Positions 1 to 51,281 of a stretch of 51,281 nucleotides of DNA are shown one piece after another. How positions within the stretch are numbered: the first letter of the stretch is position 1; the number at the start of each line of letters is the position of its first letter. Made by a program: the position numbers and the translations under genes. The stretch is from Acidobacteriota bacterium (lineage in GTDB: Bacteria > Acidobacteriota > Terriglobia > UBA7540): the NCBI GenBank assembly GCA_902812365.1, contig CADDZC010000020.1, positions 1 through 51,281 of the forward strand, in the 5' to 3' direction. Below the pieces are notes generated by a model. That model saw only the letters and a list, made by a program, of their open reading frames with translations. It was not told where the DNA came from and made no database searches.

Positions 1-302
1 GAAGAGGTCATGTCCAATTTCTCCACACTGGGCGGGGCGGGGTAGAACCGGTGGCGGCGGATTAGGATGCTGAAAACAGATATCTTATATTTTCCTCAGA
101 ATTGTAGATCGATGGTTGGATAGTGACGTAAGTCAATGTTTTTAATAGCCTTAATTTAAAAGTGTGGAAATCCTCCACACTTTCTCTGGCGAGGGGTGGG
201 AGTCGCGTTCAAGATGGTTCTGTAAGTAACTGTTAAATCAGGACTAAGCTGATTTTCCGGCGGTGGCATTGCCCGTGCATAAGACAGCGCGGAGTACCGT
301 TT
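1..302. other. Non-coding leader upstream of the response regulator; possible tail of an upstream gene
   Basis: No complete gene is visible. Bases 1-45 are open in frame 1 and end in TAG at 43-45, so they could be the last 14 codons of a gene cut by the window edge; 14 codons are too few to identify it. Bases 60-240 are clearly AT-richer than the surrounding coding DNA, as expected for a promoter region serving the gene at 303. A strong inverted repeat lies at 159-183 and is listed separately. Confidence 0.5.
159..183. promoter_or_regulatory. Perfect 10-bp inverted repeat, candidate operator or terminator
   Basis: AAAGTGTGGA (159-168) and TCCACACTTT (174-183) are exact reverse complements separated by five bases. 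The 3' half CTCCACACT (173-181) also occurs as a direct copy at 21-29. The stem could act as a weak bidirectional terminator, because A's precede it and T's follow it, but the T tract is only three bases long. A regulator-binding site about 120 bases before the response regulator start is at least as likely. The repeat is seen directly; its function is inferred. Confidence 0.45.
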
Positions 303-695
303 GTGAATACGACCGCCAAGGTTCTGATCGTCGATGATGACCAGGAGAGCCGTGAGCTCCTGAGCGAAGTTTTAGAGGCGAACGGCTATTCTGTGGGCGC
401 CGTCGGGAACGGCGCGGCGGCTCGCGCGGCCCTCGCTCAGGACGGCGATTATGCCGTTGTCATCGCCGATCTGCGGATGCCGGACGGAAGCGGGTTGGAG
501 TTGCTGCGCGACCTGCGTCGGGCCAACTTCAAGCAGGAGATCATTCTGATGTCGTCGTTTCTGAGCGGGGCCGACCGTCAGCGAGCGCTGGACCTGGGGG
601 CCCGCGCCTTTCTGGAAAAGCCCTTTCGCCTCACGGAGTTCCTGCAGGTGGTGGGCAGCGTCACCGGGAAGAACAGCGTGTCATTATCCCCGTAG
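303..695 (+). CDS. Stand-alone response regulator (receiver domain only)
   Basis: A 130-residue CheY-like receiver with no output domain. The acidic pocket is VDDD near residues 10-13, the phospho-acceptor is Asp56 (IADLRMPDGSG), the switch Ser is at 84 and the conserved Lys at 106 (EKPF). It would be phosphorylated by an unlinked histidine kinase and act by protein contact. The GTG start has GGAG about nine bases upstream. It sits 47 bases before the acyl carrier protein in the same direction, so it probably leads the same transcript and may tie that pathway to a signal. No kinase lies beside it; the nearest kinases are near 30 kb in this window. The receiver call is firm; the partner is unknown. 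Confidence 0.93.
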   Translation: MNTTAKVLIVDDDQESRELLSEVLEANGYSVGAVGNGAAARAALAQDGDYAVVIADLRMPDGSGLELLRDLRRANFKQEIILMSSFLSGADRQRALDLGARAFLEKPFRLTEFLQVVGSVTGKNSVSLSP

Positions 696-742
696 GGCCG
701 GCCTTTGAACGGAGCTGAAAACCACGGCGAGGAGAAAAGAGG

Positions 743-1033
743 ATGGACGTCGAACAGAAGGTGGTGGAAATCATTGCCCGCGAGCAGCATCTGGACCCCA
801 GCGCGGTAAAGTTGGACTCTACGTTTGCCGAGTTGGGAATCGACTCCTTGGATGGCGTGAATATCCTCTTTGCCTTGGAAGAGGAGTTCAAGATCGACAT
901 TCCGGACGCGGTGGCCCAAAACATGAAGAGCGTCCGCCAGGTGGTTGACAGCCTAACGCGGGTGATCGAGGGCAAAGACATTTCCGATCTGGTGGAAATG
1001 GCGAAGGGCGGAACGGCGGCGACGAGCAACTGA
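743..1033 (+). CDS. Acyl carrier protein
   Basis: A 96-residue acyl carrier protein with the phosphopantetheine site GIDSLDGVN. Ser35 would carry the 4'-phosphopantetheine arm that holds acyl intermediates as thioesters. Acidic helix II (ALEEEFKIDIPD) is the usual docking face for ketosynthases. The ATG start follows AGGAG. It is slightly longer than housekeeping AcpP (about 78 residues) because of a C-terminal tail, and it lies outside a fabD-fabG-acpP-fabF cluster. With a ketosynthase 15 bases downstream it looks like a dedicated carrier for the pathway encoded here, although a second housekeeping ACP cannot be excluded. Confidence 0.95.
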   Translation: MDVEQKVVEIIAREQHLDPSAVKLDSTFAELGIDSLDGVNILFALEEEFKIDIPDAVAQNMKSVRQVVDSLTRVIEGKDISDLVEMAKGGTAATSN

Positions 1034-1048
1034 ATCCCGCTAAGCAGG

Positions 1049-2287
1049 GTGGCAAGCGTGCGCAGAGTCGTCATCACCGGCTTGGGAGTGTTCGCCTCGA
1101 CGGGCCGTAATGTCGAGGAATTCTTCGGCAACCTGACGGAGGGCCGATCCGCCGTGCGGCGGATCCGGCAATTCGATCCTTCCGAACTGACGGTTCAGAT
1201 CGCGGCGGAGATTCCCGACTACAATCCGGCCGACTACTTTCCCCAAAAGCGGCTCGATCTGATCGATCGCTTTTCGGAGTTTGCCCTGATCGCGGCGCGA
1301 GAGGCGATGCAGTCCAGCGGCATCGAGGTGCGCGACGAAGAGCGGCCCCGCTTTGGGGTGGTGACGGGATCCGGCTTGGGCGGGGTGCATACGTACGACA
1401 ACGGCTACTTCAACCTCTATGCTAAGCAGGTCACCAAGCTCCATCCCTTCACCATTCCGCGGAGCATGCACAACGCCGCTGCCTCGCAAATCTGCATGGA
1501 GTACGGGGCGCTCGGCCCGTCGCTGGCCACCTCCACGGCGTGTTCCTCCTCCAATCATGCGATCGGCGAGGCTTTCCACCGGATCAAGTTCGGCCTGGCC
1601 GACATCATGTTGGCGGGCGGCAGCGATGCCCCGATCACTTTCGGCACCATGCGCTGCTGGGAATCGGTTCGGGTGCTGGCGTCGGGGAACGGAGACCCGA
1701 GCCGCGCCTGTCGCCCTTTTTCGGCCGACCGCGAGGGATTGGTGCTGGGTGAAGGAGCCGCCATCCTGCTGCTGGAGGAGCTGGAACACGCGCGGCGCCG
1801 GGGAGCGCGGATTTACGCGGAGCTGGCCGGCTACGGAATGAGCTCGGATGCCGCCCACATCACCCAGCCGACGGTGGAGGGCCCGGCGCGCGCCGTTCGG
1901 ATGGCGCTCGAGGAGGCGCAACTCAATCCGGAAGACATTGATTACATAAACGCCCATGGAACTGGGACGCGCCTCAATGACGCGACCGAAACCCGCGTCA
2001 TCAAGGAAGTCTTTAAAGATCGGGCGCGCCGAGTGCCCGTCAGCTCAACCAAGTCGATGCATGGACACGTGATGGGGGCGACGGGCGCGATTGAGCTGGT
2101 GGCCACGGTGATGGTTTTGGATCGGGGAGTGATTCCTCCCACCGCCAATTACACCCAGCCGGATCCGGAATGCGATTTGGACTGCGTGCCGAACGAGGCC
2201 CGCCCGGCGCGAGTGCGCGCCGCTTTGTCGAATTCCTTTGCCTTCGGTGGCCTGAATGCCGTGCTGCTGGTTCGGAAGTTCCAGTAA
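1049..2287 (+). CDS. Beta-ketoacyl-ACP synthase II (FabF-like condensing enzyme)
   Basis: A 412-residue KAS I/II-type ketosynthase that condenses an acyl thioester with malonyl-ACP. The catalytic triad is intact: Cys165 in STACSSSNH, His303 in NAHGTGT and His340 in KSMHGHVMGATG, in the same order and spacing as E. coli FabF. Length is normal for the family. The GTG start at 1049 lies 15 bases after the ACP stop, and a second GTG follows at 1058. Pairing with a private ACP points to chain building for a specific lipid or polyketide rather than bulk fatty acid synthesis. There is no chain-length-factor partner, so a type II aromatic PKS is not indicated. Confidence 0.95.
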   Translation: MASVRRVVITGLGVFASTGRNVEEFFGNLTEGRSAVRRIRQFDPSELTVQIAAEIPDYNPADYFPQKRLDLIDRFSEFALIAAREAMQSSGIEVRDEERPRFGVVTGSGLGGVHTYDNGYFNLYAKQVTKLHPFTIPRSMHNAAASQICMEYGALGPSLATSTACSSSNHAIGEAFHRIKFGLADIMLAGGSDAPITFGTMRCWESVRVLASGNGDPSRACRPFSADREGLVLGEGAAILLLEELEHARRRGARIYAELAGYGMSSDAAHITQPTVEGPARAVRMALEEAQLNPEDIDYINAHGTGTRLNDATETRVIKEVFKDRARRVPVSSTKSMHGHVMGATGAIELVATVMVLDRGVIPPTANYTQPDPECDLDCVPNEARPARVRAALSNSFAFGGLNAVLLVRKFQ

Positions 2288-2304
2288 CCACCGATTGTCC
2301 AACT

Positions 2305-3495
2305 ATGGCGGCTCCTAAAAAGGTCGTGATTTTGACGTTGAGTGTGGGCTCGGGGCATCTGCGGGCCTCCTGGATGATCGAGCAAGCCTTATCCGAGGGT
2401 CCGGACGAGGTCGAAACGCGCGTCGTGGACGTGATTGATCTGGCCGAGAATTGGTTCCACCACCTGTATGTTCGTCCCTATTGGCTCATGCTGCGTTACG
2501 GGCGGGGCGTCTGGCGGGGGCTGTACGAACGCCGCCACCGCAAGCACCATCGCGCCACCGCCCCGGCGTGGATGTTTCGGCGAGGCTGCGCCAAAGTGCT
2601 CGATCAGCTCCGCGACTTCGGCCCCGACCTGGTCATCGTGACCGAGGTAGGGGCGGCCGAGATCGCCGTTTTGGGCAAGCGCGAAGGGTGGTTCCACGCG
2701 CCCATCCTGGCCGTCCAAACCGACTTGCATGCCGAGCCGCCTTGGGTCCAGGACGAAATTGATTTCTACTGCGTGGGAAGCCATGAAGCCAGATCGCAAC
2801 TGATTGGCTGGGGTGTGTCCTCGCACCGCATTCTGGTCTGTGGCATCCCGATCGACCCCGCCTTCTCGCTGGCGTTCGATCGGTCGGAAGCGCGCCGCCG
2901 GTTGGGGCTGGCGGCTCAGCCTCCGGTGGTTCTGGTGATGGGGGGCGGCATGGGGCCGGCTCCGCTCGATCGCATGGTTCTGAGTCTCGACCAGTGCGGA
3001 GTGCCCCTGCAGGTTGTGGCCGTCGCCGGCCACGACGGCGCGATGCGGGAGAGGGTCGAGGCGCTGCGCGGCCAAGTCACTCTGGATCTTCGCGGGCTCG
3101 GGTGGACGGACCGGGTGCCCGAACTGATGGCCGCGGCCGACGTCCTGATCACCAAGCCGGGCGGCTTGACCATTTCCGAGGCGCTCGCCGCCGGCCTGCC
3201 CCTCATCCTCACCCATCCCATTCCGGGCCCCGAAGAGCGGCACGTCCGCTATCTGGTGAAAAACGGCGTGGCGCTTTACGCCGCCTCCCTCGACGATATC
3301 CCTCGCCTGGTTGGCGACCTGCTGGCCCACCCGGAAAAGCGGGCCGCCATTGAAAAACGGGCGCGCGAGCTTTCTCGGCCGGGCGCGGTCCATGCCGTGG
3401 CCCAAGTGGGCCGCGCCTTGATGGAGAAAGCGACGTATATCGATCTGCTGGCCGCTCCGCCGGAGCCCCCGGGGGAGTCGGCCTACGTGATGTGA
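2305..3495 (+). CDS. MGDG synthase-like / UgtP-like lipid glycosyltransferase (GT28 fold)
   Basis: A 396-residue two-domain GT-B glycosyltransferase. The N-terminal MGDG-synthase-type acceptor domain opens with VVILTLSVGSGHLRAS (SxGxGH at 13-18). The C-terminal GT28 domain has the nucleotide-sugar signature TKPGGLTISEALAAGLP followed by PGPEERHV. The family (MGDG synthase, processive diacylglycerol glucosyltransferase) transfers a hexose from a UDP-sugar to diacylglycerol at the cytoplasmic membrane face. I chose ATG 2305 because homologues start just before this glycine motif; an in-frame extension to 2170 overlaps the ketosynthase and looks spurious. It lies 17 bases after the ketosynthase. 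The sugar and acceptor cannot be read from sequence. Confidence 0.88.
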   Translation: MAAPKKVVILTLSVGSGHLRASWMIEQALSEGPDEVETRVVDVIDLAENWFHHLYVRPYWLMLRYGRGVWRGLYERRHRKHHRATAPAWMFRRGCAKVLDQLRDFGPDLVIVTEVGAAEIAVLGKREGWFHAPILAVQTDLHAEPPWVQDEIDFYCVGSHEARSQLIGWGVSSHRILVCGIPIDPAFSLAFDRSEARRRLGLAAQPPVVLVMGGGMGPAPLDRMVLSLDQCGVPLQVVAVAGHDGAMRERVEALRGQVTLDLRGLGWTDRVPELMAAADVLITKPGGLTISEALAAGLPLILTHPIPGPEERHVRYLVKNGVALYAASLDDIPRLVGDLLAHPEKRAAIEKRARELSRPGAVHAVAQVGRALMEKATYIDLLAAPPEPPGESAYVM

Positions 3496-3567
3496 CCATC
3501 AAGGCGGAAGGGCGGGTATCCCGGCGCGGTACGAGCGCCCCTGCCCTTCCCCAGCCTGACTCGTGCC

Positions 3568-4884
3568 ATGCTGACTGCGGCCGTCAGAACTTTCGAGCGC
3601 ATCGCCATCGGCGACTCAATTCCCTCGCTGGTAAAGTGGGGAAAGCGCGTCCCGACCGCCCTGGCCGACCGGTTGCAGCGTCAGGCCTTTCGCGAAGTCG
3701 TTCTCTATACGGCGCGGCGACAGCCCTTTTTCGCCCGCCGGCTTCGGGAGCGTGGCATCGACCCCTCGCGGGTGCGGACTCCGGCTGATTTAGGCGACGT
3801 CTACACGAGCGCCGAAGACCTTCTTCGGTGGCCGGCGGAAGACTTTCTGTGCCGCGCGCCCCAGGCCGTCTTCGAGAGCACCGGCACCTCCGGCGCTCCC
3901 AAGCGCGTCTATTTCGGCTACGACGAACTGGAGGCTTCGGCGCGTCACGAAGCGGCGGCTCTGTATCAGAACGGCGTCCGGCCGGGTGACCGGGTGGTGT
4001 GCGCGTTTGACGGCGGTTATTGGATCAGCAGTTGGGTCACCTTTCGCGCCTGCCAGCAGATCGGAGTGTTCTGTTCGGCGATCGGCAAGCCGCATCCGCG
4101 CGAGCTGTACCAGCGCCTGGCCGTGTACCGATACAACGTCATCATCGCCGATCCGACCTGGCTGGTCAGTTTGAGCGAGATCGCGGCGGCCAGAGGCACC
4201 GTTCCCGTCAAACTTATCATGGCCGCCGGCGACCGCATGAGCGGCGTCTATCGCGACTACGTGCAGAAGGTCTGGAACTCGCCGGTGGTGCTGGGTTACG
4301 GGTCGACGGAGGCGGGGGGCGGCGTCGGCATGGAATGCCGGGCGCGCTGCGGATATCACCTTGACGAATTCAACTTTCTGTTTGAGATCGTTGAACCCGA
4401 CGGCGACGGGTATGGCGAGCTGGTGATGACAACTCTCGCTCGCCGCACCCAGCCGCTGATCCGCTACCGGATGCGGGACGTGACCCGATGGATCGAGGGC
4501 AGATGCGCCTGCGGCGTCCGGCTGCGGCGGATCGCTCCAATCAAAGGCCGGCGCGATGAGATGGTGGTGATGGGCGCCGGCAACCTGCACCCCGAGATGT
4601 TCGAGCGCATCCTGCACGGCGTCGAAGGCATTGCGGATCACTGGCAGGTAGCCGTCCGGCAGGAAGGCGTGCGGGACATCCTGGAGTTCCGGCTCGAACC
4701 GACCGACGGCATCCGGCTGCCGGCGGTGCAAGAAGCCGTTTTCCGGAATCTCGAAAACCTCTATCCTGAAGTGTGGGCCAACCACCAGTGCGGGATGTAC
4801 CGGCTCGAGTTTCGCTTGCTGGCGCCGGGCACGCTCGAGCAAGGCAGAAAACCCCGGCGGTTGGTGGATGAGCGGCAGGGCTGA
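3568..4884 (+). CDS. PaaK/CapK-like adenylate-forming enzyme (phenylacetate-CoA ligase family)
   Basis: A 438-residue member of the phenylacetate-CoA ligase/CapK branch of the AMP-forming superfamily. The AMP-binding loop is STGTSGAPK (104-112), followed by YGSTEAG (244-250) and YRMRDVT (300-306), then a small C-terminal domain. These enzymes activate a carboxylic acid, often aromatic, as acyl-AMP and pass it to CoA or a carrier thiol. Cys257, Cys261, His264, Cys313 and Cys315 form a cluster that could bind a metal, as in some PaaK-like proteins. It lies 72 bases after the glycosyltransferase and has a weak ribosome site. Loading a starter acid onto the adjacent ACP is plausible; the substrate is unknown. 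Confidence 0.88.
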   Translation: MLTAAVRTFERIAIGDSIPSLVKWGKRVPTALADRLQRQAFREVVLYTARRQPFFARRLRERGIDPSRVRTPADLGDVYTSAEDLLRWPAEDFLCRAPQAVFESTGTSGAPKRVYFGYDELEASARHEAAALYQNGVRPGDRVVCAFDGGYWISSWVTFRACQQIGVFCSAIGKPHPRELYQRLAVYRYNVIIADPTWLVSLSEIAAARGTVPVKLIMAAGDRMSGVYRDYVQKVWNSPVVLGYGSTEAGGGVGMECRARCGYHLDEFNFLFEIVEPDGDGYGELVMTTLARRTQPLIRYRMRDVTRWIEGRCACGVRLRRIAPIKGRRDEMVVMGAGNLHPEMFERILHGVEGIADHWQVAVRQEGVRDILEFRLEPTDGIRLPAVQEAVFRNLENLYPEVWANHQCGMYRLEFRLLAPGTLEQGRKPRRLVDERQG

Positions 4885-5000
4885 GGCCCGGCCAGAGCGG
4901 AGGAAGGCGAATCCCTGTCCAGGAGCCTGGACGGCGGCGCGCTGGATCGCCGGCGGCCAGCCGGAAGTCGTAACTTCTCGATGACGGCACCCGATCACGG

Positions 5001-5753
5001 ATGAGACAGAAACCCTCCCACGGCCGGCCCCAGGATGCTCCCATCGTCTTTTGCGATTTTGACGGCACGATTACGCGCCTCGATGTGACCGACGAGATTC
5101 TCAGCCGCCTGGCGGCCCCCGAATGGCACCAGATCGAAGCCGCCTGGGTCGAGGGCCGCATCGGGTCACGCCAGTGCTTGAAGCGGCAGATGGAGCTCGT
5201 CGAAACGGCCAAAGAGGAGCTCGATGCGCTGATTGACGCGATTCCGGTCGATCCGGGTTTTCCCGCCTTTGTTGACTTCGCCCGGCAGCGCGCCATCCCT
5301 CTGTATGTGGTGAGCGACGGGTTCGATTACGTGATTCGGCGGATTCTCCGCCGCTCGGGGGTGCCGGGCGAGTTGCGCAACGGTTCGCACCTGTTTGCCA
5401 GTTCGCTGCGCTTTCGACGGGGCCGGCTCGTGGCTTCTTTCCGGCACTTCCCGGTTCCGTGCGAGCACGATTGCGCCACCTGCAAACCGGCCGTCATCCG
5501 CCGCCTCAGCCGCGGCCGGGGTCCGGTGGTCTTCATCGGAGACGGACTCTCCGACCGCTTTGCGGTGCGGGAATGCGACTTGATCTTTGCCAAGCGGCAA
5601 CTGCTGGCTTATTGTGGCGAGCACGGCGTGGCGTGCCGCCCGTTCGAAACCTTTGCCGACGTCGAGCGGGCGCTGCGGATGATGGTCGGCGGGCGCGAAT
5701 CGGAAGCCGGGAGGGCCAGCCCCGCCCGCGCGGCGCTGGCTGGCCGCGGCTGA
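5001..5753 (+). CDS. HAD-superfamily phosphatase, MtnX/SerB-like
   Basis: A 250-residue HAD phosphatase. Motif I is CDFDGTIT with nucleophile Asp19 and general acid Asp21, motif II is VVSDGFDY, and motif IV is IGDGLSD. The alpha-helical cap after motif I (LDVTDEILSRLAAPEW) resembles the MtnX group (2-hydroxy-3-keto-5-methylthiopentenyl-1-phosphate phosphatase) and phosphoserine phosphatase. No methionine-salvage gene lies beside it, so a pathway-specific phosphomonoester is more likely than MTA recycling. The start at 5001 has no clear Shine-Dalgarno sequence, so the first 10-12 residues are uncertain. It lies 116 bases after the ligase, inside the same-strand cluster. Confidence 0.88.
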   Translation: MRQKPSHGRPQDAPIVFCDFDGTITRLDVTDEILSRLAAPEWHQIEAAWVEGRIGSRQCLKRQMELVETAKEELDALIDAIPVDPGFPAFVDFARQRAIPLYVVSDGFDYVIRRILRRSGVPGELRNGSHLFASSLRFRRGRLVASFRHFPVPCEHDCATCKPAVIRRLSRGRGPVVFIGDGLSDRFAVRECDLIFAKRQLLAYCGEHGVACRPFETFADVERALRMMVGGRESEAGRASPARAALAGRG

Positions 5754-5804
5754 CCGGCGGCGCATGCGCGAATCGGCCCATCGATTGGTGAGAGGGAGGG
5801 GAGA

Positions 5805-7214
5805 TTGTCTGACTCCGCGACGACGACCCGCACGGCCGAGCTGCTGGCTCTTGAGCGCCAGTACTGCTCCTTTGGCGATACCGTGCATTACCTCGAGCCG
5901 CCTAAGGTATTCGCGCGCTGCCAGGGCAGCTACCTTTATGATGACGAGGGCACGCCTTATCTCGACCTGCAGATGTGGTACTCCGCCGCCAGCTTCGGCT
6001 ACGGCAATCAGCGGTTGCAAGAGGCTTTGAAACGCCAGCTCGACCGGCTGCCCCAGCTCGCCTGCCAGTATCTGCACGCCGAGAAGGTCGAAGTGGCGGC
6101 CCGCCTGGCCCGCTACTGCGAGCAGCGTTTCGGGGTCAAGGGGCGGGTGCACTTCAACGTGGGCGGCTCGCAAGCGATCGAAGATTCCCTCAAAATCGTT
6201 CGCAACTCCACGGGCAAGAACTTGATGTTCGCCTTCATGGGCGGATACCACGGCCGTACGCTCGGCGCCTCGGCCATCACCTCCAGCTATCGCTACCGGC
6301 GCCGTTACGGCCACTTCGGCGACCGCGGCCAGTTCGTGTTTTACCCCTACTGCTTCCGCTGCCTGTATGGCCTCCGGCGCGAGACCTGCAATCTTTATTG
6401 CCACGATCAGTTCGCCAAGCTGTTCGAAAGCGAATATTACGGCGTGTGGGATCCCCAGGCCGGCGCTTCCGAATACGGCGCCTTCTATATTGAAGCCGTG
6501 CAGGGAACGGGCGGGTATGTGATTCCGCCGCCGGGATACTTTCGCCGCCTGAAAGAGACCTGCGACCAGCGCAAGATTCTGATCGTGGACGATGAAATTC
6601 AGATGGGCTTTTACCGCACCGGGAAATTCTGGGCGGTCGAACACCTGGGCATTACGCCGGACATCATCGTCTTCGGCAAGGCGCTGACCAACGGCTTGAA
6701 TCCCCTCTCCGGCCTCTGGGCCCGCGAGGACTTGATTACGCCCGAGCTCTTTCCCCCCGGCTCCACCCACTCGACCTTCTCCTCGAATCCGCTCGGCACG
6801 GCCGTGGCGCTGGAGACGTTGAAAATGCTCGAAGAGGAGGACTACGCCGCCCAGGTGAACGAGAAAGGGGCCTATTTTCTCGCCGGCTTGAGAGACCTGC
6901 AGGGCCGGTATCCGCGCGTGATCGGCCAGGTGGACGGCTTAGGGCTGGCTTTGCGGATCGAAGTCTGCCAAGAAGACGGCATTACGCCGGATCGCGAACT
7001 GGCCGACCGCATCTTCGCCGAAGGACTCAAAGGCGACTTGACGGCCGGCGGCCGCCGCTACGGCTTGGTGCTGGATATCGGCGGCTACTACAAGAACGTC
7101 TTCACCCTCGCACCCTCGCTGGCCATCACCCGCGCCGAAATCGATGTGGCGCTTGACCTCCTCGATCAACTCTTTCGGCGGTGCCGCGGCGCCTCCTCCG
7201 CTCCGGCTCGGTAA
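5805..7214 (+). CDS. Class III PLP-dependent aminotransferase with a four-cysteine insert
   Basis: A 469-residue fold-type I, class III aminotransferase of the ornithine/4-aminobutyrate group. The Schiff-base lysine is Lys292 in VFGKALTNGLNP, with VDDEIQMG (261-268) holding the pyridine-ring aspartate. An insert near 182-200 (PYCFRC then CNLYC) has Cys183, 186, 195 and 199 spaced like a metal site; related inserts occur in some archaeal and bacterial members. The start is TTG at 5805 with GGAGG five bases upstream. It probably adds an amino group from a donor amino acid to a carbonyl in the pathway product. It is the last gene of the forward cluster and converges with the gene ending at 7236. 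Confidence 0.92.
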   Translation: MSDSATTTRTAELLALERQYCSFGDTVHYLEPPKVFARCQGSYLYDDEGTPYLDLQMWYSAASFGYGNQRLQEALKRQLDRLPQLACQYLHAEKVEVAARLARYCEQRFGVKGRVHFNVGGSQAIEDSLKIVRNSTGKNLMFAFMGGYHGRTLGASAITSSYRYRRRYGHFGDRGQFVFYPYCFRCLYGLRRETCNLYCHDQFAKLFESEYYGVWDPQAGASEYGAFYIEAVQGTGGYVIPPPGYFRRLKETCDQRKILIVDDEIQMGFYRTGKFWAVEHLGITPDIIVFGKALTNGLNPLSGLWAREDLITPELFPPGSTHSTFSSNPLGTAVALETLKMLEEEDYAAQVNEKGAYFLAGLRDLQGRYPRVIGQVDGLGLALRIEVCQEDGITPDRELADRIFAEGLKGDLTAGGRRYGLVLDIGGYYKNVFTLAPSLAITRAEIDVALDLLDQLFRRCRGASSAPAR

Positions 7215-7235
7215 ACCGCACCTTCTCGGCCGGCG

Positions 7236-8090
7236 TCATGCCTCGTCCCGGTGGGAGCGGAGGTAATCCCGGAACGCCGCCTCGAGTTGGGTGGTGATCC
7301 GGCCCGGGGCCGGGTAGTCCCATTTCGGGCTGACGTGGGAGACGGGAGCCACTTCGCGGGTGGTGGAGCTGATGAAGACCTCCGAGGCGGCGTCGAGGTC
7401 GGCGGGGGCGAGCTCGGCTTCCCGCAGTTCGACTCCGGCGCCCGGCGCGATTTCGATCAGGATTTCACGGGTGATGCCGGGCAGGCAACCGGAATCGAGC
7501 GGCGGCGTCAGGACTTTGTTCCCGCGGACGAGGAAGAGGTTGGCCGAGGTGCACTCGGCGAGGAACCCCTGATCATTGAGGAGGGCGGCGTCGTCAAATC
7601 CCGCGGTGCGGGCTCGTTCGAGGAAGATGGAATTGGCCGCCCAGGAGAGCATTTTGGCTCCGGCGAACGGGCCGTGGGAGAACACGGCGTTGGGCTGGAG
7701 GCATAGGCGATGGGCGCTCGGCCACGAAGGCACGGCCGACGTGAAGATCAGCAAGTCGGCCGGTCCCAGGCCTTCGTTGCCCGCCCAGGCGCCGTCACCG
7801 TTGCGCACCACCACCAGGCGCGCCATTCCCTCGGGGCGCCGATTGGCGCGGGCCAGCTCGATGACCTGCGCGCGCACGGCGCCGGCATCGCCCGCCATGG
7901 GGACGTCCAGGCGCGCCGCGTCGCGGGCCATCCGCTCCCAATGGCGGCGAAACTGGAAGGGAACGCCCTCGTAAAGCCGCAGCGTCGTAAACACTCCCCA
8001 TCCCATCAGCAACCCGATTTGGCCGGGCGACAGGCATGCTTCCCGCAACGGCAGAATGCGGTCATTGTGAGCGATCAGGCCGTCCATCAT
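7236..8090 (-). CDS. Class IV aminotransferase (branched-chain / D-amino acid / ADC lyase type)
   Basis: A 284-residue fold-type IV PLP enzyme. The N-terminal motif GQIGLLMGWGVFTTLRLY, catalytic Lys146 (FAGAKMLSW), Glu179 in LAECTSANLF and the phosphate-loop region LPGITREIL are all present. Family reactions are branched-chain transamination, D-amino acid transamination or aminodeoxychorismate lyase; motifs alone do not separate them. It is convergent with the class III aminotransferase and follows a secreted-protein gene by 75 bases on the same strand. A housekeeping amino-acid role is as likely as a role in the neighbouring lipid-like cluster. Confidence 0.9.
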   Translation of the reverse strand: MMDGLIAHNDRILPLREACLSPGQIGLLMGWGVFTTLRLYEGVPFQFRRHWERMARDAARLDVPMAGDAGAVRAQVIELARANRRPEGMARLVVVRNGDGAWAGNEGLGPADLLIFTSAVPSWPSAHRLCLQPNAVFSHGPFAGAKMLSWAANSIFLERARTAGFDDAALLNDQGFLAECTSANLFLVRGNKVLTPPLDSGCLPGITREILIEIAPGAGVELREAELAPADLDAASEVFISSTTREVAPVSHVSPKWDYPAPGRITTQLEAAFRDYLRSHRDEA

Positions 8091-8165
8091 GGAAACCGCG
8101 TAAGGGGTACGTCCGGGCGGACGGGTACCGCGGGCGGCGCAGGGCCGCCCAGAATCAGCGCGGGC

Positions 8166-8864
8166 TTAAGATTGTCCATGCACCGTCAGGGGATAATCCA
8201 GACGGATGCGGCAGCGAGTGTCGGGCGGAAGATGGACTTCCCGGCCCCGCGGCCAGAACACTTCGTAGCCGATGAAGGCGGCGGCGCTAAAGGGGAGCGC
8301 GGCTCCCGCCGCCGTCGCGCCGGCGAGCTTGGTGCCCATTGCCGCCAAGCCGCCGACGCCCGTCAGTCCGGCGGCGATCTCCTTCCAGGAAAACCGGCGG
8401 CCTCCCTTCAAGTAGCCCTCGCGGTCAAGCTGCAGGGGGCCGGCGTGTTCTACGCCCGCCAGGACGGCCGTGATGGGCTGCACCTGATTGTCGGGCAGCG
8501 CCACCTGCTCGAAACGGAATCCCAGTTCGGCCGCGCGGTGCAGGCGGCCGGCCGGGCGCAGGCGGGTGATCTCGCCGTAAAGGAGGGTGCCGGAAGGCAG
8601 AGCGACCCGACCGTTGACGTACACCGGTTGCACAATTCGCCCGGCCACCGTGTCGCCGACGCGGCTCGTCCGCGTGTGGATGCCGGAGAGCAGCTCGACC
8701 GTGGTTTCGGTCTCGGCCGGGACCGTCAGCAAGGGCGCGGGGGCCGAACTCGGGGAGGCCATCGCGGCCCGCGTCATCAGCCGCGCCGGAGCCGCCTCCG
8801 CGCCCCGCGACGTCCCGGCGAAAGCCAGAGCCCATACCGCCGCCATGAGGGCCGTCCTCTTCAT
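8166..8864 (-). CDS. Exported protein of unknown function with a VirB10/TrbI-like beta segment
   Basis: A 232-residue protein with a signal peptide (MKRTALMAAVWALAFAG, cleavage near SRGAEA). The middle (about residues 50-140) reads TVELLSGIHTRTSRVGDTV, then VALPSGTLLYGEI. Its pattern of a glycine-rich turn, the phrase 'IPAGT' and alternating hydrophobics resembles the beta-barrel of TrbI/VirB10-like proteins. A hydrophobic Gly/Ala-rich stretch follows near 165-200. I chose ATG 8864 because AAGGAGGTT lies just upstream; the longer reading frame to 9083 has no support. No secretion-system genes lie nearby. I do not recognise a specific function. Confidence 0.75.
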   Translation of the reverse strand: MKRTALMAAVWALAFAGTSRGAEAAPARLMTRAAMASPSSAPAPLLTVPAETETTVELLSGIHTRTSRVGDTVAGRIVQPVYVNGRVALPSGTLLYGEITRLRPAGRLHRAAELGFRFEQVALPDNQVQPITAVLAGVEHAGPLQLDREGYLKGGRRFSWKEIAAGLTGVGGLAAMGTKLAGATAAGAALPFSAAAFIGYEVFWPRGREVHLPPDTRCRIRLDYPLTVHGQS

Positions 8865-9128
8865 AGCCTCAACCTCCTTGAATCCTGGGACTGAGAACCG
8901 GCGGCCGACGTGAACGCCGTCCCTCGCGGCGCACAAGCGCTCACCGAAGCGTGCTCTCTCCCCCTCAGCGCACTCTGGCCGCCGACGGCAAGATTGTGCC
9001 TGTTCGCAAACCGGAAAGCAAGGGCGGGTTTTCGAAAAGCCGGGCGCCGAGCCGCCCGGAGTACCGTCCCCGGGGTGGCTCATGCTATATTCCGCCGGGA
9101 CAGCCGGGTGGTTGCCGGAGATCGAACG

Positions 9129-11183
9129 ATGCGGATTCTCACAAGACTCTTATGGTTTGCGATCGCCGCCCTCGCCGCCGTAGCGCTCGGCCTGGTGGCC
9201 GCGGTTCACGGGGAGCCGGTCAATGCCGTGTGGTTAGTGGCGGCGGCGGCCTGCGTTTATGCCCTCGGTTACCGCTTTTACAGCCGCTGGATCGCCGTCC
9301 GGGTGCTCGAACTGAACGATCAGCGGGCCACCCCGGCCGAGCGCCTGGATGACGGCCGCGACTTTGTCCCCACCAACAAGTGGGTGTTGTTCGGGCATCA
9401 CTTTGCCGCCATTGCCGGCCCCGGACCGCTGGTGGGCCCGATTCTGGCCGCGCAATTCGGATACTTGCCCGGCACGTTGTGGATTGTGCTGGGCGGCGTG
9501 CTGGGCGGCTGTGTCCAGGACTTCGTCACCCTGTTCTGTTCGATCCGTCGCAACGGCAAATCGCTGGGCCAGATGGCCAAAGAAGAGATCAGCGAGATAG
9601 GTGGCTGGACGGCGCTCGTGGGGGTGCTGGCCATCATGATTATTCTCATCGCCGTCGTCGCCCTGGTGATTGTGAACGCGCTCAAGGCCAGCCCCTGGGG
9701 TCTGTTTACGATCGCCGCCACCGTCCCCATTGCTCTGCTGGTGGGCGTCTATCTGCGCTTTCTGCGTCCGGGCCGCGTGCTTGAAGCTTCGCTCGTGGGG
9801 TTCGTTCTGGTCGTGGCGGCAGTGATGGGCGGCAAGTACGTCGCCGAGTCTTCGCGGCTGGCCCCCTACTTTACGCAAGGCGGTGTGGCGCTGGCTTGGA
9901 TGATTATCCTCTATGGCTTTGCCGCCTCGGTGCTGCCCGTCTGGCTGCTGCTTGCCCCGCGCGACTACCTGAGCACGTTCATCAAGCTCGGCACGATCGC
10001 CGCGCTCGCGCTCGGCATCCTGGTGGCCCATCCCCCGATGCTGTTGCCTCCCCTCACCCGCTTCACCGACGGTACGGGGCCGATCTTTGCCGGCAAGGTC
10101 TTCCCCTTTTGCTTTATTACCATCGCCTGCGGCGCGATCTCGGGATTTCATTCCCTCATCGCGAGCGGCACAACGCCCAAGCTGATTACCAAAGAGAGCC
10201 AGGCCCGGCTCATCGGTTACGGCAGCATGATGATGGAGTCGTTTGTCGGCGTCATGGCCATGGTGGCGGCGACCGTGTTGCGCCCGGGGGTCTATTTTGC
10301 CATCAACAGTCCGGCCGGAGTGGTCGGGGCGACGGCGGAAAAGGCGGTGGCCACGATCTCGGGCTGGGGGTTCCCCGTCACCACCGAGACGATGCGGGAA
10401 CTGGCGGCCCGCGTGGGCGAACTGACGCTATTGAACCGCACCGGGGGAGCGCCGTCGCTCGCCGTGGGGATGGCCCATATCTTCGGGCGGACGCTCGGCT
10501 GGGCCGGCCTCGAGCCTCTCTGGTACCACTTCGCCATCATGTTCGAAGCTTTGTTCATCCTCACCGTGCTCGATGCCGGCACGCGGGTGGGCCGCTTCAT
10601 GCTTCAGGACCTGCTGGGCCACCTCTGGAAGCCGCTCGGCCGCACCAGCTGGTACCCGGGCGTGGTGGCGACGAGCGCCCTCATCTGCGCCGCATGGGGC
10701 TATTTCCTGGTTCAAGGCGTTGTCGATCCGCTCGGCGGCATCAATAGCTTATGGCCGCTCTTCGGCATTTCCAACCAGCTTTTGGCGGCCATCGCCCTCT
10801 GCGTGGCCACGACGATCCTCATCAAAATGGGCAAGCGGCGTTACGCCGGGGTCACGCTCGGCCCCCTGGCGTGGCTGGTTGCCGTCACGATGACGGCCAG
10901 CTACGAGAAGATTTGGCATCCTGACCCGCACATCGGCTTTCTGGCGCAGGCCGCCAGCCTCCGCGCGCAGTTGGCTGCCGGAGCCATTCCGGCGGCCAAG
11001 GCGGCGGCCACTGAGAGGCTGATCGTGAACCTGCATCTCGACGCCGTGGTCACCATCATTTTTGCGCTGCTCGTGCTCCTGATCCTGTTCGAGTCGGCGC
11101 GGCTGTGGTGGATGTACGCGGCCGGACGCAAGGAGCCGGTGCTGAACGAGGCACCGATGGAGGTCTCGCGGATTACGGCATGA
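9129..11183 (+). CDS. cstA: CstA-family carbon starvation protein (peptide/pyruvate transporter)
   Basis: A 684-residue polytopic inner-membrane protein with well over a dozen hydrophobic segments. Family landmarks include [28 protein letters not shown] and [13 protein letters not shown] in the first third, [16 protein letters not shown] in the middle, and [16 protein letters not shown] near the end. CstA proteins import peptides or pyruvate when carbon is short. The start is ATG 9129, where the first hydrophobic segment begins; the in-frame stretch back to 8910 is non-coding by composition. Its stop overlaps a possible ATG of the YbdD gene (ATGA), supporting a two-gene operon. Confidence 0.95.
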
Positions 11184-11272
11184 GGGCCGACTCTCAAGCT
11201 CGGGCCGAGGCCGGTGCGAACGGCTCGCTCCGGTCGCCGAAGCCGGCGGATAGCCCCGCCGGGAGGGTTGAG

Positions 11273-11455
11273 ATGACTCGATGGCGCGAGGTGATCCAGG
11301 CACTGTGGAAGTTCCTGGAAGGGGCGACGGGCGAAAACGCGTACGCGCGTTATCAGGAGGACGCGGTGGAAAGAGGAGAGCCCGTCCTGACGCCCGCGGC
11401 GTTCTACGCCGCCAATGTCGAGAAGAAATATTCGGGTATCGGCCGCTGCTGCTGA
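11273..11455 (+). CDS. ybdD: YbdD/YjiX family small protein (DUF466), CstA partner
   Basis: A 60-residue protein that ends in the family hallmark GIGRCC and has the conserved core ENAYARYQED with the helix before AAFYAANVEKKYSG. Small YbdD/YjiX proteins are encoded directly after cstA/btsT-type transporters and are thought to assist transport. I start at ATG 11273, preceded by GGGAGGG at six bases. A longer reading frame from ATG 11180, overlapping the cstA stop, would add 31 low-complexity residues and cannot be ruled out. Position and C-terminus make the assignment secure. Confidence 0.88.
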   Translation: MTRWREVIQALWKFLEGATGENAYARYQEDAVERGEPVLTPAAFYAANVEKKYSGIGRCC

Positions 11456-11822
11456 CCCAAGGCCCAGCGGCCGGCCGGGCGATTTGCGTTCAGGCGGCCC
11501 GCAGAGCGATCGTTGGGAGCGCCCGGCTACCGCCCTACCACCCCCGGCGAATACTGGCGTGTAGAGCATGGTTACACGGAAAGGCGAGGCCTTCCCTTGG
11601 CCCAGCCGGGACGATTTTCAGCCCTTTACGGCCGCCTGTGGCACTTTTCGGGGCGAAATCCACGCCTCGGACCGCCCGGGTGGCCGCTCCGCGGCGATCG
11701 AAAGGGGGAGGGAACGGCGATGCTGCGGTTGAGAGGGCTACACAGACGGGGCTGCGCGATTCCAAAATTGAAATATGATTTTTCATAGATTATCCCCCCC
11801 AGTCAGAGCACTCTAAACATAC

Positions 11823-11832
11823 TACAATTGTA
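11823..11832. promoter_or_regulatory. 10-bp perfect palindrome TACAATTGTA
   Basis: A self-complementary 10-mer in the AT-rich region 177 bases before the receptor start. The left half (TACAAT) also resembles a -10 box, but no convincing -35 lies at the right distance. It could be an operator; alone it is short enough to arise by chance in AT-rich DNA. Confidence 0.3.
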
Positions 11833-11866
11833 ATTTATTAGCTGCCCAGCGGATAGAGTCGGCCCT

Positions 11867-11885
11867 TAATGTTTACATAACATTA
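11867..11885. promoter_or_regulatory. Inverted repeat TAATGTT-N5-AACATTA, candidate operator
   Basis: Seven-base arms match perfectly around a five-base spacer (TACAT), giving a dyad of the size bound by dimeric helix-turn-helix regulators. It lies about 124 bases before the start of the TonB receptor in the only strongly AT-rich stretch of this gap. The regulator is unknown. Confidence 0.45.
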
Positions 11886-12008
11886 GATTTGGAAATTGAT
11901 TTGCCCTGGGCCCTCCCCGGAGGGAGACGGGAGCCGGAATTGGCCCTGTTATCACGTTATGTCAATAGGAACGAAATGGGTTCCACGGTGAAACCGGGGA
12001 GGTCGGCA

Positions 12009-15000
12009 ATGAGAAGATGGGTGTGGCTGACGGCGATCTTGTGCGGCGTTAGCATCACGGGCTGGACTCAGGACACGGCGACGATTGTGGGCACGGTCAT
12101 GGACACCACAGGAGCCGTCATCCCGGGTGCCAAGGTGACGGTGGAAAACGCCGACAAGGGCTATGTACGTCATCTCGTTACAGACTCAGCGGGCATGTAC
12201 CGGTCATCCGCTGTGCCGATTGGTAATTACACCGTGACGGCGGAAGCGGAAGGCTTCCAAAAGCTGGTGCAATCGGGCATCACCCTGAGCGTCGGTCAAA
12301 TCCAGCGGGTGGACCTGAAACTGAGCGTCGGCCAAGTGACTCAGGAAGTGACGGTGACCGGAAACGTGCCGCACGTTCAGACCGAGACGGCAGCATTATC
12401 AGACGTTGTGACCGGTGAGCAGATTTCTCAACTGGAGCTCAACGGCCGCAACTTCGTCACTCTCGCCACCCTGGTGCCGGGCGCGGTGCCGGATAATGGT
12501 TTGGATACCTCCCACGTCGGAGTCTACGGGAACAACAATATCTCCTTTAACGGCAGCCGGATGCAGTACAACAACTGGGAGATCGACGGAGGCAATAACA
12601 CCGACGAAGGCTCCGCTTCAACCTTCAATACTTATCCGAACCTGGACACCATCGCCGAGTTCCGGATTTCGACTTCGAACTACGGCGCCGACATGGGGAA
12701 GCATGCTGGGGCGACCATCGAGGTGGCCACCAAGTCCGGCACGCGGGATTTTCATGGCGACGCCTTCGAGTTTGTGCGCAACGACCACTTTGACGCCAAC
12801 GATTTCTTCATCAACCGCACGCCCTGGACCAGCCTGAACGTCCAGGCCAATTGCGGCGGCCGCGCCCACGGGCCGTGCAACGCCCCCAAGACGCCTTTGA
12901 AATGGAATGACTACGGATACACTTTAGGCGGGCCGGTCTACATCCCTGGGCATTACAACACGGATAAATCGAAGACCTTCTTCTTCTGGTCCGAGGACTG
13001 GCGCGCTTACCGGGAGGGCCAAGTTATCTCGAGCCCCGTGCCCAGCCTTCTCGAGCGCAAGGGAGACTTTAGCCAGTGCGACCCGAAGTCTCCGAATTAC
13101 AACCCGGTAGTCGCCAGCGGCTGCGTGCTCCCGACCGTCAACGGCGTGACCTATGATAGCATTGCGCAGATCCCGGGCGTCAACCCGCAGGCCGTCACCA
13201 ACGCCACCGATCTGCTGAATGCCCTGGTGCCTTTGCCCAACAGCGGGCCGGCCGGCTGGACCCTGGCCTCGACCACGGCCACCAACTGGCGGCAAGAGCA
13301 GATTCGCGTTGACCAGAATATCAGCGACAAGACTTCGGCCTTTGTCCGCTACACCCAGGACGCCTGGGACACGCTGGCGGTGCCGGCGCTGTGGACGGGG
13401 TCGAGCTTCGACACCATCAAGACTCCGTTCGAGGGGCCGGGCAAGAGCGCCGTCTTCCATTTAACCCACACCTTCACCCCGACCTTGATGAACGAGTTCA
13501 TCATGAGCTATACGGTCGACCACATCGTGCTCCACAATCAGGCGGCCGATTCGGTGGCGGGCTCGATCAACCGCCCCTCCAACTTCGTGCTGAACCACTT
13601 CTTCCCGGCCAACGCCGGCAATCCGCTCCTGCCCGCGGTTTCCGTCGGCGGTGGCGGCCCCGCTTTTTACGAGGATGCGGGCAATCGCCCCTGGTTCAAC
13701 TCCAACCCCATCATCGAGTGGAAGGATAATGTGGCCTGGGTGCGGGGAAATCATCAGTTGAAGTTCGGATTTTTCCTCGAGAAATATCGCAAAAACGAGC
13801 AGTTCGGCACCGACACCCAGGGGATTTTAACCTTCAGCGGCAGTTCCCCGATCAGTTCCGGCAACGGTTTGGCCGACATGTTTCTGGGCAATATCGCGCA
13901 GTACCAGGAGGGCACGGAGACTTTGAACGGCGTCCCGGTCGGCGGTTATCCCAAGGGCCACTGGCGAATGACCGATTTTGAGCCGTACTTTCAGGATACC
14001 TGGAAGGTGGCTTCCCGCCTGACGCTCGATCTCGGCCTGCGCTATTATTGGTACACGCGCATCCACGACGTTACCCGCCCGACGGTCGATTCCGGGTTCT
14101 TGCCCAGCCAGTTTAATCCCGCGCGCGAAGCGCCGCTGGCGAACAGCCCCCTCGGCCCGGTGATTGTGCCCGGGACGGGCCACGATTACACGACCTTCGG
14201 CAACGGCCTCGTCGAGTGCGGTCATAACGGAATTCCGCCCGGCTGCCAGCTTGGCAACACGGCTCTGAACTTCGCGCCGCGCTTCGGCTTTGCCTGGGAC
14301 CCGACCGGCACCGGGCGCTGGTCGGTGCGGGGAGGCTACGGCATCTATTTCGAGTCGGGGAACGGGAACGAAGCCCAGGCCGAGGGCGGCGAAGGCAATC
14401 CGCCGGTCGCGCTGAGCCCCTCGAACTTCAACGTTGTAGGCTACAGCAGCATCGTCCCGATCTTCTCGAACGGCCGCTACTCCGCTCCGTTCGGCGTCAC
14501 CAGCTACACGGCGTGGCCCTATGACCAAGGGTGGCCTTACGAGCAGCAGTACAGCTTGAGCGTGCAGCACCAGTTGACCAACAATGACCTCTTCACCGTC
14601 GCTTACGTCGGCATGCTCGGGCGTCACCTCGCCACTGGTCGCTATTTCAACCAGATTCCGGTGGGGGTGAAAACCGAAACCGTCCCGGCGCTGGCCGGCC
14701 TGACCGGTACCAAGCCCGGTTTCGCGGGCGTTCCCGGCGATGCCGGTCAGACCCTCTGCAACTCCTCCGGCGTCTGCAACGTGCAGGAGGCCATGATTTA
14801 CAACGAAGTGCCCAGCAGCTTCTTCCAGCCCTATTCCGATTACAGCATCTTTATGAAGCAGAATACGGCGGTTTCCAGTTACAACGCCCTGCAGGCGGAC
14901 TACCGTCACACCTTCAGCCACGGACTTAGCTTTCAGGCGGCCTACACCTGGTCGCACGCCATCGATGACTCGACGAGCACCTACTTTAACTCCGGCGTCG

Positions 15001-15689
15001 ACAGCTCGAATCTGAGCCGCTGGAGGGCGACCTCGGACCTCAACCGCACTCACGTGCTGACGATGAACTACATTTACGACCTGCCGTTCTTCAAAAACAG
15101 CGGCAGCCCGTTCCTTCGCCAAGCGCTCGGAGGTTGGGAAGTGAGCGGCATCACCACGTTCTTCAGCGGCGAGCCGGTCAACTTCAGTTGCGGCGTTCAG
15201 GGCTACAACAACGGCATCGGCGCCGGCGTGCAGTGCAACAGCGTCGGCCCGGTCAAAATCCACAAGGGGACGTTTAACGATCCGACGTACGGGCCCACTC
15301 CGACATGGTGGGATCCGAATACGATCACCGAGCCGACGTTTGGGCAGCTGTTTGCCAACGGCGAGCCGGGCATGTTTGGCTATCTGGGCCGCAACGTGCT
15401 CACGGGTCCGGGCCGCAACAATACGGACCTGGCGCTGATGAAGAACTTCAGTCTCCCTTGGTTCAACGGCGAGCACTCCACCCTGCAGTTTCGCTGGGAG
15501 ACGTTTGACACCTTCAACCATCCGCAGTGGAAGGGGTTCAACTACGGATGCAGCGGAAGCCCGAATCTGAACGGCACGCCAGCCTTCGGGCGCCCCTGCG
15601 GCGGCGCGACCTACAACCTCGGCAACGGCGAGGTCAATAGCGATTGGGGGCCGCGAGTCATGCAACTGGGGTTGAAATTCATCTTCTGA
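12009..15689 (+). CDS. TonB-dependent receptor, Oar-like, with N-terminal carboxypeptidase-regulatory-like domain
   Basis: A 1226-residue outer-membrane protein. The signal peptide (MRRWVWLTAILCGVSITGWTQ) is followed by a CarboxypepD_reg-like beta-sandwich (about 22-105: ATIVGTVMDTTGAVIPGAKVTVEN). Next come a plug-like segment (ALSDVVTGEQISQLELNGRNF) and a long C-terminal barrel ending in the aromatic strand LGLKFIF, typical of BAM substrates. Such Oar-like receptors are greatly expanded in Acidobacteriota, and their substrates (peptides, glycans, siderophores) are mostly unknown. ATG 12009 is preferred to the frame start at 11889 because it begins a clean signal peptide and follows GGGGAGG. 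No transport partner lies beside it. Confidence 0.92.
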   Translation: MRRWVWLTAILCGVSITGWTQDTATIVGTVMDTTGAVIPGAKVTVENADKGYVRHLVTDSAGMYRSSAVPIGNYTVTAEAEGFQKLVQSGITLSVGQIQRVDLKLSVGQVTQEVTVTGNVPHVQTETAALSDVVTGEQISQLELNGRNFVTLATLVPGAVPDNGLDTSHVGVYGNNNISFNGSRMQYNNWEIDGGNNTDEGSASTFNTYPNLDTIAEFRISTSNYGADMGKHAGATIEVATKSGTRDFHGDAFEFVRNDHFDANDFFINRTPWTSLNVQANCGGRAHGPCNAPKTPLKWNDYGYTLGGPVYIPGHYNTDKSKTFFFWSEDWRAYREGQVISSPVPSLLERKGDFSQCDPKSPNYNPVVASGCVLPTVNGVTYDSIAQIPGVNPQAVTNATDLLNALVPLPNSGPAGWTLASTTATNWRQEQIRVDQNISDKTSAFVRYTQDAWDTLAVPALWTGSSFDTIKTPFEGPGKSAVFHLTHTFTPTLMNEFIMSYTVDHIVLHNQAADSVAGSINRPSNFVLNHFFPANAGNPLLPAVSVGGGGPAFYEDAGNRPWFNSNPIIEWKDNVAWVRGNHQLKFGFFLEKYRKNEQFGTDTQGILTFSGSSPISSGNGLADMFLGNIAQYQEGTETLNGVPVGGYPKGHWRMTDFEPYFQDTWKVASRLTLDLGLRYYWYTRIHDVTRPTVDSGFLPSQFNPAREAPLANSPLGPVIVPGTGHDYTTFGNGLVECGHNGIPPGCQLGNTALNFAPRFGFAWDPTGTGRWSVRGGYGIYFESGNGNEAQAEGGEGNPPVALSPSNFNVVGYSSIVPIFSNGRYSAPFGVTSYTAWPYDQGWPYEQQYSLSVQHQLTNNDLFTVAYVGMLGRHLATGRYFNQIPVGVKTETVPALAGLTGTKPGFAGVPGDAGQTLCNSSGVCNVQEAMIYNEVPSSFFQPYSDYSIFMKQNTAVSSYNALQADYRHTFSHGLSFQAAYTWSHAIDDSTSTYFNSGVDSSNLSRWRATSDLNRTHVLTMNYIYDLPFFKNSGSPFLRQALGGWEVSGITTFFSGEPVNFSCGVQGYNNGIGAGVQCNSVGPVKIHKGTFNDPTYGPTPTWWDPNTITEPTFGQLFANGEPGMFGYLGRNVLTGPGRNNTDLALMKNFSLPWFNGEHSTLQFRWETFDTFNHPQWKGFNYGCSGSPNLNGTPAFGRPCGGATYNLGNGEVNSDWGPRVMQLGLKFIF

Positions 15690-15724
15690 CCGGCCCGCGA
15701 GCGGTGCGCGGCGGGGCGGCTGGC

Positions 15725-17326
15725 CTAGCGGGGGCGGACGGGCCCTTGCGGCAATCCCAGGCGGGCGAGCAGGTGGGCGAAACGAGGGTCGGATCGCAAC
15801 GGGTCAAACGCGGGGTCGGCTTCGAGCCGGGCCAGGCCCGCGTCCCGCTCCTCGTAGGCCCGGTCGAGCGAGGCGAAGGCCGCGTCCTTGTCGCCGAGCG
15901 CCGCATAAACGGCGGCCAGGCGGGAGGCGGGAACGTAGGTGTTGGCAGCGGGCGGCCGGAGCTTCGCCAAGGCCTTTTCGGCGTCCGGTTTTCGGCCGGC
16001 GCGCGCCTCGAATTCTGCTCGCAGCAGTGCGGATTCGAATGGCGGGGCGCTGCCGTCCTCCTTTTCGATCGCCTCGCGGGCCTCGCGGTCCATCCCTTCC
16101 AACTCGTAGACCTCGGCTAAGTTGGCGAGCGCCCAAGCAAGCCGGGGGTCCAGGCGGAGAGCTTTCCGGTACTGCCGGATCGCCTCGCGGTCGGCGCGGG
16201 ACCACTGCCAGATTTCCGCCACGCCGGCATTGGCCGGCGGCGAGAGCGGATCGAGCTCCTGCGCGCGGGACATCTCCCGCATCGCCTCGTCCAGCCGCCC
16301 CAGGCCAGCCAGATAAAAGCCGTACTCCCGGTGGTTGGCGGCGTCATTCGGATCGAGCTCGAGCGCCTTTTGGAATTCGCTTTCAGCCGCTCGCCAGTCG
16401 AACTCATAACAGGCCTGCGCAACGGCCAGCGCCCGGTGGGCCGCGGCCAGCCCGGGATCGAGGGCGAGCGCTTGCCGGGCCGCACTCTGGGCTTCGGGGA
16501 ATGATTGGCGGGGCGCAGTGAAGCCGCCTTCGCCCAGCCGGTTGTCACTGTCCGCAAGTCCGGCGTACGCCCGAGCATAGCGGGGATCGAGCGCGACCGC
16601 CTGGCGGAACCACATTGCGGCCTCCTGCAGGTGGCCCGGACGGCTGCTCTCCCGAGCGTCGCGGCCTCGCAGATAGAATTCATAGGCGGCCGCATTCTCC
16701 GTGTCCGGCCGCGCCAGCCGATCCTGTTCAGCGGCGGCGAGATTCAGTCCCAGTTTGGCGGTGGCGTCCCGGGCGATCTTCCCCGGCAGCAGCGGGAGGT
16801 CCGCCAACGGGCGGCGGCTCTGTTGATGCCAAATCTCGACGCCGCGGCGGGCGTCGACCAGCCTCGCCGCCACGTCCAGGGTTCGGCCCGTAGGCGTCAC
16901 CTCCACGGTCAGGATCGCGCGCACATTGAGCAGTCTCCCCAGCGCGGGCCCATCCAGCATTCGGCCCCGCCAGCGCGCGGCGGTGTTCCAGGGCGTCACT
17001 CGCAATCCGGGGAGGGGAGCCAGGCGCTCGATGACGCTCTCGGCCAATCCGTCGTTCAGAAGCTGGCTGGAGGGATGGGTCGGGGTGAACGGCACAATGG
17101 CCACCGACGCCATCGGCGCGCGGCGCGTCGAGAAGACGTAAACCGCCTCGATCAGCAGCAAAAGGGTCCCGAACGCGAATACGAAGAGGGCGAGCTGTCC
17201 CAAACTGCCGGAGGGTGGGGTTCCGGGCCGGCCGGGCGTCCGCGGGGCCGGGGCGGCCGGTTGGACGGGAATCGCCGGGTGACGGTCAGGCGGTTCCGGT
17301 GGCCATCGAGAACGGTCTCGCGACAC
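15725..17326 (-). CDS. TolB-like/TPR membrane protein (CadC-type architecture without the DNA-binding domain)
   Basis: A 533-residue protein. A proline-rich cytoplasmic head (1-42) precedes one membrane segment (about 43-66). A TolB-like alpha/beta domain follows (75-200: VAIVPFTPTHPSSQLLNDGLAESV then LLNVRAILTVEV), then about six TPR-like repeats to 480 and a tail (FDPLRSDPRFAHLLARLGL) seen in TPR proteins fused to regulators. In Acidobacteriota this layout is often preceded by a winged-helix or kinase domain, absent here. GTG 17326 has GGAGG six bases upstream, so the short head appears genuine. It is likely an envelope scaffold or sensor, divergent from the radical SAM gene. Confidence 0.82.
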   Translation of the reverse strand: MSRDRSRWPPEPPDRHPAIPVQPAAPAPRTPGRPGTPPSGSLGQLALFVFAFGTLLLLIEAVYVFSTRRAPMASVAIVPFTPTHPSSQLLNDGLAESVIERLAPLPGLRVTPWNTAARWRGRMLDGPALGRLLNVRAILTVEVTPTGRTLDVAARLVDARRGVEIWHQQSRRPLADLPLLPGKIARDATAKLGLNLAAAEQDRLARPDTENAAAYEFYLRGRDARESSRPGHLQEAAMWFRQAVALDPRYARAYAGLADSDNRLGEGGFTAPRQSFPEAQSAARQALALDPGLAAAHRALAVAQACYEFDWRAAESEFQKALELDPNDAANHREYGFYLAGLGRLDEAMREMSRAQELDPLSPPANAGVAEIWQWSRADREAIRQYRKALRLDPRLAWALANLAEVYELEGMDREAREAIEKEDGSAPPFESALLRAEFEARAGRKPDAEKALAKLRPPAANTYVPASRLAAVYAALGDKDAAFASLDRAYEERDAGLARLEADPAFDPLRSDPRFAHLLARLGLPQGPVRPR

Positions 17327-17645
17327 CGCTTTCCTCCGAGAGCGCGTTTTGAGCGACGCTGTCTTCCCGATTGTGCTATGCTAAGGGCGGTAAAGTAAAC
17401 GTTCACCCGACTTACGTTCGCCGGGGTAGGACGGGAGAATGGGGTGCAGTCAGGATACCGAAGCCTAGCCGCCGGTTTATTTTCGATCTCCGGTTTATGT
17501 TCTCGCATCCCGGCGCGGCCGGCGATCCGAACCGGCCACCGCCTCCACCCGCCATTTACCGCCAATTGTCGACAGGGCGCCGGCCTGCGCTGGCTCAGCC
17601 GATCACCCTGGGGCTAGTCTGACAGACGAGAGAGAGTTGCCGATC
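17327..17645. other. 319-bp divergent intergenic region
   Basis: This gap separates the divergent TPR protein and radical SAM genes and should hold both promoters. A short forward open frame (17371-17622) lacks a ribosome site and has no recognisable domain. I see no RNA gene and no strong inverted repeat. Confidence 0.5.
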
Positions 17646-19127
17646 ATGAACACGCTGCTGCTGTACCCCGAGTGGCCCGATACGTACTGGAGTTTCAAAC
17701 ATGCCCTGCCGTTCGAAGGCAAGCGCTCGGCTTATCCTCCGCTGGGTTTGCTGACCATTGCTCCGCTTCTGCCGCGCCACTGGCCCAAGCGGTTGGTGGA
17801 CACCAATATCCGCCCCTTGAAAGACGCGGACCTTCAATGGGCCGACCTCGTCATGGTGAGCGGAATGCTGGTGCACAAGCCGGAGGTGGTGCGGCTGCTC
17901 GATCGCGCTCGCGCCCGGGGGCTGACGACGGTGGTGGGCGGGCCGATCACTTCCAGTGTGGCCGAGCTGGCCGAGCACGCCGATCACGTGGTGATCGGCG
18001 AAGCGGAGGAGCTCATTCCCGCGCTGGCTGACGACCTGGAACGGGGGCGCGCCAAGCCGGTTTACCAGGCCGCGGAAAAACCCGGCCTCGATAAGACTCC
18101 GCTTCCCGACTTAAGCTTGATCGACCCCCGGTACTACAGCGCGATGGCCATCCAATACTCGCGCGGATGCCCCTTTACCTGCGAGTTTTGCGACATCATC
18201 GAGATTTACGGACGCCGCCCCCGTACGAAGTCGCCTGCGCAGGTGGTGGCCGAGCTCGACCAGCTTTACGAACGCAAGTGGCGGGGTTCGGTCTTTATCG
18301 TCGATGACAACTTCATTGGCAATAAAAAGAAAGTGAAAGAATTGCTGCCCGCCCTCGCCGATTGGAACCAGCGGCGCCGGAATCCCTTTACGTTTTTCAC
18401 CGAAGCGTCGCTGAATCTTTCCGACGATCCGGAGCTGCTCGAAATGATGAAGGCGGCGCGCTTCAACCGCGTATTTATGGGCATTGAGACCCCGGTCGAA
18501 GCCAGCCTGAAGGAGGCCCACAAGCTCCAGAATACCCGCCGCAGCCTGATGGAGAGCGTCAAGCGCATCCAAAGTTACGGCATGGAGGTGATGGCCGGCT
18601 TTATCGTGGGCTTCGACAATGACCCGGAAGACATTTTTGATCGCCAGGTGGAATTTATCCAGGAAAGCGGTATTCCGCTGGCCATGGTGGGGCTGCTGCT
18701 GGCCTTGCCGGGCACCCAGCTTTACCGGCGGTTGATGAAAGAAGGCCGGATCGTGGAAGAGGGCCACGGCAACAACATGGATTTGAGGCTCAACTTCATT
18801 CCCAAGATGAACCCGCAGCGCCTGGTGGAAGGTTATCGCTCCATTCTCGCCCGCATCTATCAGCCCGAGGCGTATTACGAGCGGGTCCTGCGGTTCCTTG
18901 AACAGTTCAAACCGGTGTGCCACACGCACCGTTCTTGGTCCGATTACAAGGCGTTTCTGCGCTCCATCTGGAAGCAAGGTTTGCGCGGAGACTCGAGGCG
19001 GAGCTACTGGAAGTTCTTCCTCGAAGCCGCCACCCGGTACCGCCACGCTTTTGACACCGCCATTACGTTGGCCATTATGGGCTACCACTTCCAGACGCTG
19101 ACCCGCACCGTGCTGGAAGAGCAGTAG
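17646..19127 (+). CDS. B12-binding radical SAM protein (DUF4070-type)
   Basis: A 493-residue protein. An N-terminal cobalamin-binding-like Rossmann domain (about 1-140: NTLLLYPEWPDTYWSF, then VVGGPITSS and VIGEAEEL) precedes a radical SAM domain with the cluster motif RGCPFTCEFC (Cys175, 179, 182). After it come VDDNFIGNKKKVKELL and a C-terminal helical region of DUF4070 type. Relatives include hopanoid C-2 methylase HpnP and many uncharacterised enzymes that methylate unreactive carbons or rearrange lipids and cofactors. ATG 17646 is used; TTG 17637 is possible. No hopanoid gene is adjacent, so a substrate cannot be named. Confidence 0.88.
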   Translation: MNTLLLYPEWPDTYWSFKHALPFEGKRSAYPPLGLLTIAPLLPRHWPKRLVDTNIRPLKDADLQWADLVMVSGMLVHKPEVVRLLDRARARGLTTVVGGPITSSVAELAEHADHVVIGEAEELIPALADDLERGRAKPVYQAAEKPGLDKTPLPDLSLIDPRYYSAMAIQYSRGCPFTCEFCDIIEIYGRRPRTKSPAQVVAELDQLYERKWRGSVFIVDDNFIGNKKKVKELLPALADWNQRRRNPFTFFTEASLNLSDDPELLEMMKAARFNRVFMGIETPVEASLKEAHKLQNTRRSLMESVKRIQSYGMEVMAGFIVGFDNDPEDIFDRQVEFIQESGIPLAMVGLLLALPGTQLYRRLMKEGRIVEEGHGNNMDLRLNFIPKMNPQRLVEGYRSILARIYQPEAYYERVLRFLEQFKPVCHTHRSWSDYKAFLRSIWKQGLRGDSRRSYWKFFLEAATRYRHAFDTAITLAIMGYHFQTLTRTVLEEQ

Positions 19128-19153
19128 CCGGGGCGCCCGCCGCCGGCCTGGCG

Positions 19154-19173
19154 GCGTCCCGTAGCCGGGACGC
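19154..19173. terminator. Stem-loop between convergent genes
   Basis: GCGTCCC (19154-19160) and GGGACGC (19167-19173) form a perfect 7-bp stem with a six-base loop in the gap between genes ending at 19127 (+) and 19217 (-). No T tract follows, so it is not a classical intrinsic terminator, but it could protect 3' ends. A related block (GTAGCCGGGGCGCC) just precedes it. Confidence 0.3.
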
Positions 19174-19216
19174 GAAGCCCGGCGGGTTGACGCCGAGACC
19201 CGCCCGCGGTGGGCCG

Positions 19217-20047
19217 CTAGCCGAGATACTTGAGCAGAACGACTTCGTTGTGCGCCTCGTTGTAAAGGATCTCGTCCACCATAGCCTTGGCCATAAGGAT
19301 GCCGAAGCCGCCCGGCCGCAAGCCCTTTTGCTCGCGCACGCGTTCATGATCGGTGGGATGGTCGGGAGCGTTCGAGAGGGCGGCGTGGGTGAGGCCGGCG
19401 TCGGTGAAGCCGGGACCGGGGTCGGCGATGCGATACAACAGGAGGCGCGACGTCCGAAGGCAGGCGATGCGCACGGTGTCGCGGGGGTTCAGCTTGCCGC
19501 CCCATTCGATGGCGTTCAGCAGCAGTTCGCGGAAGGCTTTGCCCACGGCTTCACGCACCTCAACCGAGAGGTCAGCCTCCAGCGCGTCGAGAAAGCTCTG
19601 CACCCGGTCCGCCGCTTCGATCGTGCAAGGCACCAGCAACTCCACCCAATTGGGACAGGCGGAAATAACACGGATTGGAGGCGGGGCGGGGACGGCCAGG
19701 GCCGCGCGCACGACCTCGACCAGGGTGCTGGGGTCGAAGGGTTTGGTGAGGTATTGGTAGGCTCCTCCCCGCACCGCCTCGAGCACGGTCTCGGGCGATG
19801 AGTCGGCCGTCATCACCACAACGCGGGGCGGAGCGAGGCATTGCCGGAGGTCGCCGAGCAGCTCCAGGCCGCCGAGCCGAGGCATATGAAGGTCGAGCAG
19901 CAGCAGGTCAAAGTATTCCCGCCGCAGCCGGTCGAGCGCTTCGGCGCCATCAAGGGCGCGGATGACGCTGTAGCCGGCTTGATCGAGCAGCGTCCCGACC
20001 AGCTCTTGCACCTGCGGATCGTCTTCGGCTACCAGGATTTTCGCCAT
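19217..20047 (-). CDS. Response regulator fused to a GHKL ATPase (RsbW/anti-sigma-kinase-like)
   Basis: A 276-residue fusion. Residues 1-118 form a complete receiver (acid pocket EDD 8-10, phospho-acceptor Asp52, Thr80, Lys102). Residues about 135-276 form a GHKL ATPase of the HATPase_c_2/RsbW type: N-box ELLLNAIEWG with Asn178, DPGPGF (209-214) and RPGGFGILMAK (244-254). It has no dimerisation/phospho-acceptor His domain, so it is not a conventional histidine kinase. RsbW-type ATPases bind sigma factors and phosphorylate STAS antagonists; here phosphorylation of Asp52 may switch that activity. ATG 20047 follows GGGGAG. No STAS or sigma gene is adjacent. The ribokinase lies 64 bases upstream. 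Confidence 0.88.
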   Translation of the reverse strand: MAKILVAEDDPQVQELVGTLLDQAGYSVIRALDGAEALDRLRREYFDLLLLDLHMPRLGGLELLGDLRQCLAPPRVVVMTADSSPETVLEAVRGGAYQYLTKPFDPSTLVEVVRAALAVPAPPPIRVISACPNWVELLVPCTIEAADRVQSFLDALEADLSVEVREAVGKAFRELLLNAIEWGGKLNPRDTVRIACLRTSRLLLYRIADPGPGFTDAGLTHAALSNAPDHPTDHERVREQKGLRPGGFGILMAKAMVDEILYNEAHNEVVLLKYLG

Positions 20048-20063
20048 CCCGACGATCTCCCCG

Positions 20064-20081
20064 CCGAGTATTATATCTCGG
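20064..20081 (-). promoter_or_regulatory. Candidate -10 box (TATAAT) within an inverted repeat
   Basis: On the minus strand TATAAT reads at 20075-20070, about 22 bases before the start at 20047, and is framed by CCGAG (20064-20068) and CTCGG (20077-20081). No TTGACA-like -35 is seen at the usual distance. If real, this promoter would let the receiver-ATPase gene be expressed independently of the ribokinase, with occlusion by a dyad-binding regulator possible. Confidence 0.35.
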
Positions 20082-20111
20082 TTAATACACTGGAGGCGCG
20101 GGTGCCGCCAG

Positions 20112-21041
20112 TTAATGTACCCTGTAGTCCCATCTGTCGACTTCCGCCCGCGTGGGCGCGGCGCTTTGCGCGCCCAGGCGAGTGACGGACAGGGAGGCGG
20201 CGCGATGGGCGAACCGGCAGGCCGCTTCGAGGTCACGGCCTTCGCTCAGGCCGACGGCCAGGGCAGCATTGAAGACGTCGCCGGCAGCGGTGGTGTCGAT
20301 GGCGGTCACGCGAGGAGCGGGCAGAAGGCGCGGCTCGCCGCCGCCGACGACCACCGAACCTTGCTCGCCCAGTTTGATGATGACCACCTCCGACCCGCGC
20401 CCGCGTAATTCCTGGCCGATGGCGGCCGCCCGCGCCGGATCGAGCCGCCCCGGCGGGAGTCCGCACAGAATGGCGGCTTCCGTTTCGTTGGGGGTGAGAA
20501 TGTCGGTGAGGCGAAGAAGCTCATCGGGCAGCGGGCGAGCCGGCGCCGGATCCAGCATCACCTGCGCTCCCTCCTGTCGCGCCGCCCGCGCGGCGGCCAC
20601 GACCGTCTCGAGCGGGGTCTCCAGTTGCAGCATGACCATAACCGCGCCTTCAAAATGCCCGGCGGCAGACGCGACGTCGTCGGGAGAAAAGCGGCCGTTG
20701 GCCCCGGGAACTATCAGGATGGAGTTCTCACCGCTGTCGGCCACAAAGATCAGCGCCACGCCGGTCGAGGTTGAAGGCAGCGCGGCCACCCCGCTGACGT
20801 CACATCCGGCCTCCGCAAGGTTGGAGCGCAGGCGGCGGCCGAAGTCGTCCGCTCCCACGCGCCCGATCATCGCCACGCGGGCGCCGAGTTTGGCCGCCGC
20901 GTAAGCTTGGTTGGCGCCCTTGCCGCCCGGCGCTTGGAAAAACTGGTGTCCGATAAGGGTCTCGCCGGGCACGGGGAGGCGCGACGCGCACCCGACCAGA
21001 TCCATGTTGAGGCTGCCCGCCACGACGATCTTTCCCGCCAT
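20112..21041 (-). CDS. rbsK: Ribokinase (PfkB family)
   Basis: A 309-residue PfkB-family sugar kinase matching ribokinase throughout. The N-terminal substrate motif is GSLNMDLV, PfkB signature 1 is APGGKGANQAYAAAKLGA (38-54), TPNETEA lies at 183-189, and the anion-hole/catalytic-base motif is DTTAAGD with Asp255, as in E. coli RbsK. It phosphorylates D-ribose to ribose 5-phosphate with ATP. ATG 21041 follows AGGGAG; a GTG six codons earlier is possible. The exported nucleoside hydrolase gene about 5 kb away would release ribose, so the two may serve one salvage route. There is no rbs ABC transporter nearby. Confidence 0.92.
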   Translation of the reverse strand: MAGKIVVAGSLNMDLVGCASRLPVPGETLIGHQFFQAPGGKGANQAYAAAKLGARVAMIGRVGADDFGRRLRSNLAEAGCDVSGVAALPSTSTGVALIFVADSGENSILIVPGANGRFSPDDVASAAGHFEGAVMVMLQLETPLETVVAAARAARQEGAQVMLDPAPARPLPDELLRLTDILTPNETEAAILCGLPPGRLDPARAAAIGQELRGRGSEVVIIKLGEQGSVVVGGGEPRLLPAPRVTAIDTTAAGDVFNAALAVGLSEGRDLEAACRFAHRAASLSVTRLGAQSAAPTRAEVDRWDYRVH

Positions 21042-21134
21042 CCCAAACTTCTCCCTCACCCGCCGTTCCGGGGCGGCCCATACGGTTGTCGCCGCGGGGC
21101 CTTCATGTTTAGCATCGAGAACAGCGAGGCGTCA

Positions 21135-22589
21135 ATGAACAGGTTCTGCCAGCAGCAAGGCGAGGCGATCCGCGCGCTGGGCGGGCGGAGACTGCGCCGG
21201 GCGGGAAGGGCCTTCATCATCCTGGCGGGACTGTGGTGGGGCGGCGCTCATGCCACCTTGAGTTGGCCGCGGCCACCGCATGAATCGAGCGCCGCCGAGC
21301 TCAGTCGGCAGGCGCGGCGGACCGTTGCTGGCCATCGCCTCGGGCGGGCACTCGCGTTCTTCCAGCAGGCCGTCCGCCTGAATCCTCGCGACGCCACCCT
21401 GCAAGCCGAACTCGGCGAGGCCTTCAACGCCCTCGGCCGGCCGCTCGAGGCGATACCGGCGTTCCGCGCCGCTCTGCAGCTCAACCCTCTCCTCGAACCG
21501 GCCGAGATCGGCCTGGGCCGGGCCTATCAGCACGTGGGGAACTTGGAAGAGGCTCGAGAGTGGTTTGAGCGGGCCACCCGTGACCACCCGGGCAGCGCTC
21601 CGCCGCTCGTGGCGCGGGGCGAGCTGGAGCTGGAGCGTCAGGACTACGCGGCTGCCACCAGATACCTCGAGCGGGCCATCGCGCTTGACCCCTCGAGCGT
21701 GGCCGCGCACGTCGATTTGGCGGCGGCCTTGGAGGCGCGGGGCCAGCCGCAAAGAGCTCTCGACGAGCTGGATGCCGCTCTTCGCTATGATCCTCGCTCG
21801 GCCGCCGCCCACTACTTTCGGGCGGTGGTGCACAAGGAACGAAACGAGATTCGCGCCGCCTTAGAAGAGGCTCGCCGCGCGGCGCAGATTGATCCCCATC
21901 AACCGCGCACGCGGACTCTGCTCGGTGAACTCGAAATCCGGGCGGGTGAGTGCCGCGCCGCCGTACGAGCGCTGGGGCCGGCCGCCGCGCCGCCGAACGC
22001 GGCGGCGTCAACCCTCTATCTGCTGGCGCGCGCCTACCAATGCGCCGGGAAGGGAGACCAGGCCCGCCGGACGATGATGAGGTTTGCCGCCCGCTCGCGT
22101 CAGGAACACGCCGGGCAGGCAGCCCGCCAGCAGGCGGATTCGCTGGCGGCGGAAGCCGGAGACATGGCGCGCCAGAACCGGCTTCAGGAGGCGATGGAGT
22201 TGCTCGAGCGGGCTTTGGCCCAAGACCCGGATAACGCCTCGGCGCAGGGGCTTCTCGCCAAGATTTACTTCTCGGAGGGCAAAATCGGCGCCGCGCGCGA
22301 CGCGATTGAGCGCGCGGTGAAGCGGAATCCTTACCAGCCTGAATACCTCTACGTGCGCGGCCGGGTGCTGGAACAACAAGGCGACCTGGCTGGAGCGCTC
22401 GCCGCCTTCGAGCAGACCGTCGAGATCGATCCGCGCGAGTCCGACGCCTACTACGAGATGGGCGCGGTGTATCTCCGGCTCAAACAGCACGATCGGGCCG
22501 TTGCCGCCTTCCGTCAGGCGCTGCAGTTGGCGCCGGACGATCGCGACTACCAGCGGGCTCTCGAGCAGGCCGCGGGCAGTAAGCCGTGA
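21135..22589 (+). CDS. Exported TPR-repeat protein
   Basis: A 484-residue protein with a basic N-terminus and one hydrophobic segment (AFIILAGLWWGGAHATLSW, about residues 26-44) acting as a signal peptide or anchor. About ten tetratricopeptide repeats follow; the clearest are AEAFQQAVRLNPRD-like units ending in LDP, LNP or IDP. TPR arrays scaffold protein complexes; no catalytic domain is present. I use ATG 21135 (GAGG five bases upstream); ATG 21105 is an alternative. The longer open frame back to 20907 overlaps the divergent ribokinase start and is rejected. Function is unknown; envelope scaffolding is likely. Confidence 0.8.
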   Translation: MNRFCQQQGEAIRALGGRRLRRAGRAFIILAGLWWGGAHATLSWPRPPHESSAAELSRQARRTVAGHRLGRALAFFQQAVRLNPRDATLQAELGEAFNALGRPLEAIPAFRAALQLNPLLEPAEIGLGRAYQHVGNLEEAREWFERATRDHPGSAPPLVARGELELERQDYAAATRYLERAIALDPSSVAAHVDLAAALEARGQPQRALDELDAALRYDPRSAAAHYFRAVVHKERNEIRAALEEARRAAQIDPHQPRTRTLLGELEIRAGECRAAVRALGPAAAPPNAAASTLYLLARAYQCAGKGDQARRTMMRFAARSRQEHAGQAARQQADSLAAEAGDMARQNRLQEAMELLERALAQDPDNASAQGLLAKIYFSEGKIGAARDAIERAVKRNPYQPEYLYVRGRVLEQQGDLAGALAAFEQTVEIDPRESDAYYEMGAVYLRLKQHDRAVAAFRQALQLAPDDRDYQRALEQAAGSKP

Positions 22590-22635
22590 GCGCCGAAGAG
22601 GGATGGCGAGCAGGCGCTGAATCTCACCGCCGGTC

Positions 22636-25600
22636 TCAGAATTCCAACCGCGCTCCGAACTGAACGGCAAACGGAGTTCCCCCCGGCGCGATTTGATCGA
22701 GATGGCGGTAGGCGATCCCGGGGGCGTAGGTCTGCCCGGGCCGCGGAGGCGCCGCCAGCGTGTCGGATACGAAGCCGTTGACGTCGGGGTTCGAGGCCAG
22801 GTTCTCTGTGTCGAGAAGGTTAAAAAAGTCCGCCGACAGCTCGAGGCGGTACCGTTCCGAGAACTTCACCACCTTGCCCGCCCGAAAATCCGTCTGCAAG
22901 AATCCCGGCTGGCGCGCCGGATACCGCGGGAGCAGATACGGCCGGCCGGAGCCGATGACCACCGGCCGATCGTTGTTCGAGAACTGGTTCACCACCGAGT
23001 CGTTGTTGGCGTCCACGATGTCGTAGGCGGGATAAGCGAAACCGGTGTGGGCCAGCACGAGGTCGCTGAGGGTGAGGCCGAACGGCAGATCCGCCACCAG
23101 CGCCGACTTCACCTGGTGCCGGATGTCCAACCCGTTGCGGCCGTAATCGAAATCCAGCCGAAACGGGTCCTGGGGGCCGAAGAAGCTGTCCGTATCGCGC
23201 TCGCTCGAAGCGTTATCGCGGTTGCTGCCGAGCGTGTAGTTGGCGAAGAACTGAAAACGTCTGGAGAATCGTTTCTGGATGCCGGCGGCAAACTCGTGAT
23301 AGTTGCCGTGGCTGAAACTGGCCAGCTCGTACGTGCCGAAGCCGCCAAAGGCGATCGTCGGATCGAGCGGCTGGAAAGGCACCAGGATGGCGCGGCCGAA
23401 CTGGTCGTAGTGGTCCACGACCACGTTGCGGGCCCACTGGGTGGTTGAGAAGCCGCCCGTGCGCAGGCGCGCGGAGTTGACCCAGACATAGTTGAGCGAC
23501 ATCGTCCAGTCGCGGGCAAACTCGTGTTCTACGCCGCCGGTCAGATTGGAGACGCGCGGATTCTTAAAGGCTGGGTCGGTATAGATGATGGGCGGACACC
23601 CGACCGGGACGGCCGAGTAGGTGCACAGCTGGTCCACCGAGACGGGCAGGCTGGAGGGCAGCGTATTCGGAAACCCCCCCGGAGGAAACAGTCCGCCGAA
23701 CAGTGTGATGCCCTTCGAATTCCCCAACGTCGGCATAAAGATGGGCGGCGTTTGAGCGTAGTAGAGGCCCCAGGCGGCGCGGATCACGGTGCGGCGACGG
23801 GAGCCGACACTGTACGCCAGGCCGAGGCGGGGTCCGATCTGCTCGTGATCATTGGGAACGCCTTGCGGCGGCTTGATGAGGTGGCTGCCGTTCGGGCCGA
23901 TCGGGCCGACGCCGACGTAGACGGCCATGCCCGGGGTTGGCGATTGCGGCTGGGGATTCCAGGTCTGATCCCAGCGCAAGCCGTAGGTGATGGTCAGACG
24001 CGGCGAGGGGGTCCATTTATCCTGCGCGTAGATGCCGAGTCCGGTTTGGTAATTGGTCTTCAGCGTATCGGCGGTAAAGATGTCTTGGCCGTTCAGGCCG
24101 AAGCCCTGAAAATAACCCGACGGATTGTTATTCTCAAAATCGGCCAGGCTGTTAAAGAAGTACTCGCCCCGCGACCAGCCGGCGAAGATGTCTTTCTTGT
24201 CTTGGAACGTATCGACGTCGCCGCCAAATTTCATGTCATGCTTGCCGAACGCGTATTCAAAGTTGTCTTGGGCCTGAAGCTTGGCATTGTCATTGTTGCC
24301 GGGGAGAAAGAACTCCTGGCCGAAGACGCCCACCCCGGCGATGTTGACGGCGGGCATATGGCTGTTGGCAAAACGTGCCCGCTTTTCGCCCGCCACCTCC
24401 ACCTTGATTTCGTTAACTTGGGCGGCGCCGAGGACGCTGTTGAGCGTGAACACCGTGTTCACGCCCTGGTTGACGAAATGTTCCGTATCGTCGAAGGCGT
24501 GGGAGGTCTCGTTTTGGCCGTTGCCGCCGGTAAAGCCGTTCGTGTCGTTGCGAGTCAAGAAGCCGCGAAAGCTGAAGTGGTGAGCGGGGCTGGCTTGCCA
24601 ATCGTAGTGCGCCAGGCCGGAAAAGAGATTTTGATGCTGCGTGTGAGGGCCCTCGTAGGCCGCCAAGTTGGGAACTCCGTAGCCGGCAGGCAAGGTGGCG
24701 GCGGCAAAATTGCATCCGCCGGGATTGGTACAGCCGAACTTGGTGATGAGCGGACCGTGCTGGAGCTGCCGGTCGGCCGCCAGGAACAGGAACTGTTTGT
24801 CCTTGACGATCGGAAACCCCAGCGAACCGCCAAACTGATGTTGCTGATCGATGTTCGAGGGGTTGCCCAGGGCATCCTTCGCCGTCAGGCTTTTGCCGCG
24901 GTAATACTCATGGAGCGTCCCGTGCACCTCATTGGTTCCCGATTTGGTGACCACGTTCAGCAGTCCGCCGGTGGAACGGCCAAACTCCGGCGCGAAGCCG
25001 TTCGTTACGACCTCGAACTCCTGCACGGCGTCGAGCGGCAGAGTGAAATTCTTGGTTTCGAGCGACCCGAAGAACTCGCCGAAGAAGTTGTTGGTGGCGT
25101 CGCCGCCGTCAATCGAAAGACCGGTGTAATCGCTCTGCTGCCCGCCCAGGCGAATCCCGCCTCTTAAACCGGGAACGACCTCGGCGGAAGGACTCAACTG
25201 AGCCAAGTCTCGGTAATCGCGGCCGGCGAGAGGCAGATTGGCCACGCTCTGGGAGTTGATGAGCTGGCTGATGCCGGTCGTCGTGGTCTCAACCGGGGCT
25301 ACGGAGGCGGAGACCTCGACCGTTTGCGTTTGCCCCTTCAATTGCAAGGTCACGTCCACCGTCAGGCTCTCGCCGACGTGCAAATCGATCGGGCTCACCT
25401 TCGTCGGGGCGAACCCGGCGAACTCGGCCGTGATCTGATACTCGCCCGCCGGAACCTGCGCGAACACGAAGCTTCCGTTGGCTCCGGCCTCCACGGTGCG
25501 CTGAAAGCCGGTCGACGGGCTGTGGAGCGTCACGTGGGCCTTGGGCACCATCCCGTGGTTGGGATCGTAAACCGTGCCGTGAATCTCGCCGCGCTCGAGC

Positions 25601-25671
25601 GTCTGGCCCCAAACACTTGCGGCGACGCCGAGCGCCAGCAATACCAGGAAAGCGTTCTTCGTCAGCTTCAT
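22636..25671 (-). CDS. TonB-dependent receptor, Oar-like, next to a nucleoside hydrolase
   Basis: A 1011-residue outer-membrane receptor. The signal peptide (MKLTKNAFLVLLALGVAASVWGQ) is followed by a carboxypeptidase-regulatory-like domain (about 28-110: GEIHGTVYDPNHGMVPKAHVTL) and a plug region (TTTGISQLINSQSVANLPLAGRD, read here in two parts). A C-terminal beta-barrel ends in FAVQFGARLEF, a typical terminal beta-signal. It lies 216 bases downstream of the exported nucleoside hydrolase on the same strand, so uptake of a nucleoside or nucleic-acid-derived ligand is a reasonable guess. It is shorter than, and clearly distinct from, the receptor at 12009. Confidence 0.92.
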   Translation of the reverse strand: MKLTKNAFLVLLALGVAASVWGQTLERGEIHGTVYDPNHGMVPKAHVTLHSPSTGFQRTVEAGANGSFVFAQVPAGEYQITAEFAGFAPTKVSPIDLHVGESLTVDVTLQLKGQTQTVEVSASVAPVETTTTGISQLINSQSVANLPLAGRDYRDLAQLSPSAEVVPGLRGGIRLGGQQSDYTGLSIDGGDATNNFFGEFFGSLETKNFTLPLDAVQEFEVVTNGFAPEFGRSTGGLLNVVTKSGTNEVHGTLHEYYRGKSLTAKDALGNPSNIDQQHQFGGSLGFPIVKDKQFLFLAADRQLQHGPLITKFGCTNPGGCNFAAATLPAGYGVPNLAAYEGPHTQHQNLFSGLAHYDWQASPAHHFSFRGFLTRNDTNGFTGGNGQNETSHAFDDTEHFVNQGVNTVFTLNSVLGAAQVNEIKVEVAGEKRARFANSHMPAVNIAGVGVFGQEFFLPGNNDNAKLQAQDNFEYAFGKHDMKFGGDVDTFQDKKDIFAGWSRGEYFFNSLADFENNNPSGYFQGFGLNGQDIFTADTLKTNYQTGLGIYAQDKWTPSPRLTITYGLRWDQTWNPQPQSPTPGMAVYVGVGPIGPNGSHLIKPPQGVPNDHEQIGPRLGLAYSVGSRRRTVIRAAWGLYYAQTPPIFMPTLGNSKGITLFGGLFPPGGFPNTLPSSLPVSVDQLCTYSAVPVGCPPIIYTDPAFKNPRVSNLTGGVEHEFARDWTMSLNYVWVNSARLRTGGFSTTQWARNVVVDHYDQFGRAILVPFQPLDPTIAFGGFGTYELASFSHGNYHEFAAGIQKRFSRRFQFFANYTLGSNRDNASSERDTDSFFGPQDPFRLDFDYGRNGLDIRHQVKSALVADLPFGLTLSDLVLAHTGFAYPAYDIVDANNDSVVNQFSNNDRPVVIGSGRPYLLPRYPARQPGFLQTDFRAGKVVKFSERYRLELSADFFNLLDTENLASNPDVNGFVSDTLAAPPRPGQTYAPGIAYRHLDQIAPGGTPFAVQFGARLEF

Positions 25672-25887
25672 CCGGAATCTACCCTCAACCTACCGCGCCG
25701 CGCCACTGGCTCGGAACGGCCGCAGCGTTAAAACCTGTTTCGAACCGAGGCGCACAAAACCAGACTCCAGGCGGAGGCGAGGAGTTCTCGGGCGCCTCTT
25801 GTTTTTAATCACTCGGCCGCTCTCAGTGGTTGCACTTTCGGGAGCTGGCTTCCATCCGTCAATGCCGACGCCGTTCGGGGCTGAGCG

Positions 25888-26940
25888 TCACCGGCCCGCG
25901 ATTCGCGATATGAAAAATTCGATAAACCGCTCGGACTCCACCTCGCGGGCGACGCGAACGTTAGGCCGGACGCGGTCCACGCCCGCGATCCAGAGGCGGT
26001 CGCCGTGCGGGACGTTGCGCTCCACGGTGTTCGAGCGATTCGCCACCGTTTCGCCGCGCGTAAACTCACCGCGCGTCTCGATGTCCACCCGCATATCCTC
26101 GGTCTTCACGAAGCTCCGGTCGATGGCGACCCCGAGGGCGAGAGGGTCATACAGAGCCGTCCCATTGTAACCGTACCGGCGGGCCAAGTCGATGATGAAC
26201 TGGAGGACCTGGACGGCAAAATCGTTTTCGGGACCGTGCGTCTTGGCAAGCTGGGCCAGATGCGCCGGAGTCAGCAGGGTTCGATTGCAAACGTCCAGAC
26301 CCACCATGGTCAGGGGCCAGCCGGCCTTGAACACGATCTGGGCGGCTTCCGGATCGCCGTAGATGTTGGCTTCGGCGGCGGCGTTGACGTTGCCCCCGGA
26401 CAGCGACCCTCCCATGACAATGACCTCCTTCACCAGCGACGCCAGCGACGGGTCTTTCGACACCGCCAGAGCCAAATTCGTTTCCGGACCGATGGCCACC
26501 AGCGTGATCTGGTGCGGATATTGGTGGACCGCCGCAATGATCAGGTCGGGCCCGAAGCGGGGATCAGCGGCGCACTGCGGAGGCGGCAGCTCGATGTTGG
26601 CCAGTCCGTTCCGGCCGTGCCAAAACTCCGCCGTCACCAGCTTCTGAGTGAGCGGGTGCTGAGCCCCGCCCGCCACCGGAATATCGCACCGCCCGGCGAG
26701 CGACACCACCTGAAGAGCGTTCTGAAGTCCCTGGCGTGCCGTTACGTTTCCCGGCACGACGGTAATGGCCTTGACATCCAGCTCGGGCGAATTGAGCGCC
26801 AGCAGAATGGCCAGAGCATCGTCGGTTCCCGGGTCGGTGTCGATGATGATCTTGGCCGGTGCCGCCGCCGAAAGCGCGTTCGCCCCAGTCGTCAGTGAAG
26901 CCATGGTGAGAACCGCCACCCCGATTGCCGGCCCGCGCAT
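25888..26940 (-). CDS. Exported inosine-uridine-type nucleoside hydrolase
   Basis: A 350-residue nucleoside hydrolase (IUNH family) with a signal peptide (MRGPAIGVAVLTMASLTTGANA). The calcium/ribose-binding aspartate cluster DTDPGTDDA (34-42) is intact, followed by VPGNVTARQG and IVMGGSLSGGNVNAAAEANIYGDPEAA, read here in parts. A late Asp (YDPLAL) completes the calcium site. The family cleaves the N-glycosidic bond of ribonucleosides to base plus ribose. Most bacterial members are cytoplasmic; the leader places this one in the periplasm or envelope. Together with the TonB receptor and ribokinase genes it suggests extracytoplasmic nucleoside breakdown. Base preference is not readable. Confidence 0.92.
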   Translation of the reverse strand: MRGPAIGVAVLTMASLTTGANALSAAAPAKIIIDTDPGTDDALAILLALNSPELDVKAITVVPGNVTARQGLQNALQVVSLAGRCDIPVAGGAQHPLTQKLVTAEFWHGRNGLANIELPPPQCAADPRFGPDLIIAAVHQYPHQITLVAIGPETNLALAVSKDPSLASLVKEVIVMGGSLSGGNVNAAAEANIYGDPEAAQIVFKAGWPLTMVGLDVCNRTLLTPAHLAQLAKTHGPENDFAVQVLQFIIDLARRYGYNGTALYDPLALGVAIDRSFVKTEDMRVDIETRGEFTRGETVANRSNTVERNVPHGDRLWIAGVDRVRPNVRVAREVESERFIEFFISRIAGR

Positions 26941-27022
26941 ATGAATCCGATTCCTCGCCGGGAAAGCTAAGGAGTTTAACGCCGACTCGGCAGGATTTTC
27001 AAACCGCGGGGGCCGGGCCGGC

Positions 27023-29443
27023 TCAAGACTCCAGAGCGCGCCGAATCCGGTTCACCAGCACCGGCAAGCTGAAAGGTTTGGCCACCTGATCGAAAGCGCC
27101 GAGCTCGACGGCCGTTGCGGCTTCGTCCCCGGCGGTCGGCGACGTCAGCATGATGGCCCGGCTGTGCTCAAGAAATCCGCCGGCGGCCAGTTGGCCGAGC
27201 AGAGCCAAACCGTCCAGGCCGGGCAGGTCGGCATCCAGCACCACGACCTTGGCCCGCCAGTCGGCCTCCGGCGCGGTCAGCATTCGAGCGGCCACCTTGC
27301 CGTCGCGGAGGTCCCGGGCTCGATAGCCGCGCGTTTCGAGAGCGTGCAACAGCAAGGCAGCCTGGGCCTCGTCGGCGAGCGCCAGCACCACATCCAGACG
27401 GCGGAGTTTCTCTTTCTGTTCGGGACTCCAGCCCGCCGGCAGCACGCGGTCGCCTCCTGCGCGTTCAGCCTTGAGGCGGGCCTCGTCGGCCACGCGGTAG
27501 AGCGACTCCAGGTCGCCCGCGTCATCGGGGTACTGCGCCACTCCGGCGCTGAACGAGGCCGGAAACCCGGGGCTGTTGGCGGAAGGGAACATCTCGCCGC
27601 GGAGATTTTCCAGGACGTCGGCCAAGCGCTGGACGCCGTCGCCGCGGCTGAGGCCGTACATGCCGATCACGAATTCGTCCCCGGCCCAGCGGGCCACGAC
27701 GTCCTGGCTGCGGAAGGCGCGCTGCAGAAGGCGTCCGAGCCGCCGCATGACTTCGTCGCCGGCCGCGTAGCCGTGCTGGCGATTGATGTCCTGCAGGTGG
27801 TCGATGTGGGCCAGGGCCAGGGAGAAGGGTTGCGCGTGCTGTTCCGCGAGGCGGAGAAAGTCCTGCAGCATGCGCGTGGACTTGCGCCGGCTGGCCAGTC
27901 CGGTCAGTGCGTCCGTCTCGGCGACGGTGCGCAGCAGGCGGGTGCGTTCCAGCCGGTTGGAGATCCGCGTCACCAACTCGGGGCCCACCACCGGCTTGGC
28001 CACGAAATCGTCGGCCCCAGAAGCAAAGACGCGGTTGACCAGGCCGGCGTCCCGATAGGCCGTCAGCACGATCACCGGCACCCCGCACCACCGCGGATCG
28101 TTGCGGAGCACCCGGCACAGTTCGATGCCGCTCAAGTGCGGCATATCGACATCCAGAATGACGAGCTCGGGCGCGCACTGCTCGAGCGTTTCCCAGAAAT
28201 GCAACGGATCGCTCAGTCCGGTGACCTGGGTTCCTTGAGGGGCAAGCAAGGCTTCGAGCCGGGCCAGGACGGCGGGATCATCGTCGACGGCCAGCACGCG
28301 CGTCCTTGCGCCGCTGCTTTGCTCGACCATGCGAGTGACGGCGTCGAAAATGTCCGGCGCTGACAGCGATTTGGGGAGAAAGCCGAGCGCGCCGCGGCGC
28401 GCCACCTCGACCCGATCGGTCAAGGCACCGGTGGCCGTGAGAACTACCACCGGAACGCGGGGCGTGCGGCCGCCCAGCTCCGACAGCAGCTCCAAGGCGG
28501 CGTCGTGGGCCGCCGGGGTCGAAACATCGAGCAGAACCAGACGGGGAAGAGCCAGGCCTAGCGATTGGCGCGCCGAAGCAACGTCAGGGACGGAGCGGAC
28601 GGCGAGTTCACGGACCAGGGCTTCCTCGGCCAGCCGCTCCGCCAGCCCGCCATCGGCGGTGACCACCAAAACGTCCACGCGGCAAGCGCTCCCCTCGCTT
28701 GCTGCCGAAAGGGTGATCTGCTGCTCGATATCCAGGCGCAGGGCGACGATCAACTCCGACAGGCGCAAGGTTTGGGTCTCGCTCAAGCGCGTCCCTTGGC
28801 GCAGCAGGTGCTCGATCTCGCGCGCGAAACGCGAAGCCCGCTCGAACCCGAACATGCCGAGCGAGCCGGCCAGCCGGTGGGCTTCGCGCTCCGCGTGCTC
28901 GCGTTGCGCGGGCGAAAGCCGGCCTTCCAGCAGCTCGCCCCCCGCCGCCTCGAGGGTTTCGAGACGCTCCAGGGTGCGCGCTCCCGCCCGCTTCCACACG
29001 GTGGCCACCTGGGCGGCCATCACGCTTTCCGGCGGCGGGGCCACGGGCTCAAGGCCGGCTTCATGGCTGGCCGCCGAGAGAGGCACGCCCAGGATCGAGG
29101 CTGCCCGCTCGGCCAGGTGGAGGGGATCGACCGGGTGAAACAGAACGTCCGCCACGCCAAACTCGGTCACCAGCCGGCGGGGCAGCTTTCGTCCGGCCGC
29201 TTCGTCGAGGCAGTAGATGACGTCCAGATGATCAAGGCGGAGACGGGTTCGCGCCTGTTCGAGCAGGTGGAGGGCGGGAGGATCGGCAAGGTTATGGTCC
29301 AGGATCAGCAGCGCGACGTCATGGGCTTCAAGACCGTCGAGAGCCTCGCGGCCGGTGCTGGCCGCCGCTACCGCCATCCCGAGACGGCGCGCGAGCCAGG
29401 AGGCGAGCGAGGGAGGCAGACCGGCCATGAGAACGCGCGGCAT
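27023..29443 (-). CDS. Multi-receiver, HPt-containing diguanylate cyclase
   Basis: An 806-residue protein with six domains in order: a degenerate receiver (1-120, Asp49), HPt (about 140-245, His189 in EAHRLAGSLGMFGF), a receiver-like domain (256-375, Asp306), a complete receiver (381-500, Asp431, Lys483), GGDEF (505-668) and a C-terminal receiver (682-806, Asp737, Lys789). The cyclase signature is WAGDEF (587-591 AGDEF), an accepted variant, and RSQD (578-581) gives an RxxD inhibitory site at the canonical distance. It should make cyclic-di-GMP in response to phosphorylation, perhaps after internal relay through the HPt. It is last in the signalling block, 48 bases after a receiver gene. Confidence 0.92.
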   Translation of the reverse strand: MPRVLMAGLPPSLASWLARRLGMAVAAASTGREALDGLEAHDVALLILDHNLADPPALHLLEQARTRLRLDHLDVIYCLDEAAGRKLPRRLVTEFGVADVLFHPVDPLHLAERAASILGVPLSAASHEAGLEPVAPPPESVMAAQVATVWKRAGARTLERLETLEAAGGELLEGRLSPAQREHAEREAHRLAGSLGMFGFERASRFAREIEHLLRQGTRLSETQTLRLSELIVALRLDIEQQITLSAASEGSACRVDVLVVTADGGLAERLAEEALVRELAVRSVPDVASARQSLGLALPRLVLLDVSTPAAHDAALELLSELGGRTPRVPVVVLTATGALTDRVEVARRGALGFLPKSLSAPDIFDAVTRMVEQSSGARTRVLAVDDDPAVLARLEALLAPQGTQVTGLSDPLHFWETLEQCAPELVILDVDMPHLSGIELCRVLRNDPRWCGVPVIVLTAYRDAGLVNRVFASGADDFVAKPVVGPELVTRISNRLERTRLLRTVAETDALTGLASRRKSTRMLQDFLRLAEQHAQPFSLALAHIDHLQDINRQHGYAAGDEVMRRLGRLLQRAFRSQDVVARWAGDEFVIGMYGLSRGDGVQRLADVLENLRGEMFPSANSPGFPASFSAGVAQYPDDAGDLESLYRVADEARLKAERAGGDRVLPAGWSPEQKEKLRRLDVVLALADEAQAALLLHALETRGYRARDLRDGKVAARMLTAPEADWRAKVVVLDADLPGLDGLALLGQLAAGGFLEHSRAIMLTSPTAGDEAATAVELGAFDQVAKPFSLPVLVNRIRRALES

Positions 29444-29491
29444 GATTCAGTTAAAGGTGGAGATGGGGGAACCGGGGGCGCGCGGAGCCTG

Positions 29492-29884
29492 TCAACATCC
29501 CTCTTCCAACTCCCAGCCCAGCGCCTCGGCGATCTCGGCCGCCAGCCGCATCGGGTCAAACGGCTTGGGTATCACGCCGGCCGCCCCCAGGGCGGCCAAC
29601 CGCCGCCGGTCATTGGCCTGCACTTTCGCCGTCAGGAACAGGACCGGAACCCGCCGCGTGAGCGGATTCCGGCACAGCTTCTCGAAGACCGAAGGGCCGT
29701 CCACTTCCGGCATCGAAACATCCAGGAGGATGGCGTCAAGGGGAGCCGCTTCGGCGCTTCTGAGGCCCTCGACGGCGGAAGCCGCCGTGACGACGGTCCA
29801 ACCGGCCGTGGTCTCCAGGGCCAGCTTCACCACTTCGCGAATATCATCCTCATCGTCGATAATGAGCAGGCGCCTGCTATCCAT
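29492..29884 (-). CDS. Stand-alone response regulator
   Basis: A 130-residue CheY-like receiver: acid pocket DDEDD (10-14), phospho-acceptor Asp55 (LLDVSMPEVDG), Thr85 and Lys107 (PKPFDP). Its ATG overlaps the last eight bases of the upstream sensor kinase gene, so the two are translationally coupled and probably form a cognate pair. There is no output domain; it may shuttle phosphate to the multi-receiver diguanylate cyclase 48 bases downstream or act by contact. The longer open frame back to 30079 lies within the kinase gene and is rejected. Confidence 0.92.
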   Translation of the reverse strand: MDSRRLLIIDDEDDIREVVKLALETTAGWTVVTAASAVEGLRSAEAAPLDAILLDVSMPEVDGPSVFEKLCRNPLTRRVPVLFLTAKVQANDRRRLAALGAAGVIPKPFDPMRLAAEIAEALGWELEEGC

Positions 29885-31922
29885 GGGTTTGGTCCGCCGC
29901 CGGCCGCGCGGTTTCGTGGCGCAAGGGCAGGGTGAAAAAAAACTGGCTTCCTTGCCCGAGAGCGCTCTCCACCCAGATTCTTCCCCCGTGCTGGCGGACG
30001 ATGCTCCGGCAGATGGCGAGGCCGAGGCCCGTGCCACCTTTGCGGGAGTCGGAAGCATCCACCTGCTGGAAACGCCCAAAGATGCTCTCCAGCTTATCGG
30101 GCGGGATGCCGCGCCCCTGGTCTTCGACGCGGAAGATGATCTCGTCGTTTTCGGGCGCGGCGTCCAGCCGGACGGTCGAGGAAGGCGGAGAAAACTTGAT
30201 GGCGTTGCTGAGCAAGTTGGTCAAGGTTTGGAGGATGCGGTCGGGGTCGGCCCAGAGCTCGACCGTCTGCGGTTTGACCGAGAGTGTAACTCCTGCCGTC
30301 TCGGCCATGGGCCGCATGAGTTCGGTGGCCTGGATCATCAGCTCGCCGGCGTCGCAGGAGCGCTTGGCCATCGTCACCCGGCCGGAAGCCATGCGCTCCA
30401 GGTCCAGAATGTCGTTAATCAGCCGGACGAGCCGGTCGGTGTTCGCCACGGCGATCTCGAGCATCCGCCGGCTCGCCTGCGGGGCATGAGCGAGTCTGTC
30501 GCCGGCCAGAAGCCCCAGAGCCCCCCGGATCGAGGTGAGCGGCGTGCGCAATTCGTGGCTGACCACCGAAATGAACTCATCCTTCATGGCTTCGACCGCG
30601 TGCCGTTCGGTGATATCGCGGATGATGGCCAGGCCGCCTACAATCTCGCCCTGGCGTCCCTGCATCGGCGACAAAGAGCCCTCGAAGTACCGGTCGCGGT
30701 CGCTACCGCCGGCCCGGTACGGGCGGTCGCGGATCGTGGCGCTTTTCCCTTCGAGAACACTCGACAGGAGCTGGCCCCCGGAATCGCCCAAGAACGGGAA
30801 AACTTCCAAGGCGCTTTGGCCCAGCACCTGCGACTTGTCCAGCCCCGACATCCGTTCCATGCCCGGATTCCAGAGGGTGTAGCGATATTGACGGTCGAAG
30901 GCGAGGATACCCTCAAAGCTGCTGTTAATCAGGTTTTCCGAAAACTCCTTTTCCAGGCGGAGAGCCTCTTCCGACTGTTTGCGCCGAGTCACGTCGTGAA
31001 TGATGCTGATGGCCAGAGTCTCCGCTTGCGACTCCAGCGGGCTGAGCCCGATTTCGACGGCAAATTCGCTCCCGTCGCGGCGTTGGGCGAACAACTCCGC
31101 TCCGCTCGAGCCCAGCAGCCGCTTGTGAGGCCGGGACCAGTATTGGCTGAGCTCTTCCCGGTACCGGGTGCGCAGGCGCTCCGGCACCAGCCGCTCGACC
31201 GGCTTGCCCAACAATTCGTCCCGCTGGTAGCCGAAGACGTCTTCCGTGCGGCGGTTGACGAGTACAATCCGCCCTCCCGGGTTCATGATCACGATCGGAT
31301 CGGGCGCCGATTCGAGCAGGCCCCGAAAGCGGGCCTCGATCGCCTCCGCCTGGCGCAGCAGGCGCTCCTGCTCCGCCTGGGCCCGCTCGCGTTCGGCGAT
31401 TTCAAGTTTCAAGTCGCGGTTGGCCGCCTCCAATTGCGCCGTCCGTTCGGCCACGCGCCGCTCCAGTTCTTCGTTGAGCCGCCGTATTTCGCGCTCGGCG
31501 CGACTCCGCCCGGCGATCCATCTCTTTTCGTCCAGCGCTCGGCGGACGGCGAGCGGCAGGCGGCCCAGACGGTCCTTGAGAACGTAATCCCACGCCCCTT
31601 GCTTCACGCACTCGACCGCCACCTCCTCCCCGAGAGCGCCGCTTACTAGAATGAAGGGAACATCATGGCCCCGCTGGCGGAGGCCGGCGAGGGCCTCGAG
31701 TCCGTTCCAGCCCGGCAGGTTGTAATCCGCCAGCACCATGTCATATGACTCGTCGTCTAGCTTGGCCTCAAACTCCCGGAACTCCTGAACAACGTCGGCC
31801 ACGATCTCGAATCCCGCCCGCCGCAGTTCGGCTTGGACCAGCTCGGCGTCGGCCGGATCGTTTTCGATCAGCAAGACATGCAGTGGCTGGCGTTCGGTGG
31901 GAATCCCTGCAGACGTCGTCAT
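29877..31922 (-). CDS. Hybrid sensor histidine kinase (REC-PAS-PAS-HisKA-HATPase)
   Basis: A 681-residue soluble kinase. An N-terminal receiver (14-133, Asp66, LKDRLG at 115-120) is linked by a charged coiled coil (135-195) to two PAS domains (about 195-315 and 322-440). HisKA follows with phospho-acceptor His456 in SHELRTPLTSIRG, then HATPase_c with Asn573, DQGRGIP (601-607) and GTGLGLA (630-636). There is no transmembrane segment. A receiver at the N-terminus means the kinase is itself a phosphorelay target. ATG 31922 is chosen because it just precedes the receiver fold; a frame extension to 32132 is Pro/Gly-rich and unlikely. It overlaps the receiver gene that follows. Confidence 0.93.
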   Translation of the reverse strand: MTTSAGIPTERQPLHVLLIENDPADAELVQAELRRAGFEIVADVVQEFREFEAKLDDESYDMVLADYNLPGWNGLEALAGLRQRGHDVPFILVSGALGEEVAVECVKQGAWDYVLKDRLGRLPLAVRRALDEKRWIAGRSRAEREIRRLNEELERRVAERTAQLEAANRDLKLEIAERERAQAEQERLLRQAEAIEARFRGLLESAPDPIVIMNPGGRIVLVNRRTEDVFGYQRDELLGKPVERLVPERLRTRYREELSQYWSRPHKRLLGSSGAELFAQRRDGSEFAVEIGLSPLESQAETLAISIIHDVTRRKQSEEALRLEKEFSENLINSSFEGILAFDRQYRYTLWNPGMERMSGLDKSQVLGQSALEVFPFLGDSGGQLLSSVLEGKSATIRDRPYRAGGSDRDRYFEGSLSPMQGRQGEIVGGLAIIRDITERHAVEAMKDEFISVVSHELRTPLTSIRGALGLLAGDRLAHAPQASRRMLEIAVANTDRLVRLINDILDLERMASGRVTMAKRSCDAGELMIQATELMRPMAETAGVTLSVKPQTVELWADPDRILQTLTNLLSNAIKFSPPSSTVRLDAAPENDEIIFRVEDQGRGIPPDKLESIFGRFQQVDASDSRKGGTGLGLAICRSIVRQHGGRIWVESALGQGSQFFFTLPLRHETARPAADQTHG

Positions 31923-32156
31923 GCGCCCGGGCGCCTCCGCGCCGCGCCAACCCTCAAATCCGTGGCCACCGGGTTCACCGGCCGGCGGCGCGCCTCGATA
32001 AGTGGAATCGCGCGCCTCTTCGCCGGCTCGCCGCCCCGGAACCGGATGGGCCGGATCAGCCGGGCCGAGGAGGCGCCCGACCGCGTTCGGAAGGTTTTTG
32101 GCCCCGATCATCTCGACGTCGCTGTCAATCATCTTTCATCCGGCTCAGAGAGAGCG

Positions 32157-34928
32157 TTAGGCGCCTTCCCAGGGTCCGAGGGTGAAAAAAAAGGCTGCTC
32201 CCTTGTCCGGCTCCGCCTCCGCCCAGACGCGGCCACCGTGCTTGTGGATGATGCGCTGCACGATGGCCAACCCGACGCCGGTGCCCTCGAAGTCCTCAGA
32301 GCGATGCAGCCGCTGGAACACGCCATACAACTTGTCGGCGTACTTCATGTCGAAACCCACGCCGTTGTCCCGCACCACGAAAATGTCTTCGCCGTCGCCG
32401 GACGCGCAGTTCACCTCAATCACGGCTTGCGGCCGGGTGCGCGTATACTTGAGGGCGTTCGAGAGCAGATTCTGGAAGACCTGCTTGATCAACGCCGGGT
32501 CGCACGTGACTCGGGGCAGGCACCCGACCTTCCATTCCACCTGCCTCCCGCTTGCCTCGCCCTGAAGGTTCTGGATGACGTCGTGGACCAGGGCGTCCAG
32601 GCTCGTGTCCGCCAGCGCCAGCCCCTGCCGTCCGACGCGCGCCAGCCGCAGCAAATCATCCACCAGACGGCCCATGTGCTGAGCGCCGAGTCGAACGCGC
32701 TCCAAGTACTTTTGGGCTTCGGGCGGCAGGCGGGGAGTATATTCGTCCATGAGAATCTTGGAAAAGCCGTCAATGTGGCGCAGGGGAGCGCGAAGGTCGT
32801 GCGAGACGGAGTAGGTAAAGGCTTCCAGTTCCTTGTTGATCGCTTCCAGTTCGGCCGTTCGGTCGCGCACCCGGCGGTCGAGGTCTTCGTTGAGCTTGCG
32901 AATGGCGTCTTCGGCGCGCTGGCGTTCCACGACTCGGCCGATCTGCGTGCCGACGTGCGCCATGACCTCAAGGCAGGCGTCATCGCGCTCGAGCAGGGCT
33001 GTGGAAAAGAACGCCAGCACTCCCACCACTTCGGTGCCGGCCAGCACGGGGAAGCAAAAGCCGGAGCGGATGCCGCAACGCCGGGCCAGGACGGCTCCCT
33101 GGAAGTGGACGTCGGACTCTGTGTCCGCCGCCCAGACCGGCCGGCCGGTGTTGCGCACGGAGGCCACGAGGCTGGCGGCCAGGAGGGAATCCCCGGCCTC
33201 GACGCTGCGCCGAAACGTCTCGAATGACGCCCCGGGGTCGAGATGCCACAGGGTGGTGGGCGAAAGGCCAGCAGCCGGATCGGCGGCGAGCAGACACGCG
33301 TGTCCGATCGGACAGCCGATGTGCGCGCAGATCAGTTCCAGACACTGCTGAATGGCCTCCTTGACCGATGTGGCCTGGTTGGCCGCCATCGCCACCCGCT
33401 GCAGCAGCTTGACAAAGCTGATGTTCCGCTGCAGCGCCGCCTCGGCCCGCTTCTGCTCGGTAATATCCCGGGCGATGGCCGAGGCTCCGGTCACCCTCCC
33501 GTCCGCATCCCGGAGAGGCGAAATCGAGACCGAAACGCTGAGACGTTTTCCGCCCTTGGCCATCCGGTCGGCCTCATGGGCAGGGATAGCTTCGCCCCGT
33601 TTCAGGCGGGCCATGATCTGCGCCAGCTCCTCGGCCCGGCCGGAGGGCATCAGGATCGAAATCGGCTTGCCCAGCACCTCTTCGGCCGTGTACCCATAGA
33701 TCCTTTCGGCGCCCTTGTTCCAGCTCACGATCCTCCCGTCCAGATCTTTGCCGATAATGGCATCTTCGGACGATTGGACAATGGAAGCGAGGAGAGCTTG
33801 CGAGGCGAGCTCCGCTTCCTTGCGTTCGGTGATATCGCGCCCGGAAGCATAAATGAGGCCTTCGCCCAGATCAGCGGCGGCGTTCCACAGAATCCACTTG
33901 TAAGACCCGTCGCGGCAACGCGCCCGGCTCTCAAACTCGTGGGTGACGCCGCCGGCGGAGAGCTTCTGGAGTTCGGCCAGCCACTTCGGATGCTCTTCCG
34001 GATGCACGAAGGTTAAAAACGGCTGTGCCTGCACCTCTTCGGGCGTGTATCCGAAGATTTTTTCGCACACCGGACTGATGCGCTTGACGTAGCCGTCAAA
34101 GCCGGCGATGCAGAGCATATCCTGCGCCAGCATGAAGAACTGCTCGAGCTCCCCTTGCGCCCGCCTCGCTTCGCTGATGTCGCGGGTCACGCCAAAGGTT
34201 CCAACAATCTGGCCGCTCGAGTCGCGCCGAGCCACCTTGGTGGTGGAAACCCAGAGGAACTTTCCGGAGGCGGTGCGAATTCGCTCGAGCTTCCCGACAA
34301 TCGGCCTCCCCGTCCGGATGATCTGCTGTTCGTCGGCGTAGGCAGCTTGGGCGTGTTCGGGGGTGAAAAAGTCGAAATCGGTTTTGCCCACCGCCTCCTC
34401 AGGATCGACGCCCAGCACTTCGGCCTGAGCGCGATTGACTCGAAGGAAGCGGCTGGCGGCATCCTTGAAGTAAATGAGGTCGGGGACGTTGTCCATGAAG
34501 GTGCTGAGCAGGTCGCGTTCGCGAGTCAAGGCCGCCTCGGCGCGCTGGCGGGCCATCGCATAGCGCAACGCGCGGGTCAGCACCTCGCGGTCAAAGCGGC
34601 CCTTGACCAGGTAATCCTCCGCGCCGGCCTCGACCGCCGCGATGGCCGCCGATTCGTCATGATGGCCGGTGAGTCCGATCACGGTGACCTCCGGCGCGCC
34701 GGCGCGAAGCCGGCGAAGAGTATCCAGGCCGTGGCTGTCGGGGAGGGAGAGATCGAGCAGGACGACGTCGATCCCCCCTTGGCGAAGCCGCGTGAGGGCC
34801 TGAGAAAGGCGGTCGGCGCGCTCCAAATGGGGGGCTAGTCCGTTGGCTTCGGCGAGCATCTCTTGAACCAGCCGGGCATCCGCGGGGTTGTCTTCGACCA
34901 GCAGAATGTTCATGGCGCGGTTAATCAT
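32157..34928 (-). CDS. Hybrid sensor histidine kinase (REC-PAS-PAS-PAS-GAF-HisKA-HATPase)
   Basis: A 923-residue cytoplasmic kinase. Receiver 6-125 (Asp59) precedes three PAS domains (about 136-255, 258-370, 378-495, each ending in a D-I-T/S-E motif) and a GAF domain (about 508-668). HisKA has His710 in [13 protein letters not shown], and HATPase_c has Asn824, DNGVGFD (854-860) and GTGVGLA (882-888). The kinase core resembles that of phytochrome-like kinases, but the GAF region lacks an obvious chromophore cysteine motif. The start overlaps the upstream receiver gene by eight bases, indicating coupled translation. A gap of 234 bases separates it from the next kinase gene. Confidence 0.93.
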
Positions 34929-35358
34929 TGGCCACCAACCGCACGACCGAAAACCAGAATTCGTCGATGGCCTTCACCACCGCGATAAAGCTTTCAAAGT
35001 CAACCGGTTTCGTGATGTAACAATTGGCATGAAGACCATAGGTTTTGAGGACGTCTTCCTCGGCGTCCGACGTCGTCATCACGACGACCGGAATCCGCTT
35101 CAGGCGCTCGTCGGCCTTGATTTCGGCCAGGACCTCCCGGCCATCCTTCCGGGGCAGATTCAGATCGAGCAGAATCAAATCCGGGCGGCAGGCGGCGGCA
35201 TACTTGCCTTGCTGGCGCAAATAGGCCATGGCTTTGACGCCGTCACCGACGACACTCAGGTGGTTTTTCACCTTGCCGGCCTCCAGCGCCTCCTGCGTCA
35301 ATCGAACGTCGCCCGGGCTGTCTTCAATCAAAAGTATCTCGGCGGCCTTGAAACTCAT
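34921..35358 (-). CDS. Rcp1-like stand-alone response regulator
   Basis: A 145-residue receiver of the type partnered with phytochrome-like kinases (Rcp1 group): acid pocket EDS (12-14), phospho-acceptor Asp65 in [13 protein letters not shown], Thr95 and Lys117 (TKPVDF). A C-terminal helix ([19 protein letters not shown]) matches this subgroup. Its start overlaps the stop of the CHASE3-like kinase gene and its end overlaps the next kinase gene, so it sits translationally coupled between two kinases and could take phosphate from either. Confidence 0.93.
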
Positions 35359-36788
35359 ATCCGTTCCTCTGTGCCCGGCCGGTGCGGCTCCGGGGTGGGC
35401 GGCCGGACGCCGGTCGGATCGTCAGCGCCGCCCTGTATCTTCAAGGGCAAGGTGAAGAAGAAGGTGGAGCCGTCTCCAGGCTGGGATTCCACCCAGATTC
35501 GGCCTCCGTGCCGTTCCACGATCTTCTTGGCGATGGCCAGTCCGATTCCCGTGCCGGGATACTCGGCATGGCTGTGAAGGCGTTGAAAAATGACGAAAAT
35601 TCGCTGCGCGTACTGCGGATCAATGCCGATCCCGTTGTCGCGAACCGCAAAAACCCACTCCGGGCCGCGCCGCTCTGCCCGGATGTGAATCCGGGGAGCC
35701 TGAGCGCTCCGATATTTGATCGCATTGCCAATCAAGTTTTGGAAAAGCTGAGTGAGCTGGGCGCCGTCTCCGACGACGGCGGGCAAAGGTTCGCAGACGA
35801 CCGCCGCGCCGCTTTCTTCGATGGAGACCTGCAAATTTTTGAGGGCTCTTTCGATCGCGCTCTGGCAGTCAACCGGTTCAAACCGGACCTCGCGCGTGTG
35901 GACTCGCGAATAGGCCAGTAAATCCTGGATGAGCTGCTCCATCCGCTTCGCGCCGTCGTGCGCGAAAGCGATAAAGTCGTTCGCGTCGGCGTCGAGTTGA
36001 CCGGCGTAGCGCTGCGCCAGTAGTTCGGTGTAACTCGACACCATCCGCAGAGGCTCCTGGAGGTCATGGGAGGCCACGTAGGCAAACTGCTGAAGCTCCT
36101 GGTTTGACCGTGCCAACTCCCGGGCGTGCCGATCAAGCGCCTCTTCGGCGGCTTCTCGCGCCCGCAGATCGCGCCTCACCATCCAGCTCGCCAGTCCCAA
36201 CGCCGCTAAGGTCGCCCCGCTGACCAGCACCGTCAGAGCGAGCGTGCGGCGGGCCATGGCCTCGCTGGCCGCGGCGCGTTCGGCCAGCAGATGGCGCTCT
36301 TCGGCGTCCATCTCAGAGGTGATCCGGTTCGCCCCCTCCATCAGATCGAGACCTTCACCCCGGTCAAAGCGCTCGACGGCCGCGGCGGCCGCCGGTCCGC
36401 GGCCCAGTTCAACGACGCGCCCGAATGCTCCCAGCCCTCGCGCCACAGTCTGTTCGAGCGCACTGAGGCGCTCTTGCTCGGCGGGATTGTCAGCCGTGAG
36501 CAGCCTGAGGCGGTGCAAGCGTTGCTGGGTGCGCGAAGCGGCTGCTCGATGAAGTTGGAGATGCGCTTGGTCGCCGGTTGCCAGATAGCTGCGGCCCGCC
36601 GCCATGACGTCGGACAGCGCGGCCAAGGTGGCTTCAATCTCGAGCAAAACCTCGTCGGTGTGGGCCACCCAGCGATTCGTCTCGACGAGCTCGCGCACGG
36701 TTCGATACTGTACGGCGCCGAGGGCGAGCATTGTGGCGAAGGCGAGCGCGAACCCTCCCACGACTTTTCGTTCGACGGAAAACTGCAT
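35355..36788 (-). CDS. Membrane sensor histidine kinase with CHASE3-like extracytoplasmic domain
   Basis: A 477-residue kinase, probably the input of the signalling block. Membrane segments near 10-28 and 182-204 flank an all-helical periplasmic domain (30-180) with CHASE3 character. A short coiled coil leads to HisKA with His241 in [14 protein letters not shown], then HATPase_c with Asn355, DNGIGID (384-390) and GTGIGLA (412-418). HisKA/HATPase sequences resemble the phytochrome-like kinase group. I use ATG 36788; a GTG two codons upstream is possible. Its end overlaps the Rcp1-like receiver gene by four bases, so that receiver is the likely direct partner. The ligand is unknown. Confidence 0.93.
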
Positions 36789-37147
36789 GAGCACCCGTCC
36801 GCGGGGGATCGATCGGCGAGCGTGGGGTTGGCGGCCCGGTGGCTTTCGATCCTCGGCCGTCGATCTTATCAGTTAATGCGTGTGAAGTCAACACCTTTTT
36901 GCATAACTCGGTTCCCGCCTGGGGACAGAAAACTAGCCTACAGACGAAAGCTCTTGCGAACCGCCCGCCTTGCGCCTTCATAAAGTACTTGATTTCAATG
37001 ATTTATAACATCCACGCGGAGCCGCTTCCGGATCGCCCCGCGTCCGGGGTCACGGCTACATAGCTAGTCCAGAGACTCCCGCGTCTCCACCCGGGGCGGG
37101 GTCGTACTGGAGGGAGTGGCGCGGAAAAAACGGCGGGCCGGCGCCCG
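36789..37147. other. 359-bp intergenic region upstream of the sensor-kinase block
   Basis: This region should hold the promoter of the leftward signalling block and the end of the upstream amidohydrolase transcript. It has an AT-richer core (about 36860-37010) with no convincing -35/-10 pair and no complete gene. Short open frames here have no domain or ribosome site. No tRNA is evident. Confidence 0.5.
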
Positions 37148-38479
37148 TTACGGGAGCCCGTACTGCTTCCTATAAAACTCGTAAAGTTCCGTCTGATGGT
37201 TCGCCAGATCGATAACCTTACCCCCAATCAGCTCCGTCACGACGTGGGTCTTGACGCGAAAAGGCTCTCCGTCCAGCACAATCAGGTTGGCATCTTTGCC
37301 GACGTCAAGGCTTCCCAAGCGTTTTTCGACGCCGAAAAAGCGCGCCGGATTGAGGGTCACGGCCTCGATGGCCGCTTCCGTCGGAAGGCCGTAGGACATC
37401 GCGTACTCGACCTCGAAGGGCAGATCCCGCACCTCATTGTCCGCGGCCGTCTGGATGGCGACGCGCACCCCGGCCTGGTAGAGACGCGCGGCGTTGTCCA
37501 GGCGGACGTCCAGGGATTCCATCCGCTCGGGCTCTTCCAAAATCGGCCCCACAATCACCGGAATGCGGCGGGCGGCCAACTCGTCCGCCAGCCGCCAGGC
37601 GCCAGCGGCCCCGGACAGAATCAGCCGCAGATGGAATTCGCCGCCGAGGCGCAGGGCCATTTCGATGTCGCTGACGCGGTCGGCGCGAACGACCACGGGA
37701 ATCTGCCCGCCGAGGGCGGCGAGCAGCGATTCCATCTTCAGGTCCTTGGCGGGCGGTGCGGAGGGCTTGGCCTCACCGGCGTCCTCGGACCCGCTCTTGG
37801 GCGCCGCCCACTTGTGGGCGTACGCTTCCTGCTCTGCCTGATAGTGCTGAGCGGCCAGAAACTCCTGGCGCAGCATGGCCATCTGGCCCATGCGGGTTTC
37901 CGGAGCCTTGCCCTTGGACCCGTAAACGGACTTGCTCGGTTCGCCCAGATTGATCTGCAATGCCGCCGGCGACCTTACCACCAGGGCGTCGACGGTGGCG
38001 CCGTCCAGTTGGATGACCGCACTCTGGCCGGCGATCAGATTACCCGCCGCCGGAGTCGATACCGCGTTCGTGATCCCGGCGGCTCGCGTGACGCGGATAT
38101 TCTCGCTTTGCGGGTTGAGCGCGTCGATCGCACGCAGCTCCGGGTGGAGCGGATCGGAGTATTCGGTGGAATCGACCGTGACCGGAATGCCGTTGCTCTC
38201 CACCAAGCCCAGTTGGTCGCCGGCGTCAAACATTCCGGGCATCACCACCTTGCCCCGAGCGTCGATCACTTTGGCCGCGGCGGGCACGCGGACCTTCGAA
38301 CCGACCTCGGCAATCTTGCCGTCTTCGACGAGCACCGTGCCGTTCTCAATCACGCCGTGCGTCACGGTGATGACGCGGCCCCCGGTGATGGCGATGACGC
38401 TTTGGGCAGACACCAGAGCCGGCGCGGCCGGCAGCGCGGCGGCCATCAAGACGACGGTCGGCAGGCGTAAGCGGATCAT
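37148..38479 (-). CDS. Exported amidohydrolase-like protein lacking its metal ligands (probable pseudoenzyme)
   Basis: A 443-residue protein with a signal peptide (MIRLRLPTVVLMAAALPAAPALVSA) and the amidohydrolase frame: beta-sandwich segments at both ends (VIAITGGRVITVTHG; DVGKDANLIVLDGEPF) around a TIM-barrel-like core. Compared with its intact neighbour (38596-39900), the first metal motif HSH is replaced by GDQ (87-89), the next His by Arg265, the paired His by Gly290-Ala291, and the SLHTD region by AIQTA. Metal-dependent hydrolysis is therefore unlikely. The reading frame is intact and it has a good ribosome site (AAGGAG), so it is not a decaying gene. It may be a regulatory or structural partner of the neighbour. 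Confidence 0.85.
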   Translation of the reverse strand: MIRLRLPTVVLMAAALPAAPALVSAQSVIAITGGRVITVTHGVIENGTVLVEDGKIAEVGSKVRVPAAAKVIDARGKVVMPGMFDAGDQLGLVESNGIPVTVDSTEYSDPLHPELRAIDALNPQSENIRVTRAAGITNAVSTPAAGNLIAGQSAVIQLDGATVDALVVRSPAALQINLGEPSKSVYGSKGKAPETRMGQMAMLRQEFLAAQHYQAEQEAYAHKWAAPKSGSEDAGEAKPSAPPAKDLKMESLLAALGGQIPVVVRADRVSDIEMALRLGGEFHLRLILSGAAGAWRLADELAARRIPVIVGPILEEPERMESLDVRLDNAARLYQAGVRVAIQTAADNEVRDLPFEVEYAMSYGLPTEAAIEAVTLNPARFFGVEKRLGSLDVGKDANLIVLDGEPFRVKTHVVTELIGGKVIDLANHQTELYEFYRKQYGLP

Positions 38480-38595
38480 CAGCTAGCTCCTTTTCGCTTC
38501 GGGCCCTGCGCCTCGGGCGGTGCGCGAGCCCATTTCATCGCAGCCCGGGCTGCCGTGCGGCTTCCCTCGCCGGGCGCCCGACCGGAGCGACCCGG

Positions 38596-39900
38596 TCAGG
38601 GAACGAGCGTGGCGGGCCGCCCCTTCCAGGGCAGAAACCCGTCTTTGACGGTATAGACCAGCTTACCGTCGATAAAAACCCGGTCGGCCTTCGAAGTCAG
38701 CTCGAGCGGATAGCCTGTCCAGAGCGTGAGGTCAGCGTCCTTGCCGGGATCGATGCTGCCCACCCATCGATCAATTCCCAGAATTTTGGCGGGATTGATC
38801 GTGACTGTCTCGAGCGCCGCCTCGTCCGGCATTCCATAATGGTTAATGATGGCCGCCTGCTCGATATAATTTCGCTCCTCGATCACGGGATTATCCGTGT
38901 GCAAGCTGACGGTGACACCCTCCTTCCACAAAATATAAGCGTTCTCCGGGATGGCGTCCCAGGCTTCCACCTTGTAGCCCCAGGCATCGGCGAAAGTGAC
39001 CACGCCGATGTGTCGCCGGGCGATTTCCGGCGCGATCATATAAGCGTCGAGAGCGTGGTGAAGGGCGGCGATGGGAAAGTGGAACTCATCGGCAATGCGG
39101 AAGAGCGCGTCAAAGTGGTTCACCTGATAAGAATGGATGTTGAGCCTTACTTTTCCAGCCAGGACCTGGGCCAGGGCTTCGAGCTGCAAATTGCGCTCCG
39201 GCGGCGCGCCCTTTTTGCCCCCTTCTTCCCAGGCTTTCCACTTGGCTTCATAATTTTGGGCGTCGTAGAGCCGCTGCCGGACGATGGCCGCTTCGCCCAT
39301 GAGCGTCTCCGGAGCTTGTCCCTTGGCCCCATATGCCCGCTTCGGATTCTCTCCCCAGGCCCATTTCATGCTCGGCGGGGCTTCGGGAAACTTGATCTCG
39401 CTCAGACTTTGACCGCCGTTGAGCTTGATAATCGTCGCCCAGCCGCCGATATTGTTACCGCTGCCGGGCAGCACCTGGACGATGGCGACGCCGGCCCCGG
39501 CCGCGCGGGCGATCTCGGGATCATCAAAGTTGATCGAATCCTCGGAGCGGACCTGCGCCTCAATGTCGCCGGTCATCTCGTTGCCGTCGGAGTTGGCGGG
39601 AACTCCGGGCAGGGAATAATCTCCCAGGTGGGAGTGGGGATCAATCAGGCCCGGCAGCACGTATTCTCCCCGGGCGTCGATCACCTCGGCGCCCGCCGGC
39701 ACCGGCAGGTCTGGGCCGACGGCTTCGATCTTCCCCTTTCGCAACACCACCGTCCCGTTTTCAATGTTGCCGTGGCTCATGGTCAGCATCGTGGCGCCCC
39801 GGATGACGATCGGGCGCTGCTGGCCACGGCTGCTGCCCGCCGCCAGCCCCAGGCTGGCCGCCAGCATCGCGCCGGCAAACAGAAGCTTTTGTCGGATCAT
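38596..39900 (-). CDS. Exported metal-dependent amidohydrolase (imidazolonepropionase/prolidase-like)
   Basis: A 434-residue protein with a signal peptide (MIRQKLLFAGAMLAASLGLAAGSS). The metal site is complete: HSH (89-91) in PGLIDPHSHLG, His256 in NIHSYQ, His281/282 in ALHHALDAY, and Asp336 in SLHTDNP. The C-terminal motif SIDPGKDADLTLW is typical of the imidazolonepropionase-like/Xaa-Pro dipeptidase-like amidohydrolases. These cleave cyclic or peptide amides outside the cytoplasm; the substrate is unknown. ATG 39900 follows GGAGG. It lies 116 bases upstream of the metal-ligand-lacking paralogue and 46 bases downstream of the DUF4340 gene. Confidence 0.92.
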   Translation of the reverse strand: MIRQKLLFAGAMLAASLGLAAGSSRGQQRPIVIRGATMLTMSHGNIENGTVVLRKGKIEAVGPDLPVPAGAEVIDARGEYVLPGLIDPHSHLGDYSLPGVPANSDGNEMTGDIEAQVRSEDSINFDDPEIARAAGAGVAIVQVLPGSGNNIGGWATIIKLNGGQSLSEIKFPEAPPSMKWAWGENPKRAYGAKGQAPETLMGEAAIVRQRLYDAQNYEAKWKAWEEGGKKGAPPERNLQLEALAQVLAGKVRLNIHSYQVNHFDALFRIADEFHFPIAALHHALDAYMIAPEIARRHIGVVTFADAWGYKVEAWDAIPENAYILWKEGVTVSLHTDNPVIEERNYIEQAAIINHYGMPDEAALETVTINPAKILGIDRWVGSIDPGKDADLTLWTGYPLELTSKADRVFIDGKLVYTVKDGFLPWKGRPATLVP

Positions 39901-39946
39901 CCATGACCTCCAGGCCGTCTCGAATCGGCTAGCCGGCGGGCGGGGA

Positions 39947-41278
39947 TTACAGGCTGGCCAGCGCCTTCGTCAGGTCGTCGAACGTCGACTTCAGAATCTC
40001 GCCGGGCAGCGCGTCCGTCGACCGGCGCGCGTAATAATGATCGTCGACAATGCCCACCTCAACGGTTTCGGTCTTGTTGTCACTCGAGGTCACCGTGAAC
40101 GTGTAAGCCGGCTTGGCCAGCCCGTAAGCCGCCAGGCTCGCGGAATGGGCCGGGGGAAACGAACTGGCGCGCAAGTCGCCCAAATCCATGAGAAAGGCTT
40201 CCATCTTGTCATTGGGCTCGGTCTTGTTGCCGGGGGCGGTTTGCTTCCACTGATCCTTCTGCTTTTCGAAGACCTGACGTCCTCGTGGGGTGTGAACTTC
40301 AATTCGAGTCGAATTGAGCGGCGATTGGGAGAAAAAGTCTTTGTCGCGGAGGTCGGCGGCGTCCTTATCAAACTGGGTGAAGACGTCGGAGCCCAAGGTG
40401 AAGATAGGCGCCAGCGCGGAATTCATCGCGTCGTAGTGATCCCCCTCTTTCTTTCCCAGGATCACGGATTGGGTTCCATCCGCCCCGGTCACTTGGATCG
40501 TCAGCGTGGGATGCTTCAACCCGTAGGAAGCCGCGTCCTTTTTCTGCTCGGCCAGAATGCTCTGCATTGTCAGCCCTTGCAGTTGGCTCACCAGCCCGTC
40601 CACCGCGTAATGATCGGCGCGGACGGCGGGCGGCAAATTGAGCTCCCAGGTGCCTTCGGGGTTTCTGACCAGCGTCCAGTGCTTGCCCTTGGCCGTCACC
40701 GTGATCTGCTGGATGCGGTTGGTGTCGAGCGTGAAGGCTCGTTTGTCCCGCAAGTCGAATTCGGTCTTCTCCAGCGATGATTTCAAGTACTCATCGAGCG
40801 TCACCACCCGAGGATTGCCCTCCACCAGGGCGTAGAGCCCGTTGCCGGTGGGGGTTTCATCGCCCAGCCGCACGGTCAGTTCTGACGGATTCGAAGCGGC
40901 GGACACATGGATCGTCGTCGCCGGCGGGTCCAGGCCGAAGTCCTTCAGGCTGGAAGGATGAGCGTCCACCACTTCGCCCACCGTCGCCGTCGTCAGACTG
41001 GAGAGAAGAGAGGTGACCTGCGATTGATCGGCGGCCAGCTTGTCGGGCGCGACGATGCTCCAGGTCTTGCCTTGGCGTTCACAGGTGAACTCCTTGCCGT
41101 CGCGCGGCTTGATTGAAAAGGCCTGGATTTGATCGGCGTTGACGGGCAGAAATTTTTCGGCGGATTTCGATTCGGTTTTGGCGGCTTCGCGGCTCTTGCG
41201 CCGGCCGTAATACGTGAACGACGCCCACACGGCCAGCAAGATGAGCAGGGCGCCCAGGGTTCGGCCGTACCGCTTCAT
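39947..41278 (-). CDS. DUF4340 membrane-anchored protein of a Gld-like ABC system
   Basis: A 443-residue protein with a single N-terminal membrane anchor (TLGALLILLAVWASFTYYG). Two or three repeats of the DUF4340 pattern follow (for example FTCERQGKTWSIVAPDKLAADQSQVTSLLSSL, quoted here only in outline, and WTLVRNPEGTWELNLPP). DUF4340 proteins occur beside GldG-type ABC auxiliary proteins, and their role is unknown. ATG 41278 overlaps the upstream stop (ATGA) and follows GGAG, so translation is coupled to the GldG-like gene; a GTG at 41290 is an alternative. It is probably an extracytoplasmic, membrane-tethered part of the ABC complex. Confidence 0.88.
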   Translation of the reverse strand: MKRYGRTLGALLILLAVWASFTYYGRRKSREAAKTESKSAEKFLPVNADQIQAFSIKPRDGKEFTCERQGKTWSIVAPDKLAADQSQVTSLLSSLTTATVGEVVDAHPSSLKDFGLDPPATTIHVSAASNPSELTVRLGDETPTGNGLYALVEGNPRVVTLDEYLKSSLEKTEFDLRDKRAFTLDTNRIQQITVTAKGKHWTLVRNPEGTWELNLPPAVRADHYAVDGLVSQLQGLTMQSILAEQKKDAASYGLKHPTLTIQVTGADGTQSVILGKKEGDHYDAMNSALAPIFTLGSDVFTQFDKDAADLRDKDFFSQSPLNSTRIEVHTPRGRQVFEKQKDQWKQTAPGNKTEPNDKMEAFLMDLGDLRASSFPPAHSASLAAYGLAKPAYTFTVTSSDNKTETVEVGIVDDHYYARRSTDALPGEILKSTFDDLTKALASL

Positions 41279-42645
41279 CGCCGGCTCCACCAGACCAGGA
41301 TTCCCGCCATGATGATGAGAAGGGGTACCGCTGCCACCTTGATCAGCAGTCCGGTCATCTGCCGGGCGGTCAGGTTCAGGTGCTGTTGCTCGGGGGGCTT
41401 GGGGCGGATGGAAATGAGATTCTCGTTGGAAGAGAGCCAGTCCACGATATTCATGAAGAGGTCGCGATTGGCTTGAAATCCCAGGTAAGCGTTGGCGGCC
41501 AGCAGCGAGGTGCCGAGCGCCACGAAGCGCCCCTCCGGCTTGCTATCGGCCGAGTTGGTCAGCTGGCCCGAGACGGCCACCGTGAGGGGGCCCTTGAGGT
41601 CCTTGCCGGGGCGGTACGAAACCTCGCGCATGCTGGGGTTGAAATTGGCCACGTCAAAACTCTCGGGCGTGGTTTCACACAGCGATTCCACGGTGACGTC
41701 GGGCTTGGGGGTTTTGCCGACCTCAAAGGAGCGCGTCAGGGGGAACAACGTCGTGAAGCGCTGGAGAGGCTCCACGATGGGGCTGGTGCCGTACTTCATG
41801 ATCAGCGGCATGCTGGGGGTGGTGCCGAACATTTGAGCGATGGGGTTCTGGTCAATCACCAGGTCGTTGCGGGCCGTCACGTTGTAGCCGGCGAGCAGGC
41901 CGGCGAGGTTGGGCAGGCTGACGCCCGGATCGAGCATGAACAGCACGCGGCCGCCGCCGGCCAGATATTTCTTGATCGCGTCCACTTCCTGCGGCAGATA
42001 GTCCTTTTGCGGTCCGGCGATAATCAGCAGCGCGCAATCGGCCGGAATTTCCGGCTTGGCCAGCAAGTTGACCGTCTTCACCTGGTCGTTCTCGTTTTCG
42101 AGCGCCGTCTTCACGTTCGAGTACCCGTGGGCGTCGGAACCGTTGGGGTCGCGCTCGCCGTGTCCCTCGGCGAAATAGACCACGCTCGGGCCTTTCAACA
42201 CCGAAATCAGGGCGTTGGTGATGCCCTCCTCGGTGGTTGTCTTGGCCTCGTCGTGGCGGGCACCGGCGGCCACGATCACCGTCCCGTAACTGTGAACGCC
42301 GAACTGTTTGGCCAGACCCGGGTCGCGGTTGGGATCGATGTATTCGACCTTGACGCGGGGCGTGGCGGCGGCGTATTGCTCCAGAAGGTCCCGGCGCGCC
42401 CGAAAGTGCTGCGCTTGATCGAAGACGTAAAGCGTGACGTTGGTGTTGAGCGTCTTCAGGATTTTACGGCTCTGGGCCGAGAGGCTGTATTTCTGGTTGG
42501 GCGTCAAATCCCACTGGCGAGTGTAACGGCTGGCGTAATAGTTGACGGCCACGGCGATGGCGATGCCGATGAGGGTGTAGAGGGCCAGGTTGGCGCCCCG
42601 CAGAACCTTCAGCCGGCTGGAGGATGGGTGATCCGGGTTGGCCAT
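41275..42645 (-). CDS. GldG-like ABC transporter auxiliary protein
   Basis: A 456-residue protein with an N-terminal membrane segment (LALYTLIGIAIAVAVNYYASR) and a C-terminal one (VAAVPLLIIMAGILVWWSRR) around a large extracytoplasmic domain of the ABC_transp_aux/GldG type (KYSLSAQSRKILKTL, YIDPNRDP, YFAEGHGERD, LLIIAGPQKDYLPQEV). GldG pairs with the permease GldF and ATPase GldA; in Bacteroidota that complex is linked to gliding, while elsewhere its role is unknown. ATG 42645 follows AGGGAGGG; an overlapping GTG (42651) would give two more residues. It is coupled to both neighbours by overlap or near overlap. Confidence 0.9.
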   Translation of the reverse strand: MANPDHPSSSRLKVLRGANLALYTLIGIAIAVAVNYYASRYTRQWDLTPNQKYSLSAQSRKILKTLNTNVTLYVFDQAQHFRARRDLLEQYAAATPRVKVEYIDPNRDPGLAKQFGVHSYGTVIVAAGARHDEAKTTTEEGITNALISVLKGPSVVYFAEGHGERDPNGSDAHGYSNVKTALENENDQVKTVNLLAKPEIPADCALLIIAGPQKDYLPQEVDAIKKYLAGGGRVLFMLDPGVSLPNLAGLLAGYNVTARNDLVIDQNPIAQMFGTTPSMPLIMKYGTSPIVEPLQRFTTLFPLTRSFEVGKTPKPDVTVESLCETTPESFDVANFNPSMREVSYRPGKDLKGPLTVAVSGQLTNSADSKPEGRFVALGTSLLAANAYLGFQANRDLFMNIVDWLSSNENLISIRPKPPEQQHLNLTARQMTGLLIKVAAVPLLIIMAGILVWWSRR

Positions 42646-42647
42646 GG

Positions 42648-43424
42648 TCACGCCCTCCCTTTGAGAGCTTCGACGGAACGGGCGGTGAGAAAGATTCCCA
42701 GCCCGATTACCGAGAGGTAGTAGACGAGGTCGCTCAGGTCGATGACGCCTTTGGCGAAGTTGTCAAAATGGGTCGTCAAGGCCATAAAGGACATGGCGCG
42801 TCCCACCGTGCCGTTGGAAAAGGCCGAGACCCAGTCAAAGACGTACAGCAGCAGGAAGACGGCGAAGGAGACAATGCCGGCGATGATCTGGTTTTTCGTG
42901 AAGGTGGAAATCCACATGCCCAGGGAGAGCAGCGCTCCACCGTAAAGCAAAAATCCCAGGGCATTGGCCAGGAGCGGTTTGGCCGCCGGATTTCCGTAAA
43001 GGAATAAGAGCCCGATGTCGAGAAATGCCAGAACCATCAGAAGAACATAAAGGCACAAGGCGCCGAGAAATTTGCCGAGGATAATCTGCATGTCGGTCAG
43101 GGGCGAGGTCAGGAGCAGTTCGATGGTGCCCGAACGCTTTTCTTCCGCATAGAGCCGCATGGTGATCAACGGCACGAGCAGCAGCAAAACCACGGTGAGA
43201 ATGCCTTCGAACAGCGGGCGGATGACGTTCTCATTGATGTTCATGGGCGGCGCGCCCATGCCCCCCATCTCCAGCATGCGGAAGGTCTCAATGACGTAGG
43301 CCGCGGTCAGGTTGTAAAAAAAGAAGCCGCACAGGACGGCAAAAAGCGCCATCACCAGATAGGCGATGGGAGAATGAAAGTAGGTTCGCAGCTCTTTGCC
43401 GGCGATCGTCACCACGTTGCGCAT
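42648..43424 (-). CDS. ABC-2 type permease, GldF-like
   Basis: A 258-residue polytopic protein with six hydrophobic segments. The family signature EEKRSGTIELLLTSPLTD lies near residues 103-120 after the second segment, followed by ILGKFLGALCLYVLLMVLAF. It forms the membrane channel of an ABC-2 exporter energised by the ATPase encoded 54 bases upstream and working with the GldG-like protein. A Met/Pro-rich extracytoplasmic loop (MLEMGGMGAPPMNINENV) lies between segments 1 and 2. The transported substrate is unknown. Confidence 0.92.
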   Translation of the reverse strand: MRNVVTIAGKELRTYFHSPIAYLVMALFAVLCGFFFYNLTAAYVIETFRMLEMGGMGAPPMNINENVIRPLFEGILTVVLLLLVPLITMRLYAEEKRSGTIELLLTSPLTDMQIILGKFLGALCLYVLLMVLAFLDIGLLFLYGNPAAKPLLANALGFLLYGGALLSLGMWISTFTKNQIIAGIVSFAVFLLLYVFDWVSAFSNGTVGRAMSFMALTTHFDNFAKGVIDLSDLVYYLSVIGLGIFLTARSVEALKGRA

Positions 43425-43478
43425 CAGAATGCCTCTCGATGACCGGGAACGGGGAAGCCCGAACCGGGCGCCGCGTGC

Positions 43479-44435
43479 TCAGGTGGCGGCCGGCTCTTCA
43501 CCCAGGTCCTTGGTCGTGAGCTTGAGGAAAATCTCTTCCAGGCTCAAGCCGCTCGTCTTCAGCTCGAACAATTTCCACTGCGATTCCACCACGGCGCGCG
43601 CCACTTCCGCCCGCACGTCTTTATCCTTGGCGGCGTGCACCTCGAACGTCACCCGGCCGTCGCTCGCTTCGTGCCGCTCGACCAGGTTGACGCCCTCAAT
43701 CCGCTCGATCTTCTCTTTCACTTCTTTTTCCGGCCCCTCCACCGTCACCAGGACCGTTTCGAAGCCTTGCAGCCGCCGCGTCAATTCCTCCGGAGTCCCG
43801 ACGGCGGCGATCTTGCCCCCGTTGATGACCACCACCCGCTCGCAGGTTTTCGAGACTTCGGGCAGGATGTGAGTGCTGAGAATGACGGTGTGCTGTCCGG
43901 CCAGGCTCTTGATGAGTTGACGGGTTTCGATGATCTGCTTGGGATCGAGGCCGGCGGTCGGCTCGTCGAGCACGAGGACGTCCGGGTTGTGGATGAGCGC
44001 CTGCGCCAGGCCAACACGCTGGCGGTAGCCCTTCGACAGCTTGCCGATCTGCCGGCGGCGAACGTCACTCACGGCGCAGGTCTCACTCACCGCATCCATC
44101 CGCTTTTTCAGTTCCGCTCCCGCCACGCCCTTGATGCGGCCCGCGAACGCCAGATATTCGTCCACGGTCATGTCGGGGTAGACGGGGGGCAACTCGGGCA
44201 GATACCCGGTGCGCCGTTTGGCTTCGAGGGGCTGCTCGACCACGTCAAAGCCCGCCACTCGGACGGTGCCGGCGGTCGGCGGCAGATAGCCCGTGATCAC
44301 CCGCATGGTGGTCGTCTTGCCGGCGCCGTTCGGGCCGAGAAAGCCGAGCACTTCACCCTTGCGCACTTGAAAAGTCACGTCGGAAACCGCCACCGTGGGG
44401 CCGTAGCGCTTCGTTAATCCCTCCACTTCGATCAT
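43479..44435 (-). CDS. ABC transporter ATP-binding protein, GldA-like
   Basis: A 318-residue ATPase. Walker A GPNGAGKTT (34-42), a Q-loop near TGYLPELPPVYPDMTV, signature LSKGYRQRVGLAQAL, Walker B VLVLDEPTAGLD and the switch His in LSTHILPEV are all intact. A C-terminal extension of about 100 residues (ETVLVTVEGPEKEVKEKI onwards), found in GldA/CcmA-like ATPases, probably contacts the permease. ATG 44435 has GGAGG about 11 bases upstream. It is the first gene of a leftward operon with permease, GldG-like and DUF4340 genes, possibly continuing into the amidohydrolases. Confidence 0.93.
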   Translation of the reverse strand: MIEVEGLTKRYGPTVAVSDVTFQVRKGEVLGFLGPNGAGKTTTMRVITGYLPPTAGTVRVAGFDVVEQPLEAKRRTGYLPELPPVYPDMTVDEYLAFAGRIKGVAGAELKKRMDAVSETCAVSDVRRRQIGKLSKGYRQRVGLAQALIHNPDVLVLDEPTAGLDPKQIIETRQLIKSLAGQHTVILSTHILPEVSKTCERVVVINGGKIAAVGTPEELTRRLQGFETVLVTVEGPEKEVKEKIERIEGVNLVERHEASDGRVTFEVHAAKDKDVRAEVARAVVESQWKLFELKTSGLSLEEIFLKLTTKDLGEEPAAT

Positions 44436-44734
44436 GACGGTCGTTTCCTCCGCGAGCAGACGGGCAGCGGGCGGGACGTTCAAGTTCACTTGATGTGAAG
44501 CCGCCACCGGGCTTTCGCCCTGCGGGACGCCTTCGTGCCGGCGTCACCCATCCTGCCGACCCGCCGGCCTCCCGGCTCCCCTGGCGCGTCTCGCAAGCTG
44601 CCAAAGCTAATTAGACATATCAAAAACCCGTTCGAGTTGCCAAGAGCAAAATCCTCCGCCGCAAGCGCGGCCGAAGCCCCAACCGGCGGCGAAGTTGTGA
44701 GATAATCAGGCGCTCGTGCCGGCGGGAGGATGGC
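44436..44734. other. Divergent control region (299 bp)
   Basis: This gap separates the leftward ABC operon from the rightward SDR gene and should contain both promoters. The segment around 44600-44660 is the only AT-rich part. No gene, strong dyad or RNA is evident. Confidence 0.45.
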
Positions 44735-45490
44735 ATGATCTTGGAAGGTCAAGTTGCTCTGGTGACCGGAGCCTCGAGTGGCATCGGCCGCGCCACGGCT
44801 CTGGCGATGGCCCGCGAAGGGGCGCGCGTGGCCGTCAACTATCACCAGAACCGTGAAGGCGCCGAAGCGGCGGTCAGGGAGATTGCCGAGCACGGCGGCC
44901 AAGCCGTGGCCGTCCCGGCCGACGTGACCTCGAGCACGGAAGTCCGGGCCATGGCGGACGCCGTGCGGCGGCGCTGGCAGCAGATCGACATCCTGGTGAA
45001 CAACGCCGGAGACCTCCTCGCGCGGCGCACCTTGGCGGATATGACCGAGGACTATTGGGACCGCGTCATGGCTCTCAACCTGAAGAGCGTCTTCTTGTGT
45101 GTCAAAGCGGTTTGGGAGGAGATGGCCGCGCGCCACCGCGGTTGCGTGATCAACGTCAGCTCGATCGCCGGTCGTAACGGCGGCGGCCCCGGAGCGGCCG
45201 CCTACGCCGCCGCCAAAGGCGGCCTGATCACCTACACGAAGGGTTTGGCCAAAGAGCTCGCGCCGCTCGGCATCCGAGTGAACGCGGTGGCGCCCGGTCT
45301 GATCGCCACGCCGTACCACGAGCGTTACAGCCCGCCGGAGCTGTTCCAGAAGTATGTGGCGGCGATTCCCATGGGTCGCGCCGGGACTTCCGAAGAAGTG
45401 GCGGAGGTGATCGTCTTCCTCGCCTCCGCTGCCGCCCGCTACATCACCGGCGAAACCATCGAGGTGAACGGCGGGATGCTGATGGATTGA
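44735..45490 (+). CDS. Short-chain dehydrogenase/reductase, FabG-like
   Basis: A 251-residue classical SDR. The NAD(P)-binding motif TGASSGIGRA (11-20), NNAG (89-92), Asn115, Ser142, and Tyr157 and Lys161 (YAAAK) make a complete catalytic tetrad. It is closest in style to 3-oxoacyl-ACP reductase or glucose 1-dehydrogenase; an Asn at the end of beta-2 (VAVNYHQNR) is compatible with NADPH preference. The C-terminal motif GETIEVNGGM is standard. ATG 44735 follows GGGAGGA. Fifty-eight bases separate it from the quinoprotein gene, so the two may form an oxidation/reduction pair on a sugar or alcohol. The substrate cannot be assigned. Confidence 0.9.
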   Translation: MILEGQVALVTGASSGIGRATALAMAREGARVAVNYHQNREGAEAAVREIAEHGGQAVAVPADVTSSTEVRAMADAVRRRWQQIDILVNNAGDLLARRTLADMTEDYWDRVMALNLKSVFLCVKAVWEEMAARHRGCVINVSSIAGRNGGGPGAAAYAAAKGGLITYTKGLAKELAPLGIRVNAVAPGLIATPYHERYSPPELFQKYVAAIPMGRAGTSEEVAEVIVFLASAAARYITGETIEVNGGMLMD

Positions 45491-45548
45491 TCGCTTTTCC
45501 CCGGTTGCCACGGATCGGCGCAACGAACTCATCGGACAAGGAGGGAGC

Positions 45549-47582
45549 ATGGCCGCTTCAATTCACCTGCCCGATCCAACCCGCCCGCTGTCTTTCGGTG
45601 GCCGGGCCGGGCGGGCGGCGCTCGCCATGGCTTGGGTGCTGCTGTTCGGCTGCCGGCCCCGGACCGCGCCACCGTCGGGCGGACCGGTGGCCGAGTGGCC
45701 GTACTATGGCGGCGACCCGGGCGGCGAGCGATTCTCGCCGCTGACCCAGATCGACAAGAGCAATGTCAAGGCTTTGAAGGTCGCCTGGACCTATCACACC
45801 GGAGACGTATCCGACGGAACTCGCTACGCGCGCCGCAGCGAGTTTGAGGCGACTCCGATCGTTGTCGACGGCCTCCTTTACGTTAGCACCGCCTTCAACC
45901 GCGTGGTCGCTCTTGATCCCGAGACCGGGCGCGAGCGCTGGATCTACGACCCCCACATCGACCTGCACGCCGAGTACTCCGAAGGCCTCATGAATCGCGG
46001 CGTCTCGAGCTGGCTCGACTCCGCTCGCCGGCCGGGCCAAGCCTGCCGGCGGCGGATCTTCATCGCCACGATTGACGCGCGGCTGATCGCGCTGGATGCC
46101 GCCAACGGCGCCCCTTGCGCCGACTTTGGGCAACACGGGCAAATTGATCTCGCCGACGCCGACGGCATTCGGGACCGCATCCGGCGAAAAGGAGAATACG
46201 AGGAAACGTCCCCGCCGGCGGTGATCGATGGCCTCGTCGTGGTCGGTTCCAGCATCGCCGACAACGACCGCGTCGGCATGCCGCGTGGCACGGTGCGAGC
46301 TTTCGACGCCCGCACCGGGGCCTTGCGGTGGAGCTGGGATCCGATCCCCGCCCGGGCGGCCGAGGCCGCGGCGGCAAGCTGGGCCGGGGACAGCTTCTCT
46401 CAAACCGGCGCGGCGAATGCGTGGTCGGTGATGGCCGTCGATCCGGCGCTCGATCTGGTCTATGTCCCCACGAGCAGCCCCAGCCCCGACTATTACGGGG
46501 GCGAACGCAAGGGCGACGATCGCTGGGCGGATTCCATTGTCGCGCTGCGCGGCACGACCGGCTCCTTCGTGTGGGGTTTTCAGTTGGTTCACCACGACCT
46601 GTGGGATTACGACACGGCGGCGCCGCCGCTGCTCGCGACGTTGCGCCTGAGCGGCCGGGACGTCGATGCCGTGGTGCAGGGGAATAAGACCGGCAATCTG
46701 TTCGTGCTCAACCGGGCCACCGGCGTGCCGATCTTTCCCGTCACGGAACGTCCCGTGCCGCCCAGCAGCGTTCCCGGGGAGCAGCCTTCGCCCACCCAAC
46801 CCTTTCCGACGGCACCTCCTCCTCTCACTCCGCAGCGCCTCACCGCCGGCGACGCCTGGGGACTCACTCCGTGGGACCGCGGCGGTTGCCGCGATCGGAT
46901 GAAGCGTTTGTTGGCGGAGGGCATCTTTACTCCTCCGACCGTCCAAGGCTCGCTGATTCTTCCCGGCAACCTCGGCGGCATGAACTGGAGCGGCTACGCT
47001 TTTGACCCTCAGAATCAGACGCTGGTGACCTTTACTGACAGCATTGCCTTTGAGGTTCATCTGATTCCGCGCGCGCAATACCTGCCCATCGAGCGCGCGG
47101 CCAAAGCGGGCCGGTTCCGTGCCGAAGTGTCCCCTCAGCACGGCACGCCCTTCGGCATGAGCCGGCAGCCGTTGCTCTCGCGGCTCGGCTTGCCGTGCAA
47201 CCCGCCGCCCTGGGGCGCGCTGACGGCGGTGAATCTGGCGACGGGCCGGATTCGCTGGAGCGTTCCGCTGGGCACCTCGGATAACTTTCTCCATCTTCCC
47301 GTGACGTTCCGCTGGGGGCTGCCGGGGCTCGGCGGTCCGATCGTGACGGCGAGCGGGCTGGTGTTCATTGCCGGCACGGCGGGCGACAATTATCTGCGCG
47401 CCTTTGACATCGACACCGGCCGCGAGCTTTGGAAGGGACGCCTTCCCGCGGGAGGGCAGGCGACGCCGATGACCTACCGCTTGAACCCCGCGGGCCGGCA
47501 GTACGTGGTGATTGCCGCCGGCGGACACGGGAAGATCACCCGCCAGCTCGGTGACTCTTTGGTGGCTTTCGCGCTGCCCTGA
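45549..47582 (+). CDS. PQQ-type quinoprotein dehydrogenase, probable lipoprotein
   Basis: A 677-residue eight-bladed beta-propeller quinoprotein, related to the soluble part of glucose/alcohol dehydrogenases. PQQ-domain repeats include YVSTAFNRVVALDPETGRERW, DGLVVVGSSIADN, FVWGFQLVHHDLWDYD and the C-terminal GDNYLRAFDIDTGRELW. A lipobox-like LLFGC puts Cys35 as the acylated residue, so the mature protein would be anchored to a membrane facing the periplasm. No CxxCH haem motif is present, so electrons must pass to a separate acceptor. No pqq biosynthesis genes lie in the window. ATG 45549 follows AAGGAGGGAG. Substrate is unknown. Confidence 0.9.
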   Translation: MAASIHLPDPTRPLSFGGRAGRAALAMAWVLLFGCRPRTAPPSGGPVAEWPYYGGDPGGERFSPLTQIDKSNVKALKVAWTYHTGDVSDGTRYARRSEFEATPIVVDGLLYVSTAFNRVVALDPETGRERWIYDPHIDLHAEYSEGLMNRGVSSWLDSARRPGQACRRRIFIATIDARLIALDAANGAPCADFGQHGQIDLADADGIRDRIRRKGEYEETSPPAVIDGLVVVGSSIADNDRVGMPRGTVRAFDARTGALRWSWDPIPARAAEAAAASWAGDSFSQTGAANAWSVMAVDPALDLVYVPTSSPSPDYYGGERKGDDRWADSIVALRGTTGSFVWGFQLVHHDLWDYDTAAPPLLATLRLSGRDVDAVVQGNKTGNLFVLNRATGVPIFPVTERPVPPSSVPGEQPSPTQPFPTAPPPLTPQRLTAGDAWGLTPWDRGGCRDRMKRLLAEGIFTPPTVQGSLILPGNLGGMNWSGYAFDPQNQTLVTFTDSIAFEVHLIPRAQYLPIERAAKAGRFRAEVSPQHGTPFGMSRQPLLSRLGLPCNPPPWGALTAVNLATGRIRWSVPLGTSDNFLHLPVTFRWGLPGLGGPIVTASGLVFIAGTAGDNYLRAFDIDTGRELWKGRLPAGGQATPMTYRLNPAGRQYVVIAAGGHGKITRQLGDSLVAFALP

Positions 47583-47602
47583 TCGCCGGCCCCGCCCCTC
47601 AC

Positions 47603-48643
47603 CTAAGCCTCCTTCACGGCCAGAATGGCGTCGAGCGGCGCGCCTGTCTTCACGGCGTCCACCCGACTGAAGCCGGCGTCGCGCAAGAGCGCGGTGTACT
47701 CGGCGAGCGTCCGCTCTTTGCCCTCCGTGCAAACCAGCATGTTCAGGGATTGCAGCAGCGCCGACGGCGGCCCGGTCTTGCGCTCATCGAGCAGGTGCTC
47801 GGCGACCAGCAGGCCTCCTCCTTCCGGCAAGCGTTCGGCGATCTTCTTCAGCAAGGCCCGAATCTTCGCCTCCGACCAGTCGTGGAGGACGCGGGCTAAA
47901 GCATACAGATCGGCGTTGGGCAAGGGATCATGGAAGAAATCGCCGGGCTCGACGGCGATGCGAGGCGCGGCACTGGAACGGGATATGTACTCTTTGGCGA
48001 TTTCGACCACCGAGGGCAAATCCCACACGACGGCTCGCAGCTCGCGGTAACGCTCGCAGGCAGCAACCGCCAGGTGGCCCGTGCCGCCTCCCAAATCGAC
48101 CAGGCGGTGGAACCGCCCGAGATCGAACGCGGCCACGACGCGCGGGGAACTGAGCAGGCCAAAGCCGTTCATGCCCGCCAGAAATTCCCGCTGGGCTTCG
48201 GCCGTGCGATCGAGGTGACGAAAGAGATCGCCTTCGAGGTCAAATGTCTGGCGCCAGCGGCTCGTTCCTTCGCGGACGGCGTCTTCCAGGTTGGCCCACA
48301 AGGCATAAAGCACGCGGTTGGAATACAGGATGTAGCCGGCCAGCGTGTGCGGACTTCCGCGTCGCAGATAAGCGCTGGCGAGGGCGGAATTGGCGTATCC
48401 GCGTTCATCCTTGGAGAGCAAGCCCAGGGCGGTGCACGCATCGAGAAGGCGCTCCAGGGCTCCGAGTTCCACCGGTTCGCCGGCGGCGAAGAACGCGTCG
48501 AAGAGCGCCGCCAGGTCGGCCGGCCCATCGTGCAGGCGGTCGAAGATGCCCAACGCGACGGCGGCGAACAGCGTCTTAGAGCGCCGGAACGCCTCAATCA
48601 GATCGAGGACCGGAGTCGGATCGGGAAGCGGGGAATTGGCCAT
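47603..48643 (-). CDS. SAM-dependent O-methyltransferase (ASMT/hydroxyindole type)
   Basis: A 346-residue class I methyltransferase of the plant-type/acetylserotonin O-methyltransferase family. The N-terminal winged-helix dimerisation domain (1-110) precedes SAM motif VDLGGGTGHLA (182-192) and catalytic His254 in VLHDWSEAK, followed by GGGLLVAEHLLDE. Family members methylate hydroxyl groups on aromatic or polyketide scaffolds and are common in specialised metabolism. The start (ATG 48643, GGAG upstream) lies within the 3' end of the uracil-DNA glycosylase gene, giving a 50-base overlap. The substrate is unknown and no biosynthetic partner is adjacent. Confidence 0.9.
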   Translation of the reverse strand: MANSPLPDPTPVLDLIEAFRRSKTLFAAVALGIFDRLHDGPADLAALFDAFFAAGEPVELGALERLLDACTALGLLSKDERGYANSALASAYLRRGSPHTLAGYILYSNRVLYALWANLEDAVREGTSRWRQTFDLEGDLFRHLDRTAEAQREFLAGMNGFGLLSSPRVVAAFDLGRFHRLVDLGGGTGHLAVAACERYRELRAVVWDLPSVVEIAKEYISRSSAAPRIAVEPGDFFHDPLPNADLYALARVLHDWSEAKIRALLKKIAERLPEGGGLLVAEHLLDERKTGPPSALLQSLNMLVCTEGKERTLAEYTALLRDAGFSRVDAVKTGAPLDAILAVKEA

Positions 48644-49502
48644 CGGTAAATCTCCGAAGTTCGAGGTCCGCGGCCGCCCCGGTGGGTGCCGAGAGGAACC
48701 GCTTCACGTCTTGAAGGACGCGGCGAAACATCTCCGGCGTCAGCTTGCCGGTTTGGGTGTTCTGTTGGCTGGGATGATAGGAAGCGAACAGGCGCGGCCA
48801 GCCGCCCGGCAGCGCGTAGCTCGCGCCGTGGGCAAAGCAGAACGACGAACGCGGGGGAAAAGACTCAGCGCGCTCCCGGCTCGCCCGCCGAACGCCGGCG
48901 GCGGGCGGCCTCGCCTGGCCCTGATAGACGATCCGCAGGTAAGTATCGAACGCCAGCTTCCCTAGCGCCAGCACGGCCCGAACGCGCCCGAGCAGTTGCA
49001 GTTCGCGCTCGAGATAGGGCTGGCAATTTCTCCTCTCCTCGGGCAGCGGCTGGTTCTTCGGAGGAGCGCAACGCACCGAGGCCGTGATGTAGCAACGGCG
49101 CAACTGAAGGCCGTCGCGCGCGTGGAGCGATTCCGCCTGGCTCGCCCAGCCCTCCTCATAAAGGGCGCGATAAAGAAAATCGCCCGAGCGGTCGCCCGTG
49201 AACATGCGGCCGGTGCGGTTGGCTCCGTGAGCGGCGGGCGCCAAGCCGAGAATCAGGAGCTCGGCCGCCGGATCTCCGAAACCCGGCACCGGCCGGCCCC
49301 AATAGTCCCAGTCGCGGAAGCGGCGGCGCTTCTCGCGCGCGACCTTCCGGCAGTAAGCGATCAGGCGCGGGCAGCGCCGGCAGGCCATGATCTGCCGCGC
49401 GAGTCGCTCCAGTTCTCGGGCGGCGGAAGCAGTCTTCGGGGCGCGCCGCGCGGCGGCGTTCCGGGGCTCTAGGAATTGGCCAGTGCCAGAATGGTTGTCC
49501 AC
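48594..49502 (-). CDS. Uracil-DNA glycosylase, family 5 (UdgB-like)
   Basis: A 302-residue Fe-S uracil-DNA glycosylase. Motif 1 GLAPAAHGANRTGRMFTGD (family 5 form, without the family 4 acidic residue), the C-terminal motif SYHPSQQN and four cluster cysteines (Cys41, 44, 145, 160) are present. Family 5 enzymes remove uracil and some oxidised or deaminated bases from DNA. The GTG start at 49502 has a poor ribosome site, so the first 30 residues are uncertain; the fold begins near residue 30. The start region overlaps the EVE gene by 34 bases and the 3' end overlaps the methyltransferase gene by 50 bases. Confidence 0.92.
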   Translation of the reverse strand: MDNHSGTGQFLEPRNAAARRAPKTASAARELERLARQIMACRRCPRLIAYCRKVAREKRRRFRDWDYWGRPVPGFGDPAAELLILGLAPAAHGANRTGRMFTGDRSGDFLYRALYEEGWASQAESLHARDGLQLRRCYITASVRCAPPKNQPLPEERRNCQPYLERELQLLGRVRAVLALGKLAFDTYLRIVYQGQARPPAAGVRRASRERAESFPPRSSFCFAHGASYALPGGWPRLFASYHPSQQNTQTGKLTPEMFRRVLQDVKRFLSAPTGAAADLELRRFTDGQFPASRSDSGPRSD

Positions 49503-49876
49503 TGCTCGTCGGAGACCGGCATCACCGAGAGCCGCGGCAGCCGAACCAAGTCGAAGTGGCGAAGAGCCGGATGCCTCTTGATTTCATCGAGACGGACCGG
49601 GCGCTTCAGCCGCTCGCGCGCCGCCACGTCCACCACGGCGAATCGCGGGTCTTTCCGCTTCGGATCCGGGTAAGGATCGCTGGCGATCTCGGCGATGCCG
49701 ACCACCGCCTTCTCGCCTCCCGTATGATAAATCAGCGCCCGATCGCCTCGGCGGGCCCGGCGCAAATTTTGCAACGCGAGTGGATTGGACACTCCGTCCC
49801 ACACCGTCTTGCGGTCGCGTTCCAGGTCGGCGTAAGAGTAATGCTCGGGGTCGGATTTCAGAAGCCACTTGGCCAT
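49469..49876 (-). CDS. EVE-domain protein (modified-base reader fold)
   Basis: A 135-residue EVE-domain protein: start MAKWLLKSDPEHYSYADLERD, then WDGVSNPLALQNLRRARRGDRALIYHTG (quoted in two parts) and a beta-strand with AVVDV. EVE domains have a PUA-like fold that binds modified nucleobases in DNA or RNA; stand-alone EVE proteins of this size occur in many bacteria with no settled role. Its overlap with the family-5 uracil-DNA glycosylase gene suggests a shared base-surveillance function. The ribosome site is weak (GGGTGG). Confidence 0.92.
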   Translation of the reverse strand: MAKWLLKSDPEHYSYADLERDRKTVWDGVSNPLALQNLRRARRGDRALIYHTGGEKAVVGIAEIASDPYPDPKRKDPRFAVVDVAARERLKRPVRLDEIKRHPALRHFDLVRLPRLSVMPVSDEQWTTILALANS

Positions 49877-49899
49877 GCGCCACCCGCGCGAGCCGGATG

Positions 49900-50865
49900 C
49901 TAGCTGCCCGGGCGGGCCGTCAGCACGTTCGGAACGCCCGCGAAGAAGCCTTTGGGGGCGCTCAGGTAGCCGCTCACGCTGTTCTTGCCTACCTTGTTGA
50001 CCACCAGCTCGAGCGGGCTCGGCGCCCCTTGCACGTAAAAGTAGACGGGGGAATCGACGGCCTGGTCTTTCCGCTCCGTGCGCTTATCGTCGAAATAGAG
50101 GTAAACGGAAAATTGATTTTTCTTGGGGTTCGTTTTCTCCAGCTCCACCGTCACCGTCCCCACTTTCTGGCGGGCCCGCCGCGCCGGCAGGTTGAACTCG
50201 AAATAATCGCGATCGGTGCGGTGGGCCAGCGCCACCAGCTCGTCGTGGGTTTTGGCGATCGCGCCCGACAGCTCGCCCTTGGCTCCGTTCAGGGCCTCGT
50301 TGGTGGCATTGAGTTTTTGGTTGAGACCGCTGATGTCATTGGAGACGCCGGTAAACTTGGCGTTGGCGTCCGCCTGGAGCTTGTTCAATTCATCCGAGCC
50401 GGCCTTCTGCGCGATGGCTTGGCTCAATTGCTTGACGGCCGCCTGCTGCTGTTGCTGGATGTTGGCGGCCAGCATGCGCGCCCGACTCAGCTCCTGCTGC
50501 GTCAGACCCAGCTTCTCCGACGTCACCTGGAACTGGCCGCGCAATTGCGCGTAACGGTCATCACTGGCGTCCATGCGGCGCGTCAGGACGCTCAACTGGT
50601 CGCCCTGCTTGAGCTCGGCCTCCTGGGTGTCGTGGCGCAGGCTTAGCAACCAGTAGAGGTTGAAGCCGGAAACTGCCAGCAAGATCATCACCAGCGCCCA
50701 GAGCGCCTTGGTGGACGAAGCGGGCGCCGGCGGCTGCACGTAAACATACTGCGGCTGCTGCGACCCGCCGGAACCCGTCCCCGCGCCTCCCGGGGCCGGC
50801 TCGCCGCGCCGGGCATCGTTGAGTCCAAAGACGGCGTTCCCCGCACTCCGACTCTCATCAGCCAT
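49900..50865 (-). CDS. Membrane-anchored coiled-coil protein of unknown function
   Basis: A 321-residue protein with a Gly/Pro/Gln-rich cytoplasmic head (1-52), one membrane segment (about 53-74) and a long helical coiled coil (about 75-215, with an NIQQQQQAAVKQL run). A compact C-terminal domain of predicted beta character (about 225-321: FEFNLPARRARQKVGTVTVELE, then FSVYLYFDDKR) faces the same side as the coil. The end (KNSVSGYLSAPKG) suggests a carbohydrate- or peptide-binding-like sandwich, but I recognise no family. ATG 50865 follows GAGGAG. It lies 23 bases upstream of the EVE gene and probably heads that transcript. Confidence 0.75.
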   Translation of the reverse strand: MADESRSAGNAVFGLNDARRGEPAPGGAGTGSGGSQQPQYVYVQPPAPASSTKALWALVMILLAVSGFNLYWLLSLRHDTQEAELKQGDQLSVLTRRMDASDDRYAQLRGQFQVTSEKLGLTQQELSRARMLAANIQQQQQAAVKQLSQAIAQKAGSDELNKLQADANAKFTGVSNDISGLNQKLNATNEALNGAKGELSGAIAKTHDELVALAHRTDRDYFEFNLPARRARQKVGTVTVELEKTNPKKNQFSVYLYFDDKRTERKDQAVDSPVYFYVQGAPSPLELVVNKVGKNSVSGYLSAPKGFFAGVPNVLTARPGS

Positions 50866-51281
50866 ATGGAAGCTCCTCGCCGGCTCCGACGGCCGGCTCA
50901 CCCTTCGTTTCCACCTCTCTACCGCCGGGTTCGCCAGCGGCTTCCAGGCTTGGATGGCCGGCGCCGCGCCCCGGATGCCCAGTCTTGAAAGTGGTCGTCA
51001 ATAGCGCTAGCCTGGCGTAGCCGAGTATGCCATCCGCGTTCGCGCAATTCAAGTCGATATCCTCGCGCGGTGACGGAACACGTTGCGACGCCGGTTCGCT
51101 TCGACCCCTTAAGACCGCAGTCCGGCTGGGCGACCGAGGGTGATCGCCGGCTTCGAAACCGGCATAATTGGGTTATCTGGTTTATTTTCAGCGACCTAGT
51201 GGCTTTATCCGAGATCCATTTCAGAGCCCCTACGTATTTTCAATAACTTACGCTTTGCCTGAACCCCGCTTTTTTAGATTA
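50866..51281. other. 416-bp region at the window end
   Basis: No gene is supported here. The first 140 bases are GC-rich upstream sequence of the coiled-coil gene and should include its promoter. A short imperfect hairpin (GCCGG 51146-51150, CCGGC 51159-51163) is present without a T tract. The last 100 bases are AT-rich and may be the promoter of a gene beyond the edge. No tRNA-like cloverleaf is visible. Confidence 0.45.

Follow-up and report, generated by a model that had tools for sequence, protein, structure and literature searches.

The window analysed here, a stretch of 51,281 nucleotides from an Acidobacteriota bacterium, contains two adjacent paralogous genes on the minus strand. The upstream gene, A (38596..39900), encodes an exported-type amidohydrolase of 434 amino acids, and the downstream gene, B (37148..38479), encodes a paralogue of 443 amino acids that is classed as a putative pseudoenzyme based on alignment, structural modelling and dN/dS (see below). 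The two open reading frames are separated by 116 nt and their products are 34% identical over the full length (BLASTP, E 3e-74). Pfam amidohydrolase models match both proteins, with PF01979 above the cut-off in each case. B is preceded by the ribosome binding site AAGGAG (38487..38492, minus strand), located 7 nt before its ATG. A terminator-like hairpin with a T-run follows directly past the stop codon of B (37134..37147, minus strand); this is a consensus match only, in a region where such matches are fewer than expected by chance, and no terminator-like hairpin was found in the gap between A and B. Both proteins start with a segment that by eye resembles a Sec signal peptide, which suggests that both are probably exported.

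Directly upstream of the pair, and co-directional with it, genes for a DUF4340 protein, a GldG-like protein, an ABC-2 permease and an ABC ATPase occupy positions 39947-44507 on the minus strand. The gene neighbours of B comprise A, the DUF4340, GldG-like and ABC transporter genes and also genes for a response regulator and a histidine kinase. The nearest relative likewise has DUF4340 and GldG-like genes ahead of its pair, and among the loci compared this context is common to the window and that relative only. Apart from generic kinases, ABC ATPases and near-identical relatives, no neighbour family recurred at the loci that carry the pair. Since conservation of the gene neighbourhood does not extend past the nearest relative, the pair itself is the unit, and an attempt to deduce the substrate from gene neighbours was dropped because no neighbour family recurs informatively with it.

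A multiple alignment of 127 family domains assigned the residues H89, H91, K179, H256, H282 and D336 (HHKHHD) to the metal site of A; they are called ligands based on the known amidohydrolase signature (HxH, Lys, His, His, Asp) and not on a metal-bound structure. At the same columns B carries G87, Q89, Q175, R265, G290 and A345 (GQQRGA), and thus none of the six. The HxH motif of A, His89-Ser90-His91 (39628..39636, all coordinates in this paragraph on the minus strand), corresponds to Gly87-Asp88-Gln89 in B (38213..38221). Gln175 (37955..37957) stands for the invariant lysine (Lys179 of A, 39364-39366), Arg265 (37685..37687) for the beta-5 histidine (His256 of A, 39133-39135), Gly290 (37610..37612) for the beta-6 histidine (His282 of A, 39055-39057) and Ala345 (37445..37447) for the beta-8 aspartate (Asp336 of A, 38893-38895). 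The first-pass annotation, which had been made from the letters of this stretch, had listed GDQ in place of HSH, Arg265, a Gly-Ala in place of the histidine pair and the absence of the final aspartate, all of which the alignment confirmed. Its statement that every metal ligand is lost holds as well, but its account had overlooked the invariant barrel lysine K179. As judged from these columns, A has the ligand set of a catalytic metal-dependent amidohydrolase and B does not.

B retains 21 of the 27 non-ligand residues that are invariant among A copies compared to 0 of the 6 ligands (hypergeometric p about 8e-4), and the 21 retained anchors include P81, G82, G135, G151, R204, Y213, T375, G389 and K395. 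The best PDB match of both proteins is 3OOQ (E 3.6e-72 for A, 4.7e-61 for B), which we take to be Thermotoga maritima locus TM0814. An AlphaFold2 model of B calculated without templates reached a pLDDT of 86 and a pTM of 0.85 and superposed on the Thermotoga structure over 384 residues with an rmsd of 1.5 Å (Z 55.7); prolidase-like, carboxypeptidase-like and imidazolonepropionase-like enzymes followed as next fold relatives, with Z of about 23-26. By its modelled fold, a TIM barrel with a flanking beta domain, B belongs to the amidohydrolase superfamily, and the fold is predicted to be kept. Fold neighbours suggest that A may act on a dipeptide or on a cyclic or N-acyl amide. 3OOQ is the closest solved relative of both proteins and shares their fold including a helical insert, which in B spans residues 196-225; its HSH, H, H and D residues and its lysine align with those of A. 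It differs from the pair in that its crystal entry contains a single kind of subunit, an intact enzyme, and no pseudo-subunit. Because of the 21 anchor residues and the superposition over 384 residues, no shifted alignment restores the ligands of B; a corrected alignment that places ligands elsewhere in the protein, named beforehand as a possible refutation, was not found.

Across the family, most of the former ligand positions are poorly conserved in the degenerate copies, hereafter termed b. In a reduced alignment set with 33 columns in which at least 95% of the intact copies share one residue, the degenerate copies keep the six ligand columns in 10-19% of cases and the other 27 columns in a median of about 88%. 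The ligand columns rank at the 97th-99th conservation percentile in the intact set; among the degenerate copies, five of them drop to the 11th-27th percentile, and the sixth (H282) is now mostly glycine. Within the b clade the column of H89 falls on the 11th percentile, H91 on the 14th, N107 on the 3rd, S147 on the 8th and N185 on the 1st. The B protein of the nearest relative is 69% identical and reads GQHHAS instead of GQQRGA, differing at four of the six positions. The replacing residues vary freely between species, and up to three ligands persist in a small number of b copies. A replacement active site shared among B proteins was considered and rejected, as the residues at the old ligand positions are not conserved.

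B is nevertheless under purifying selection, as had been supposed when the paralogue was first described. In comparison with the nearest relative, a member of the same family as the genome of the window (contig QHZK01000441, locus L037), dN/dS was 0.166 for B (dN 0.20, dS 1.22) and 0.077 for A, the latter at a high dS of 1.51. Over 127 locus pairs, restricted to dS values of 0.05-1.6 and with high dS in many of them, the median was 0.211 for B and 0.172 for A, and B exceeded A in 115 of the 127. B is constrained, slightly less than A. Loss of the catalytic residues together with purifying selection on the sequence is what characterises a pseudoenzyme, and B can be assigned to this category on sequence grounds. 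The earlier observation that B has kept fold, signal peptide, reading frame and ribosome binding site agrees with the similarity of its model to 3OOQ, the Sec-like segment, the open frame and the AAGGAG motif. Two peculiarities of the nearest relative were noted: L037 is seemingly the same 7086-base contig as G228:C48 (L176), and its gene A shifts frame near residue 344-356, at about 3300 in L037 (matches 3784-4764 and 3561-3797, which lie in different frames), which is likely an assembly error and possibly a real frameshift.

Copies of this family were detected at E 1e-20 in 97 of 199 Acidobacteriota genomes, and all 97 carry at least two; the enzyme with its degenerate twin is present in about half of the species sampled from this phylum. 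In the window's own family the distribution is patchy, with matches in 6 of 39 further genomes. The loci compared comprise regions from most of the matching Acidobacteriota genomes plus 15 from other records, including Bacteroidota, Aliifodinibius, Bacillota and Thermotogae; they are not independent samples, as some are near relatives. An intact copy adjoins at least one degenerate copy in 119 loci, always on the same strand, in the arrangements A-b (58), b-A-b (58), A-b-b (1), A-b-A-b-A-b (1) and b-A (1; L045). Among about 309 domains, 125 keep all six ligands and 184 retain at most three, with no domain at five or four (three in 6, two in 15, one in 53 and none in 110); this gap between six and three was not produced by the classification rule. 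The expectation that the pair is conserved across Acidobacteriota with the same losses was therefore borne out with regard to the pair, which is widespread, but not with regard to the losses, since the replacements differ by species and some b copies retain up to three ligands.

Intact copies occur alone in three distant genomes, L042 (Bacillota), L043 (Thermotogae) and L051 (unclassified), and in L183 at a contig end; the three distant genomes indicate that A-type enzymes can exist without B. Six loci that seemed to carry b only (L039, L079, L100, L162, L173 and L179) were discarded, as they lie at contig ends or have their A on another contig. The assemblies G204 and G202 are incomplete, so that the presence of A cannot be judged in them; wherever the assembly permits checking, an intact A accompanies the degenerate copy nearly everywhere. 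One isolated b of the upstream type without an adjacent A was observed in L180 (G208:C28, 3641-4873); a separate contig of this genome carries an A-b pair, with its A near the contig start.

In several lineages the two domains are fused into a single open reading frame, either as A-b (for example L065, L067, L069, L090, L103 and L126) or as b-A (for example L044, L046, L134, L146 and L149), and L168 encodes b-A-b in one frame of 1419 amino acids. Mapped onto a tree of 123 A domains, the A-b fusion requires four changes (gains or losses), and so does b-A. Most linkers are rich in proline, acidic or made up of a short inserted segment, and no signal-peptide-like stretch was found in the fusion linkers examined. 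Such repeated fusion favours a physical association over independent functions, and its occurrence in both orders is the best evidence presented here that A and b associate. The b-A fusion L046 (Bacteroidota), modelled as one chain, gave a low-confidence prediction (pLDDT 63, pTM 0.48) that carries no information on the interface. Some b-A fusions from genomes of different groups (L044, L046-L049, L102, L131, L149 and L159) contain about 130-160 extra residues between the domains, and this segment is partly beta in the low-confidence L046 model.

A tree of 124 domains separates intact and degenerate copies almost fully. With the active-site columns masked, a topology with all degenerate copies in one clade had a p-AU of 0.78 and a likelihood above that of a free quick search. 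One ancient duplication with loss of the ligands, followed by drift, is the simplest reading; a single clade is compatible with these data rather than proven by them. In the Bacillota locus L045 (1112-3432) the degenerate copy (IQMSNT) comes first and the intact one second, and this copy stood apart from the main b clade in the first tree, on a branch longer than 2.5 that makes its placement unsure. An independent loss in L045 was set aside as a conclusion, as a single clade is not rejected once the active-site columns are masked; the locus possibly represents a second loss. In L078 (G006:C4, 2739-10355), six members lie in tandem as A-b-A-b-A-b with the last pair fused. Its three pairs fall into three different clades, and each A and its own b occupy corresponding clades, which indicates that pairs are inherited as units.

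We consider it probable that B is a pseudoenzyme derived from one ancient duplication of an amidohydrolase of the 3OOQ type and since kept as an obligate non-catalytic subunit of A. The partner role proposed in the first-pass annotation is supported by the wide distribution of the pair, the constraint on B, the near-constant position of A beside b and the repeated fusions, from which we infer a physical A-B complex and a dependence of A on B. B would substitute for one of the subunits of an ancestral complex that was presumably homo-oligomeric. A would contribute the metal site, and B, released from catalysis, would contribute fold stability and a neighbouring surface, which may be part of the substrate-binding rim or a conserved helical insert. 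In many relatives a second degenerate copy lies upstream, which gives the order b-A-b. More tentatively, and with rather less than even confidence, it may be speculated that these loci represent a widespread, hitherto unrecognised class of amidohydrolases built as hetero-oligomers, with a single catalytic subunit whose active site is completed or controlled, from across the interface, by one dedicated pseudo-subunit (A-b) or by two (b-A-b).

That A and b are adjacent and share their phylogeny could also stem from co-regulation without any contact between the proteins. B might be an independent exported binder or scavenger that passes its substrate to A without a stable complex, a role which its predicted intact fold would allow. 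We regard this as rather unlikely, as some of the lowest conservation in the b clade is seen in and around the former active site, which is a poor fit for a conserved pocket for one ligand, and fusions in both orders point to assembly. Another idea is that B catalyses a new, metal-independent reaction in the same barrel. The amidohydrolase superfamily does include metal-independent members such as the lactonase LigI, but a new active site should be conserved, whereas no replacement set is, even between B and its nearest relative; new catalysis is unlikely for this reason, and we give it little weight.

Adjacency and purifying selection would also fit with B as a chaperone for folding or export that A needs only transiently. 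The permanent fusions in several lineages suggest a lasting subunit instead and leave this role improbable. That B is a decaying duplicate with a frame still open by chance could be argued from its faster evolution compared to A and from the free drift of its ligand positions, but its low dN/dS, open frame, ribosome binding site and signal-peptide-like segment speak against decay, as does the fact that the class has persisted among very deeply diverged Acidobacteriota and Bacteroidota. Selection and the age of the class make this reading very unlikely, and we hold it to be barely credible.

The favoured reading, a non-catalytic subunit beside an active sister, has counterparts in other families. 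In the mitochondrial processing peptidase (MPP), a zinc-less homologous subunit contributes residues needed for function, and MPP and bacterial M16B pairs resemble A and B in combining homologous active and zinc-ligand-free subunits (PMC11266112). They are M16 peptidases of an unrelated fold and family; as in their arrangement, the inactive copy is accompanied by an active one at the 119 loci described above. The pseudo-dihydroorotase of Pseudomonas aeruginosa is an inactive homologue of an amidohydrolase-superfamily enzyme that is required for aspartate transcarbamoylase (ATCase) activity (PMC7053772). It is like B in being an inactive chain needed for the activity of a partner; this partner is an unrelated enzyme rather than an active paralogue, and B is not encoded with ATCase but among the neighbours listed above.

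Collapsin response mediator proteins (CRMPs), or dihydropyrimidinase-related proteins, are non-catalytic members of the amidohydrolase superfamily and showed weak similarity to B at the N-terminus when the PDB was searched. Unlike B, they are eukaryotic and not paired with an adjacent active sister. While enzyme and pseudoenzyme pairs are known in other families, a search of open-licence PubMed Central papers, which does not prove novelty, returned no description of an amidohydrolase pseudoenzyme pair, and no report of such a pair formed by sister amidohydrolases or of one with comparable age and frequency among bacteria. Databases match the proposed class only as ordinary amidohydrolases; as b copies are recognised by the general amidohydrolase models despite lacking the metal ligands, catalysis should not be assigned to them. 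The family provides a natural series that comprises relatives with intact copies only, separate pairs, triples and fusions of either order, along with b copies that retain between zero and three ligands, and this makes the change from a homo-oligomer to an enzyme with a dedicated pseudo-subunit directly testable.
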